64,000 nucleotides of DNA. It comes from Psococerastis gibbosa. Its lineage: Eukaryota; Arthropoda; Insecta; Psocodea; Psocidae. The notes below the pieces were generated by a model. That model did no database searches. It saw nothing but the letters and a program-made list of their open reading frames with translations, and was not told the origin of the DNA. Location of the stretch: positions 33,133,464-33,197,463 of the forward strand of contig OZ020490.1 in the NCBI GenBank assembly GCA_963971405.1. The letters are read 5' to 3'. Below are positions 1 to 64,000 of the stretch, piece after piece; the stretch's first letter is position 1; every line of letters starts with the position of its first letter. Position numbers and translations under genes: made by a program.

Positions 1-3000
1 ACTGTCAATGGTTCCTCTTGAAGTTTAACAGACAAGTCGTCAGGAGTTTGCCCTGCAATCACTGATTTTATTTTGTCAACACCGGAAACGGCTACTCGTT
101 CTACGTCAGGTGTAATTACGCCTGATTTAACATAAACATCTGACACCTTCTCTAAAGTAATGCTGGAGACATCGTTGGATGCTACCTCAACAACCTCATC
201 CGAGGATTCTTTCTCCACAGAGGTTTCATCGGAAATTTCTTTATCTGCAGGGGAAACATCCTTTAAGATGGTTTCATCGGAACCAGCATTAGATGGACTA
301 GGTTCAGCTATTAATTGTTCTTCTTGAAGTCCTGCCTCAACAGCCTCAGACGGGGAAAAAACATTCCCAGATGTTTCATCGGAAACAACTTTAGAAGGAC
401 GAATTGCTTTATGTGATTGGTCGGGAATTTCGACACCTGCTTTATCATCAACTTCCAATACCTTCTCCAGGCTAACGCTGGCTACTTCGTCAGATTCTGC
501 CTCAACAACCTTACCTGGGGATACAATACCCAAAGAGGTTCCATCGCAAACATCATTTGAATGACTTACTTCAATTGCCAATTGAACTTCTTCGAGTTCT
601 AAAGACATGTCATCGGTTATCTCTACATCAACTGATTTTATTTCGTCTACGTGGGAAGCAGTCACACCATGTTTTTCAACGCCTGGTTTTATATCAGCTT
701 CCGACACCTTCTCTATAATTGCGAAGGACTCATCTTCGGATGTCGGCTGAACAACCTCAGCTGGGGATACATCCGCCGCAGGGGTTTCATCGGAGATTAC
801 ATTAGGTTGACTAGCTTCAACTGTCAATTTTTCTTCTTGATGATCCATAGACACTTCGTCAGGAGTTTCCTCTACAACTCCTGCTTTTATTGGGTCAACG
901 TGGGTAACAGCTACACCAAGTCCTTCAACAGGAATTTCGACGTCAGGTGCAACATCAGCTACCAACACTTTTTCTGTAATTACACTGGACACATTCTCGG
1001 AAGCTACCTCAGCATCGTGTGTTAAGGATACATCCTCCACAGAGGTATCATCGGAAATATCTTTAGTTTGACTAACGTCAATTGCCAAATCTTTGAGTTC
1101 TAAAGACGCGTCATCAGTTTTCCCTACAACAACTGATTTTATTTCGTCTGCATGGGGAACAGTGACACGAAGCACTTCAACATCGGGTTGTTTTTCAACT
1201 TCAGACGCCTTCTCTAGAATTACGCTGGTTACTTCCTCCTCCGGCGCAAACTGAACAACCTTACGTAAGGACATTTCATTCGCAGAGGTTTCATCTGAAA
1301 TAACATTATGTTGACTAGCTATAACTGTCGATTGTTCTTCCTGATGTTCTGCCGACCCGTCGGTAGGAGTTTCCTCTACAACTCCTGATTTTATTTCGTC
1401 AGCGGGGGAATCAGCCGCTCCAGGTTCTGCGACTGGGATTTCGACGTCTTGTTCCACATCAATTACCCCGTCTACAATAACGCTGGACGTGTTCTCGGAA
1501 GCTACCTCAGCATCCTCTGTTGGGGCTGCATCCTCCTCGGAGGTATCATCAGAAATATCTTTAGTCTGACTAACTTCGATTGACGATTGGATTTCATCGA
1601 GTTCTAAAGACATGTCATCAGTTTTCCCTACAACAACTGATTTTATTTCGTCTGCATGGGGAACAGTGACACGAAGCACTTCAACATCGGGTTGTTTTTC
1701 AACTTCAGACGCCTTCTCTAGAATTACGCTGGTTACTTCCTCCTCCGGCGCAAACTGAACAACCTTACGTAAGGACATTTCATTCGCAGAGGTTTTATCT
1801 GAAATAACATTATGTTGACTAGCTATAACTGTCGATTGTTCTTCCTGATGTTCTGCAGACCCGTCGGTAGGAATTTCCTCTACAACTCCTGATATTATTT
1901 CGTGAACGTGGGAAACAGCTGCACCATGTTTTTCGACAGAAACTGTGACGACTGGTTTAACGCCAGCTTCCGACACCTTCTCAAGAATTACGCTGGATAT
2001 TTCCTCGGATGCTACCACAACCACCTCTGTTGGGGAGACATCATCCTCTGAAGTTTCATCGGAGAAATCTTTAGGTTGACTTGCTTCAACTGTCAGTTTC
2101 TCTCCATGATGTTCAACAGACAAGTCATCTGGAGTTTGCCGTACAATTACTGATTTTATTTGGTCACCACCGGAATCTGCTATGCTGCGTTCTTCGACAG
2201 GACATTTGACGCCTGATTTAAAACCAACTTTTGACCCCTTCTCTAGAGTAACGCCTGACATTTCGTAGGATGCTGCCTCAACAACCTCATCTGAAGATAA
2301 TTTCTCCATAGAGGTTTCACCAGAAATATCTTTATCTGTTGGGGAAACATCCTTCAGACAGGTTTCATCGGAAAAAGCATTAGATGTACTAACATCACCT
2401 ATCAATTTTTCTTCTTGAAGTCCTGCCTCAAAAACCTCAGACGGGGAAATAACATCCCGAGAAGTTTTTTCGGAAATAACCTTGGAAGAACTAATTGCAG
2501 TTAGTGTTTTGTCGGTAATTTCGACACCTGGTTTATCATCAACTTCCATCACCTTCTCTCGGATTACTCTGGACAATTCGTTGGATGATGCTTCAGTTAC
2601 CTCAGCTGGGGATGCATTATCCACAGAGGTTTCATCGGAAACATCTTTAGGATGACTAACTTCAATTGCCAATTTGTCTTCTTCGACTTCCAAAGACACG
2701 TCATCAGGTGTTTTCTCTACAACTACTGATTTGCTTTTGTCTACGTGGGAAACAGTCACTCCAAGTTCTTCTACGTCTGATTTAATATCATCGTCAGACA
2801 CCTTCTCGAGAATAACTATGGTTACTTCCTCCGACGCAAACTGAACAGCCTCAGTCAAGGAGATTTCCTCCGCAGAGGTTTCAACAGAAATTACATTAGG
2901 TTGACTAGCTTCAACTGTCGATTGTTCTTCGTGATAATCTGCAGACAAGTCGGTAGAAGATTCCCCAAAAACCTCAGATGCGGAAGCATCTTTCAGGGAA

Positions 3001-6000
3001 GTTTCACAGGAAACAACCTTAGATGGACTAGCTTCAACTGTCAATTGGCCTTCTTGAAGTTCTACAGACACGTCCTCAGAGGTTTCCTCTTGAACCAGTA
3101 TTTTTATTTTGTCCACGTTGGAACCGGCTTCAGTTGGTTTTTCGTTGGGAATTTCGGCACCCGATTTAACAACAACCCCTAACACCTTCCTTAGAATTAC
3201 TCTGGACAATTCCTCGGGTGCTGCCACATCAACATCATTTGGGGAAAGACCATTCACAGCTTCAGCTAAGAATTCGTCGTCAGTTTTAACAGCCGGGTTA
3301 ACATCAACTTCCATCACCTTCTCCTCAATTACGCTGTACACTTTCTCGTGGGCAATATGAACAACCTCTGTTGGGGCAAAATCATTCACAAAGTTTTCAT
3401 CGGAAATAACCTTAGAAGGACTAGCTGCAGTTTGTATTTTATCGGTGATTTCGACACCTGGTTTATTATCAAATTCCAACGCCCTATCTAGAGTAACGCT
3501 GGCCACTTCAATGGTTTCTGCCTTGACAACTTCAGTTGGGGATACATCTGCCACGGATTTGTCATCGGAATTATCATCAGTTTGACTATCTTCAATATTC
3601 AATTGTTCTCCTGGAAGTCCAGGCTCACCAACCTCCAATGGGAAGACAACATTCCCAGATGTTTCATCTAAAATAACCTTAGAAGAACTAGGTACAACTG
3701 TCAATTGGTCTATTTGAAGTTCAACAGACAATTCATCAGTTTTTTCCCTTACAACAACCGATTTTATATCATCAACACTGGAAACGGCTACATCACGTTC
3801 TTCGAAAGGAATTTCGACGCCTGATTTATCATCAAATTCTGACACCTCCACTAGAATTACGCTGGCCTCTTCGTAGGATGCTGCCTCAATAAGGTCAGCT
3901 GGGGATACATCCCCCAGAGAGTTTTCTTCTGAACTATCTTTAGATTGACCAATGTCAATTGCCAATTGATCTTCTTTGAGTTCTAATGACATGTCATCTG
4001 GAGTTTTTCTTACAACAACTAATTTTATTTCGTCTACGCGGGAAACAGTCTCACCAAGTCCTTCAACGTCTGGTTTAATGTTAACGTCAGACACCTTCTC
4101 TAGAATTACGCTGGTTAATTCCTCTGACGCAACCTGAACAACCTCAGTCGAGATTTCCTCCGCAGAGGTTTCGTCGGAAATAACTTTAGGTTGACATGCT
4201 TCAACCGTCAATTGATCATCATGATGTTCGGCAGACACGTCACCAGGGTTCAGGGATGATACCTCAACAACTTCAGATAGGGAAACATCTTTCATTGAGG
4301 TTTCATGGGAAACAAACTTAGATGGACTGGCTTTAATTGTCAATTGGTCTTCTCTAAGTTGTAAAGAGACTTCGTAGGGAGTTTCCTCATGAACCAGTGT
4401 TTTTACTTTGTCCACGCTGGAAACGGCTTTAGTTAGTTTTTCGTCGGGAGTTTCGGTATCCGGTTCAATATCAACTTCTGACGCCTTAATTAGCATAGCG
4501 CTGGACAATTTCCCTGATGCTGCCTCAACAAGTTCAGTTAGAGAAGCATCATTTGCAGTCGTTCCATCGGGAATAACGGTAGATGGACTAGCTTCAACTC
4601 TCAATTGTTTTTCTGGATGATCTGCCTCAACAACCCCCTGAGTTTTCTCTGCAACCTCCGATTTTATTTCGTCTACGTGAAAAACAGTCATACCAATTTC
4701 TTTAACGCCTGGCGCAACGTCAACTACTAAAACATTCTCATTAATATCGGGATACACATTCTCGGAAACACCCTCAACAACTTCTGTTGGGGAAACATCT
4801 TTCTCAGTAATGTCATCGGAATTAACCGTAGTCGAACTAATTGCTGTTAGGGTTTTGTCGGGGATTTCGACACCAGGTTTATCATCAGCGTCCATCACCA
4901 TCACCGCAGTAACGCCGGCCACTTCGTCAGATTCTACCCCAACAATCTCAGTTGGGGAAACATTCCTTAGGGAGGTTTCATCGGAAACAGCATTGAATGG
5001 ACTAGCTTCAACTATCAATTGTTCTTCTTGAAGTCCTGCCGCAGCAACCTCAGATGGGGTAACAATATTCTCTTCACTAACGCTGGCCACTTCGTCGGAT
5101 TCAGCCTCAACAACCTCAGTTGGTGAAGCGTCTTTGGCAGTGGTTTCATCGAAAATAACATCAGATGGACTAGCTTCAACTATCAATGTTTCATCTGGAA
5201 GTTCAACTGGCAAGTCAACAGGAGTCTCCAATACAACCACTGATTTTATTTTGTCAACACTGGAATCGGCTGAACTAAGTTCTTCGACAGGAGATCGGAC
5301 GGCTGATTTATCATCAACTTCTGACACCTTCTCCAGAATAACGATGGACACATTTTCGGATTTCTCCTTAACAGCCTCAACAGGTGATACATCCGCCACA
5401 GAGATTTTATAGGAAATATCTTTAGGTTGACTAACGTCAATTGCTAATTTGTCTTTAATTTCTAATGACATGTCATCAGGAGTTTCCTCATGAACCAGTG
5501 TTTTTATTTGGTGTTCGCTGGATACGGCTTCGGTTAATTTTTTGTCGGGAATTATGGTATCCGGTTCCAAGTCACCCTTCTCAAGAATAACGCTGGACCA
5601 TTCCTCTGATACTGCCTCAACAACCTCTGTTTGGGATATATCCATCACAGAGGTTTCAACGAAAATAACATTAAATGGACTAGCATCAACTAACAATAAT
5701 TGTTCTTCTTCAAGTGCTGCCCCAACATCCTCAGATGGGGAGACAACATTCACAGAGGTTTCATCGGAAATAACATTAGGTTGACTAGTTTCATCTCTCA
5801 ATATAACGCCTCCAGACACGTCGTCTGGACTTTCCTCCGCAACCCCCGATTTGATTTCGTCAACAATGGAAACAGCTTCCGTTAGTGTTAAATCGGGGAC
5901 GTCAACATGCGGTTTATCATCAACTACCAACATCTTCTCTACAGTTACGGTGGACCTTTTCTTGGAAGCTAACTCAACAACCTCTGTTCGTAGAATAGTA

Positions 6001-9000
6001 TCTAATAATTTATCGGAAATATCCTTTGGTTGACTATCCTCAACTGTCAATTGCTCTTCAACGGTTTTAGGTAGTCTTTTAACGATGGACTCATTTTCGG
6101 ATGTCGCATCAACAACCACAACTGTTGATACATCCACCACAGAGGTATCATCGGAAATAACAATAGGTTGACTAGCTTCAACTGTCAATTGTTCTTCTTG
6201 TTGATCTGCAGTCATGTCGTCAGGAGTTTCCTCTACAGGCCCTGATTTCATTTTGTCAACGTGGGAAACAGCTGCACAAAGGTTTTCGACAGGAATTTTG
6301 GCGTCTGGTTCAACAACTGCTTCCGACACTTTCTCGAGAATTACGCTGGACACTTTCTCGGTTGCTTCCTCATCCACCTCTGCTGGGAAGACATCTACCA
6401 CTGAGGTTTCATCAGTGAAATCATTATGTAGACTACGTACAACTGTCGATTGGTATTCTTCGTATTCTACAGAAACGTCATAAGGGGTTTCTTCTTCAAT
6501 CGCTGATTTGATTTCGTCAACGTGAGAAACGGTTGTAGGTAGTTTTTCGTCGGTAAGTTCGACTTGCAGTTCAACATCAACTACCAACGCCATATCAGCA
6601 ATAACGCTGGACACGTTCTCGGAAGTTATCGCAGCATCCTCTGCTGGGGAGACATCATCCACCGAGGTTTCATCGAAGATATCATTAAGTTGACTGGCAT
6701 CAACTGTTAATTGGTCTTCTGCAAGTAGTACAGTTGTTTCTCCTACAACATATGTTTGAATTTCGTCAACACTGGAAACGGCCACAATACGTTCTTTGAC
6801 AGGAGATTCGACCTCTGATTTAACATCAACTTCGGACACCTTCTCTTGAATTACGATGGACACATTTTCGGATGTCGCCTCAACAACCCCAGCTGGGGAT
6901 ACATCCCCCACAGAGGTTTCATCGGAAATGACATTGGGTTGACTGGCTTCAACTGTCAATTGTTCCCCCTGATCATCTGCTGACACGTTATCAGGAGTTT
7001 TCTCTACAACCACTGATTTTATTTGGTCTACGTGGGAAACAGCCACACCATGTTTATCAACATCTCGTTTAATACCAACGTCAGACACCTTCTCTAGAAT
7101 TACGCCGGTTACTTCTTCAAACTCAACAACATCAGTCAAGAAGACTTCTTCCGCAGAGGTTTCATCAGAAATAACTTTCGGTTGACTAGCTTGAACTGTA
7201 AATGTGTCGAACTGTAGTTCACTTGATACGCCATCTGGAGTTTGCTCTACATCCACCGATTTTATTTTGTCACCAATGGAAACAGCTTCCACAGCACCCA
7301 CTTCCAACACCTTCTCTAGATTGCTGAACTCTTTTATAGAAGTTATCTCAGTTACCTTCCCTGTTTGAAGTTCTCCGGTCTCGACAGCAGGAGTTTCCTC
7401 TTCAACTGCTGATTTTATCTCGTCAAAGTGGGAAACAGCTTCAGTTTGGCTTCGGTTGGGAATCTTGGTATCTGGTTCAACATCGACTACCAACACCTTC
7501 TCTAGAATTACGCTGGACACATTATCGGAAGCTCCCTCAATGACTTCATAGGTGATAGCCTTAGAAGGACTAAATGCAAGTAATGCTTCTTCTTGGATTT
7601 CGACACCAGGTTTATCATGTTCTGCCTCAACAACCTCCGGAGTTTTCTCTACAACCACCGATTTTATTTCGTCAACAATGGATACAGCTTCCACAGCATC
7701 CACTTCCAACACCTCTAGAATTTCGCTGGTCACTTTCGTGGAAGCTACCTCTGCCGCCTCTGTTGGGGAGGCAACATCCTGAGATAATTTGTCGGAATTA
7801 TCTTTAGGTTGACTTGCTTTAACTGCCACTTCTTGAAGTTCAACAACGTCATCAGGAGTTTTCACTGCAGCTACTGATATCATTTCGTCAATTAGGGAAA
7901 CAGCTACACTATATTCTTCGATTGGACTTTCGACACCTGATTTATCATCAACTTCTGACACCTTCTCAAGAATTTTTCTGAACAATTCCTTGGACGATGA
8001 CGCATCAACCTCAGTTGGGGAAATACCTTTCACAGAGGTTTCATCGGAATTAACCTCAGATGGACTAGTAGTATGTATCAATTGTTTTTCAGGATGTTCT
8101 CCAGACATCTCATCAGGAACCTCCTCTACAACCACTGATGTAATTTCGTCAACGTGGGAAACAGCTTCAGCTAAGATTTCGTCGTGAGTTTTGACAACCG
8201 GTTTAACATCAACCTTCACTTCAGTTACGCTGTAAACATTCTCGAAAGCACCCCCAACAACCTCTGTAGGGGAAACATCATTCACAGAGGTTTCATCGGA
8301 CATAATCTTAGAAGGAGTAATTGCAGTTAGTTTTTTGTCGGGGAATGCGACACCTGGTTTACCTTCAACTTCCAACACCTTCTCTAGAATTATGATGGAC
8401 ACATCCTCAGATGCTACAGAGGTCTCGTTGGAAATATCCTTGGAATAACTAGCTTCAACAATCAATTGTTCTCCTTGAATTTCTCCAAGAACGCCTACAG
8501 GAGTTTCCTCTACAATCACTGCTTTAATTTCGTCAACGTGGGATACAGCAGCACCAAGTTTTCCGTCAGGAATTTCGACGTCTGGTTTAATATCAACTTC
8601 AGACACCATCTCTCTAATTACGCTGGACACATTATTTGAAGTTACCTCAGCTACCTGCCCTTTTTTAGGATCTCCAGACACATCTTCAGGAGTGTCCTCT
8701 TCAACCACTGATTTTACTTCGCCAACGTGGGAAATAGCTTTAGTTTGTTTTTCCTCGGGAATTATGACACTTGGTTTTACGTCAACTACCAACACTTTCT
8801 CTAGAATTACACTAGACACTTTCTCGGGGGCACCCTCAACAACCTCTGTTGTGGAAAAATCTTTCACTAAGGTTTCATCGCACATAACCTTACAAGGACT
8901 GAATGCAGTTTGTCCTTCGCCGGGAATTTTGACATCTGGTGTAACATCAACTTCCAACACCATCTCTACAATTACGCTGGACACTTTTTCGGATGCTACC

Positions 9001-9150
9001 TCAACAACCTCTGTTGGGGACACTTCTTTCATCGAGGTTTCATCGGAAATAACTTTAGGTGGAATAGCTTCAACTGTCAATATTTCGTCTTGAAGTTCAC
9101 CTGGCACGTCATCGGGAATTTCCTCTACAATCACTGATTTCACTGAACTC
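1..9150 (-). repeat. Protein-coding repeat array in the giant ankyrin exon
   Basis: About 40 imperfect copies of a coding repeat. In order, a full unit of roughly 87 residues (about 260 bp) runs SQPKVISDETSVKDVSPTEV, then VEAASENVSSVILEKVSEV, then DVKPGVEIPDEKLTEAVSHV, then DEIKSVVVEETPDDVSGELQ, then EEQLTVEA. Some units are shortened, commonly losing the KPGVE to EETPDD half. Copies differ mainly by substitution and whole-codon indels, so the frame is kept, as expected under selection. Composition is strongly Val, Glu, Ser, Thr and Asp with almost no Trp. It is probably intrinsically disordered and extended. Confidence 0.88.
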
Positions 9151-12100
9151 TTCTCAAATGTCCTGCTATCATCCTTTGTAAGTGAATCGTTTTTGCTATC
9201 TTCATATACTTTATCGGCCCCGAATTCCTTGGCGTTAAACTCCGGATCGTGAACCTCAATACTCTCCATAGATTGCCTGACATTAGTTACCACTTTTTGG
9301 TACGGTTCTTCATGTTCAATAACTGTGGCTTCTGCATGTGGAAGGATAGTAGGAGATTCTAAAATTTGAACATTTTCTGATGATAAATATTCGATATCTG
9401 CTGATTTCTCTGAGTCATAAATTGATGTACGGCTCATTTCTTGGACACTGGCAAATGATGCATCGCCTGAACGTTCGGTTTTTTGCAAACCTATTGTCAA
9501 ATCCATGTTATGGCTTAATGATGACATAGTCCGAGTAAGACTACTGAGAACTTTATCAAGTTTTGGCGATTCTGGTTCTGGAACTGACGGTAGTGTTCCT
9601 TTTATTCCTTGCAAGGTGTCTATTATGCCTTCCATTGCGCGAACAACCCCTTTCGGGGTGACTTGATCGGTTGGCTTCATTTCTGCGGCATTACTCAATT
9701 TTTCTTCTTTTCGTTCACTACTTCCTTCAAACGCGTCTTCTTCAGCTAAAATACCGAAATCAACATTTTTGTCATAGCTTCTCTCTGACATTTCCTTTCT
9801 ATCCAATATAACCCAATCATCTTCACCCTCATGCTCAATAATGTCGTGAGCAGCAACTGGGCTCAATAGTGGGAGTGGAGTTGCGGTTTCTTGCTTATGA
9901 AAAATTACTTCTCTTATCTCCTTCTCGTCGATGGACGGTGCGTCCATTCTTAATGCGTCAATTGGCTGATGGAGGGTGTCTTTCTCCGTATAGCTTTCAG
10001 GGGCAAATATGTTTCCTCCAATAACTTCACCATGACCTTTTACGATATCTATGGAACTATCTACTAAATCATTCTTAATCAGCTTCTTAAGTGTATTGGA
10101 TTCTTCACAACTATCAGTAGAAATAGAGTCATAAAATGATTCCTGAATTTTTGCAACCATTCCCTCTCTATGTGTTGGTAATGGAATTTTTTCAGTATGC
10201 CTAGCTACTTCGGTGGTCACTTCTACCTCTTCACCCTTCTCTATAATATTGCACTCTGAACCTATTTTTTCATTTTTCGTGGCATCTTCATAACTATCAA
10301 CAGTAAATATCTTGTCAATGTTTCCCTCAGCGACAATATAGTCTTTCTTACCTTTTTCAATGGTTCTCTCAATGATGACCTCACGAATTTCTTTTACTTC
10401 ATCGTCTAACGTTGGAAGACCTAACTTAGCACTCATGGTGTTTAAGTCACATGTAAAGGATTTTTCAGTAACTTCAGTCATAAATAAATGGGTCTCAAAT
10501 GTAATAGTATCAATTTTTCTACTATCTGTAGTCATTCTTAACTTTCTTTCTACCGTTAACGAATCATCAGGGGCCTTGTAAGTTTCTGTCCTGTCACCAT
10601 GGTCAGATCGATAAGCTCGTAGAGAATGACTGTCTTGCGTGCTTTCAATAATATCAAAATTTGATGATGTACTCGTTTTTAAGTCTAATAGTTCCGTGAC
10701 GTCTGAATCCGATTCACCCAGAGTTGCTGTTTCATCGTCGAAACCAGACCTTTCACCTGCATTTGCTGTGTTAGTGTTATCTTCTGGCTCTACAATGGTC
10801 GACAGTGATTCTTCTACTTCTCCTCCTTGTTGATTCATTTCAAGGTTATCATTGGTCTCATAATTATCCCCCACTATGGCTTTTCCTTTATTAGTTATTT
10901 CTTCAACAATTTGACCAAGTTCTTCAACACATGCCATTGTACTAGGCAACGTAAATGAACTTTCAGTACCTTCGGGAGTAGGAGTTAAATCAGGTTTCAG
11001 TGATTTTACTTCCCTTTTAATTTGTTTAGAAGCGTTTTCTATTTCAGACATCAGTTCTTCTATATATGACGTAGTGAGGTCATCGTGATCTAACTTTAAT
11101 TCTTTTTTCACCTTGAACATTTTTACTCTACTTTCATCTGTGATTCCAGCTTCCATATCAGCAATGGCAACTTTCTGAGAATACTTCTCAACTTCCTCCC
11201 TTTTTTCAGGCGCTGTCATTTTAACTGGAACAAGATCTTCATTGGACTTTTCAATTCCACCAAGGATTTTACTGCTATATTTAGAGATTTCAATTAACCG
11301 TTCTTCCAAGTCGGTCATTTTACTCTGTAACTTATTTTCTTGGCTTGAAAATTCTTCTTCAAGTACTTTCACCTCTTCAATGGACTTTGTGAATTCATCA
11401 AGGTTCTTCGCCTTCGATGGTGTAAATATTTTGGGCTGTTGTTTTATCGTTTCTTGTTTAATATCTAACGGACTTACAATTTCACTCCCTGCAACTGCAG
11501 CATTTTGGTGTGAATAACTTATTTCAACGTTGATTGAGCTTTCATCTGACAATGGCATTTCAGCTTGGGAGTTCATATCTGTCTCTGCGTCGGAAACAAC
11601 TTGAGTAATTCGATCTATTACTAATTTTTCAGCCTCTATAACATCACTTAGTTTTCTTTCCAGTCTTGTCTCTCTAGGTTCAGAAGTTTTAACATACTCC
11701 TGTACTATCCGCTTTTCAATCGTTTCAATTACTTCAGAAATTTTTGGATATCCAGTCTGCTCATCCTTAACCTGGTCTTTATCTAGAGTTTTCAATTCAT
11801 AGTTATCTGATAAACTTTGGTCTTCATCCTCCGATTTCGTAAATATCTTTTGAAGTTCTTTTATTTTTGGTGATAAATGCTTAGGCGTCGTAGACGCTTG
11901 TTTGATTTTAGTAACTTTTGGCTGTTCAAGTGCGTCTTCTGGGAAGTCAAATACTTTTGAAACATCTGATACCTTCTTTATCGCTGGTGCGTCTTGTGTT
12001 TTTATTTCATCACCAATAGCCTTTCTGTCCACTTTTAAGCAAATATCTTCTATATTGTCCGAGCAGACGTATACAATATCCTTCTTTTTATGTTGGTGGT

Positions 12101-13957
12101 CTGCAGGTCTTTGGCTTGTTTCCTCTAGAAGCCTTACTAGAGTCTTCACATCAGAACTTTTTATTTCAACATGAGCTGGTTCGATGGATGGTTCGGGGTC
12201 ATGGTGTTTAATTCTTGTAGCTGTTATTACTTCTTCAACCTCTTTCTTAGCAGAGGTAGTAGAAGCTTTTGAAGCTAAAATCAAATCTTCAATTCCGTAT
12301 GAGCTTCCAGATAATATTGGACTGTTGCTGGCGTCTCGATGTTCAATGAAATCTGTCCCGATGCCTGTGTCTGAGGTTTCAAAGCCGATTGGACTTGTAG
12401 CCACACTTGTAGATTCAGCAGTCTCAATAGGGCTGCTTGCAGTATCATGATACTGAATTGGCGGCTCTTCTACAAAAAGCGGCTCAGCAAAAGTATTTCC
12501 TATTTCATCTGCTAGTATGGGGCTTAAACCGGCGTCGGTCATTTCAAACTCTTCGGCTTCGAAGTCAATAGCTGTATCTGTATAAGGCTTGACAAGCAAA
12601 GGTTCTAATGACTTCCCAGTCTTGCCGCTGTCCCCAGTCGTTCGTGTAACACTAATGCCCGTGTCAGTGACGTGTTGGGAATAACTCCTCTCAGTAACAG
12701 GAGAATCGGGACTTATCGCTTCAACAGACTGATAGTGGTACACACTTTTCTTTCCACTAAACAATACAGTTTCATCTTTTTTTGATTTTGAATCAGGTTT
12801 CTCTTCTGCTATAGGCGGTATAATTAATTCATCACAATCTGATGGAGTTCTAACCAATGACGATTTTTTCGGAGATTTCCCCATGTCGGTAGTGGCTGTA
12901 GAACCGACTTGTACATTTTCTTGAGTTTCTTTACCGTTAGCGTCCCTCCGCGTTGTTGTTACACTTATGTGGCTCTGCGATCGGATTGATATTTCAACGT
13001 CTCTACTTCCGTACACGGTAACACGACTTTCTGAGGTAGCACTTGTCTCTCTTGTTTTAACTTCTTTTCTACCTATGACCAATTCGAGAGTTGGTTCTCC
13101 TCTATGATGCTCAGCAATTGCTGCATCGGCCATGGGGCTTGTACCCTTATCAACATGAGTCTCCTCATCTTTTCTACCTTTCTCAATATCGTCAACTCCT
13201 CCAGTTAATCGTTCAACGAACCTAACTGCTCTCTTTTCTTCCTCCATACGCTTCATATTTTCGGCGTGTTTTGAATCTTTCGCTCCCTTTTCTTCGTCAG
13301 GGGAGAAGGTTTGCAAAGCATTATTTGTGTATCTTAAATCGTCATAGGCAGCCTTTATCTTCATTACCTGTTGTTCATCATATTTCTCATTTTTATAATC
13401 TTTAAAATCATCTTCGTCTTTACCTAAAGAATCTTCAACATCACTATCATCATTTTCTTCATCGGACGCGAGTTGAGATCGAGTGGAATCTTGAGAATCA
13501 TCATCGTCACGTTTGGTGACAATCCTGGAATGTCTGCTCTCGAGTTCCGAGAAACTTTCCTCCCCTTCATAAAACCTTCTCTTAGTCTTTTCTTGAACTT
13601 CATCAAAAATAGACACATCTTCTTCACAGAACAAATCATCGTTATCGTTTTCATTGCCAATACTAAAGTCTTCAAAATCGTCAGTCTTTCTTACTATGGA
13701 ATGTACCGAACTCTCTTCCGAAAATGCAAAAGAGTCTTCTTGACTCAATGTCGCAGCCTTCTCAAAATATTCTTCAGTCAGTGCCTCCTCGTCGAATGTG
13801 GCTATCGTTCGCTTAAATGCTCGAGGTGTAATCAGTTGGGAGTATTTCCGAGCATGCTCTCTCGGGGCCTGTGCTGTCGGTGTATCTGCCAGACTTTGTT
13901 CTTGAAATCCCTCAGTGTCAAATGAGTCGTCATCGTCCAGCGGTGACTCAGTCGAAA
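1..13957 (-). CDS. Ank2: Ankyrin giant exon (partial, runs off the left edge)
   Basis: One uninterrupted minus-strand frame, at least 4,651 codons, from a strong acceptor (CTTTCCTCGCCAG) at 13958-13970. The frame was checked as constant by codon position at 13955, 9815, 230 and 59; no stop or donor is seen before the edge. It begins STESPLDDDDSFDTEGFQEQ. Residues 1 to about 1,600 are non-repetitive and acidic, with Ser/Thr-rich and helical stretches and a WVIL motif near residue 1381. From about 9150 down to 1 it is a degenerate Val/Glu/Ser/Thr repeat. In flies and worms such tails belong to axonal isoforms that organise the membrane skeleton and microtubules; that role is inferred here. Because the exon has neither start nor stop codon in the window, searches for complete ORFs miss it and report only antisense or off-frame shadows. 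Confidence 0.92.
1111..1900 (-). repeat. Near-identical duplicated block inside the repeat array
   Basis: About 280 bp at 1111-1390 recurs 504 bp away at 1615-1894, with only about half a dozen differences seen. Other repeat units are much more diverged. The offset of 168 codons is about two repeat units, which suggests a recent in-frame duplication or gene conversion. Confidence 0.75.
9804..9815 (-). other. Candidate LC3/Atg8-interacting motif in the giant exon
   Basis: Codons for Trp-Val-Ile-Leu (tail residues 1381-1384) in the context EDDWVILDRKEMSER. This fits the W-x-x-[LIV] core with acidic residues before it and a charged, probably helical segment after it. Giant exons of vertebrate ankyrin-B and ankyrin-G carry a very tight Atg8-family binding motif of the same form (acidic, W-V-I-V-like core, charged helix). 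Binding here is predicted, not shown. Confidence 0.55.
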
Positions 13958-14852
13958 CTGGCGAGGAAAGCAGACGATCGAGTAAATCACAGAGCCTCGT
14001 TTATTAACTGTCAATATCATTGGGTGGTGACAGTCGTTCAATCTTACTAACCTCATACTTATACGATACGATATATTACATGCTACTCTGATGACATCTC
14101 AACACAGCACCGTGAGTATGGACATTATCAAACACTAGACAGTTGAGGACAGTTTTATCGCACCCAACGATATGTCCCTGGACACGGAATTTGATCGATG
14201 ATTTGACGCCAATAACAACAATCATATTAATTATTTCAATAAATAGTTAAGTTACTGTACCGGTACCTAATATGAGAAATGAATGATCCACATCGCGCAT
14301 GCTCAAACACCGATTTAAACCACATCTATTGCCAACATAACTGCCACCGATTCTGACCCACAATCCTAAGAGAGTGAATACTAAAAAAAACGCGGTTAGG
14401 AAGGAATTCAAAGGAAGGATTGGGAGTAATGTACAGGGATATTTCAAAAACAGGTCTCCAAACTCGTTATCAGCTCAATGTGTTTCATTGGCGTAAAAAA
14501 CAAAATTGGACTTGGAAAATGATTTTTTGTTTGTTTATTGTTTTGGGAGATGCAAAGGGAAAAAAGCAAGATTGAAGGTTCAAAACTTTTATTTTAATAA
14601 AAATTGTTTCCCATCCGCCTGCCGTCCCACAATAAAAATGAACAGTTCTGTTGCAACAATTAAGCGGCGAGTACTTAATTTAAAGAGAGAGGTGGAGCTT
14701 AATATTTGGTGAATTTTTTATTTTAGTTGCCCAACAATAGGGTTACCAATCGCGAAAACTAAAAATTAATCCACCCCTCTCTTCAAAAGTTAAGTACGTT
14801 GATATGCCGCACCAATCACAGCAAGACAGAGGCCCTCCTGTCGGGTTTCCTA

Positions 14853-15238
14853 AGGTGCCCATTCCAACGACCGGCTAGGGCTATTTACAAAAACGGTGAC
14901 GTGGTAGCAGACATTCAAGACTTAGGTGGCGTTTCCACCGACCTCGCATTGCAGAATGCAAATGACATTGACGGAAATTAGAATTTTTCTTTTTATAGAA
15001 ATCTATTAAAATGTTTGTACTTAACATATCCCATGACGCAATTTTTTTATTTTAGTTTGTTTGTTTGTGATTTTACTGTGTGATCATTGATCAATTTTAA
15101 CTATGGCAAAGAGGAAAATAAACATTTCCGTCAATTCTGCAATGCGAGGTCGGTGGAAACCCCGCCTAAGTCTTTAATGTCTGCTACCACGTCAATGTTT
15201 TTGTTAATAGCCCTAGCCGGTCGGTGGAATGGGCGCCT
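14853..15238. mobile_element. 386-bp MITE with long inverted repeats, copy 1
   Basis: Ends read AGGTGCCCATTCCAACGACC and, reverse-complemented, AGGCGCCCATTCCACCGACC. Arms of about 105 bp stay alike through GCTAGGGCTATT, GTGGTAGCAGACATT and GACCTCGCATTGCAGAA. The middle is AT-rich, with no coding frame. A second copy of the same length lies at 48523-48908 with the core inverted. Confidence 0.85.
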
Positions 15239-15751
15239 ATGGGAAAGTTCTCGAATGAACTGACACAAAATTTCTGACTGTTTTGGAGACCTATCTCGAG
15301 TTTTCACTTTGACAGTAATTTACCTGTTTTCATACAAATTGTTCATGTGAGTAGACCTAAAGCGCTCTCATTCATACCAACCTTGTTTTGTTTTTTTCAT
15401 CTTGGCGGGTCTCAAGTTGAAATGCTTGACTCTAAATTCCTTTCAATTTTGAATTTAATTTTTAACAAGAGAGACAAAAAAAAATTAATTAATTAATCAA
15501 ATTCCTGACGAGTTCTTCTTTGGCCCACATTTTTTGCATATTAAAAAAGTTGACGATAAAAATTAGATTTCCATAAAAAAACCGTAAATATTGATCACCA
15601 TCACAAAATCTGTTTATAGATTTTATTTTATTTATTATTTATTTTATTCTTTCATATGTCATATTATAAGGTACTACTAAGATGTCAAAATACCTAGAGT
15701 GAATTGTTTCCTTTTGAAAAATATAAATTTAACTCTTCTTCTTTTTTTTTT

Positions 15752-15935
15752 GTTCTAATACTAAGCCAACCTAGCAGAGTTAGGGCTATAAGCCCTCTCT
15801 TACACCCAACTAGGAAAGCCCGGGGCCGCCTGCTTTACATGCCCTCCGAAGCATGGCCAGAAAATGTAGCAAGTGTGAGACTTGAACCAACAACCATTCG
15901 GGTGAAAGTCTGTACCACTACTCTACATGTCCTGA
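15752..15935 (-). mobile_element. SINE-1 copy (tRNA-derived)
   Basis: In minus-strand orientation: a degraded tRNA-like head (GTAGAGTAGTGGTACAGAC and box B-like GGTTCAAGTC), a central domain GCTTCGGAGGGCATGTAAAG, then AGAGAGGGCTTATAGCCCTA and a tail GTTGGCTTAGTA. Confidence 0.85.
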
Positions 15936-16000
15936 CTTATTAGGCACGATATACAATAGCATTGTAATGGAAAACAAATGACTGTATGCAGTACATAATG

Positions 16001-16080
16001 CTGTTGAGTGTAAGAGAGGGCTTGATGGCCCTAACTCCGCTAGGTTGGCTTAGTAATATAACAACAAAAAGTCAAGATTT
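16001..16080 (+). mobile_element. SINE-1, 3' fragment only
   Basis: Starts inside the 3' part (TGAGTGTAAGAGAGGGCTTG) and ends GTTGGCTTAGTAATA plus an A-rich tail. The tRNA head and central domain are missing. It sits in opposite orientation 65 bp from the previous copy. Confidence 0.75.
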
Positions 16081-16419
16081 TTTTTTCTGTTTGTGGACAG
16101 GTACTTTTTCTCACTGTTTATTAAAACATTATATGTATGTAAGTTATTGTGCTAGTAGGTTGCAATTTTTAAAATGTACAAAGTACATGTAGCTATTCAT
16201 GAAGCTACGAATATGTTGTGCTGGCAATTTTTGTCCTCAATTGCATAATAATGATTCGCTCTGGGCAGCTAGGTCTAAAGGTAATACACGTGTGTACCAG
16301 TGTACTTATGGCTTGCTGTCATCAATTGTGCGTCATTATTAGCCAATCAGAGCGCTAGTTACATGTCTTTTAGACTACTGATGGGTATAGGGTAATTCCC
16401 AAAAGAGAAGATTGAGAAA

Positions 16420-16790
16420 GAAGAGAGAGCGGCTGCAAGATGCTATTAGAGTAAGTGTCACTAGCGGATCCAGCTATGGGCTGATGGGGCCAGAGCCCAG
16501 AGTCCTACAAGCCATCTAGCAGCCGAATCCCATCCATGGGAGTGAAAGCTGGACGCCTACAACAAGCGAGTCCGAAATGACCGCATCCGAAAAGACCTGC
16601 AAGTGGATTCCAAAGAGAGAAGAATGGAGAATGAACAGCTGCAATGGCTTGGCCACATCCAAAGGATGGATGAGAATAGGACAACCCGGATGTTGGTGAA
16701 AGCAAGGCTACAAGGTAGAAGACCCTCGAGGAAAGAGTCGAACAACTCGCCTGAGCAAGAGGAAAAACAATGGCCGAGCTCAAGCCGTTA
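16420..16790 (+). mobile_element. LINE reverse-transcriptase 3' remnant
   Basis: A plus-strand frame gives MENEQLQWLGHIQRMDENRT and VKARLQGRRPS. This is the C-terminal end (R-L-x-W-L-G-H-x-x-R-M-D, then G-R-x-P) common in non-LTR retrotransposon polyproteins. The rest of the element is missing. Its last part is amplified into the adjacent minisatellite. Confidence 0.75.
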
Positions 16791-17480
16791 GCGTCCGACC
16801 GGGTCGAGTATAAGAAATGGGCCGGGGTGAGAATAGGACCATCCGGAGGCTGGCGAATGCAAGGCCACATGATAGGAGACTCATCGGCAGACCGAGGACA
16901 ATCCTCGAGGAATGAGTCGAGCAACTCGCCGGAGCAAGAGGAAAAACAATGGCCAACCGGGTCGAGTATAAGAAATGGGCCGGGGGGAGAATAGGACCAT
17001 CCGGAGCTGGCGAAAGCAAGGCCACAAGATAGGAGACTCATCGGCAGACCGAGGACAATCCTCGAGGAATGAGTCGAGCAACTCGCCGGAGCAAGAGGAA
17101 AAACAATGGCCGACCGGGTCGAGCATAAGAAATGGGCCGGGGGGAGAATAGGACCATCCGGAGCTGGCGAAAGCAAGGCCACAAGATAGGAGACTCATCG
17201 GCAGACCGAGGACAATCCTCGAGGAATGAGTCGAGCAACTCGCCGGAGCAAGAGGAAAAACAATGGCCGACCGGGTCGAGTATAAGAAATGGGCCGGGGG
17301 GAGAATAGGACCATCCGGAGCTGGCGAAAGCAAGGCCACAAGATAGGAGACTCATCGGCAGACCGAGGACAATCCTCGAGGAATGAGTCGAGCAACTCGC
17401 CGGAGCAAGGGGAAAAACAATGGCCGAGCTCAAGACGTTAGTGTCCGACCGGGTCCCGTATAAGAAATGGGTCCGGGGTG
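16741..17480. repeat. 157-bp minisatellite derived from a LINE 3' end
   Basis: About 4.5 tandem copies. GCAACTCGCC starts at 16921, 17078, 17235 and 17392, exactly 157 bp apart. Internal units are nearly identical; the first and last are diverged. Read forward, a unit gives NRTIRRLANARP and IGRPRTILEE, the LINE C-terminus. Open minus-strand frames here (up to 225 codons) are artefacts of repeated GC-rich sequence. Confidence 0.9.
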
Positions 17481-18087
17481 ATCTCACGCTGTGCACGTAA
17501 GAAAAACATGAAAATGGTGAATTTATTGAAAAATGTTCCTTGCAAGAGGACTGGCCGAAGGGGTTCTTGGAAGATTTTTGTCGGAAATCCCTCTGTTAGT
17601 GTAGGTGAAGCTTTACGATGGCCGAAACGTCTCTCTTTTTATTATTAATAATGTATTAATTTTATTTAATATATTGCACCTTATTGCACGAAATTACTGG
17701 ACAAGGAAAGTTCTGCCTCGATCTGTGGAGATATTACCCAATGAATTCCACATTAAAAAAGTTCATAAAAAACCTATCTTTTGACCTTGTTTTCAATTTT
17801 GGTTGAACTCAAATGGGGGGAGGGGGCTACAAAAAAAGGGCAAAAACTGTTTAAAAATGTTTTCTCAAATACGTCTCCAACGATTTTTTTTTTCATTACT
17901 TTAGGGTTAGCATGAAAACAAGACTTTATAGTTTTATTGTTCGCCTTTTGGTTTTCCAATAAAGCCGTTTTTCAATTTCAATTCAATTACTTAGGAATCC
18001 TAAATTGTTATTTGGATCGTTGCTGCTCAACAACCAGCCACTTCATGCCACATCATCCCCAATGAAATAACAAATAAATAAATATTG

Positions 18088-18285
18088 ACTTTTTCTGTTC
18101 CATTACTAAGCCAACCTCGCGGAGTTAGGGCTATAAAGCCCTCTCTTACACTCAGATAGGAAGGCCCGGGTCCACCTGCTTTACATGCTCTCCGAAGCAT
18201 GACCAGAAAATGTAGAAAGTGTGGGACTCGAAGCAACAACCTTTCGGGTGAAAGTCGGAGTCGGTACCACTACTCTGCATGTCCG
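18088..18285 (-). mobile_element. SINE-1 copy
   Basis: Full-length family member on the minus strand, with tRNA-like head GCAGAGTAGTGGTACCGACT, the conserved central domain and the GTTGGCTTAGTAATG tail. Confidence 0.85.
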
Positions 18286-20940
18286 GAATAAAGCAGTTGT
18301 CGAGGACAAGCTGGAGTACCCCCCACCCCCGTCCTAGGGCCCTCAGGCCTAGAACCTCATTGGCTTCTTGTGCCACAACGGTGTAAAATTAATTTATTAC
18401 GCTCTAATTTAATCGATATTACCTATGTCTTCATTCTATCTTACCCACAAGTACCTCCCCCCCCCCCAAAAAAAAATGGGGATGTTATCTCGAAAGCTTA
18501 TAGTGATAAGCTCCCTTTAACTTAATGGCTGAATAAGGTTCATTGGTCAGAAACGGCCTAAGTGCTAATTTTATACAGTAGCAGTTATTCAATTGGGCAT
18601 ATAGTTTTCATTTTGAGAATGTTAGCATTTTTTTTTAAATAGATTTTTCATATCTTTGTGACTGCAGGACGAGGAATTAATTAATTGAATTAAAAGAGTA
18701 TGTCGTTATTTGTTTACAAAATCTTTTCATAGTTCAGCTTTAAGTGTCCATTCGAAACCAGAGTGGTAAAGCGTCCACTAAAGCGTCCACTAGCCACAAT
18801 TTTTATGTTACGTGACTTACGTCATCACAAACAAGGCTGTAACTGACTGTTGTAACTTTGAAATAGACATTTAGCCTAATCGACGTATTATCTTCCTCAT
18901 TTCGAACTCACCCTTGCATAAATATGAAACTATTTTCGTGATTCTGTATTTTTTTTCAAAATTTAATGTGTTCCAAAATTTTGAACTCACCCTTGTAAAT
19001 ATTAATTTGTAAATATTGAATTTTTTTCCTAATTTAATTTTTTAGCTTTAAGCTTTTATTTATTTTAGCCCTTCCTTTTTTTATTATTTTAAAAGAAGAA
19101 CCAGTGCGTTTTTTTTTTATTAAAAAAAAACATTCTTAATAAGGTAAATATCTAACAATAATTCCATGAAAAACTCTATAACCACAACTTAGAGACCTTA
19201 TCCCAAAGGGGCCAGCTTTGAGAAATTTGCTCTATGTCCAGTTATAGAAAAGTGCTAGTTAAAGAAATTCATAATGAAAATTCTCTCTTGTTAAAAATTA
19301 AATTCAAAACCAAAAGGGTAAGGAAAGAAATTTCACACCATGCTTCTGTTAATTGGGTTTGCAGTTACTATCCCAGATAAGATAGGAAATATCATTATTA
19401 AGCCGATGCTTTGAGATATGGAGACATTAGGTAGAGTCGTCGCCATTTTTTTCCTACTCGAATGCTTGGTGGCATCGATCGGATTTTTATTTTTAGGAGG
19501 TTTATAAGTACTACCAATACTTATTGGTGGATTTAAAAAAATTATTTAGATATGATATATCATCTTTATTTACAGTTATAGATAGCCTATTAATTTTGAG
19601 TTATTATTATTTTTTGTTAGCAAAATATATTTAGACTAATAAAATTTTTGTACGCCTACCTATTCAAACATAGCATACCCTACATAGAACGGGTTATACA
19701 GTACTCACCTGACAACAAACAACACATACAATACATACATTCAGCAAAGCATATAATGTTGTTCTTCTGTTTATCTCTGAGATAGGAGATAAAATATAAT
19801 TTCTTGTTACAATTGGACCGTTTTTGTTTGCAATAAAATCAAATTTCAAAATAACTTTCGATCTTATGGCCTTAATTGAATAAGATAGAAACCAATGTGT
19901 CGCATATTTTTTACTTTTTGAGATAATTGCACTAACCTAATCTAACCATGACAATCTCTGAGGGCCAATCTATGTGAGCAGCGAAACGGCATATCTCTAT
20001 CAAAGAAAGATGTTGAGGGTTGAAGTCGATTGACTCATATCTGTACTTGGTAAAGTTATGCCCCGAAGGTGGAGGAACTCAATAAAGAGTCAACGGCATA
20101 AGGATGCAGAAGGCAGCGGGAAACAACTGCATTTCAATGCCCTAGTATGATAATATCATGACTGAATTTATCATGATGATGACCAAACTTCGATAGAAGA
20201 GGCTATAGAAGTGGAAGAAACATCGAAAGGAAAAAATCACTGAACAAAACAATCCTAATATTGAAATGGCCTTCAACAACTTAATAGAAAAATCTTTATA
20301 CCTTAAGTATTACATTAAATACGAAATATAGAGTTACATATTTTGGGTTGATTCAGGGGTGACAAATATCTGCAGCTAGCTTCATCTGAAGAATGCATTT
20401 TTATTATTGATTGAATTTGGAAAATATTCGAGTAACATCCATTGCTATACAATAAACTTTCTATAAAGAAGAAATGGGACTGTCAAGCCCAACAACAGTT
20501 GAATCTTGGTGCCACCTGCTATGTCTTTCAATGACTGGCCGTAAGAGACTTGGGAGAAATTTAAAAAAAAAATCACTGTGGCGGGTAATGAATATCCCAT
20601 ATGTCCTGCATAGAGTTCTACTATAATGTACGGTATACACAAGTAATGTAAATACTGTAGAAATTATATACATTCTCTTAGAGGCAGAAGAACAGCACTA
20701 ATTCTTATATTTGTTAATACATTATCATCGAACTACATTTAGCATGAACGTATTTTGTGTTACAGATGTATGCCCATAATATAAACGTGACGCCAACATA
20801 TCATACTGTATGTAATAGCTATAAATAAATTTAAACAAATAACAACGTCCTTAAAAAACTTCATTGTTTATATTGTAGCTTATGTTGGAAATAAAATAAG
20901 AGATAAATAGTGTCAGGTTTTGTTGACCCAGAAGCAATGC

Positions 20941-21000
20941 AGTACCCAGGAATTCTGAGAGAGAGTGAGAAAGAAAGAGAGAGAGAGAGAGGGGGGGGGG
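20941..21000. repeat. GA-rich and poly-G simple repeat
   Basis: (GA)n with AAAG interruptions ending in a run of Gs. Simple sequence only. Confidence 0.8.
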
Positions 21001-21179
21001 TTCAGTAAAATTCTCGTATGAAATGAAGTACCATTATTACAAATGTATTCAACGTCCAAGTAATGTATACTGTATAGCGAGTACACATGTTACCCTCTGC
21101 AATTAGGTTCCCTGTGGCATTTTTTACAATAGCATTTGATTGCAGTACGGTTTCGAATTTGCCGGCGAGGATTCATTTA

Positions 21180-21720
21180 AACTGCGAACAGGGCGGGGGA
21201 GGGGGGGTCCGGAAGTCTTACAGGGGGATAAGGTTTGCTCAAATAAGTGCAAAACAGTGGGGTTTTACGCGTTTTGACCGCAGCAAGGTTGGGTTGAACA
21301 GACAGAATAGTAGTTATGAGAAATGTTTGAATACTAGGTGGGGTTTTACGCATTTTGATGGCAGTATAGTTTAGATTTTATCGAATAAAATTCTCATCAG
21401 CAAACAGAAGGGCCTGGGGGTAAATCCAGAAATGGGGGTATTTCACATTTTTACTCACAATGACTTATTGAAATGACACAAAACAGAGATTTTTTAAATG
21501 TAGGTGCACAATTGGGCATATTATAGGAGTGGGCCGAAGGGCACGAATTTCGCCCTAAAAGGAAAAAAAAGACAATTTTCTTTCTTTCAAAATTGGGCGG
21601 TTTTGCGCATTTTTGCAGCAATGTATTTTTTTTCGAAAGTGTCCGGTGCATCAGGCATGGAGCACATGACAAGAGGGGGTGTCGATACCGGTTGACCCCC
21701 CACCCCCCTGGAAACGGCAA
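21180..21720. mobile_element. Degraded G-run transposon remnants
   Basis: G-rich blocks plus repeated GTGGGGTTTTACGC..TTTTGA phrases (21258, 21340). The same phrase occurs at 27830, 28185 and, diverged, near 35610. This suggests internal sequence of a DNA-transposon family. Ends could not be fixed. Confidence 0.45.
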
Positions 21721-23039
21721 AAGTCTACGAGCAGTCCGCTAATTTCAATATAGATAGCTACATAACCTTTAATTCAAATTGTTAATAATTTCCGGCATTT
21801 GACGTCACAGTTATATTATGTTTGTACACCTGTAATTGGCCATATTTAGTGTGACCCCACCAACCGCTACGAATCAACAATATTTTAATAATAACGATAT
21901 TTGTTTGCATCTACTAGAGTTCTGTGTATAGGTGAGATGGGACATTTAACCATCCAAAAATAATGTTTAAATTACTGTTTCCACGCCTTTTCAGTTACAG
22001 GTCAAACAAGGTACCATCAGAAATTCAAAAACATACTTTTGGCGGGAACGAATGTCACAACTCTCCTATGCAAAACCGCTAAATTTAACTAAATGTAGGT
22101 ATTTGTTCCCACAGGGTTTTTACGTTGGGATTTTCGCTTTTGTTTTAGTAGGATGCATCCTGTACAAAGCTATTGTAGCTATTGTATTCAGTGCCAGATT
22201 TGCAGTAACAAAACTTAACATTGCAATAAAATGTATACATAAAAAAAAAGTTTTCCCTCGGTGGTGATCCATAGGTATATCCGACACTGTATTTTTTCAG
22301 ACCTACATTTTGACGATAACAGAGAATCGTTTTCAAAATATTATTTGTGAATTCGCATCAGCGGGCGGTACACAAAATACGAAGCATCAAGCATACAAGA
22401 AGGGGCGAGGGGCTACAAAGGCACAACGAATTAGTTAATATTTTAGCAAATTAACCTAAACAGTACTTTGCTACAATACGTCTGATAAAGTACAGGATTA
22501 ATTAGAGGATAGTGTTGGATAAGGACAGTTACAAAATACGATAAATTACTTTACTACTTTAGTTATTGAAGATTAAATTATGTTTAAAATTAGTGCCCAT
22601 TAATTAAATTTAATTAAATAATAATAATTTGGTAAATTGCGCAAAATTTAGTGAAAAATAATTATCTACGCATGATTGATGACTGTTAGTGATTATTTTA
22701 ACCTTGTGTAGTTTTTGCTACTTGTGAAAGTATAGTTAATAGTCCTAGTAATACTTTTAAGAAATCCCAATAAAACTAACAGAATAAGTTAATGTTATTT
22801 TCAAATAAAATTGCCATTAAGAAAACATCGATCAAATTCCGTTATTTGTACACAGACACAATACGCACAAAACAGTAAATGCAAGTTCGATTTGTTCATT
22901 TCTCTTTCCATCACAGCCAATTAAAATAATAGTGATTACTAGTGAAAATAAAATTCTATAAATTTAGAGTTTAATTTGGTCCTGTTTCAGTTTTTATTTA
23001 GTCTATAATTTTTGCTGCTAAAAAAAATTGTCAGTAATC

Positions 23040-23215
23040 CCAGTGATAGGCTGCCCATCTACCAAACTGTCCAGCCCTGGCAACCGATTCACCACCTGAG
23101 AACGAGCTCGCGGAGACATCCCGATTATACTGGTCAGCGCGTCACCTAATGGCTAACCTGCCAAGGGTGGGCGTTGGCTAGTAAGTAAGTAAGTGATAGG
23201 CTACAAAGAAAAGTA
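23040..23215 (+). mobile_element. Short retroposon 3' end with TAAG tail
   Basis: A GC-richer patch ending GGGTGGGCGTTGGCTAG then (TAAG)n. The GGGCGTTGGCT end with a microsatellite tail recurs at 40960-40990. Confidence 0.5.
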
Positions 23216-23525
23216 AAGGACACCTGGGCAGCAGCTGTTATGTCTTCGCAAGCTTGATGGTCTGTGAATAATTTTAGATGGAAATGATGGATTAAAAAAA
23301 AATCAGCAATGCCTAACATATCGAACTTACATAAGATGCAGTTTATTTTGCTATAGAGTGAGTTTCACAAGATAAGTTACTAGTATAACATACCTATATA
23401 ATTAAATTATACAAATCTTAACTCTTAAATATTACAAAAAGTAGTTGTACTTGTTGCGCCAAAGACTAGTCACAGATTTTTTACTTAAATAATCCATTGC
23501 AGCAGTTGAATGAATGTATCCAAAT

Positions 23526-23659
23526 CAGGCCCGTAACCAGGATTATTTTCAGGGGGAGCGGGTTCTGCAATCCTACAGTATGTAGGTCGTACGCCTGGCA
23601 ATTGCAATTCAATCTAGTATAAAGCCAAGAAGCCCCCAGCTCCCCTGCTTACGGCCCTA
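23526..23659. mobile_element. hAT-like MITE
   Basis: 134 bp, CAGGCCCGTAACCAGGA at one end and TTACGGCCCTA at the other, flanked by ATCCAAAT and ATCCGAAT (7 of 8 match). Confidence 0.65.
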
Positions 23660-23722
23660 ATCCGAATAACCACTGCAGTCGCCTTTGTAGGTAGTACCTG
23701 TATTGATTTACGACTGGTCTCT

Positions 23723-23987
23723 GCAGCCCCGGATCTAGGATCTAGGGGCAAGTTCGTCGATTGGCGCTCCTACCCCACCTTAATCCCCCCCCCCTCATTA
23801 AGTAACCTGATTCCTGCCTAACTTTTAGCGCCAATCCACCAATTGGAAGCCTGTCCATGGTTCCTGTTTTAAGATTTCCGTCACGTGCCTTGTTTATATC
23901 ATTTTCACCAGAATGACTTTGGCGCCCCCTGAACTCGGCGCCTGGGGCAAATGCACCCACATGCCCCCATTCGTGGCTGGGGCTCTG
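23723..23987. mobile_element. Probable G/C-run MITE
   Basis: Opens CAGCCCCGGATCTAGGATC and closes GTGGCTGGGGCTCTG with a C run inside. The ends resemble the other members but the target duplication is unclear. Confidence 0.45.
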
Positions 23988-25104
23988 GTCAACAAACTAA
24001 ACCAACTATACAAGAGAACACCAGGAAAATTATTGCTTCTCAGTATATATTATAGTACTACAGTGGAAAACATTTAGGGAATGCGCAGACCTTCGCCCTT
24101 AAATGAGGTTCTGTAGGGACAGTTTTGGTCACTAGGTTCGCTGACGACAAACCGATATCCATATTATTGAAAATGGCCGCCGTTTGCATGCGAAAACTAA
24201 GCTCTTAGCATCTAATTAATTCTTTTAATCTTTTTTATAATATTTCTACTATGCCTGGATCTTATTTTGCTGCATAGAATTTAATATATATATTCTCCAT
24301 GATTTATAGAAAAAATCACTTTAAAATATTACGTAATTAAAAATAATTTTAAAATAGTATTGAGGCTTATGGAAAAATCAACGCTTTGATATCATTGCAA
24401 CTGGTGCTGCCATCTACAAAATGACGTCACAAATGAACCTCATTATAGTAGCATTGTCGCGGCCATGTCGCTTTTCCATTTATGCATTTTTGAGTAAATT
24501 TTTTTTTATACGATATGCAAAAAATTAACTTAACTTATAACAGGCCTATTTAGTTTCAAAAATGGTTTTTCTTAAAATATAATCTGATGATTGATCTACT
24601 GTATACTTTACAATAAGCTACTATTAAAGAATTTGTCTTTAAAAATAAAAAAATTACATGAGAAAAGAAATCAACCCAATATCAACTGTTGATATATAAT
24701 AGTTTAAAAAAATGTAAAACTACTGTAGTTCTTGCGATAAAAAAATTGGACTGTCTTGATTGTATTTTTTTTTAAATTTTAGGCACTGTATTGTATTGTA
24801 GCCTAAAATTATCATATTTCATTATCAAGTGAAACTCACTATATCTAATCTAATTTTATATAACTGTAAAGCTAAATTATTCTATAGTATAGTTGCAAAT
24901 ATTTCCCATTTAAAGGCATTAATTAAAATTAAATTAAATTAATTAATAAAAGTTACCAGTATTCAGTTTGAAATCAATATGCATCATAAATTCTTAATTC
25001 ATTGTCCCGGCCTATAAGTTAGACATTTAAATACAAGTTAATATGATTTTTCGAACGGCAAAAACAGAACACTAAAAAAATGGTACTCTGTGTTTACTAA
25101 ATAA

Positions 25105-25384
25105 TAGGGCTCTATATTAGACAGGTATTGCCGTCCGCCATTTTGAATCCATTTTAAAGTCTGGTGTATAAGCAAAGCATTGTGTGTTCACCTAATTATC
25201 TTTAGAAATGTATCGTTGTTTAAAAAAAAAAAAACGTTCTACCAATTAGGGAAGTGCTTAATAAAAAAAAAAAATACTAAAACGTGTTTTCGTTCTTTTT
25301 AATCTTTTACTTTCTTACAATACTTACCGTATAGGATTCAAAATGGCGGATGACAATCCCCGAGCATATAGTCAATAGTGCCTT
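25105..25384. mobile_element. Mutator-like MITE, copy 1
   Basis: 280 bp with inverted ends TAGGGCTCTATATTAGACAG and AAGGCACTATTGACTATATG (reverse complement), converging on a shared GTCATCCGCCATTTT-like arm. Perfect 9-bp flanking duplication ACTAAATAA at 25096-25104 and 25385-25393. Confidence 0.82.
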
Positions 25385-26250
25385 ACTAAATAAGACAGTA
25401 CCCTATTCCCTTTTTTATATACGCATATGCTAGAATTCTCGTAAAAGGACAACTCACATTATGTAAGTAAACAAACAACTAGCGAATATTAAAATCACCT
25501 TACATAAATGTATAAACAGAGGTACTGTAGGTAGACTAACTAAAATTCATCCAAATGAAAACTAGTTTTTTTTCGACTGCCTTCAAATAATAATTTGCAA
25601 CTATCTATACCCTTAATGCTAGATTAATCTATATAGAAGTTTAGCAGGAATTACAAAATACTCACAATGCAGCAAAAAGATTGGGCAAATAATTTTTAGC
25701 CAATCCATATTCATTCAGAAGCATTTCATTCACTTTTTCTGATTGAAATTTAGAGCTTACTCTAACAAAACTACTTTTTCTAAAAATATTATGAAATTTA
25801 AGACTGAAAAAATTGCTAGGATTAGAAGAGTTATAGAATACAATTTTTGTCTTTAGGTAGGCTATATATTTCCTGTATGTCGTTTTATAACCACGTTTAG
25901 AATAAGTTTTTTTTCTAAGCATATTTAAAATACGACTGTTTAAGTTAAGCGAATGTATTTTGGAAATAGTATTGTTTTTTGGACGTGGGTTGGGCAGAAA
26001 AAGACTTTATAGTCTTTAGTCTCGCCCCGTAAATATAAAACGATTGTTATTATTATGAATATAAAAATATCTAGCGAAGTATCTTTGTATACTTCTAATA
26101 AGATCATTAGAAACCGGAAGTGCAGGGCCTATAGACTTACAACATACTGTATTTTTTACGATTATATAAGCACACTATGACGGTTAAATACATTTTAAAT
26201 ATAATTGAAATAATTTACGAATTCAATGGATAGAGTAGAAATTATAAACT

Positions 26251-26421
26251 GAGGTGCTGAGGCGACTGGATAGAGAAGCCGAGTTGCTGCTGACGGTTAA
26301 GAAACGGAAACTAACATACTTGGGCCATGTGATGAAGAACGAAATGTATCACCTTTTCCATGTAATAATCCAAGGGAAGGTAGAAGGAAGGAGGGCTCCA
26401 GGCAGAAGAAGAACATCCTGA
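26251..26421 (+). mobile_element. LINE reverse-transcriptase C-terminal remnant
   Basis: Reads EVLRRLDREAELLLTVKKRK, LTYLGHVMKNEMYHL, then IIQGKVEGRRAPGRRRTS and a stop. This is the typical end of an RTE-like or craftI-like LINE polyprotein (K-R-K-L-x-Y-L-G-H-V-M then GK-x-E-G-R-R). No 5' part remains. Confidence 0.78.
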
Positions 26422-26625
26422 GAGACACCCCTTCTTTGTAACAATATCAATGTGTCTTTGTCTGAAAAATCTACACGTTACTGCTGACAAAATACGTAAT
26501 ATTTGTCAACTATATTTTCAGAAATTTTCTCCTATCGGTGGCAAAAATAATAAACAGGACTTGAGGGTGTAGGTTCGACCTCCCCCACTCCCCCGAAAAA
26601 AAACCTGGCTACGGCCCTGAGTCAG

Positions 26626-26820
26626 GTCAGGACCTGTAGAGTAGTGGAACGGACTCTGACTTTCACCCGAAAGGTTCAAGTCCAACACTAGCTAGGTGCA
26701 TTTTCTGGCCATGCTTCGGAGGGCATGTAAAGCAGGCGGTTCCGGGCTTTCCTAGTTGGGTGTAAGAGAGGGCTTTATAGCCCTAAATCCGATAGATTAG
26801 CTTAATAATAAATCAAAAAG
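26626..26820 (+). mobile_element. SINE-1 copy
   Basis: Plus-strand copy with head GTAGAGTAGTGGAACGGACT, box B-like GGTTCAAGTCC, central GCTTCGGAGGGCATGTAAAG and a diverged 3' end. It abuts a hAT-like end (CTGGCTACGGCCCTG) just upstream. Confidence 0.85.
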
Positions 26821-27538
26821 CAATTATTTATTATTTATAGTTTTATATTTAAATCATGTTATTGAAATTATCATGTTAATCCAAAGGGCTGCTTCGATAA
26901 GTAAGTTGTAATTACTAAACCGGTTTTAATTTATGTTTATATAATTTTTATAATAAATGCAAAATATTTTATAAATAAACCTATTATATTTTTTAATTGA
27001 TGGATAAATGAATCTTATGTCGGCTATACCTTAAATTGTCATGTGTACCTTATTTCATTCACGATCATAGATTCACCATAAAACTATTAAAGCTATAAAT
27101 TTCAATCAGTAAACTTTCACGTCCATTACGCACAAAAACTGTCAGAGACACACGTAAGCAGTCACCAAGTGTTAGAGTGTTGTGAATACAAATGCTGACT
27201 ACTGTCTACAGTTAGGTTTAACATTCTAGAGCGCATTAGTTGGCCGGTGTTAATAGCTCTATACTTAGCCTACTAAGGGTGCGATTTTTGTACAGTGCGC
27301 GAAAGCAGACTTTGTGCCCGTATTTCTCCATTTTATGTAATTTACTGGCGAAAGGGTCAAGGTTGTCAGCTTGGGTTTTAAGATTTTAAGACCTCTTTTC
27401 CATTGTAGTCATTATAAGTAACCAGGCCCGAAACCGGGCCCCCCCCCCTCCCGACATTTCCTTCATTTTTTGATTTTACACTACAATAGATATAATTGAA
27501 CTTTCCAGAGGTGCGACACATTTCTCTATTTACTACAG

Positions 27539-28613
27539 CAAGGGTTCCCAACCTTTTTTTGTCCATGGACCACTAGATTCTTTTCTGATTTTCCGTGGAC
27601 CACCATAGCTGCGACAGGAAAATGCTCAAATTCTAGGATGATTTCTGCCTACAATTACATGCAAGGGTGGGTCCAGGACAGATTTTCGGAGGGGGCCATT
27701 CCGGGAAAAGTGGGTGTATTTTTTAGGGAAAAATCATTAATCATTAATCAATTGTTCCATTACTGGTATGTATCCTTAATCAGGGGTGTGGATACCGCAC
27801 ATCGGAAATGTGAACATGTTGCAAAATAGTGGGGTTTTACGCATATTAACAACAGTAAAGTTTAGATTTTTTAAAGCTTACAAGGGAATGCTTAAATGAT
27901 ATTGCTGGAAACAGAAACAATTGAGGAGGCTGTTTACAAACATGGCCAACTCCAAGTTGTAGAATTTTTCAGGAGAGCGGATTTACTGTAGAAAATTGCA
28001 TTAAGTTTATAGCTAATCCTAGACTTCTCAGCGCTTCTGTGCCCAATCTGGCTGCTTTTGTTACTTTATTTTACAATGTGCAGGTGGACATTAAAATTTT
28101 CTGCAAGGTCGGATCAAAACCCTATTTTTTGAAAAAATGGAGTTGGCCACGTTTGTAACCAAGCTCCTCAATTGAAAATAGTGGGGTTTTACGATTTTTA
28201 CAGCAGTAAAATTTATATTTAAACATGGAAGACATATTCATATTACCATACTAGGTTTTTGTTTAGAATGTCCTATTTTATATATTGTATTTAATTTTTA
28301 TTTATTATAATATATTTATATATATAATTAATATATTTTATTTTTATATATTTATTTATTGTATTTAATTTTTCTCGGGACCTCTGGACCCACCACTGAT
28401 TACATGCTAATATTTGATTAAATGTTTCGAACTGGTTTTGGGCGGATTTTGTAGTTCAGTGTCAAGACTTAATGTATTTTATTTCAAATTTACAATTTAC
28501 TGTTTTATTTTCTTACTTCTCACTTTGGCCCGTGGACTACCTGATATTTGTCTGTGGACCACCGGTGGTCTGTGGACCACCGGTGGTCCATGGACCACAG
28601 TTTGGGAACCCCT
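27539..28613. mobile_element. hAT-type element with nested insertion
   Basis: Ends AGGGTTCCCAACCTTTTTTT and GTTTGGGAACCCCT with GGTCCA-rich sub-terminal sequence, as in hAT (Charlie-like) elements. TACTA is duplicated next to both ends. A second transposon-like insert (about 27660-28400, GTGGGTCCAGGAC / CCTCTGGACCCACCA) interrupts it. Confidence 0.65.
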
Positions 28614-29432
28614 ATACTAGGGTATACGAGTACCATTATCGTAGTAACGAGTATATATCAAGTATCATAGTATCATTATTATGATTATCTATTTTGGCTT
28701 CATTGCGAAATGTCAGGTATTGCATATCAGAAAGAATTTTATTTCTGCAAATTTCTGCATTCTCTATTCACGCCAACTGCCTCGTGGTAATAATTTCCCG
28801 ATAAAAAGAAACTGAAAAAACCTTTAGTTATAGGTTTCAGAAATTCTATCGTATCACCCATATCATCTAAGTTACAAACCTTAAAATTTCAGTATTTTAA
28901 ATCAGCTATACGCTAAAAACTTGTAAAGCATGAGCAACCTTGACACTACTAGGCCTATATGAAATACGGAATTTTTCATAGGTAAAATGTGATTTTTTGA
29001 AATAAGGGATTTAACGTAGAAATAGAGATTTGAACACACATATCACTATATTAATTATTATTGTTAGCATAGACCTACACGGGATTGACTAAAACAACAA
29101 ATTTATTAGTTTTAGAGCAAATCTACTACTCCAGCAATGAATTAGAAAAACATGCAACATTAATAATGTTACTACTGTTATCCTAATAAGTTATTTGGCT
29201 ATGTGTAAAAATATCAATAATTTTGCCATACTAAGCATTTAGCTCATTTTTCAAACCACGTTCCTTCCCTCTATCTCATATATAAGTAACTGCAAACCAA
29301 TTATGTCAGAACCATTTTGGGACGAAGAACACATAACTTACTTAAATAAGAACATTAATTAAGGCTACATATATATTGTACAGTATAATGTACAGTAGGA
29401 AGTTTCATAATTTAGTATTGAAGAGATCCAAG

Positions 29433-29746
29433 CAGGGGCGGATGCAGGAGAGCGGAGGGCCCCAAATGTCCAAAACGTTTTGAAAAAAATAAATCAAATA
29501 ATTATCAATTTTTTAAAATGACTTAGGTTGAAGAGGTAACTTCCTCCTTACCTGAAATTGGAGAATCAAGAAAAATCTGGACTTGGCGGGGTTCGAACTC
29601 ACGATCTCTGTCTTGCTTAGTGTGTTACCAAATACACAACAGGCCAGATTTTTCTTGATTATTTAATTTCGGGATATCAAATACTGCATAACAAGTTTCC
29701 ATTTTTAAATTTGGGCCCCCTTTATAAAATCCTGAATCCGCTTATG
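29433..29746. mobile_element. hAT-like MITE
   Basis: CAGGGGCGGATGCAGGAG and CCTGAATCCGCTTATG ends with GGGCCCC near both. It contains a tRNA-like inverted-repeat insert at about 29520-29700. Confidence 0.55.
29564..29664. mobile_element. Inverted-repeat element with tRNA-like core
   Basis: Inverted AATCAAGAAAAATCTGG arms around GGGGTTCGAACTCACGATCT, a reversed box B-like motif. It is related in design to 42752-42899. Confidence 0.5.
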
Positions 29747-30245
29747 AATCTATGCCAATATTGTAGAGATAAAACGATATCAGAGTTTATTGGCTTATGT
29801 ACTGTACTACTGTAGGTAAGTTTATATCCATACATTATTTAAAAAAATACCTAATACCATATTTAAGCCTTAGGAGCCAATTCAGAGCTTTAAATTAATT
29901 ATTCTATTTAACTGTAAGTATACAGCATAGTATAGCATATCTTCTATAAATTTCATTATGCCCAGCTGTCTAAAATTCCCGGGAGAAAATTTAATTAACT
30001 CCTTACAAGTTATTCCACAATGTGATGAACTCCTACAATAGGATGAAAATAGTCATATTTACGTATTTTGGCGTATTTTAATTTCGTATTGCCAAATATA
30101 GGTAAGGGGAACAACTGTCTTAACCTTTCTAAGCCTCACAACGATCATAATTTTCACTGTAACCAAAATCATATGGTTATGCATGGTATGCGAAATTCCA
30201 ATCCAACTGCAAATCCCATTTTAAATTATTAACATTAATTTTGTA

Positions 30246-30625
30246 TAAAGAGGAAATTGGCACCCCAAAAATTGTTATTTTATTTGACTTTTTATTTTTT
30301 AATTAATTAAAAGAGTAATTAATTAAAGATTTGGCTCATGTCAGTTATAGAAGACTGTTTCATGCATCATATAATAGGAAATATTACATTTTTGATACTC
30401 TAGTTCTTTCATAAAAATCATTGGGGACTAAAATTTTGCGTAATATATATAAATTTTGGAAAAAATACAAAACCTAAAAGTAAAAATACCCGATTATATG
30501 ATGCACAAAGTAGTCTTCTACAGCTTAAATGAGCCAAATATTAAATAACTTGCTGAATTAATTAAATAAGAAATAAAAAGTATTTAATTTTGGGGTGCCA
30601 ATTTTCTACGTAGCATATCATCTTA
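30246..30625. mobile_element. 380-bp MITE, copy 1
   Basis: Inverted ends around AAATTGGCACCCCAAAA / TTTTGGGGTGCCAATTTTCT, and inner matching blocks GGCTCATGTCAGTTATAGAA and CTTCTACAGCTTAAATGAGC. The interior is AT-rich and non-coding. Confidence 0.78.
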
Positions 30626-31921
30626 AATAACATTATTAATTATATTAAATCGAAACTTACCTAATCGCAAAAATACATTAGCCAATGTGAAACCCGCTAC
30701 CTCGCGCCCCGTATCGAACAGCATAGAAACTGTCTTGCATGGGAAGCCTTAGACATTCAGTGGTAAGCCCTCAAATCGTAAGAAAACCGGAACTGCCTGA
30801 AGGTTTCTATCGCGGAATAACTGTTCTTTTCCTGTGGCCTACTCATGGAAAGCCTTTTGCCAACCATCTAGGACATTAAGATATAGGTTATTTGGGTACT
30901 TAATTTTAGAAGTTAAACCCAAATTTGCATGGTTTCCTCACAACAGTGACGTATTTTTTCGTAAAACTTTGCAACCACATTGGCTGTGGCGTATGTATAA
31001 TATATCATATTTGGGGGGGGGGGCGGACCAGATCGCCTTTAGCTATCATCAAAAGTAATAACTTACCATATAGATGCAGCTCAGGGGCGTCATATGGGTC
31101 ATTTAGGCCCCTCTTTGATTAAAAAAAAAAACACATTGACCCTATTAAGCGAGGAAATCGTTTTATTCTTGTTTAAAAATGTACCTAATTGTCATCTATC
31201 CCCGGCACTGAAAAATATCGAAATAAATGGCGCCCCTAATTTCCCCCATTAACTCACATATATATTTTTTTTTAAAGTCCTGTATCATAATAAATCCAGA
31301 ATAAAAATTTACCGATGTGAAAATTTGAAATTGTTAAAGATCAATCAAAAATTGGGATCAGTATGTTGCTTACATCTCTAAAGACGTTTATATTAATTGT
31401 AAAATCAAAGAAACGAGTAAAACCGTTTAAAAATCCTATACCCAATAGGGCCAATTTTTTTTTTTTTTAATTTCCCCAGCGATTTGTATTCCATGCTCAA
31501 CCATATTAAATATGAAAAATATAAAAACCATATCGCACGTCGCATAATTATATTTAAGAAAATCCACTACAATAATTGAGGAAACCACTTTAATTTATAA
31601 CCCAGTTTTTTATAAATCCATTAATAATTTTGGTTATTAAATCTCTTCAACCAAAAGTTAGTTTAACTTCAGTGTTATACACAGAATAAGGCCAAAAGTT
31701 TTATGCAATAAAGTGAGCTCACAGACCTGTTAGGTTAGTTAAGACGACACCCTGGTTAGGGTTAGATCGTGGGTTCGATGGGTTCGAATCCCACCAAGTC
31801 CAGTTTTTTCTCCTCTAATTTCGGTCTTTAATTTATAGCCGAAATATTAAATTTTCTCCACTCCACCAAGCCAAGCATTATGCCCGGTCTCCTCGCACTA
31901 AAATTAATTTATTGTAATATG

Positions 31922-32121
31922 TAGACATGTAGCGTAGTGGTACGGACTCTGACTTTCACCCGAAAGGTTGTTGGTTCGAGTCCCACACTGGCTGCATTTT
32001 CTGGCCATGCTTCGGAGGGCATGTAAAGCAGGCGGTCCCGGGCTTTCCTTGTTGAGTGTAAGAGAGGGCTTTTAGCCCTAACTCCGCTAGGTTGGCTTAG
32101 TAATAGAAACAATAAAAAGTC
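31922..32121 (+). mobile_element. SINE-1 copy (best preserved)
   Basis: Box A-like TAGCGTAGTGGTACGG and box B GGTTCGAGTCCC are both clear, followed by the shared central domain, the AGAGAGGGCTTTTAGCCCTA hairpin and the GTTGGCTTAGTAATAGAAAC tail. It is a SINE, not a tRNA gene: there is no cloverleaf 3' to box B. Confidence 0.88.
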
Positions 32122-32518
32122 CTTATTTATTTATTTTTATTTTATAAAAGTTAAAATATAGCAGAAGGTTTTGAAAATCCACCTTGAATTATTGGTACGT
32201 GGGCAACCATGAAAAAACACAATACAAGCTTAGAACCTGACACCCAAGGTATCCAAGCACAAAACCGTGAAACTACACCGGCGATGGTTTAGTATTACTT
32301 TTGTTTTTTCAGAGCAGGTTGACAAGGCACTGACTCTACGTATTAAAAAAGGACATTCTCTTTGTAGCGAATAGATTTACTGAATTATATACATTTTTGA
32401 GTAAGCGCTTAAGAGCAAGTCGGACTATCCCCACTACGCGTTTTTTGTACACAGTCGATTCGGATTGCGATATTTGTATTATTATGGTATTCAATTGTGA
32501 TTGCTGTTGGTATGAATA

Positions 32519-32585
32519 ATATAATATAATATAATATAATATAATATAATATAATATATAATAATATAATATAATATAATATAAT
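32519..32585. repeat. ATAAT microsatellite
   Basis: (TATAA)n run. The small open frame across it is low-complexity noise. Confidence 0.92.
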
Positions 32586-32701
32586 ACTCAAGGGGAATAT
32601 CGATCATAGAGCCTTGTAAAGTCTTTGTAAGAAATACCACCAGGCATGCCAGTATACCTTACAACTTTTCAAACGACCGTGAGACCAGCCAATAGTACAG
32701 C

Positions 32702-32903
32702 CAAGGGCGGATCCAGCCGAAAATTTAGGGAGGGGGGGTCCCAAGTTTTTTGTAAGTTTAAAAGGTAATTTTTTTGTTGAAAAGTTGAGTTTTATTCAAT
32801 ATTTTTTTACTAGGTATCTTGAAAATTTACTATGAATTTACTCATTTAGGGGGATCATGACCCCCTGACCCCCCCCCCCCCCCCTCCCGTGGATCCGCCA
32901 TTG
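32702..32903. mobile_element. hAT-type MITE with G and C runs
   Basis: 202 bp. Ends CAAGGGCGGATCCAGCC and GTGGATCCGCCATTG; perfect 8-bp duplication AGTACAGC at 32694-32701 and 32904-32911. A G run sits inside the left end and a long C run inside the right. Confidence 0.88.
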
Positions 32904-33440
32904 AGTACAGCTAAACATGATGTAAGAAGAGTCCGCAAAGGATCAGTTGGCATAGTTTCCATTAGCAAGAACTTCAACAATTGAAATATTAAAAGATGGC
33001 CCCTAAAACTTAATTATCAACATAAACTCTTCATTTTATGAACTTTCTGTACGGTATGAAAAAGTAATATTTTACGCACTTGAGTATTGAAGTGAGTTTT
33101 CAGTGTTCTTTGTTCCAAAATTGGCACAATAATTATTATAATAACTACAATTTCTATTAGCCTAATAAACAAGCGATATTCCATACACATGCAAACTGAG
33201 CAAATTAAAATCTAATGTGTTTTTGTTAATTTCAGTTTAAAAATGTTAATGAGAAACTTACCGTGAGCAGAACTTAGGTGTGCCGTTTGTTGGTTCCAAG
33301 CCAGAGGTGGTTCACTCCCTGGAAATTGTATAATACATATTCAATCCAATCCAAAACCACAGTATTGCACTATTTGCACTACGCATAAACATACAACGCG
33401 TAAGCCCCAAAGGGCGTATGATTAAAAAAAAAAAATATTG

Positions 33441-33829
33441 AAGGGCCAACCGGAGTCGCCCATATTCCATTTTCTGTTCAAACTTCAATTCCTCATGAAA
33501 TATGGAACGCAGAACAATGAAAAAATACAGTGTCGCAAGAAGAATTTTTTCCCCTAATTTTGATATATAGTATGTGGCCTTAGCTTACCCCAATTCGCCA
33601 CAGTTGATGAACTCCTTCAACTTGAACCCCTGAGTGACCGTTATTTTTTGCGCATCAAGTTCACTAACTATAGCCGATCGGTATTGATGATTGCAACATA
33701 CTATATATCAAAATTAGGAGAAAAAATTATTTTTGCGACTCAGCATTTTATCATTGTTCTACGTTCGATATTTCATGAGAAATTGAAGTTTGCACAGAAA
33801 TGGAATATCGGCGACTCCGGTTTGCCCTT
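33441..33829. mobile_element. Foldback element (389 bp)
   Basis: Arms of about 130 bp, AAGGGCCAACCGGAGTCGCC against AAGGGCAAACCGGAGTCGCC, extending through CCTAATTTTGATATATAGTATG. A 120-bp loop separates them. A plus-strand frame at 33648 is incidental. Confidence 0.8.
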
Positions 33830-34565
33830 AAGGTAGAGATTTTCAAATATTTTGTTATCGAATATTATCGAGTCTTCTTCGAGGAAATTAATTAATTAAT
33901 TACTCGTTTTGTAATGAAATGTTAGTGCTCGGAGAAAGAAAAGTGTTTGCTGTAAATTTACAATTTTTACCATGAAATAATACTATTGCACCCTAACTTC
34001 CCACCTGAGTGAATAACACGAACAAAAATGAGACAAATAATTATTGGGGCACAAAAAAATATAACAAACTATAGTAAATGTAGAAACAAAGATCTTTAGA
34101 TACAGATTTCGAAACAAATGTTAAAGATCTGTACCTCGATAAGGTTATCTACTAGGCCTACTTAGAGAAAATTTAATGTTTAGGTACTGTGCGTATTGAT
34201 TAATTTAATATGTTGTAAACTGATTTGAAAAATGACAATGTGCTTTGCAAAGTTGTATATGCCGAAATTATATATTATATTTTAGACGACAAAATGTAAT
34301 GTTACGTCCGAAGCTTAAAATTTTTGGGGAATTTTCATTTGACCATTTTCATATCTTGATAGCTGCAGAACGAGGAATTAAAGTATTTCGTGAAAAGGTC
34401 TCTATCGTCATTTGTTTACAAAATAATTTGAAATCTAAATTGACCAATATAAATTATTTCGATTCTGAAATACAGTAGTGATCCTGATTCTGATTCTCTA
34501 ATAATCCCGAGGTCCTAAATGGGTTGTCATTTAAATAATAGACTATATATTTATTGCAATCCTAC

Positions 34566-34631
34566 CTTTAATAAGGAAATCAGCTGGACTAGGTGGAGGC
34601 GTCTTCGATGTTGCAGGCTCCAAAGTTTGTT
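34566..34631 (-). CDS. Ank2: Ankyrin micro-exon: proline-rich linker
   Basis: A 66-bp exon giving E plus QTLEPATSKTPPPSPADFL and IK. The acceptor is TTGTTTCCAG above 34631; the donor is GTAGGA from 34565. It enters in phase 1 (G from the previous exon plus AA makes Glu) and leaves one G. That G joins TT of the giant exon 20.6 kb away to make Val, so this exon and the giant exon are phase-compatible. SKTPPPSP is a plausible proline-directed kinase or SH3-binding segment, by inference. Confidence 0.82.
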
Positions 34632-34755
34632 CTGGAAACAAAGAATTATGGTTACGGACTATTCAGTCTGCGTAAGAAACAACGTTAAACATTTTTTCAA
34701 GGATTTTACTTCAATGATAAAAATGGTAAAATTGCGGTGCTGGTTGACAACTCAC
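34632..34755 (-). other. Short ankyrin intron (124 bp)
   Basis: GTGAGT donor and TTTCCAG acceptor. Nothing else seen in it. Confidence 0.82.
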
Positions 34756-35233
34756 CTTTAGATGATACAACAGTGCAAGTCAAGCGTCCTAGACTCTCCG
34801 AAACTCCCTCAAAAAGCTCCGAATCCCTCCTAATAATTTCAGCAGCGGCCTCTTGTGCAAGAAAATCAGCAACTTCATCTTTAACCTCCTTTTTGGTACT
34901 ATCCGCCAGTAATTTTGATTCTTTCTGAGATATCAAAATATTCTCCGTCGTTTTCGATACCTTGTCACTCTCCTTCTTAATGCCGTCTTGCAGGCTCTTT
35001 TGACTGGGTGTTTGCACCAGTTCTTGGAATTGTGATATCTTTTCTTTTACTGTTAATTGTGGCTCTTCTTCCACCACTATAGGCTCTGTTTCATGTTTAG
35101 TTTGTATTATTTGTGCCTGAGAAGCTATCTCAGATTCTATAAATTCGGACGTGGTTCGAGATGGTTTAGATTTTGAAGATTTGTCGGATTCTATTGAGAG
35201 AGATCGCCTTTGAATACTCGTGGCTTGTTTCTC
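34756..35233 (-). CDS. Ank2: Ankyrin exon: acidic linker of the tail
   Basis: A 478-bp exon, 159 codons plus one base, starting in phase 0 with EKQATSIQRRSLSIESDKSS. It is low-complexity and charged, with a likely amphipathic helix around QLTVKEKISQFQELV and another around KKEVKDEVADFLAQEAAAE. No enzymatic or binding domain is recognised. The acceptor is CATTTTTCAG above 35233; the donor is GTGAGT from 34755. The SRRSLS-like Ser cluster near the start could be phosphorylated; that is inference only. Confidence 0.85.
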
Positions 35234-36672
35234 CTGAAAAATGGTAAAAGAAGGTTTTGAGTGAGGGGTTGAATATTTTTAAGCGGCAAGCGGATGATTA
35301 GCTATTAGCCCAACAAGAAGTGAATGGACGCTGGCAGTCACGGTTCCGATCAGCTTTTGAAAGGTGAAAGGAAAATAAATATGGAAAGAAAATGTGATAA
35401 GTAAGTTTTGCTACAAACATGCAGTGTTATTTTAAGTTATGATGAGATTCAATCGTACCACAGTTTGTATTATACAAAGATTTTTTTTGGATGTTGAACT
35501 AGTTTGCAACGCTGAGAGCTCAAGGCCATCCCAAGGTTTTGCGAAATCTGAAGCTGAAAGTTGGTGTGAGGCCTAGTTATAAGCTAGAGGAAACGTAAGA
35601 ATAAATAGTGAGACTTTACGCATTTTGATGGCCAAAACGTTTTGATTTAAAGTAAATTCGTGTCGGGGTGGTACTACCCGTGGTACAGGAGTTTTCAGGT
35701 TGCATCAACAGCCTCCTGTTTAACCTATCGACAGTCAGGGAAGACTGCCGGGACCGCCGGCTTTACATGCCCTCCGAAGCATGGTAGTCAGAAGATAAAT
35801 AATTGTACCACTAGAAAATTTTGGCATTCGGGTGGGACTCGAACCAGTCACCTTCTGGATGATAGTCCGAGTCGTTACCTCTACGCCATTCTGACTACTA
35901 CGTTTTGATTTGAAAAGCGTGGACAATTAGACCTATTCAAAAAAAAAAAACTGCCAACAGCTATTTCTATGATTATGCAGTTAAATACAATTACAATTAC
36001 AGTCTTTGCTAAAGATATTATGGCGTCAGGAATGGACTCATATTTCGTTCCCAACAATAGATACGGTACGTTTGAACATGTTTCTTCCAAAATTAATTTT
36101 ATGATTGAAATTTTATTTTTGAACAAAGAACGGAAGAATTCAAAATATCATCCGAAAAATTAGTTAAGTTAAGCTATGTTTAGTATTCACCCACCCCCTC
36201 CCCCCCCATCTCCCCTTAAAGGGCGCAAAACCAATTCATTGTTCAGAGGCGACCGCCTATTAAGCCAATGGGATGTTGTGTACCTATCAAGAAATGATGA
36301 AATCCACAATTAGACCCCAGTTTTTTTTCTGTCAAAATTCACTCCTTGATTTGTCAACTAAAATTTTTCAGGAGAGCGTTCCAAAGTTTTTTCCTGTGGT
36401 TGTAATATAATATGTATCTCCCAGGCCTACACTTCAGCCAAGATAATTTCATTTCTTGCAAACTTGCAGATACGACGATAGGACGTAAAAAAGAGAGGGG
36501 GGGGGGGAAATTTGATGTCATATTTTTTCTTCAATTTAAACAGTTGCCAAATCAAGGAGCGAATAGATAATCCTATTTTTTTTCAAAAACACCGGGTCCT
36601 TTTAACCGCATCATTGTTATAAGTTTCATAACCACTACAATACTTTATGTGTTAGTTTATTAGGTGGCTAAC
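35234..36672 (-). other. Ankyrin intron with SINE-2 copy
   Basis: A 1.4-kb intron. It contains a SINE-2 copy (35652-35899) and C- or G-rich tracts near 36185-36210 and 36495-36510 that look like ends of degraded MITEs. Nothing else is recognised. Confidence 0.78.
35652..35899 (-). mobile_element. SINE-2 copy (tRNA-derived)
   Basis: Minus-strand element. Its head (ATGGCGTAGAGGTAACGACT; box B GGTTCGAGTCCC) differs from SINE-1, but the middle GCTTCGGAGGGCATGTAAAG is the same. The 3' part (AACAGGAGGCTGTTGATGCA to GGTAGTACCACCCCGACACG) is distinct. It lies in an ankyrin intron. Confidence 0.87.
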
Positions 36673-36848
36673 CTGGGAGAGCCGCCTTTCAATCTCTTGC
36701 TTTCTCTCTTTTACAGTCTTCTTCTCCTCTTCATCCACGTCCTTTTCTTCAGCTAGGTACTTCCGCTCGTCATGACTTTCAAGTCGGTCAGTTCGAACCA
36801 GATCTTCAACGGATTCGGACATTTTTGTGAGGTCACGCTCGTCACTTC
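36673..36848 (-). CDS. Ank2: Ankyrin exon: charged post-death-domain linker
   Basis: A 176-bp exon, two bases plus 58 codons. It encodes SDERDLTKMSESVEDLVR and a Lys/Glu-rich segment ending KERKQEIERRLSQ, predicted helical or coiled-coil. It has no named domain. Support is splice logic: acceptor ATGAACAG after a T-rich run above 36848, donor GTTAGC from 36672, phase matching both neighbours, and no in-frame stop. It belongs to the invertebrate-type tail that follows the death domain. Confidence 0.85.
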
Positions 36849-36951
36849 CTGTTCATGAAACAAAAAACTGGTTAATACATTTACATATCCAATTTCTGTC
36901 TCAAAACAAACAAAGTTGTTAAAGAAAACAATTTGGTGCCTATGAAAGGTA

Positions 36952-36953
<2 letters not shown>

Positions 36954-36987
<34 letters not shown>

Positions 36988-36988
36988 G
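36954..36988. repeat. TAAA microsatellite
   Basis: (TAAA)n next to, and probably grown from, the SINE-1 tail. Confidence 0.9.
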
Positions 36989-37183
36989 GACTTTTTTGTT
37001 CTATTACTAAGCCAGCCTAGCGGAGTTAGGGCTATGAAGCCCTCTCTTACACTCAACTAGGAAAGCCCGGGACCGCCTGCTTTACATACCCTCCGAAGCA
37101 TGGCCAGAAAATGTAGGAAGTGTAGGACTCGAACCAACAACCTTTCGGGTGAAAGTCAGAGTCCATACCACCACTCTGCATGT
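36987..37183 (-). mobile_element. SINE-1 copy with TAAA tail
   Basis: Minus-strand copy in the intron between two ankyrin tail exons. Its 3' end runs into a (TTTA)n microsatellite at 36954-36988, probably an expanded tail. Confidence 0.87.
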
Positions 37184-37440
37184 ATTACTAGGTGTAATTC
37201 TGATGTGGAACCAATTATTAAGTCAACAATCTCGGTCGACATGACTTTTCAATTTTCACTTCATACGCCTTAATAGTAACAACACCACTCTTTCAGAAAT
37301 TGTACCGTATTCTGGTAATTCTACGGTTGGTGAGGAAAAATTTGCTCCTCAAGAAATAGAATCAATGACAGAAAAAACTACTTCCACTCGTTCAACCATT
37401 TGCACCCTCCTTAAACTAAACAGCTCAAACGTCGACATAC

Positions 37441-37563
37441 CAGCACGGAGGGTCCCAAGTTCCTCCTTTCGTGCCGGAGATGTTCTCGCAGCTTCATTGA
37501 AGATACACTGCTGCGCGACATCACTTCTTCCAATCCGGTTCAGTGCAGATTCTAAGGCTCGCC
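37441..37563 (-). CDS. Ank2: Ankyrin exon: last helix of death domain
   Basis: A 123-bp exon. After completing Gly it reads RALESALNRIGRSDVAQQC and IFNEAARTSP, corresponding to the final death-domain helices (ankyrin ALE.AL.RIGR.D....C.FN). It ends KEELGTLRA plus one base. The acceptor is TTCAAATTAG above 37563; the donor is GTATGT from 37440. The trailing G plus GA of the next exon gives Gly. Confidence 0.9.
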
Positions 37564-38001
37564 CTAATTTGAAAACACCAGATTTATTTTGGAATAGGTA
37601 TTCACATTTCACAGCTATCAAAATGCAATCACAACCACCTTTACATCTGTGGAGAATATGATTGTTCATTGTGGGGGGGAGGAGGGGGGGAGGAGGGGGG
37701 GAGGGGGAGGATGGAACTGAGTTTGACACTGTTGGATGACCATTCGTCTTTGTAAAAGATAACAATGGCTCAAGTACTGGCCACGGCAATATGACTGAAA
37801 TATTTCCGGCAGGAGCTAAAGAAGGAGTCCAGACGAAGGAGCCCAGAAAAAGGATATTTCATACCAGTTTCGTTGCAATAATATTATGTTGTATTGATGG
37901 TTATTTAATCACAGCGAAATCCTTCACCCTTGACTGGCATGAGGTAATCAAAAAATAGTCCAACTGGATTTCATAAATCATAATTACTGTATTGTCTGTA
38001 C
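37564..38001 (-). other. Ankyrin intron with G-rich tract
   Basis: A 438-bp intron splitting the death domain. It holds a G-rich (GGAGGGG)n-like tract at about 37672-37710 on the plus strand, C-rich in the transcript. No gene is seen. Confidence 0.78.
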
Positions 38002-38205
38002 CTGAAGCTCTGTTGCCTTGCGAGTTGAGCCAGAGACGAAGCATTGCCCTAGCCTGCTGAGCTGCGTTACCAGGTGTCTCACTCTTCACAAGCTTCACAT
38101 CACCATCAGGTATTCCCAGGTGTGGCGCAAGGCTCACCCAATCTGACCCCAACAGATTGGATAAGTCGGATAAACGGATATCAGTTCTTTGTGCTTCGAT
38201 CCCAC
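38002..38205 (-). CDS. Ank2: Ankyrin exon: death domain, main part
   Basis: A 204-bp exon beginning (S)GIEAQRTDIRLSDLSNLLGS and continuing DWVSLAPHLGI, then a C-terminal half with ARAMLRLWLNSQGNRAS. The DIRL..L...LG.DW..LA..LGI pattern and the MLR.WL helix identify the ankyrin death domain. The acceptor is a strong pyrimidine tract ending CTTTCAG above 38205. Open frame continues upstream to about 38290, but only this acceptor keeps frame with the previous exon, whose A plus GT gives Ser. The donor is GTACAG from 38001. Confidence 0.93.
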
Positions 38206-38488
38206 CTGAAAGTAACGAAAGTGCACTGTCTGAGCTTGTTAATTTGTGCGCAGGTATCGTGTTCTCTTCCGTAATATACGAAGGTTCCAAGAAGCCAATG
38301 TAACCCTAATAGTTAGCCATGCTTTTAACAAGGAATTGACTTACGCAGAAAGATATGGGATACAGAACCTAAATGGAACCAAAGAGAATGGCCCTGGACA
38401 GAGATTAATGTGGGAGAAGATGGAAAAATTTGTTGCGAACCATTGTCCAATCGATAGATTGCAACTAAAGAAGAAGATTGCTACTTAC

Positions 38489-38624
38489 TGTCTCTAAGAT
38501 ACGCTACTTTCTTCTGCAATGCAAGCAGGTCGGCTTCGGAGGATGATGTCTCCGGGATGATTTTGTCAGGCAGGACGATATTCAAACAGCATACCGGTTG
38601 CTGAGGTGCGTCACCCTTGCTGAC
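38489..38624 (-). CDS. Ank2: Ankyrin exon: end of UPA and linker to death domain
   Basis: A 136-bp exon, 45 codons plus one base. It starts VSKGDAPQQPVCCLNIVLPD, the last strand of UPA (ankyrins have VCNLNI.LP here), then a Ser/Glu-rich linker and a short helix, ALQKKVAYLRD. The acceptor is CTTATAG above 38624; the donor is GTAAGT from 38488. The last base A joins GT of the next exon to make Ser. Confidence 0.93.
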
Positions 38625-38803
38625 CTATAAGTATAGTATTATAAACAGTTATTAATCTAGAATGCGGCGGGTCCTCAAAAGAGCAGGAAAACGACGAAGC
38701 CCCACGTTTGATGTAGCAACGCACGTCACTGTGTAGCGAAAAGAGAATAATGGTCTTCATCTGGATCATGATTAAAATAATTGTTTTCAAATATTTTTCT
38801 TAC

Positions 38804-38986
38804 CTTTGCTTCTCGCATAAAGAGCAGGCGTCCAATAGAGTCTACATGAGGATCTTTGACGCGGACGGTAAATGGTAGGCGATTTTCCTTGAAGGCTCGG
38901 AATCCCAATTGCAATTGGTCTCCAGATTTTGTCACAGGCACCATATTGCCAGCAAGCTCCACAAATTGAGGTTTTCCTTCAAGAAC
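38804..38986 (-). CDS. Ank2: Ankyrin exon: UPA domain, second part
   Basis: A 183-bp exon, exactly 61 codons, phase 0 at both ends. It begins VLEGKPQFVELAGNMVPVTK and holds the conserved core FKENRLPFTVRVKD, then GRLLFMREAK. KENRLPF is almost invariant in ankyrin UPA domains. The acceptor is a T-rich run ending AAAAG just above 38986. The donor is GTAAGA from 38803. Flanking introns are short (255 and 179 bp), unlike the 12.7- and 20.6-kb introns elsewhere in the gene. Confidence 0.95.
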
Positions 38987-39241
38987 CTTTTAAAAAGAAA
39001 TATTATAAAGTGTCACTGATTATAAAATGCAGATAGGGTTGCGAGAAAGGAAATAAACACCAGCAATGACAAGAAATTTGCCATAGCTTCTTATGTTATT
39101 TTTCTCGACAAAATAGTTGGCTCAGTTGTGTGTAGTAAATAGTACATATGGAAGTAGGCCCATCTGTATATCCCTTTGTCAAGCATTAATGCTATCAATT
39201 GCTCAATTAAGTATTGTAGTTACCATGTAAAATATTCTCAC

Positions 39242-39377
39242 CTCAACGTCTCGGCTTTTGGCTACTTCAGTGAAATGTTCCTGATGTTCGAGCGTTTTGT
39301 CTTCACGATCATCTGTCATGCAGAAGACGCGAAGCCTAGCTTCCTGCGGATCAACTCTCTTGGCAAAGACAACGAAC
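39242..39377 (-). CDS. Ank2: Ankyrin exon: UPA domain, first part
   Basis: A 136-bp exon: one base completing Lys, then 45 codons. It reads [20 protein letters not shown], then [15 protein letters not shown], and ends KSRDVE. In ankyrins this UPA stretch packs against the ZU5 domains to form the ZU5-ZU5-UPA supramodule. FCMTDD and DKTLE are family hallmarks. The acceptor is TTACCCAG above 39377; the donor is GTGAGA from 39241. It ends on a complete codon. Confidence 0.95.
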
Positions 39378-39593
39378 CTGGGTAAACAAATGAGAGGAAC
39401 AACATTAGAATTGCATTTATTGCTCATGCCGTAGATGTTTCGTTGTTTCGCTTAGTTAAGGAAACTTCTGCAACAATAGCGTCCATCTACTAGGAAGCTC
39501 AATTATTTATTGATCCTCTCTAACTAGACAAAGTATAGTATCGTTGTTTGTAGGGGGCTTTAAATAGTTTTCTTCTCTCATGGAAATGTTTTC

Positions 39594-39610
39594 ATTTGCA
39601 ACTTTGGTAT
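39594..39610. repeat. 17-bp target-site duplication, left copy
   Basis: ATTTGCAACTTTGGTAT, identical to 39931-39947, bracketing the H2B retrocopy. Its length and exactness fit LINE-type endonuclease insertion. Confidence 0.8.
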
Positions 39611-39930
39611 ACTCTTCATGAACAGCTTTGTCAATGACATTTTCGAGCGCATTGCTACCGAGGCTTTTCGTCTGGCCCCCTACAACAAACAGTCCACCAC
39701 TACCAGTCGGGAAATCCAGACTACTGTTCATCTCCCTGAGAGCCCAGTTGGCTGGCAAAACAGGCCGTCAGTGTCGGGACCAAATACACGAGTTCCAATT
39801 AGCTCACCATCAATAACGAGAGAAAATATTAATTTATATATAATAATATATATATATAATATAATATTAATTTATATATAATAATATATATATAATATAA
39901 TATTAATTTATATATAATAATAATTTTTGT
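39611..39930 (+). pseudogene. 5'-truncated histone H2B retropseudogene
   Basis: On the plus strand from 39618 the frame reads [20 protein letters not shown], then [16 protein letters not shown], the C-terminal histone-fold half of H2B. The first half of the protein is missing. After about 39735 the match to the GELAKHAVSEGTKAV region continues only with frameshifts and deletions. It recovers as TAC ACG AGT TCC AAT TAG, close to the YTSSK-stop end of H2B. An AT-rich tandem tail follows. An exact 17-bp direct repeat, ATTTGCAACTTTGGTAT, lies at 39594-39610 and again at 39931-39947, the target duplication expected of LINE-driven retroposition. It is not functional. An antisense frame at 39507-39758 is a shadow of it. 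Confidence 0.88.
39829..39926. repeat. AT-only tandem repeat
   Basis: About two and a half copies of a unit of roughly 40 bp made only of A and T (TTAATTTATATATAATAATA and variants). It forms the tail of the H2B retrocopy where a poly(A) would be expected. Confidence 0.75.
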
Positions 39931-39947
39931 ATTTGCAACTTTGGTAT
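39931..39947. repeat. 17-bp target-site duplication, right copy
   Basis: Exact copy of 39594-39610, directly after the AT-rich tail of the H2B retrocopy. Confidence 0.8.
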
Positions 39948-39988
39948 CTAAGTCTTCACTAACATTGTCGATATCAGCGATTGCTTAC

Positions 39989-40178
39989 TTTGCCATGAAC
40001 GGAACATGAATGGCTTCACGATAGAGATCGGTAGCCATTTTGGTAGCTTCACTGATGTTACGACAGTCCATAAGCCAGAATCTGGCCGAAACAGTGGTGG
40101 TAAAGGAGACGCAATCGTTGACGAAGGTAAGAGGTGTGGACCCAGTAACGTCTTCCCATTGGGCGCGCGATGTTCCGC
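39989..40178 (-). CDS. Ank2: Ankyrin exon: end of ZU5-C and start of UPA domain
   Basis: A 190-bp exon. It opens [14 protein letters not shown] and continues through [21 protein letters not shown] to [20 protein letters not shown], ending in VPFMAK. This is the join between ZU5-C and the UPA (UNC5-PIDD-ankyrin) domain and is close to vertebrate ankyrins residue by residue. The acceptor is TTGCAG just above 40178; the donor is GTAAGC from 39988. It starts in phase 2 and ends with AA, which takes G from the next exon to give the Lys of MAK. Only 611 bp separate it from the next exon, and that intron holds a histone H2B retrocopy. Confidence 0.95.
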
Positions 40179-40309
40179 CTGCAACCAAGGAGTCTTTTGA
40201 TAACGTAAATCCCGTTGTTAATCGATAAATGTATATAATTATCTACTAGGGTGACTCCCACCAATTGTCGGAAAGTGGTGTCCGACGGATCCCTTTCTTT
40301 TAGATTATT

Positions 40310-40990
40310 TTAAAGGGCTTATTATAACTCCGCCAAAGACTGTCCCAAGCCCTTTTGAGAAAGAAGGGGGAGGTAGTGGAGGCGGTGGCGCGGAACCCAA
40401 GTGGCGAGGGGTCCCTTATTAAATACCAAAAACGCCGAAAAAGCTACCGGAACGAGGCCTTTAAATAAGTACAAGCCGAATGCTAATGGCTCCAACGGCA
40501 GAAGATGGTGCCTAGTAATACCACAACGGCGGAGGAGGCAGATGAGCAAGGAGCCAGCCACTCCTCTGCCTTGGAGTGGAGGGTATTGACCCAAAGGCTA
40601 AGGGAGGGCCCTAACGGAAAATCCCAGCGTAGGCAGAGCGCTGAGAGGAAAACCATCTCCCCACTGTCGCTAGGTCAATCTCCTGCACAGTGGTACTAGT
40701 GATTCAAAACAATAAAGGAAACCTTAAAGGGCTTATTATGGCGTGCTTTAGTGGCTACGTTAAATCTCGCTACGACCACGGTTTCAATGATATTTTGGAT
40801 TGGGAATGTCTCCTCTGCTTCCAAGGGGAAGGAAGTACCTATTATCTATTGAGCTGCACTGACATTGAAGTAGAAAACCGAACTACGAGACAGAAAGAAA
40901 TGGCTCAGCTCTACTATACGGCACGGCGTCAAATGGCCTACCAGCCAAGTACGGGCGTTGGCTGAAGAAGAAGAAGAAGAAGAAGAAGAA
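40310..40990 (+). mobile_element. Unclassified retroposon 3' region with GAA tail
   Basis: GC-richer than its surroundings. The phrase AAAGGGCTTATTAT occurs at 40313 and 40727. It ends ACGGGCGTTGGCT then (GAA)n, as expected for a LINE or SINE 3' end with a microsatellite tail. Overlapping short frames on both strands do not resemble a known protein. Confidence 0.5.
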
Positions 40991-41146
40991 TGATTTCTTT
41001 TACATTAATGGTAACGTTTCTCCATGAATTTCTGATTTCTCAATGAACTACTACACGTTTTCTATGACAACCCCCCCCCCGGCTACAAACAAAAATAGAC
41101 CAGCTGTGCTATGCTTACCATTGACACAATGTAACATGAGCGTGAC

Positions 41147-41324
41147 CAAGACCGTAGCTAGGATTTTCTTTCTGGGGGGGGGGTTCAGAAAATTCATTGG
41201 ATATCACACAGTAGTTGTTATTATTCCACCCATAATCATATTCTATCTAGTGTCAAGCCATATCATTTCGGGGGGGGGGGGGGGGTTTAACCCCCATGAA
41301 CCCCCCTCCCTGGTTGCGGCCTTG
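41147..41324. mobile_element. G-run MITE with 10-bp direct flanks
   Basis: 178 bp, CAAGACCGTAGCTAGGATTT and, reversed, CAAGGCCGCAACCAGGGAGG. The identical TGAGCGTGAC directly abuts both ends (41137-41146 and 41325-41334). G runs lie inside both halves. Confidence 0.8.
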
Positions 41325-41897
41325 TGAGCGTGACTTAATCAAGTTCGGATAGTAGTCAAACAAATAGGCCTACCTCAATCTTCCCCTTTTGTTTGGTAGC
41401 ATCAGACGCAGAATCCGTTGGTTTCCACTTTCTGTAGATCTACCGACATATGGTTGAAGATTCCCTATTTAATTTGCTAATGTTGTTGAGCGACTAGAAG
41501 TTGACAGTGCTTAAGTATATATTGTATTAATAATATTAGCTTATTCAGCAATTTAATGGCTGTATATACCATATAATAATAATGTACGTAATAAAAATTA
41601 AAAAACCATGCAGTGTTGTCTGCGTCTACAGACCAATTACCGTTTCAAAAGGTTTTCCAGTTATATAAGCACTGCCAACTTGTGGTGTTTTTTAAGCTAA
41701 TTTCAATAAACTATTTGCATTATTTAAACAAAAATATGGATATTAATAAAAATCTATAGCCCAAATATATACTACAATATTTTTTATATTTTTTCTTGTT
41801 TACAAAAATTTTGGTAATCTTCCTAACAAACTAGATCCATCCGAAGGGCATGCGAATTTAGAGTTCCCTGATAGTCTCTTAATTAATATATTTTTTT

Positions 41898-42281
41898 TAA
41901 AGAGAAAATTAGCACCCCAAAATTTGTTACTATTATTGACTTTTTATTTTTTATTCAATTAAAAAAGAAATTAATTAATTATTTTGGCTCATGTAAGTTG
42001 TAGAAGACTACTGAATGCATCATATAATAGGAAAGATAAAATTTTTGGTACCTTAGTTCTTTTACAAAACCCATTGGGGACTAAAACTTCGTGTAAAGAA
42101 TTTTAGGCAAAAATACAAAACCGAAAAGAAAAAATACCCATCAATAAAATTACATGATGGACGAAGCAGTCTTCTACAACTTAAATGAGCCAAATTTTTA
42201 ATAACTTGCTGAGTTAATGAAAATAAAAATAAAAAGTATTTTATTTTGGGGTGCCAATTTTCTATGTAGCGTGTCCTCTTA
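41898..42281. mobile_element. 380-bp MITE, copy 2
   Basis: Same order of blocks as 30246-30625 (AAATTAGCACCCCAAAA; GGCTCATGTAAGTTGTAGAA; GGGGTGCCAATTTTCTATGT), clearly diverged from it. Confidence 0.78.
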
Positions 42282-42751
42282 AGTAAGTCTCTTAAATTGT
42301 ATTGTATTACCGTACAGAGTTGCCAGCAAATAGTAAATTGAAGTTAAAACTTACAACTACAATCACCTGTTAAATACCTACTTAGGTCTCCTGAAATAAC
42401 TTGTAAGTGCATAATAATATTTAATCATATAGCATACCCAAGCATCGACTACGTACGTACAAGCATCACGAGTCATTCGCTCTATGGTAACAAACATAGG
42501 CTACATACCAACTGAAATCAATCAACATCCCATCTAATGTAAAGCTGCTACCATCCTGGCAGAAAAAAAAATCAAATTCAGTGGCCCTTTTAGCGAAAAT
42601 AATAAAGAGAAAAACGGACACTCGGCGGTCTGCTTTTGTAAAAAATCCAATTTAACAAGAAATATTCATTTTTGAGGTACAATCGATATCACATACCATG
42701 CGTTAAAAGAAATGTGTCCTCTAATTTTTAATATGGTCATTTTTAACTGAT

Positions 42752-42899
42752 ATTAGAGGATATAGAAAAAACTGCACTTGAGGGGAATTCAAATCCATGA
42801 TCTACGCCTAGCGGTGGCACCGTCTAAACCACTGGACCCTAAGCCCTAGATTGTGGGTTCGAATCCCGCCATGTCCAGTTTTTTCTATATCCTCTAATT
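42752..42899. mobile_element. Inverted-repeat element with tRNA-like core
   Basis: Inverted ATTAGAGGATATAGAAAAAA arms. Between them lie a reversed box B-like segment (GGGGAATTCAAATCC) and a forward one (GGGTTCGAATCCC), so both arms look tRNA-derived. A partial third copy is at about 31740-31830. Confidence 0.6.
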
Positions 42900-43244
42900 T
42901 CGGTTGTAACGAGGAGGTTGCCTCTTCAACCAGTGTCAGTGTTATATTGTATATACCATATAATAGGCCTACTGCAATAAAATGGTCGCTTTACGCAGTC
43001 TGAGGCCATTTCAAGCTCTGAAAATGCCCCATTACATGTTTTGTGTGTAAGATGACTATTGTTCGCGTAATAATTGCATAGTATCCCTCAGTCAATTTAG
43101 AGTGATTTTTCTGCTGTGACGTATGACGCAACGCAAAGCAACTTAATGTAAGAAGGGTACCACTGAATCTGATGCAAGAAAGCATAAGAGGTGAGGGCAG
43201 GGCATTCAAGACTATATTCTCATTAATTTCTTTCCTGTTTAGTA

Positions 43245-43282
43245 GGTCTATAATAATATAATAATATAATAATATAATAAGA
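43245..43282. repeat. ATAAT microsatellite
   Basis: (AATAT)n-like AT-only tract. Confidence 0.85.
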
Positions 43283-44117
43283 TGTATAATTTAAAATGTA
43301 AGTTATGTAAGATATTTAACACTTCGTGGAAAGAAATTCATGGAGTAAGCAAAAATATGAAGCAGATTCGTTTCAGAAAAGACCCCTTTGGTTATAGAAT
43401 CTTAATTTTTGTAAGGTTGAAAATATGCTAGGCTACGGTATATTAAATCACCTCGCGATTTTCACCTAGAAAACTAAAATAGGCAATTTTTTATCTATTT
43501 GACGATTAAGTCAATTATATATTAGGTTGAAACAGCTTTATGTAATTATTAAGCCATTAAATAAGAAATTAGCCTAAATTTACCAAATATAAATTAATAT
43601 AGTAACCTACATTAGGCGTTAGGTACTAAGTTATGGTCCCCATTTCTTAAAATTTTCTTAGCAGGCCTGTCATCAAAATATTAATTATTCTTATCGGTCA
43701 ATAAATTTAGAAATTACAAATTACGTTTGTTTATTGAAAATCATAGCAACACTAAGCTATCTCTTTAATATGTTTTTTGCATAATTTCTTTAAGATTTTT
43801 CACATTACCCTACTGTTCGCCCGACCATTGAATATTATGGACAAAACATTATTGTTACGTATAATATTCAATAGTTGAGTGAACCAAAATTACTTAGCCT
43901 ACAATTAATTGATTTTTTGAATTCTTATATCATAGTATTGTACTTCCCCCCCATTACAATATTACGTTCGGCGTAGCTGTTTAAGAGACAAACAAAATCC
44001 CTCGAGACGTTCTTTGTACAAAGTCAAGTCTCAAATAATATATCAATCATTGTAGACCCATAAATGAGAGTAGTAGATGAAATGTTCCTCTGCACTTTAA
44101 TGCATATACAATGGTGT

Positions 44118-44226
44118 TAGCCGACACTAACACCGTTTGGCCACAGTTTTCGAAGGTGTGGACCTAACTTATCCTAGCAACTTTTTACACCTTTGAAAAC
44201 TGTGGCCAAACTGGTAGTGTCGGCTA
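44118..44226. mobile_element. Small foldback (109 bp)
   Basis: TAGCCGACACTAACACCGTTTGGCCACAG-type left arm, complementary (with a few mismatches) to CTGTGGCCAAACTGGTAGTG and TCGGCTA on the right. Sequence written is split; arms are about 45 bp. Confidence 0.75.
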
Positions 44227-44618
44227 CATACTATAGATTAAAATGTATAGGGGACATTTCTCCGATTTCTACTGCTCCTTTATGGCTCTATGATCGATAG
44301 TTTATGAAAAAGTGGACTTTGTACCAAAAAACGTGTTCCAGGGCTGTCCAATTTGTTCATAGCATTTAGTTGGTTAAATTTTATATCAGTAGAAGCTATC
44401 TTCAAAGCAATTAATGTATCGTACTTATGTTAAGGGAATTAAAAATATTGTATTTATCGAGTTATCGAGTTAAACGTGATAATATATCCAAGTTACTACA
44501 CATCGTGAGTGGACCTAGCGGCTTGTGAATGTTCTATAATAGCTCAAATCTTACTATAATACCCTAAACCCGCAATAGCCGCTTTATCAAAATACGACGA
44601 AATACAGGAAAAAATAAC

Positions 44619-45180
44619 TCATTGTTAAAATTTACTTCGTATAGTCTTACAATAAAATTAAATTAAAAACACAACCGGTTTCGGCTCACGCCATCGTCAA
44701 GTGCGATTGAAAAAAGGTTAACAAAAGGTATGCAAGCTAAAACAAAATAAAATAAAACTCATTGTCAGGATAATACACAGCATCGCATAAAGTAAATAAT
44801 TTAAATTGAACAATTAAACATTAACCAATGGAAGCGCCAACAAGGGGGAACTACTTAAAAAGGTTATGTTGAGATGTTGAGAGGTTGAGATTAGGGAAGC
44901 TGTGGTTAAAAACAAAACGTTACTTAATGACATAACCTTTTTAAGTAGTTCCCCCTTGTTGGCGCTTCCATTGGTTAATGTTTAATTGTTCAATTTAAAT
45001 TATTTACTTTATGCGATGCTGTGTATTATCCTGACAATGAGTTTTCTTTTATTTTGTTTTAGCTTGCATACCTTTTGTTTACCTTTTTTCAATCGCACTT
45101 GACGATGGCGTGAGCCGAAACCGGTTGTGTTTTTAATTTAATTTTATTGTAAGACTATACGAAGTAAATTTTAACAATGA
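44619..45180. mobile_element. Long foldback, 250-bp arms about 99% identical
   Basis: Left arm 44619-44868 and right arm 44931-45180 are reverse complements with only two mismatches seen (GGTTAAC/GGTAAAC and AAATAAAA/AAAGAAAA). A 62-bp loop lies between. Each arm starts TCATTGTTAAAATTTACTTC and includes AACCGGTTTCGGCTCACGCC. No coding frame. Its intact symmetry indicates recent insertion or conversion. Confidence 0.9.
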
Positions 45181-46695
45181 CAGCAAGTTTTACAAAGTTA
45201 CTAAGGAGACTATTATGTTTAGGAAAAAATAAGATTACAAAAAAATACTTCACCGTTTCTTCTATAAATATAATTAATGAATAAAATAAATAAATACAGT
45301 CCAATCTCCACAATAACTAGTTTAACCAATTCTGAAGTGCTATAGTGCTATAGCTATAGTAACGCTGGTTATTTTACAACCCCGTTTCCACGAGTATTAA
45401 CTCGACTTAACACACTTAACTAGTGATAACTCGATAACATCAACATTGTGAATTCCCTTAGTAATAAATTAATGTATATATAATAAAGCATGATCCAGTT
45501 TCACATTAAGTACTGTTTAATCTGTGAACTGGTAAGCGTGCATTAGTTGTTAAAAATTTGTTGAAAATTATATAAATATTTGAAGTGCAGTGCTGTACTG
45601 CATAAGAAGCATGCCTATATTAAGCTGCGACTGTTATAATAATGTAAATAGTTTTCATTTCAAAAATATATTTCTTTTTTTATATTAATTTTAAGACCAT
45701 GTCTATTTATAGAGCAATTCGTTCGTTAGTTCGTTTTAACCATCCGCAAATTTGACTTTATTGAATTTTAATTAACTGATTTTGAGGTAATTGGCAAAAT
45801 TGATAGGCAACGGATGTTAAATAATGTAGTAGCCTACCTACTGTTGTAATTTCTTTCAAAATTTGCGTTACCATAATAAAAATGCTAAGACCGAATTTCT
45901 ATATGGAGGATATTTAGTAAATGTCGACCCAGTTCACAAATCATAATAAAATATATGCTTGGAGACTTACGGTATATTATTTGACAATTTTAATAACACA
46001 CCTATTATCAAATACTTTCAATAATTTTACTACCACATGGTACGTGTGTATATAGTAATTTTCATAGTCTCTAAAACCTGGGTTGGCTTTGTATAATTAC
46101 TTGATCTTGATATCTAAGCATAGTAATATATTTTCCCGTGATTTCATTTGTAATAATATTTTGTATTTGTTTTTGTTTTTCAACAATTACAAGCAAAAAA
46201 TTTGTCAAATGGCAAATGGCATGGCATTATGCGTTGCTGGGTATTACTAAACAAAAATTAATTAAATTAAATTAAAGAAGGACAAACGGAAATATAATAA
46301 GAAGGGTAAAAACTGTTAGGGATGTGTACAGAACATAGCAGTGTGACGTCAATTATCATTTATGAATGAATTATTTGTTCATAACGCCAATGAAATTTTT
46401 TTTAATAGAAATTAATATACTACTCTTGAAATGCAGTAAATTCAATTTTTAATTTTTCCCCATACTATTATCCAAATTTTCAGCCATGTTAAAAATAAAG
46501 TCAGGGACACCAAATTTCTATCACGGAGCTGATTAAATGTCCATAAGATAAGCATTGACGTGATGCTTTTCATTGGGTGTGGGTAACTTATTCGGGGTAG
46601 TTAGTCAGTTCTAATGGAAGGTTCGCCATCTTAAGGGTGTCTAACTAATTAATGGGTTTTAAGATGTGCAATTTGGTGCCCCCTACGCTCTAGAG

Positions 46696-47003
46696 CAGGG
46701 GTTCCCAAACTGTGGTCCACAGACATATATCAGGTGGTCCACGGACCAAAGTAAGAAATAAGAAGATAAAACAGCTAACATATTGGACATTTGATGTAAA
46801 ATACAGTAAGTCTTGGTACTGAACTATAAAATCCAACCGATACCAGTCCTAAACATTTAACCAAAATATATTAGCATATGCAATTATTGTAGGTACTAAA
46901 CATGCTAGAATTTGACGATTTTCCTGTCACAGCCATGGTGGTCCACGGAAAATCAAAAAAATAATCTAGTGGTCCATGGACAAAAAAATATTAGGAACCC
47001 CTG
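46696..47003. mobile_element. hAT MITE with perfect 8-bp duplication
   Basis: 308 bp, CAGGGGTTCCCAAACTGTGG to TATTAGGAACCCCTG, with GGTCCA-rich sub-termini, flanked by CTCTAGAG at 46688-46695 and 47004-47011. Confidence 0.88.
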
Positions 47004-47627
47004 CTCTAGAGGGTTCGTAGCCTGCGCCATATTTTTAAGCACTGACCGTATTCCTTGGCCACCCTGGACCAATTAATAATAAAATAATTTTTCACTATCA
47101 TTGCTAAATTTGTGGCATGTTTCCTAGTCAAAATGTTTAATTTTTTTTTTTAATTTTTGACGATGACGATTTTGAATCACCTGCATTATTATCACATTAT
47201 TTATTATCACATTATATTTTATAGTTTTAAAATAAATACACAGGTTTTGTGCAATGTTGTATAGTGACCGATAAGTTTAGAAGGAAGTCAATTCAGCCAG
47301 ATTAGACCATTTATAATGAACTTCGTTGGGGCATGAGGTCTCCATGGTGAGGTGAACTGCATATACGGTACTTTGTCGGTAGTTTTGTAGAATCTGCCCT
47401 AAATTTTTAATAACTTGCATAATAAATTATATGAAACATAAAAATATATGACTGATTTTGTGGTGGTCGAGTATGTCTATGGTCTACCTACATTCTCTAT
47501 AATCATTTTAAACCAATTGTAGACAAAAATATTCCAAATGTTTAAATTACTTGAAAAACACAACCTAATAATTAAAAATGTGATAAAATATTTTAATGCA
47601 TAGATTAAGTATTTATTGACTAGATAT

Positions 47628-47924
47628 TAGGGCTCTATATTAGACAGGTATTGTCATCCGCCATTTTTTATCCATTATAAGTCTGGTGTATAAGCCAAGC
47701 ATTGGGCGTTTACCTGTTCATTATTAGAAATTTATCGTTGTTTATTTATTTTTTATATAAAAAACGTTCTACCAATTAGGGAAGTGTTTCATAAAAAATA
47801 CTAAACTAGTTTTCGTTTTTTTCAATCTTTTACTTTTCTTAAAAATAATTACAATACCTACTTAGCATATAGGAAATATGGGATAAAAAATGGCGGATGA
47901 CAATACCCGGGTATATAGTGCCTT
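47628..47924. mobile_element. Mutator-like MITE, copy 2
   Basis: Same family as 25105-25384, 297 bp, with its own perfect 9-bp duplication ACTAGATAT at 47619-47627 and 47925-47933. Confidence 0.82.
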
Positions 47925-48522
47925 ACTAGATATTAAATTAATCAAGAAATAAAAACATAATTAATTGGTGTGATCCTGGGGTGAGAAATGTTTACAGCCA
48001 GCATCCTCTTTAAACTCCATATTCATGACTTGTAAATTTTGGGGAGGATTATTTTTTAACGTTTTTTAATTTTTAACAGAATTTATAAAATATTTATAGC
48101 CTAATTTAAATGTCGCCCAAAGACGTAAATCGAAAATGAATTGCTTCAAACACTTCAATGGAGAAGAAAATTAGTGTAATATAGATATTATTATAATTAG
48201 GTCCATTCCACTTGACGTCATACATGCCATGGTCCATAGAAAATTGGCGATAGATTTTGGAAATACCTTTAAGTGATCTTTTCCGAAACACACCTGACGT
48301 AGCCAGCCGGAGAGAACACAACATTCAGCATTATTAACTATTCGGAAAAATGTTCCCCTTAGCAGCAAACGTGGGATCCTTTTGAGAATATTCATATAGA
48401 AACAAACTACAACTGATGAACAGCACTATCTATCGGCACTTTCAAAAGTTAGAGCGAAACAAGCTTTTGAAGTAGGCCGGCAGAGCGCAGCACTAGTAAC
48501 AACTTTAGTATATGCCGGAGAT

Positions 48523-48908
48523 AGGTGCCCATTCCATTGACCGGCTAGGGCTATTTCCAAAAACGGTGACGTGGTAGCAGACATTCTAGACTTAGGTGGC
48601 GTCTCCACCGACCTCGCATTGCAGAATTGACGGAAATGTTTATTTTCCTCTATGCCATAGTTAAAATTGATCAATGATCATACAGTAAAATCACAAACAA
48701 ACAAACTAAAATAAAAAAATGGCGTCATGGGATATGTTAAGTACAAACATTTTAATAGATTTCTATAAAAAGAAAAATTCTAATTTCCGTCAATGTCATT
48801 TGTATTCTGCAATGCGAGATCGGTGGAAACGCAACCTAAGTCTTGAATGTCTGCTACCACGTCACTGTTTTTGGAAATAGCCCTAGCCGGTCCATGGAAT
48901 GGGCGCCT
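48523..48908. mobile_element. 386-bp MITE with long inverted repeats, copy 2
   Basis: Same family and same length as 14853-15238, flanked by TA on each side. Relative to copy 1 the central segment (TTGACGGAAAT and the AT-rich core) is in the opposite orientation. Confidence 0.85.
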
Positions 48909-50527
48909 AATACGAACATGCGTAATAGTTAGCAGAATACATTAATAACCGGCGTACTATAATTTTATCGAACTGTTGAAATACTTTAAGTGTCGAGAAT
49001 TAATTAGTTATTCGCAAAATCAAAATACAGCTATTTATTGTTTTTAATTTTAACTACTTGTATTCGTTTATATATAGTGCTTAAACGATTTAAAATAATG
49101 TATATGTTTTGGAATTAACATTGACCTTAAATTTGATCATATTGCCTTCACAGCCTGTTGGGCGCCATTTGTAATTTGAAAAGGCCAACGGTGAATAGGT
49201 TTCGAGTAAATATAAAAATATGCAGGTACTAGGAGTAATAAATTAGCAATCAACTAATTGTTCCAGTTTCTTGGAACATCGATACTGGCCCTTTGACGTT
49301 ATATTTATCCTTTCGAAATATTAGTAGAAATGGAGAAACACTTAGAAGTTTGGCATATGAAATTTAATTAAGCTCCATTTCGTACTAATTTTAAGTCCTT
49401 ATGTTTTTTTCCTTGTAATAATAATAATAATGGTATCTAAATAGGCTATATTATCTATATAATTTTATATAATTTTTTTAAATTTGAATTCTAATTCCAA
49501 GCTGCATACTCTCATTAATGTGTATTTATATAACTTCTATCTACGTACATATCTGCTGGAAATTCAAAAAAATCAATACCTAATAAATAACTAAGGCTAT
49601 AGTTAATAAAAATATTACAAAGTTATGAAATAATTAGGTTGGTCAGGTGAAATTTCCTTAATGCAGCTTCCCACAACTATTCGAAGCATTAGCCTGAATT
49701 TATCATTTAACTACAATATGTCTAGTAAGTAGTATCTGTAATAAACTAGATAGTAGATACATGTTAATCTCACATACAGTAGATAAAGCTAGGTAATGTA
49801 ATATATGTATAATGTTTGGTTGCCATGGTAATTTTTTTGTTACCTAATAAAATGCTGTAAATTCGGCGAATGCTCGATTGGGGCCAATAGTGTTAAAAAT
49901 ATTATTGGCCTATTAACTTAAGTCCTAAATACATTACTCCTATACAGTCTGAACGTCAGTGGGGAGACGACTCGAACGACAGTATTTTGTCCCCTTATAA
50001 TGATAATAATAATAATAATAACACAAACTGCACAAGCTGTATATTACCGTACTTACTATACAGTAACGCTAACGATAATATAGTAAGAACTGTAGGTCCT
50101 CTGTTATTTCAAAAGGGAAGGGGCAAAAATCATTGTAAAAATATAAACGATTACTTTTAGTCGTAATTTAGACACAATTATTATCAGGCTACTAACTACG
50201 TAACTAGTTTAAAATGCATTAAAGGAGGACCCCAGGTTTACAATCTAAGGCTATATACCCGTATATAAAACAATACCTATATAAACATTTGCAGGTGTTG
50301 AAGGAAATATAAACCTGCGTTTACTTTTAATGTAAATCGTTTTAAATATTTTTTGTAAACAAAGAGGCATTCTTGAAAAATTAATTAATTTGACGATCCG
50401 CGGCTACAAGCATTTAAAAAATTTAAACCTTCTCAGGATTTAAACTATTTGCCTCGTAGATTTACTGTTATTCTATAAAATCAGAATAGTGCACTGTACT
50501 ATAGTCCACGCAAAATGAGAAAAGTAT

Positions 50528-50620
50528 GGATGGCACTTGGAAAACTAATAAAATTCGAATAAACTTGGTATTCAGCTTATGCAAGTTTTCGAATAAACAA
50601 AGTGTTCCAAGTGCCATCCT
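50528..50620. repeat. Imperfect hairpin
   Basis: GGATGGCACTTGGAA and TTCCAAGTGCCATCC about 65 bp apart, with partial pairing inside. Probably a relic of a small inverted-repeat element. Confidence 0.5.
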
Positions 50621-52898
50621 ATCGTGGTCGGGTAGTACTGTGCTTTTTCAGGGTTATAATATTTCAAGCGAGAAGAATGACAAAATGCTGCAAAAGCTTT
50701 TATGATTTTAATGAAGTCTTCAAAAGTCTATTTTAAGACTTTTTCGGCTATGGATCGTGATATTAATTAATTTTGATTACTTAGGTCAGCCTGTGTTCAA
50801 AAAATAAAACTAGAAAGTTAGCCCTTAAGCAAACTCCCACTTTGGAACTATTGGTTCAAAGGAAAGATAAGTAGAAAACTAAATTAATAAGAGCTTACTA
50901 CTAATGCCGTATTTTTCCTAATGTTTAAGAAAGAAAGAAAATTGCCTTAATTTTCCATATGGGCGAATTTTGGCCTTTTCGGCCTACTCTTACAATTAAC
51001 CCATTGCATTGCATTACGTTTAGGCACATGACATGAATATCTTTGCTTATAGAATAGAACAGCTTATTTATAACTTAGAAATTTTAAGCTGTAACAATTT
51101 AATTATCTTCTGTTCATCTTTCCTTTGTTCCAATATTTTTCTGCGTAACACTAAATATAGCCTATTTTTTCATATTGTATACTTGCTTTTAACGACAAGC
51201 CATAGGCGTTCCTATGCTTTTTTTCTTTAAATTTCCAGTTTTCCCTCTCTGAAGAAGAACTTAGTCATCTAGTATCAAAGTTGCCAATCTAATTTTTGCC
51301 CAATATTTCAGAACCTACAAAACCTGTAAATACAGTACAGATTGCAGATTGTATTATACACTAACCTACTACTAAACAGTGTGACGTCAGTATCTGTCAC
51401 AGTAGGTTTTTTTCCGGGTCGGTTTGCAAACCTTGGCAAGGTCTGCAAACATGATCTGGCTTGTGCATTTTGTCGCATCACTTCGGGTGTCGGTTGATGC
51501 ATGTAGAACTTCAGGCTGTGTACCGTAGATATCTAGGCCGCCTATGCTTATACATGGGCGAGACCGGCTTCTTACGGTGTACAGTCTGATTAATCTCTAA
51601 CGGTCATCCGGAGGTGATAAAAAGGCAGCGACTGACAGTTACTGCGTTCAGTCTCATCCAACTTTTACCGTAAACGTTCTTTTATTTTTGACATATTATG
51701 TATTTGATTCTTGACTCGCCAAAGTCACTTATTTAGAAGTAGCCTACTCCAAATTGTGAAAGTGTATAAAGTGATTATCTGAAATAAGTGTGAGTGAACT
51801 CCAATAATGAACTGCATGTAAACGTAGTAATGGGGTGGTGAGCGAGGGCTCCCCCCCAATCATGCTGATCCAGTACTCAGAGCTGAGCGCATCGGGCCAC
51901 GGCCCCGCGCGCTCCTTTCGACGGTTACCAGGGACCTCTACACTGTCAATCCAGCCGAGTTACCAAACTTGCACAAGTGCGTGATATCCCACTTATAGAG
52001 TAAGCCCGCTATATGTGAATAATATAATGTACAACCATGTATACCTACGATATTTCTTATTAATTAGCAGAATGACCTATCCGTAGCTAGTCGGATGCTT
52101 GAGGAGATTTTAGAGTCAGTTCAAGAGAAATCTCCACAACAGTTAGTTCAGTAATTGTACAGTTTAGTTTAATACAGTATATGATTTGTACTGTATTCAC
52201 AGGTTTTATGGTATCGAAAAAATTGGTCAAAAATTAGATTAGTGACTTAGATAGGTACCAGACGACTGATTACTAATGGTAGGCCTATAGTAAACTTACG
52301 GTTTTCTTATATTTCCATACAATATGTAACCACAAACTAAATTTTTTTAATACTATACTGTATAGAGACCTAAAAATACAACTGGGAATGGGAGGGGAAA
52401 ATTAGTCTATGAACCAATAATTATTTTACATTACTTCAACGTCTACTGTAAAATACTAACGTCTCTACAGTAAACTCGGTATAGTCTATTGTAATGCCAA
52501 TCCTTAAAACTACCGACTCGGGAAACTATACTACAAATACGGTATTATACGGTACTGTACAAATTTATAATTAAAATTAAGTTACTCGTGACGTAGTGGA
52601 ATTTTTTTTTAAATGAAAAAAAGTAAATTCGTGTTTTATTTAAACTAGTTGTTAAAACTAGTTATAGTAAAACCCAAATGTTTAAGAAAAAAGTAATTTT
52701 GTCGAAATTGTAAATAGTATAAATCGGTCGTTTTTTAAAAAGACATCTCTTGAAGAGGGGGGGGGGGGGGCGGGGGCCAGCCTGTTGTTGATGAAAAATC
52801 AAAATCTATACCTTAAAATTGATTAAAAACATAATGAATTATTTAATTAATTATTCATACTTTGATTGTAAGGAGGAAAAACAGTAGGGGGAACATAC

Positions 52899-53103
52899 CT
52901 GTTATGGAGCATAAAAGTCGTAATGTAGGGGCGTCTCCAGAATACTGGTTTATCATCCCCTTGTTGGCCGCCCTAGGTACAGGTATTGTCAGAGTAATAG
53001 GCTTGTGGAATTTACGTCGCCGAGGTTCGACCGTAACGATGGGCGAGACTGCCACTCTGTTCCCCAGAAGTTTTGCAGTAAGCTCTGCGGGGATAGGTTG
53101 AGC
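52899..53103 (-). CDS. Ank2: Ankyrin exon: second ZU5 domain (ZU5-C)
   Basis: First visible exon of a minus-strand ankyrin, the adaptor that ties membrane proteins to the spectrin skeleton. It encodes 68 residues plus one base. It begins AQPIPAEL, includes the ankyrin signature [16 protein letters not shown] and ends LRLLCSIT, matching the spectrin-binding ZU5 region of animal ankyrins along its whole length. The acceptor is TTCCAG at 53104-53109. A stronger-looking CTGCAG slightly upstream is rejected because it puts a TGA in frame. The donor is GTATGT from 52898. The trailing G joins GC of the next exon to make Gly, restoring the family sequence ITGGTS. A 12.7-kb intron follows. The symbol denotes the giant-ankyrin class (Ank2/unc-44-like); strict orthology cannot be shown here. 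Confidence 0.95.
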
Positions 53104-53208
53104 CTGGAACATGTTTCAGCTGCAGTTGCTAAGGTGTACAACTGTGTCGCATAAGACTATATAAGAATAAGACTATAAGCAAAAGACATAAGAACAATTG
53201 ACAGGACT

Positions 53209-53384
53209 CAGGGACGGATCCAGTCCATTATTTGGGTGGGGGGGGGGGGTTAGTTGTGGGTCAAAATAGGAAAAACATATATAGTATCGATTATATCAGA
53301 GCGTGATAAATGAACTTACAATAGATTTACTAATTTTTTTTTTGGGGGGGGGGGGGGCTACCCCCTGCCCTGTATCTATCCTTG
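53209..53384. mobile_element. hAT-type MITE with G runs
   Basis: 176 bp, CAGGGACGGATCCAGTCC to TGTATCTATCCTTG, flanks ACAGGACT and ATAGGAGT (6 of 8). Two long G runs inside. Confidence 0.72.
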
Positions 53385-53451
53385 ATAGGAGTTTATATTA
53401 ACTTGCAATAGCCCTATTATGGCGGTATATTTTTTAATACCACATTAGTAT

Positions 53452-53638
53452 CAAGGGCGGATTTTAGGAGGGGGGATCAGGGGGTCCGGACCCCCCCCCC
53501 CCCCCAAATTAAATGAACTTACACCAGATAATATGGATTTACAGTGGGAATTACAAATAATAATGTTTTTTAAAGTTATAATCCACTGAATCTGCCCGCT
53601 GCCCCCCCCCCCTAAATTGGAGGCAAAATCCGCCCTTG
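53452..53638. mobile_element. hAT-type MITE with G and C runs
   Basis: 187 bp, CAAGGGCGGATTTTAGGAGG to AGGCAAAATCCGCCCTTG. Perfect 8-bp duplication ATTAGTAT at 53444-53451 and 53639-53646. Confidence 0.9.
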
Positions 53639-53834
53639 ATTAGTATAAGGTGTCACGTGACAGTATTACAATATAGGCTCCATGGGAAATTCAAGTTAAC
53701 AAATTATCCGAATACAAGAGAATGGTTGCAATCTTGAGATCCCCAATCATAACACTTCCCTTTTCCAACATTCTCACATTTACCTATCAGTTTCATTCTA
53801 TAACAGCCTTGCTGAGTTCATAAAAAATCTACGA

Positions 53835-54059
53835 CCAAATGACGCGTCCTGTTCCATTTGGCGTTAGCGCCATTTAGAGGGGATATCACGACTACGCTGA
53901 ACCAGTCGCTCCAAATCTTTCAAATTGTACAGTGTGACGATATGGAAGAGGTACTTTTACACTGTACAATTTGAAAGATTTGGAGCGACTGGTTCAGCGT
54001 AGTCGTGAATGACTATCTAAATGGCGCTACCACCAAATGGAACAGGACGCGCCATTTGG
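53835..54059. mobile_element. Foldback element (225 bp)
   Basis: Left arm CCAAATGACGCGTCCTGTTC, with TACAGTGT at its inner end, mirrored on the right by GAACAGGACGCGCCATTTGG. The inner 60 bp (ACTACGCTGAACCAGTCGCT and following) pair perfectly around a short loop. Confidence 0.85.
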
Positions 54060-54699
54060 CTTGGCGCGAGTCCGTTTGGAGCCCTTGTGAATGGCCGGCT
54101 TTAGATTTCACCTGTCCCAAAACCTACTGACACATATTACTAGAATAGCATAAAAAACCCGGATTGAACAGAGTGATAAGTTAAACATTTTATCTTAAAC
54201 ATTTATCTTATTTTATCTTAGTATTTGAACTTACTTACTTACTTAGTGATGTTATTTAGAGTCTACATAAAATTAATAATAATAATAATTTGTATTTTTT
54301 TCCTCAAGTACCTACAACAGTTACAATTTAATTACATTTGGATTAGTATAATATAGTTTTAGTTTAGTTTTAGCTTTAGTCTAAATTAGGTATACATCTA
54401 TAATTATATACTGCATATATTATTAAATAAGTTATTAGTATTAAGGGGAGAAATCCTTTGGCCCACCCATTATATTCTCACTGTATATGTAATATTGAAG
54501 AAACACAATAGGCTACATTTATTTATTTATTTTTATTTTATTTATTTTTTTTAAAGCGCGGGTCCCTGTTGGGAATTTGCGCTAGGAAATTGGGAATGTT
54601 TACCGATTATTTAGTGGTAGATAGTTATCCGTTCTGTTGTGTAAGTAGTGGGGAGGGGGGGGGGGATGGTTAGATGTTGAAGAAGAGACCGGTGGCTCT

Positions 54700-55045
54700 T
54701 AGGAATTAAATGATATTATTTGTGGCTGTTATTGTGTTTCCTAGAGCATCGGAGAGGGAGGAGGGTGCTCGTAGGACGGAGGCTCGTTGGACCGAGTAGG
54801 TTGGGCAATCGAGAAGAAGGTGAGCTATTGTGAGGGCCACTCCGCACCTTGTGCATAGGGGGGGGGGGGGCGCCTCATTCCTCATTAGATGTTTGTGAGT
54901 GAGGTTTGTATGCCCTATTCTAATTCGGGCCAATACAATTTCCTCCTTGCGGCTGATTCGATAGGACGTGTCCCATTCTGTTATGATGGGCTTAACTGCT
55001 CGCAATTTGTTTTGCACGTAGGCTGTGTAATTGTTTGGTTTTTTA
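54700..55045 (-). mobile_element. LINE RNase H / C-terminal remnant
   Basis: Minus-strand frame with SYRISRKEEIVLARIRIGHT, NLTHKHLM, then PLCTRCGVALTIAHLLLDCP. R-x-x-E-x-x-L-x-R-x-R-I-G-H-T and the C-x-x-C-x(7)-H-x(4)-C zinc pattern are typical of the C-terminus of Jockey/I-type LINE polyproteins after the RNase H domain. No 5' part is seen. Confidence 0.8.
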
Positions 55046-55678
55046 ATTGAAGGGAATACTAATAAAAATTAAAATGGTAGAATTTTGATACATAATAAGA
55101 ATTTCAATTAATGTGTAGGTCTACATCTAAATGAGAAAAAAATTGAAAACTCACCAAAAATATAGCCAAGGATAAATTTATCAATTTGAATTTCCCGCGC
55201 GTTTTGCATTCATATGTTTAAAACAATTGAATGAACCCCGGTATTATGTTAATCCCAAATCGGGATAATAGAGCAGCCGATGAATTGTTCATACTAGAAT
55301 CACCCATGGGCTCCTCATGGCGGATAAAATGTTAAGCCTTGTGACATTTAATTTCTAGACGATCGGAGGCTTAGAGAGACCATTAGAGGGACCGCGGACT
55401 ATTTGCTAGTAATGCCAGTGTCTCGCGGACCGCCAGTGGTCGTTACCGCCAGTGGCCGTTATTAATATTGTTTCTGTATAAATTTTCGGCCATTTGCAAA
55501 CTGGTATACGTTCTCAATGTCAACCTACACCGGCTACAAGCGACAATGGACAAGCTGAGACAAGCTTACCATTGACGCAATGCATGACTTAACCAAGTAC
55601 AGATACGAGTCTAATCGTATGCAAGCAATTTAATGAATGCATCCGATTGACCTCTTCAGTCACCTCTGTAGTCACCTC

Positions 55679-55928
55679 TGTAGTCAGAATGGCGTCGAGG
55701 TAACGACTCGGACTATCATCCAGAAGGTGACTGGTTCGAGTCCCACCCGAATGCCAAAATTTTCTAGTGGTTCAATTATTTATCTTCTGACTACCATGCT
55801 TTGGAGGGCATGTAAAGCCGGCGGTCCCGGCAGTCTTCCCTGACTGTCGATAGGTTAAACAGGAGGCTGTTGATGCAACCTGAAAACTCCTGTACCACGG
55901 GTAGTACCACCCCGACACGAATTTACTT
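55679..55928 (+). mobile_element. SINE-2 copy
   Basis: Plus-strand copy nearly identical to 35652-35899 over its full length, so the family was active fairly recently. Confidence 0.87.
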
Positions 55929-57295
55929 TTTTAGTCACCAGGTTAGTACCCGTATTTTAAACCTACGATATAGTAAGCCTGGTTATCTATTCTTTGAAGT
56001 TTGATGTACCTTTGGGGCATATTACAATAATATAAAGCAAAAGATTTTGACCTAATTACACACTTTAATATGCAGTTTACTGTTCAAGGTTTGATCATAT
56101 TTTTAAAGCCAATTTCCTATCCATTTGTTTGTCTTTCAAACTGTACAAACTAAATGTGGGGGGGGGGGGGGATAAAAAATTAAGGGAGCTGTCCGAGTTG
56201 TATCTTACAAGTAGAAATAGATATTAATTATAGTTAATAATTAAAAATAAACGTTTGAAATTATAGTTATTATAGTTACAAATAGTCATACTTTTAGTCA
56301 TTAAATTCAAGGGGTATTCACTGTGTTTGGTTTACCGTAAGGGAAAGTAGGAAACTGTGGGAAAATAGAAAAATGTTTCTCTACGTTTCCCACTTTACCC
56401 AACCGGTAGGTTGAGGAACTGCACTTGGGGAATCGAAAATGGTCATATTTGTTGTTGGTTTGGAATTGTGCTCTTTATTTTTATTTAATTTAAAAAATGA
56501 GCTCTGCGAAGGAAATTAATAAAAAATAACAATAGGAAACATGTGGCAAGAGGTAGACTACAGCAGATGTTCATAAGTTAATAGCCAAAGGCAAAGAAAC
56601 TTTGGAGATAGGGTAGGCTTTTCCATTTCTATGGTTGTGGAGATATCCTCACGCTGAGATATTTCTCTATTTTCCCATTTTCCCTTTTCTACCAACAGTA
56701 TAAGAGAATAGGGCTGTTTACTATTGAAAAAGTCAAGTGTGTAATAAAGTCTGTCAAAACTCATGCAGAAATGGAGGAAATATACGTACCTTGTTATTGT
56801 ATTAAGCGTCATGCAATAAGCAGAACGATCCAGGCAGGAGGCGTGCAAAGCTTTTTATTTTTATTAAAATACTGTGTATACCATTTACGAGAAGACGTCA
56901 AAGTTAGGTACCACTCCATTTGCTATAACTTACTGTTGTCAATTTAGTATCATTTTTTTTTAAAATATTTATAAGAATTCTACTTATGAGCTGTGGGCAA
57001 GAGACCTGGGTTTGAAGCCAATTTTCATTAATTTTGCTTGCTTTAGTTTTTAAAATACGGTAACGTGTGTGTACCTGATTGTCGGTTGTAGCGATAAAAA
57101 TGCGGCACACCTGTTGGTATATTTCAGGTACCTTACATATTGGCTTGGTTCTCTTAACAGACATGCTGTTGGGCATCCTGTTCAATTATTTGATTGAAGT
57201 TCCTGGGCCTACACGAAGAAGTAAACTAATGTAAATATTGCTGTTAACTATCCAAGACTTTTTCAGTTTCAACCTTTTTCAGCTAGCGAACGGCC

Positions 57296-57630
57296 TTACC
57301 ATGTTGAATCCATTAGAGCAGTGCATGTTTCAAACTGCGGCAACTTGGTAGTGTGCACAGCGTCGGCAGGGGAACATGGTGGGACATGATAACGCGCTTA
57401 GGCAGTATAAGTCCAGTCCTGGTCACCTCCGATTTAATCGTGTGACTTTACCATGTTCCCCAAGTGGTTCGGAATCCACTATAATCAGGAGGTCCACCCT
57501 GTTAGTCAACTCCCCTTTCCCCGAGGTGAAAGAGTCGGCCCTTAGGGTGCCTCAAGTTAACAAACAGACTCACTCCCCCCGCCAGGCTGACAGGGTTGCT
57601 TAAAGCAGAAATGCTGAAAGCAGGCGTTAG
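57296..57630 (+). mobile_element. Unclassified retroposon, copy 1
   Basis: Shares GGGGAACATGGTGGGACATG, AAGTGGTTCGGAATCCACTA and GCAGAAATGCTGAAAGCAGG with 58555-58795. Ends GGCGTTAGAAACAACAACAA, a short microsatellite tail. The 75-codon frame in it is not a recognised protein. Confidence 0.6.
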
Positions 57631-57743
57631 AAACAACAACAACCTTTTCCAGCTTATTTTCTTGAATTATTGGAGCAAGAGCATTGGCCCCGACTTTCGT
57701 GGGTGCTCGGAAATTAAACAATTTTAGCTTAGATATCTGTCCT

Positions 57744-58011
57744 CATGTGCGTAGCCAGAGATGTACAGGGAGGGTCACGCCCCCCCCCCTAGATTTTACG
57801 AGTTAACACTACATAGAAGTAGGTTTGGTTTTTATGAATTTACACAATATTAAAAGGCGCGGGGTCTTTTTTTTACGAAGATATAACAAATACGATTTTT
57901 AATTTCTAGGCGTATATTCAAAAAGTTTCAAATAAACCCTCGAAAACCTATCGATTTAATCGCACATTTGCACCTGTTCCCCCTCTGGTTCCAATCCTAG
58001 CAGCGCCCATG
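57744..58011. mobile_element. hAT-type MITE with C run
   Basis: 268 bp, CATGTGCGTAGCCAGAGATG to TCCTAGCAGCGCCCATG. Perfect 8-bp duplication TCTGTCCT at 57736-57743 and 58012-58019. Confidence 0.85.
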
Positions 58012-58554
58012 TCTGTCCTATAAACTGGTATAGTATTTAGATGAGTCTGTTTATTATAATTACACCATTTTCCATGGGAACATGAGCTTTAGCTGAGTGT
58101 AATCTGCTAGATTACCTACTGAAATTTGCCAGAAGCATTGCGTTTCATATGATATTGCTGTGCGGTAATTTTGGAGCCCTTACAGTATTACGCTGCCGTG
58201 GAACAAATTTGATTGAATTTCGCCAGTTAGCTATTCAGGGGAGCTTGAGTACCAGCCCACCACAAAATTACTATTCAGCGTCATTTTGATAGCGAGCAAC
58301 ATTTTTTTTAAAAACTGACCTACGCCCGTTTCAAGCACAAAAAATAACATCTCCCTGTGCAGAAACGGCTAAAAAATTGCTTTCAGAAGCAGGATCTTCT
58401 ATAAAATCATAGAAAATGGTAAAAAGAAAACTTTTTAGAAAGTGTCAAAAGTGTCCAAATATCAAGTGCTTTTAGGAAGCTACTAGTGTATACCTATCAC
58501 ATGTCCTTTTCTGCAAACTATTTAATGCTTTACTAATTTGAGATGGTCATGGTC

Positions 58555-58795
58555 CATACCAAGTTCAATCCACCAGAACAGAGCCTGCTCAGAACTGCAG
58601 CAAACCTGGTAGTGTACACAGTGTTGGAAGGGGAACATGGTGAGACATGATAGCGCGCTGAGACTACCAGTCAGTCTACGTACCTCCGAATTATCCGTGG
58701 GACTTTATTAAGATTCCCCGCAAGTGGTTCGGAATCCACTATAATCAGACTGGCAGGGTTGCTTACAGCAGAAATGCTGAAAGCAGGCGTTGGAA
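58555..58795 (+). mobile_element. Unclassified retroposon, copy 2
   Basis: Diverged, internally deleted relative of 57296-57630, keeping the same order of conserved blocks and the GCAGGCGTTGGAAA end. Confidence 0.6.
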
Positions 58796-59406
58796 AAATT
58801 TGAGAGAAATTCTAAGTCGACCTATCTACCTATATTTGGACCTCTATTGACTATGAATGGGTCTCCCGCTTAGGTTTTTCCGTGCGTGAGTACAAGGTGC
58901 GTGAAAGACGAAAGGTACAACTACAGATTTACATCACCATGGAGGCCCCTGAAGTAACCAGGAAGGGCCAAAACGTACAAAAAAAAAGAGAAAAAAAAGC
59001 AGGGCTCGAAATCGCGCGCATATAAACAAGTGCATTCCAAAATAATAAAAAGAATAACACAAAACAGTGGTAAACATTTAGACATCTATAGTTGAAAAAC
59101 TAATTTTAAAGTTTAGTTTTGTGTGTTAAAAAAGGTGCAAGCAAATAATAAGTCAGGAGAGGATGCGTTTTTGAGCATTGCCAATGCCCAATCAGTTAGT
59201 TATATATGGTAATATTTGAAAATATACCAGATAAAAAAATATCACTACAGCACCTTTTTTCATGTGCAAGTATATTTCAAGACATCTTTTCATCTGAGGC
59301 ATATTACAAGAGAGTTAGCAATACTTAGGCATTAAAATTATTGTTTAGAATTTTGAAAATGAAATTTCGAACCTTGCCGCCAAAACAGGCAATGTAAACC
59401 TGAGTG

Positions 59407-59512
59407 AAATCTTCACCTCTACACAAATAAAGAAGCACTTAGTAATTTGTAATAATAGTAATAATAATTTGCATTAACCAGTAATTTGTGTAGAGATGAA
59501 GATTTTATAATT
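59407..59512. repeat. Imperfect inverted repeat
   Basis: AAATCTTCACCTCTACACAA paired with TTGTGTAGAGATGAAGATTT about 65 bp away, with (AATAAT)n between. Confidence 0.65.
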
Positions 59513-60340
59513 AAAAAGCATTAGTTTCATGGTTTCAGTGCCATTTTTTTAATTTCAATCAATAAAATTGCTATTTTTTAACCAAATAATTGGGCATTAT
59601 TCGATTTCAAACCAGCTAAAGCTAATAATAAAATGTGGTTATTAAAAGGAACAAAATCAATTACGATAAAACATTCATAACAGAGTTAGTATGAGTTGTT
59701 TTGCAACAAGATGAAAAACTGCTTATGTTGCTAAAATTTTGTTCAGGAATACTTTTTCTGTTAGAGAAAGCTGAATGCAGTTATTGGCCATCCCTAATTG
59801 ATCACACCTAAATTTGTTACTTTGTATCATTATTATTTTATTTAATGCGAATTTTAAAAGAAAAAATTGGTCAGATCAAGCAGGGTGTTGTAGAAGACTA
59901 TTTCATACATAGTTATTTTTTAATTTTGTTTAGTTTTGGTGCAGCGAATTTTTCGTCAAACTGATAGAGGTAATATTTACCAAATATCTAAATTCGTGGA
60001 AAAATTATGACACCAAAACTTAAAAATGCCCTGTTGTATGGAAATCAAATTTAAAATTTCATACATTAGGAATTTTTTTATTATTGGTGCAATGAATTTT
60101 ACGTTAAACTTAAAATTTATTGAATAACTAGGCTTATATTTAATGAAAAATTATAAAACCAGAAATTAAAAATTGGCCTCTCCACAACTTGATTAGACGA
60201 AATCATTATAATTTGGTATTACATTATAAATAATATAAACTAACAGATTTTGGGCACTTAGGGTGCTCCAGGGTGGCCAATGTGTACTCCCAACTTCCTA
60301 TTAATATTGCTTAAATAGACGTTTTACGTAACATTCGCAG

Positions 60341-60482
60341 CTTAGGCGGCCATTCCACATGTCAATAATCCGTCATTTGTGCTTCAATAATTGATTAAAT
60401 TTTTTACTCTATATAAAGACAATTTCTCATCAATTATTGATGCACAAATGACAGGATATTGACAAGAGGAATAGCCGCCTTA
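60341..60482. mobile_element. Small MITE (142 bp)
   Basis: TTAGGCGGCCATTCCACATG at the left and GAGGAATAGCCGCCTTA at the right. Arms of about 60 bp continue through CATTTGTGC and ATCAATAATTG. Confidence 0.75.
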
Positions 60483-60740
60483 AAAAGTAGGCAATGCAGA
60501 TTTGCATATTGTTTTAACTTTCTAACTCATTAGTAAATGCCTTTCATTAGAATAGACTTCGCTTCAGTGTGAGAAATTTGCTGATAGAACAGGTTGCATA
60601 ATCTTATTCCTTCAGAGGTGGCAGTTTCAATATAAAAATGTATATATGTTTTTATTGCATTTATTCATACGCTAAATATGGCCATATTCTGGGCATCGTC
60701 AGTTTATATGACAAATAACATCACACCTGACAGCCATTTT

Positions 60741-60955
60741 TAATAAATAAATAAACATTTATTTATTATTCTATGTACTAAGCCAACCCAGTGGAGCTAG
60801 GGCTAGAAAGCCCTCTCTTACACTCAACTAGAAAGACCCGGGACTGCCTGCTTTACATGCCCCCCGAAGTAGGGCCAGAAAATGTAGGATGTATGGGACT
60901 CCAACCAACAACCTTTCGAGTGAAAGTCAGAGTCTGTACCACTACTCTACATGTC
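60741..60955 (-). mobile_element. SINE-1 copy
   Basis: Minus-strand copy with a diverged box B and an A/T-rich tail containing TAAA units. Confidence 0.83.
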
Positions 60956-61453
60956 CTGACTTTAATCACACCTGAGTATAGTAGGTCCAAGAAGTTAGTC
61001 TATTTAATGTAAGGCAAGGTAGCAAATAAAGGTGAAATTAACAATGTCACCTACACCAACAATTAAGATTTGGCTAGACCAATTTCAGAAGATTTCACTT
61101 TTCACAGAAAATGCATGGTTATATCAGTCTATAGGCTAAACGATATTAAAAGTTGAACTTAAGGCAGAGATTTCCAAATGTTTTGTAAACAAAGCATACC
61201 CCGGTATTTTTGATGAAATGATTCAATTTCGCATCGTGCAGCTCCGCAAAATTAAGAAGATGGTCTTTTGGAAATATTAAAAGAAAGTACCGGAATGACT
61301 TACGACCAGTCTATAAAATCAATGCTTTTGTACTTGTTTTGAGTAACGTCACGTCTCCGACCGCATGGTGTGTTGAGACTCGCACAAGTTCAAGCCCGCT
61401 ACCACCATACCACCGAAGAGACAGGTTTAACGGTTTAACTTGTTTTTCTATAG

Positions 61454-61740
61454 CAGGGCTTCCCAAACTTTTTTTCCGTGGACCACCATGGCTTTGACAG
61501 GAAAATCTTTAAATTCTAAGATCAAGATCAAGTAGGAAGTGCCTACAACTAATATTTGATTAATTGTTTAGGACTGGTATCGGTCGGATTTTATAGTCCA
61601 GTGCCAAGATTTACTGTATTTTATTTCAAATTTCCAATAACTGAGCTGTTTTTTTTTTATTTCAAACATTAGCCCGTGGACCTCTTGATATATGTCTGTG
61701 GACCTCCGGTGGTCCATGGATCACAGTTTGGGAACCCCTG
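61454..61740. mobile_element. hAT MITE, same family
   Basis: 287 bp, CAGGGCTTCCCAAACTTTTT to CAGTTTGGGAACCCCTG. Flanks TTCTATAG and TTCAAAAG match at 6 of 8 bases, so it is an older copy than 46696-47003. Confidence 0.8.
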
Positions 61741-64000
61741 TTCAAAAGCAACAATATTTCTGGTGCACAAATGCAAATTGAATGTTTTATATGAATTTTT
61801 CACCCCTTTGCGGCTTTGGCACAAGATACTAATTAATTTCGCAAAAAATACCCAGGCCTCCGTTGTTTACAAAATATTTCGAAAACTTGACCTTAATCAT
61901 GCCTTCAATTTAATAATGTTTTATTTGTTTCAAATATTTGCTATCGTGAAATCTTCCTTGACGATAAATTTTGTTATTTACAAATTCCCTTAAAATACAT
62001 CAAATTCAAAACCCATCAACAACCAGTTAGAGGCAGGCATTGTGTTAATCCTACAAAATGTTTTCCAAAAATATTGAAAATTTTTTGTTGCAAAATGAAC
62101 GTGAAAAGACATTTCATGTTCAAGCGACATTCGTATCCAAGGCTTTCCTGACTCTTTGATTGATTAATTGCTTTCAAAATTCAACAACTTGTTCGTTTAA
62201 CTCTGTCTTTGTTTGTTTCACTTTTGACATGTCTAGCAAAAAAGAAATATTTTCAACCCAATTAATCATGTATTGTGTTGGAAACCGTCGAGAAAGACGT
62301 TTTTAGTTATGTCGATATTCAAAGCTTTCATAGAGTTTTTTTCATGAATGCAAGAATTTATTGTGTTTTAACTTTGCCTTTTGTAAGCCTAACTTTACAC
62401 ATTTCTAGTCTAAAAAAATTAATTTCATCTCAATCAATGATGTTCATTTTCGAAAAAGGCGTAGAAAAACGGTTCAAATGATTTTAGCATCTAACGCTTT
62501 TAAAGTTTTTACGGATGATCGAGTTCTCCCATAAATGGCTACTTTCTTTAAACTTTGCCCTTTTTATTCTTACTTTTCACACTTTCAAGCTAAAAAATCG
62601 TCCTTTTTACTCAATCAATCAATGGGTTTCTCAAAATTTCCTAAATTAGACATACAATAAATTTAACACGAAAAACGGGCACTAAGTCAAAAGGCTTCTG
62701 TTAACGAGGTTTCACAATTTAAAAAATAATTATACTAGATGACTAGATAACACGACTAGTTTATGTATATATTCAAAAGATATGAGATCAAAAGACTTAG
62801 AGCCTACAATCTATCATAAAAGCAAAATTTGGCAAACTATGGACAACATTATTGCTATTTCCGCAGAAGAAATAACATAGTTTCCAAATCGTTAATCGTT
62901 CGAAAAAAATCGTTGCATTTTTTCGCAGTCGTAATGAAAACCGTTTTGGTTGTTTAATCACCTGGCATTTGATATGGCGAATTTGTTTGTATGTTGTATG
63001 TTGTATAAATCTGCTGAGTAGAACCTAAACTACAGTAAAATTTATAACTATTGTGTTATATTAATGTAAACACATAATAAGTCATCATGGATGAATTGTT
63101 GCGCAGACGGAAATTTTATCCGTGAACTTTATACTGTTACACTGGTCACTATGTGTACTTTCAAACAACGGCTAGGTTCGTAATATCCTGGCTAGGTATA
63201 TAATATGAGTGAGTGACTGATAAAAATGAATGCATGTGTTTATGCAAAATAGGTGCTAAAAGGTGAGCAAAATCACTTGATGTAAGAAAATAATATGCAA
63301 CCGTAAATTTTTTCGAATAAAATACGTACAAAAGGAATGGGAAAAGTTTAAGTCTAAATGCTGTATACAATGTACTAGCATTCGGTCGTTAATAAAGACT
63401 TAGCAATTCAAGAGTACCTATCGAAGGATATAGAAATATTTTGTAACAATATTATAATATTATTATAATATTAATTAGAAATTAAAATACAGTACCTTAG
63501 GTTAATAATTACCAGTCACTACTTAAAGGATTCTGACAAATTGGTATAATACTCGCACAATGCGAGCGTTTTGCAATAATGTAATTATTTGTGGTACGGT
63601 AAGTATGCACCGGCTGTGCTAAAAAGGCCTGCGTCATTTTATAAGGTGGCATATCTAGAAAGATGTTCTGGAGTACCATCAGTACGAATCTATGACAAAT
63701 ACAGCTTATGAACATAGCGAAAGATACTTCTGTTAGGTTTTGAAATGTAAGAAGGTGAATTGTTGATAGAAATTATGCTATCCGTATGCTACAGTGAAGT
63801 ATTAATTCACAAAGATTTACTATGAGTTAGGTATAGGCTGTGAATGCAGACTTAACGTATGAACACTTAATGTTACATACAATTTTTATACGCAAGGGAG
63901 TGGCGTACATTTATTGCACAGCCTTTGATGAAATACATTTTCAAGCAGCTCCAAATGTAAAAGCCAATCTTCTTTCGTAAAAGTAGAATGTTAATATTAT

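Follow-up and report, generated by a model that had tools for sequence, protein, structure and literature searches.

The window, as we call the whole 64,000-nt stretch of DNA analysed here, carries on its minus strand a run of ten predicted ankyrin exons followed by the beginning of a very long open exon. Neither an Rfam match nor a tRNA was found in the window, and its sole stop-to-stop frame of at least 300 codons lies on the minus strand at 3..14000, where 4,666 codons run to the left window edge without a stop. The features, in order of transcription, are as follows.

52899..53103, minus strand: E1, first part of the second ZU5, aligned to ankyrin-2 (4d8o)
39989..40178, minus strand: E2, second part of the second ZU5, from alignment to ankyrin-2 and splice sites
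39242..39377, minus strand: E3, first part of UPA, Pfam UPA_2 E 9.7e-22 and splice sites
38804..38986, minus strand: E4, second part of UPA, Pfam UPA_2 E 7.7e-22
38489..38624, minus strand: E5, end of UPA and linker, from alignment to ankyrin-2
38002..38205, minus strand: E6, first part of the death domain, Pfam Death E 4.6e-10
37441..37563, minus strand: E7, end of the death domain, from alignment to ankyrin-2
36673..36848, minus strand: E8, charged linker, from splice sites and open frame
34756..35233, minus strand: E9, charged linker, exon model joined in frame
34566..34631, minus strand: E10, short, with a phase-1 donor into the giant exon, from splice sites
1..13957, minus strand: giant exon, in-window part, continuing to -30021, from acceptor and open frame
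9144..13957, minus strand: giant exon, unique acidic N-terminal part of 1,604 residues, from the limits of the repeat profile
1..9143, minus strand: giant exon, start of the array (residue 1605 on), which continues beyond the window to residue ~12,258

The upstream exons match human ankyrin-2 at E 4e-116 across 369 residues which, with the UPA and death domains, bears out the ankyrin identity that a preliminary description had given this gene. UPA_2 followed by Death in Pfam preserves the ankyrin order, and reading phases agree at all junctions from the ten exons through to the giant exon. The domain that begins in E1, which we take to be a ZU5, aligned as the second ZU5 to 4d8o, 6m3q and others; a first ZU5 gave no Pfam match at window positions 39,002–64,000. 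Further upstream on the minus strand, at window coordinates 80,035–99,895, 11 stretches in exon-sized frames matched ankyrin repeats at E ≤ 0.05 in a search with a hand-entered query. The genome holds two UPA loci, and insects possess two ankyrin genes, Ank and Ank2. The odorant-receptor family 7tm_6 exceeded the cut-off in 6 matches in this genome and in 0 of 14 control genomes; to our knowledge, this family is insect-specific, and the genome appears to be that of an insect. As expected, the core protein had no relatives among viral or prokaryotic contigs.

The giant exon opens at the acceptor TTTCCTCGCCAG|TTTCG, whose first exonic base is 13957 on the minus strand in phase 1, and the donor of the preceding exon at 34566 (minus strand, AAAG|GTAGG) is also in phase 1, a 20.6-kb intron lying between them. 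The preliminary description had proposed an exon of at least 13.96 kb that was open at the window edge, with 4,651 open codons phase-matched to the upstream exon and a visible protein of over 5,280 residues. All of this holds: the frame from acceptor 13957 crosses the left edge without a stop, both sides of the junction are in phase 1, and the ten upstream exons joined in frame give 5,284 visible residues, again without a stop. The check it proposed, to extend leftwards and find the stop codon, was carried out on flanking sequence from the same genome, where the frame runs for a further 30,021 nt before a TAA at window coordinate -30019 to -30021, making the exon about three times the size visible in the window. 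From acceptor to TAA the completed frame measures 14,658 codons or 43,979 nt, and a separate genome search returned the same frame as 14,673 codons from stop to stop with zero internal stops. The predicted product of the giant exon alone is 1.59 MDa (1,588 kDa), and its first Met is residue 198, with 197 codons ahead of it. Positions 1–13957 and their continuation would form a single exon spliced to 34566. The length of 43,979 nt is an upper figure ('up to'), since the weak coding score in the last ∼400 codons and internal donor-like sites would allow it to stop short of the TAA; because additional long frames lie 3′ of the TAA on the minus strand, at −36.6 to −53.6 kb in window coordinates, this stop need not be terminal in every isoform. 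As a caution for annotation, the window alone, or a gene caller confined to complete frames, yields no more than a fragment of this gene.

Several measures indicate that the frame is coding. With a first-order Markov model of the exon, 4,651 codons in a row without a stop have ln P ∼ −313, and an open frame arising by chance was rejected. The remaining two frames of the same strand contain 329 and 599 stops. Coding scores were calculated in windows of 100 codons with stop codons excluded and with a codon table built solely from the ten upstream exons. In each of the 47 windows in the visible part of the exon, the exon frame scored highest and above zero, and its minimum (0.063) exceeds the maximum of the intron control (0.052), in which only 4 of 67 windows were barely positive even with the best frame taken. 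Across the whole 14,658-codon frame, 145 of 147 coding windows were best and 145 of 147 positive; the score is weak over the final ∼400 codons, with negative windows at 14,300 and 14,500. Within the frame, 46 donor-like sites score at least 7, the top one (9.2) at residue 14,247, compared with a range of 4.6–12.3 for the ten model donors. Avoidance of such sites was not clear against synonymous shuffles, either at scores of at least 7 (46 versus a mean of 55, range 36–72) or of at least 9 (7 versus a mean of 12.9, range 5–23).

Most of the exon encodes an array of ∼125 degenerate units of ∼85 residues each, followed by a unique C-terminal tail of 2,400 residues whose first part, at residues ∼12,530–12,930, is the tail's only basic stretch. 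In the profile of the array, 142 of 146 pieces outscore the best of 20 shuffles, covering residues 1605–12,258 with no gap larger than 61 residues. The array divides into a mixed older portion and a younger one of three alternating classes, as separated by Ward clustering (average-linkage clustering failed to separate them), and its first ∼35 units are diverse, with a mean identity of 0.44 in class D. Unit blocks remain recognisable across copies, although 12 aligned two-unit segments share zero invariant columns. A repeat common to other genes was ruled out among the best candidates scored, since all 79 matches in the genome fall inside the giant-exon frame. The array has a net charge of −1,790 over 10,654 residues. 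Ser and Glu make up 25.1% of the exon product, and Ser, Glu, Thr, Asp, Lys and Pro together 51.3%; Jegla (2016) gives averages of ∼25% and >55%, respectively, for long-exon polypeptides. Disorder is predicted for the array, where a two-unit structure model reached a mean pLDDT of only 40.7. A folded repeat domain was rejected on this model together with searches against Pfam, where no family exceeded the cut-off (best sub-threshold E 0.011), and PDB, where no entry matched at E ≤ 1.

The array also records how it grew. All 16,288 pairs of shared 30-mers are offset by a multiple of three, in 306 distinct shifts, and the most recent duplications, within residues 7,941–10,864 and their copies, include a block of ∼3.9 kb whose copies are 98% identical and a block of 1.3 kb whose copies are 98.8% identical, with 1,479 nt exact. 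Three recent block pairs differ by 35, 35 and 19 substitutions. The latest copies have dN/dS values of 1.10, 1.14, 1.16 and 0.98, and older unit pairs show mild constraint, with a median of 0.75 from 342 of 351 pairs. Neutral drift would have produced 34.5 stops in 27 units, an expectation overstated because the units were treated as independent, and 2.98 stops in the three recent block pairs (P(0) 0.048); none was seen in either case. Recent copies with dN/dS near 1 in a frame that is still open fit a disordered spacer and, as a first answer, favour length, charge and disorder as the selected trait.

Giant ankyrin exons are already known across Bilateria, Drosophila Ank2-XL included, and the 43,979-nt exon is an extreme case of this known type. 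As set out by Jegla (2016), the criteria for giant ankyrins include 24 N-terminal ankyrin repeats, ZU5-ZU5-UPA and Death, with UPA followed downstream by a long exon (>3 kb). A death domain is present here by both Pfam and ankyrin-2 alignment, the open frame with its in-phase acceptor would supply the long exon, and the XL-type trait, a repeat-filled long exon 3′ of the death domain, is also present. The preliminary description had called the exon unusually large, which holds true by the vertebrate yardstick (7.8 kb in ankyrin-G), one that the completed frame surpasses by far more, though invertebrates, whose long exons are on record, make the proper comparison. The exon is longer than any possible in a published survey of 30 long exons, going by a bound of ∼34 kb, and the literature searched on record exon sizes, the length table of that survey aside, lists no ankyrin exon of comparable size.

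A close likeness is to Drosophila Ank2-XL, which is also an insect ankyrin with a giant, mostly repetitive exon 3′ of the death domain, is neuronal in the fly, has another long exon in the same gene and is accompanied by another ankyrin gene that lacks a giant exon. The fly exon consists mostly of 93 repeats, each 76 residues long and highly conserved, which by arithmetic puts it above 21 kb, in contrast to the ∼125 degenerate ∼85-residue units described here. The entire fly protein is given as 1,200 kDa, compared with 1,588 kDa for our exon alone; the repeat region at the C-terminal end of the fly protein is reported as essential for microtubule interaction. The giant isoform of C. elegans UNC-44, which connects cortex and microtubules, likewise has a single-exon giant tail after the death domain. 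Vertebrate giant ankyrin-G (480 kDa), neuronal in vertebrates, shares the giant exon and the Ser/Glu-rich tail, but its exon precedes the death domain and lacks repeat arrays; the long exon of Ciona ankyrin (13,344 bp) also comes before the death domain. Between distant phyla, the polypeptides encoded by long exons are reported to share no detectable homology, and orthology to Ank2-XL would rest on position and design.

Taken together, the locus is probably an insect's neuronal giant ankyrin gene, corresponding to Drosophila Ank2, with an XL-type exon that acts as a spacer. As known ankyrins do, the protein would bind membrane proteins through its ankyrin-repeat end and spectrin through its ZU5-UPA part, and the array would serve as an unfolded spacer with a strong negative charge, setting either a distance or a crowding layer. 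The unique tail would contact microtubules or a microtubule-associated protein, such that the whole protein would connect the axonal membrane skeleton with microtubules. The array would grow by in-frame duplication, with residues nearly free to drift and with length, charge and open frame maintained. A bolder version, in which this is the longest ankyrin exon and perhaps among the longest animal coding exons, in an ankyrin of ∼1.7 MDa or more whose array is a purely physical spacer with near-neutral residues but with frame, length, negative charge and disorder preserved by selection, is possible but on balance doubtful; if true, length itself would be under selection and tuned through in-frame higher-order duplication.

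Of the other ways to read the array, the one we regard as rather improbable, though not far-fetched, is a multivalent platform in which each unit is one partner site, for instance for a microtubule-associated protein. The mild constraint among older pairs and the recognisable blocks kept by the units would suit it, but the newest copies evolve at dN/dS near 1, the aligned segments have no invariant column, and the array lacks a Pfam family above cut-off or a PDB match. Near-identical blocks of ∼3.9 and 1.3 kb would suit the view that misjoined copies or concatenated haplotypes have inflated the array of a real gene whose exon is much shorter. We consider such an assembly artefact very unlikely, since the block copies carry substitutions of their own, every shift between copies is divisible by three, the 34.8-Mb contig has no N in the 194 kb joined, and the initial ∼35 units are diverse; with one copy of each large block removed, ∼38 kb would by arithmetic remain.

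The continuity of the exon raises two further alternatives. Stop-less short introns or an earlier donor could divide the 44-kb frame into several exons, as the donor-like sites and the poor coding score close to the frame end would allow, and the published long exons of horseshoe crab, sea urchin and zebrafish are interrupted by introns. Against this, residues 1605–12,258 show neither a frame shift nor a large gap in repeat coverage, and the frame is best in nearly every coding window; we judge a divided frame unlikely, though an intron inside the unique 4.8-kb start or the 7.2-kb tail is possible. That the frame is a separate gene with its own promoter, downstream of a short ankyrin, is hardly credible: the long intron after E10 and the late first Met speak for it, but the frame opens at a consensus acceptor whose phase is that of the E10 donor, codons extend well ahead of that Met, and in protostomes giant exons as a rule follow the death domain.

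Speaking against the proposed microtubule contact, EB-binding SxIP motifs showed no enrichment in the window part of the exon (5 versus 4.5 in shuffles); one SxIP was recorded in the whole exon, and one lies at residue 12,715 in the basic stretch of the tail. What giant-ankyrin tails, with thousands of unfolded residues, are for can be addressed in this array as a matter of selection on length versus sequence, and ∼125 units in one exon with recent blocks that are 98–99% identical offer a natural test of long protein spacers. To judge from the sequence, the gene for a nerve-cell anchor of membrane proteins would contain an open frame of ∼44,000 bases made up mostly of floppy acidic units. An exon of 44 kb challenges models of exon definition and 3′-end formation, as transcription and splicing must pass through it despite 112 AATAAA/ATTAAA hexamers in the frame, a count above all 200 synonymous shuffles (63–99).

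Within the window there is one stop-to-stop frame of at least 300 codons, on the minus strand from 14000 to 3 (4,666 codons), and it is open at the left edge. The predicted giant exon begins in this frame at base 13957, directly after TTTCCTCGCCAG, in phase 1, and the preceding exon ends at 34566, followed by GTAGG, also in phase 1. The ten upstream exons, all flanked by AG and GT, join phase-compatibly and total 632 residues; together with the visible giant exon they encode 5,284 residues free of stops. Using a codon score that excludes stop codons and whose table comes solely from these ten exons, we found the giant frame to be best and positive in 47 of 47 scoring windows, while in an intron control, with the best frame taken, 4 of 67 were just above zero. 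Because of this result and the chance of such a stop-free frame (ln P about −313), the giant frame in the window is not a chance frame. The preliminary description had placed here an ankyrin giant exon of at least 13.96 kb, joined to 34566 and still open at the window edge, and its coordinates, phase match and counts prove exact, its ‘over 5,280’ residues included. It had also proposed extending leftward to a stop codon, and this extension reaches a TAA at window coordinate −30019 (negative coordinates lie left of the window, those above 64,000 right of it).

The extension used flanks of 60 kb on the left and 70 kb on the right, taken from the same contig (C15) of the 409-Mb, 68-contig assembly. 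The giant frame runs unbroken to the TAA, giving 14,658 codons and 43,979 nt including the stop, and a separate genome search returned an open frame of 14,673 codons, stop to stop, with zero internal stops. Scored in 147 windows of 100 codons, the frame beats the other two in 145 and is positive in 145, with exceptions to one or the other at residues 12,700, 14,300 and 14,500. Since two of these fall near its end, the final 400 codons are the least certain part. A good donor-like site at residue 14,247 scores 9.2 (the ten model donors range from 4.6 to 12.3), and an exon ending there would still measure at least about 42.7 kb. The giant exon (13957 to −30021) shows no avoidance of poly(A)-like signals: it holds 112 AATAAA/ATTAAA hexamers, where 200 synonymous shuffles average 81 (63–99), a comparison in which the repeat copies are not independent.

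Giant ankyrins are present in every bilaterian group examined by Jegla 2016, whose summary figures give long exons a mean of 8,103 bp (SD 4,850, n = 30), with repeats of 36–228 bp in 5 to >160 copies. From that mean, SD and n we computed the largest possible value as about 34 kb; 43,979 nt, 7.4 SD above the mean, therefore falls outside the set as summarized there, and the present unit, about 255 bp, slightly exceeds the published repeat range. Four insect genome papers offer a rough yardstick, with longest annotated exons of 10,240, 14,940, 32,355 and 13,185 bp; giant exons may escape annotation. Giant ankyrin exons are thus already known and the present gene is an extreme case; an animal record is not claimed, the comparison being with the literature.

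On sequence evidence, the gene encodes an ankyrin core with a very long acidic tail behind it, and the tail is predicted to be disordered. The upstream core aligns with human ankyrin-2 (4d8o) over 369 residues (E 4e-116), ankyrin-1 and -3 also aligning, and Pfam assigns UPA to two exons and Death to a third. At window 80,035–99,895, on the same strand as the giant exon, there are eleven ankyrin-repeat stretches; a first ZU5 domain was not found in the range scanned, 39,002–64,000. The giant-exon product (1,588 kDa, pI 4.23), encoded on the minus strand, has these parts:

Residues 1–1604: N-terminal part, unique and acidic
Residues 1605–12,258: repeat array, 10,654 residues, about 125 units of 85
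2,400 residues: unique tail, near neutral or basic at its start, with TD[VITSL]E motifs later

A repeat profile built solely from units inside the window matched 146 pieces of the product, 142 of which beat the best of 20 full-product shuffles, with gaps between these of at most 61 residues in the array. Unit starts are mostly spaced by 83, 87 or 86 residues. Mean identity among the 27 nearly full units inside the window is 45% (range 25–95%), and the 112 nearly full units over the whole exon form four classes:

Class D: diverse, 32 units with a mean identity of 0.44; most of the array's first third plus the final few units
Classes A, B and C: 35, 21 and 24 units respectively, with mean identities of 0.71–0.74; alternating through the remaining array

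As assembled, the array also contains duplicated blocks, 98–99% identical, that measure about 3.9 kb or 1.3 kb. In the tail, residues 12,527–12,926 carry a net charge of +33 and include the exon's only strict SxIP, at residue 12,715; nine TD[VITSL]E motifs follow this stretch.

Shared 30-mers (16,288 pairs) show 306 distinct shifts, every one a multiple of three. Median dN/dS is 0.75 for older unit pairs (342 of 351 pairs) and about 0.65 (0.11/0.18) for an older 168-residue duplication. For the most recent copies the ratios are 1.10, 1.14, 1.16 and 0.98, where comparisons two and four overlap. Across three independent recent pairs, unconstrained drift would produce 2.98 stops and none is observed (P 0.048); across units 34.5 are expected, an upper estimate that treats units as independent. 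With dN/dS near 1 in recent copies and stops absent, we therefore conclude that the reading frame is kept and residue identity is almost free. Searches with the repeat gave zero Pfam families above cut-off and zero PDB matches, and a two-unit structure model is disordered (mean pLDDT 40.7; its input was 12 aligned segments from a single exon, one of which is poorly placed). The array could act as a charged spacer linking the membrane skeleton side to a putative microtubule contact in the tail, and near-neutral drift suits this role better than it suits 125 conserved binding sites. A spacer role has already been proposed for the Drosophila array, where, in the account of Jegla 2016, axon diameter needs only a fraction of it.

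Downstream of the giant exon on the minus strand, at window −36622 to −53627, three open frames of 667, 1,004 and 2,357 codons (L005, L013, L014) probably represent additional long exons of this gene, comparable to the Drosophila L exon; the longest has an ankyrin-tail-like composition (Ser+Glu 26.7%). The genome holds two UPA loci, the second marking another ankyrin gene at G000:C15:9915032-9915947 (L017, L018; flanks L020-L025). The longest same-strand frame in the 50 kb below it is 795 codons, so the second gene is without a giant exon, which by a 3-kb criterion is confined to the window's ankyrin gene. Six matches to the odorant-receptor family 7tm_6, to our knowledge insect-specific, exceeded the cut-off among 27 candidates scored, with 0 in 14 control genomes. 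These matches, the two UPA loci and the giant exon at only one of them point to an insect whose genome, like that of Drosophila, carries a plain ankyrin gene alongside a giant one. Six is few for an insect and possibly reflects an early-branching or specialised lineage.

Among the neighbouring sequences, an open protein-like stretch on the minus strand at 38206–38305 adjoins E6 (the exon with the first part of the death domain) upstream and has a phase-0 acceptor mismatched with the donor of E5 (the end of UPA); it may be an alternative exon. An intronic fragment at 54709–55068, minus strand, is read as a mobile-element remnant: it resembles the RNase H/reverse transcriptase tail of a retrotransposon (zf-RVT, sub-threshold at E 0.016). 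The 20.6-kb intron between E10, the last upstream exon, and the giant exon carries four copies of a G+C-rich 157-bp unit at 16795–17427, 98% alike.
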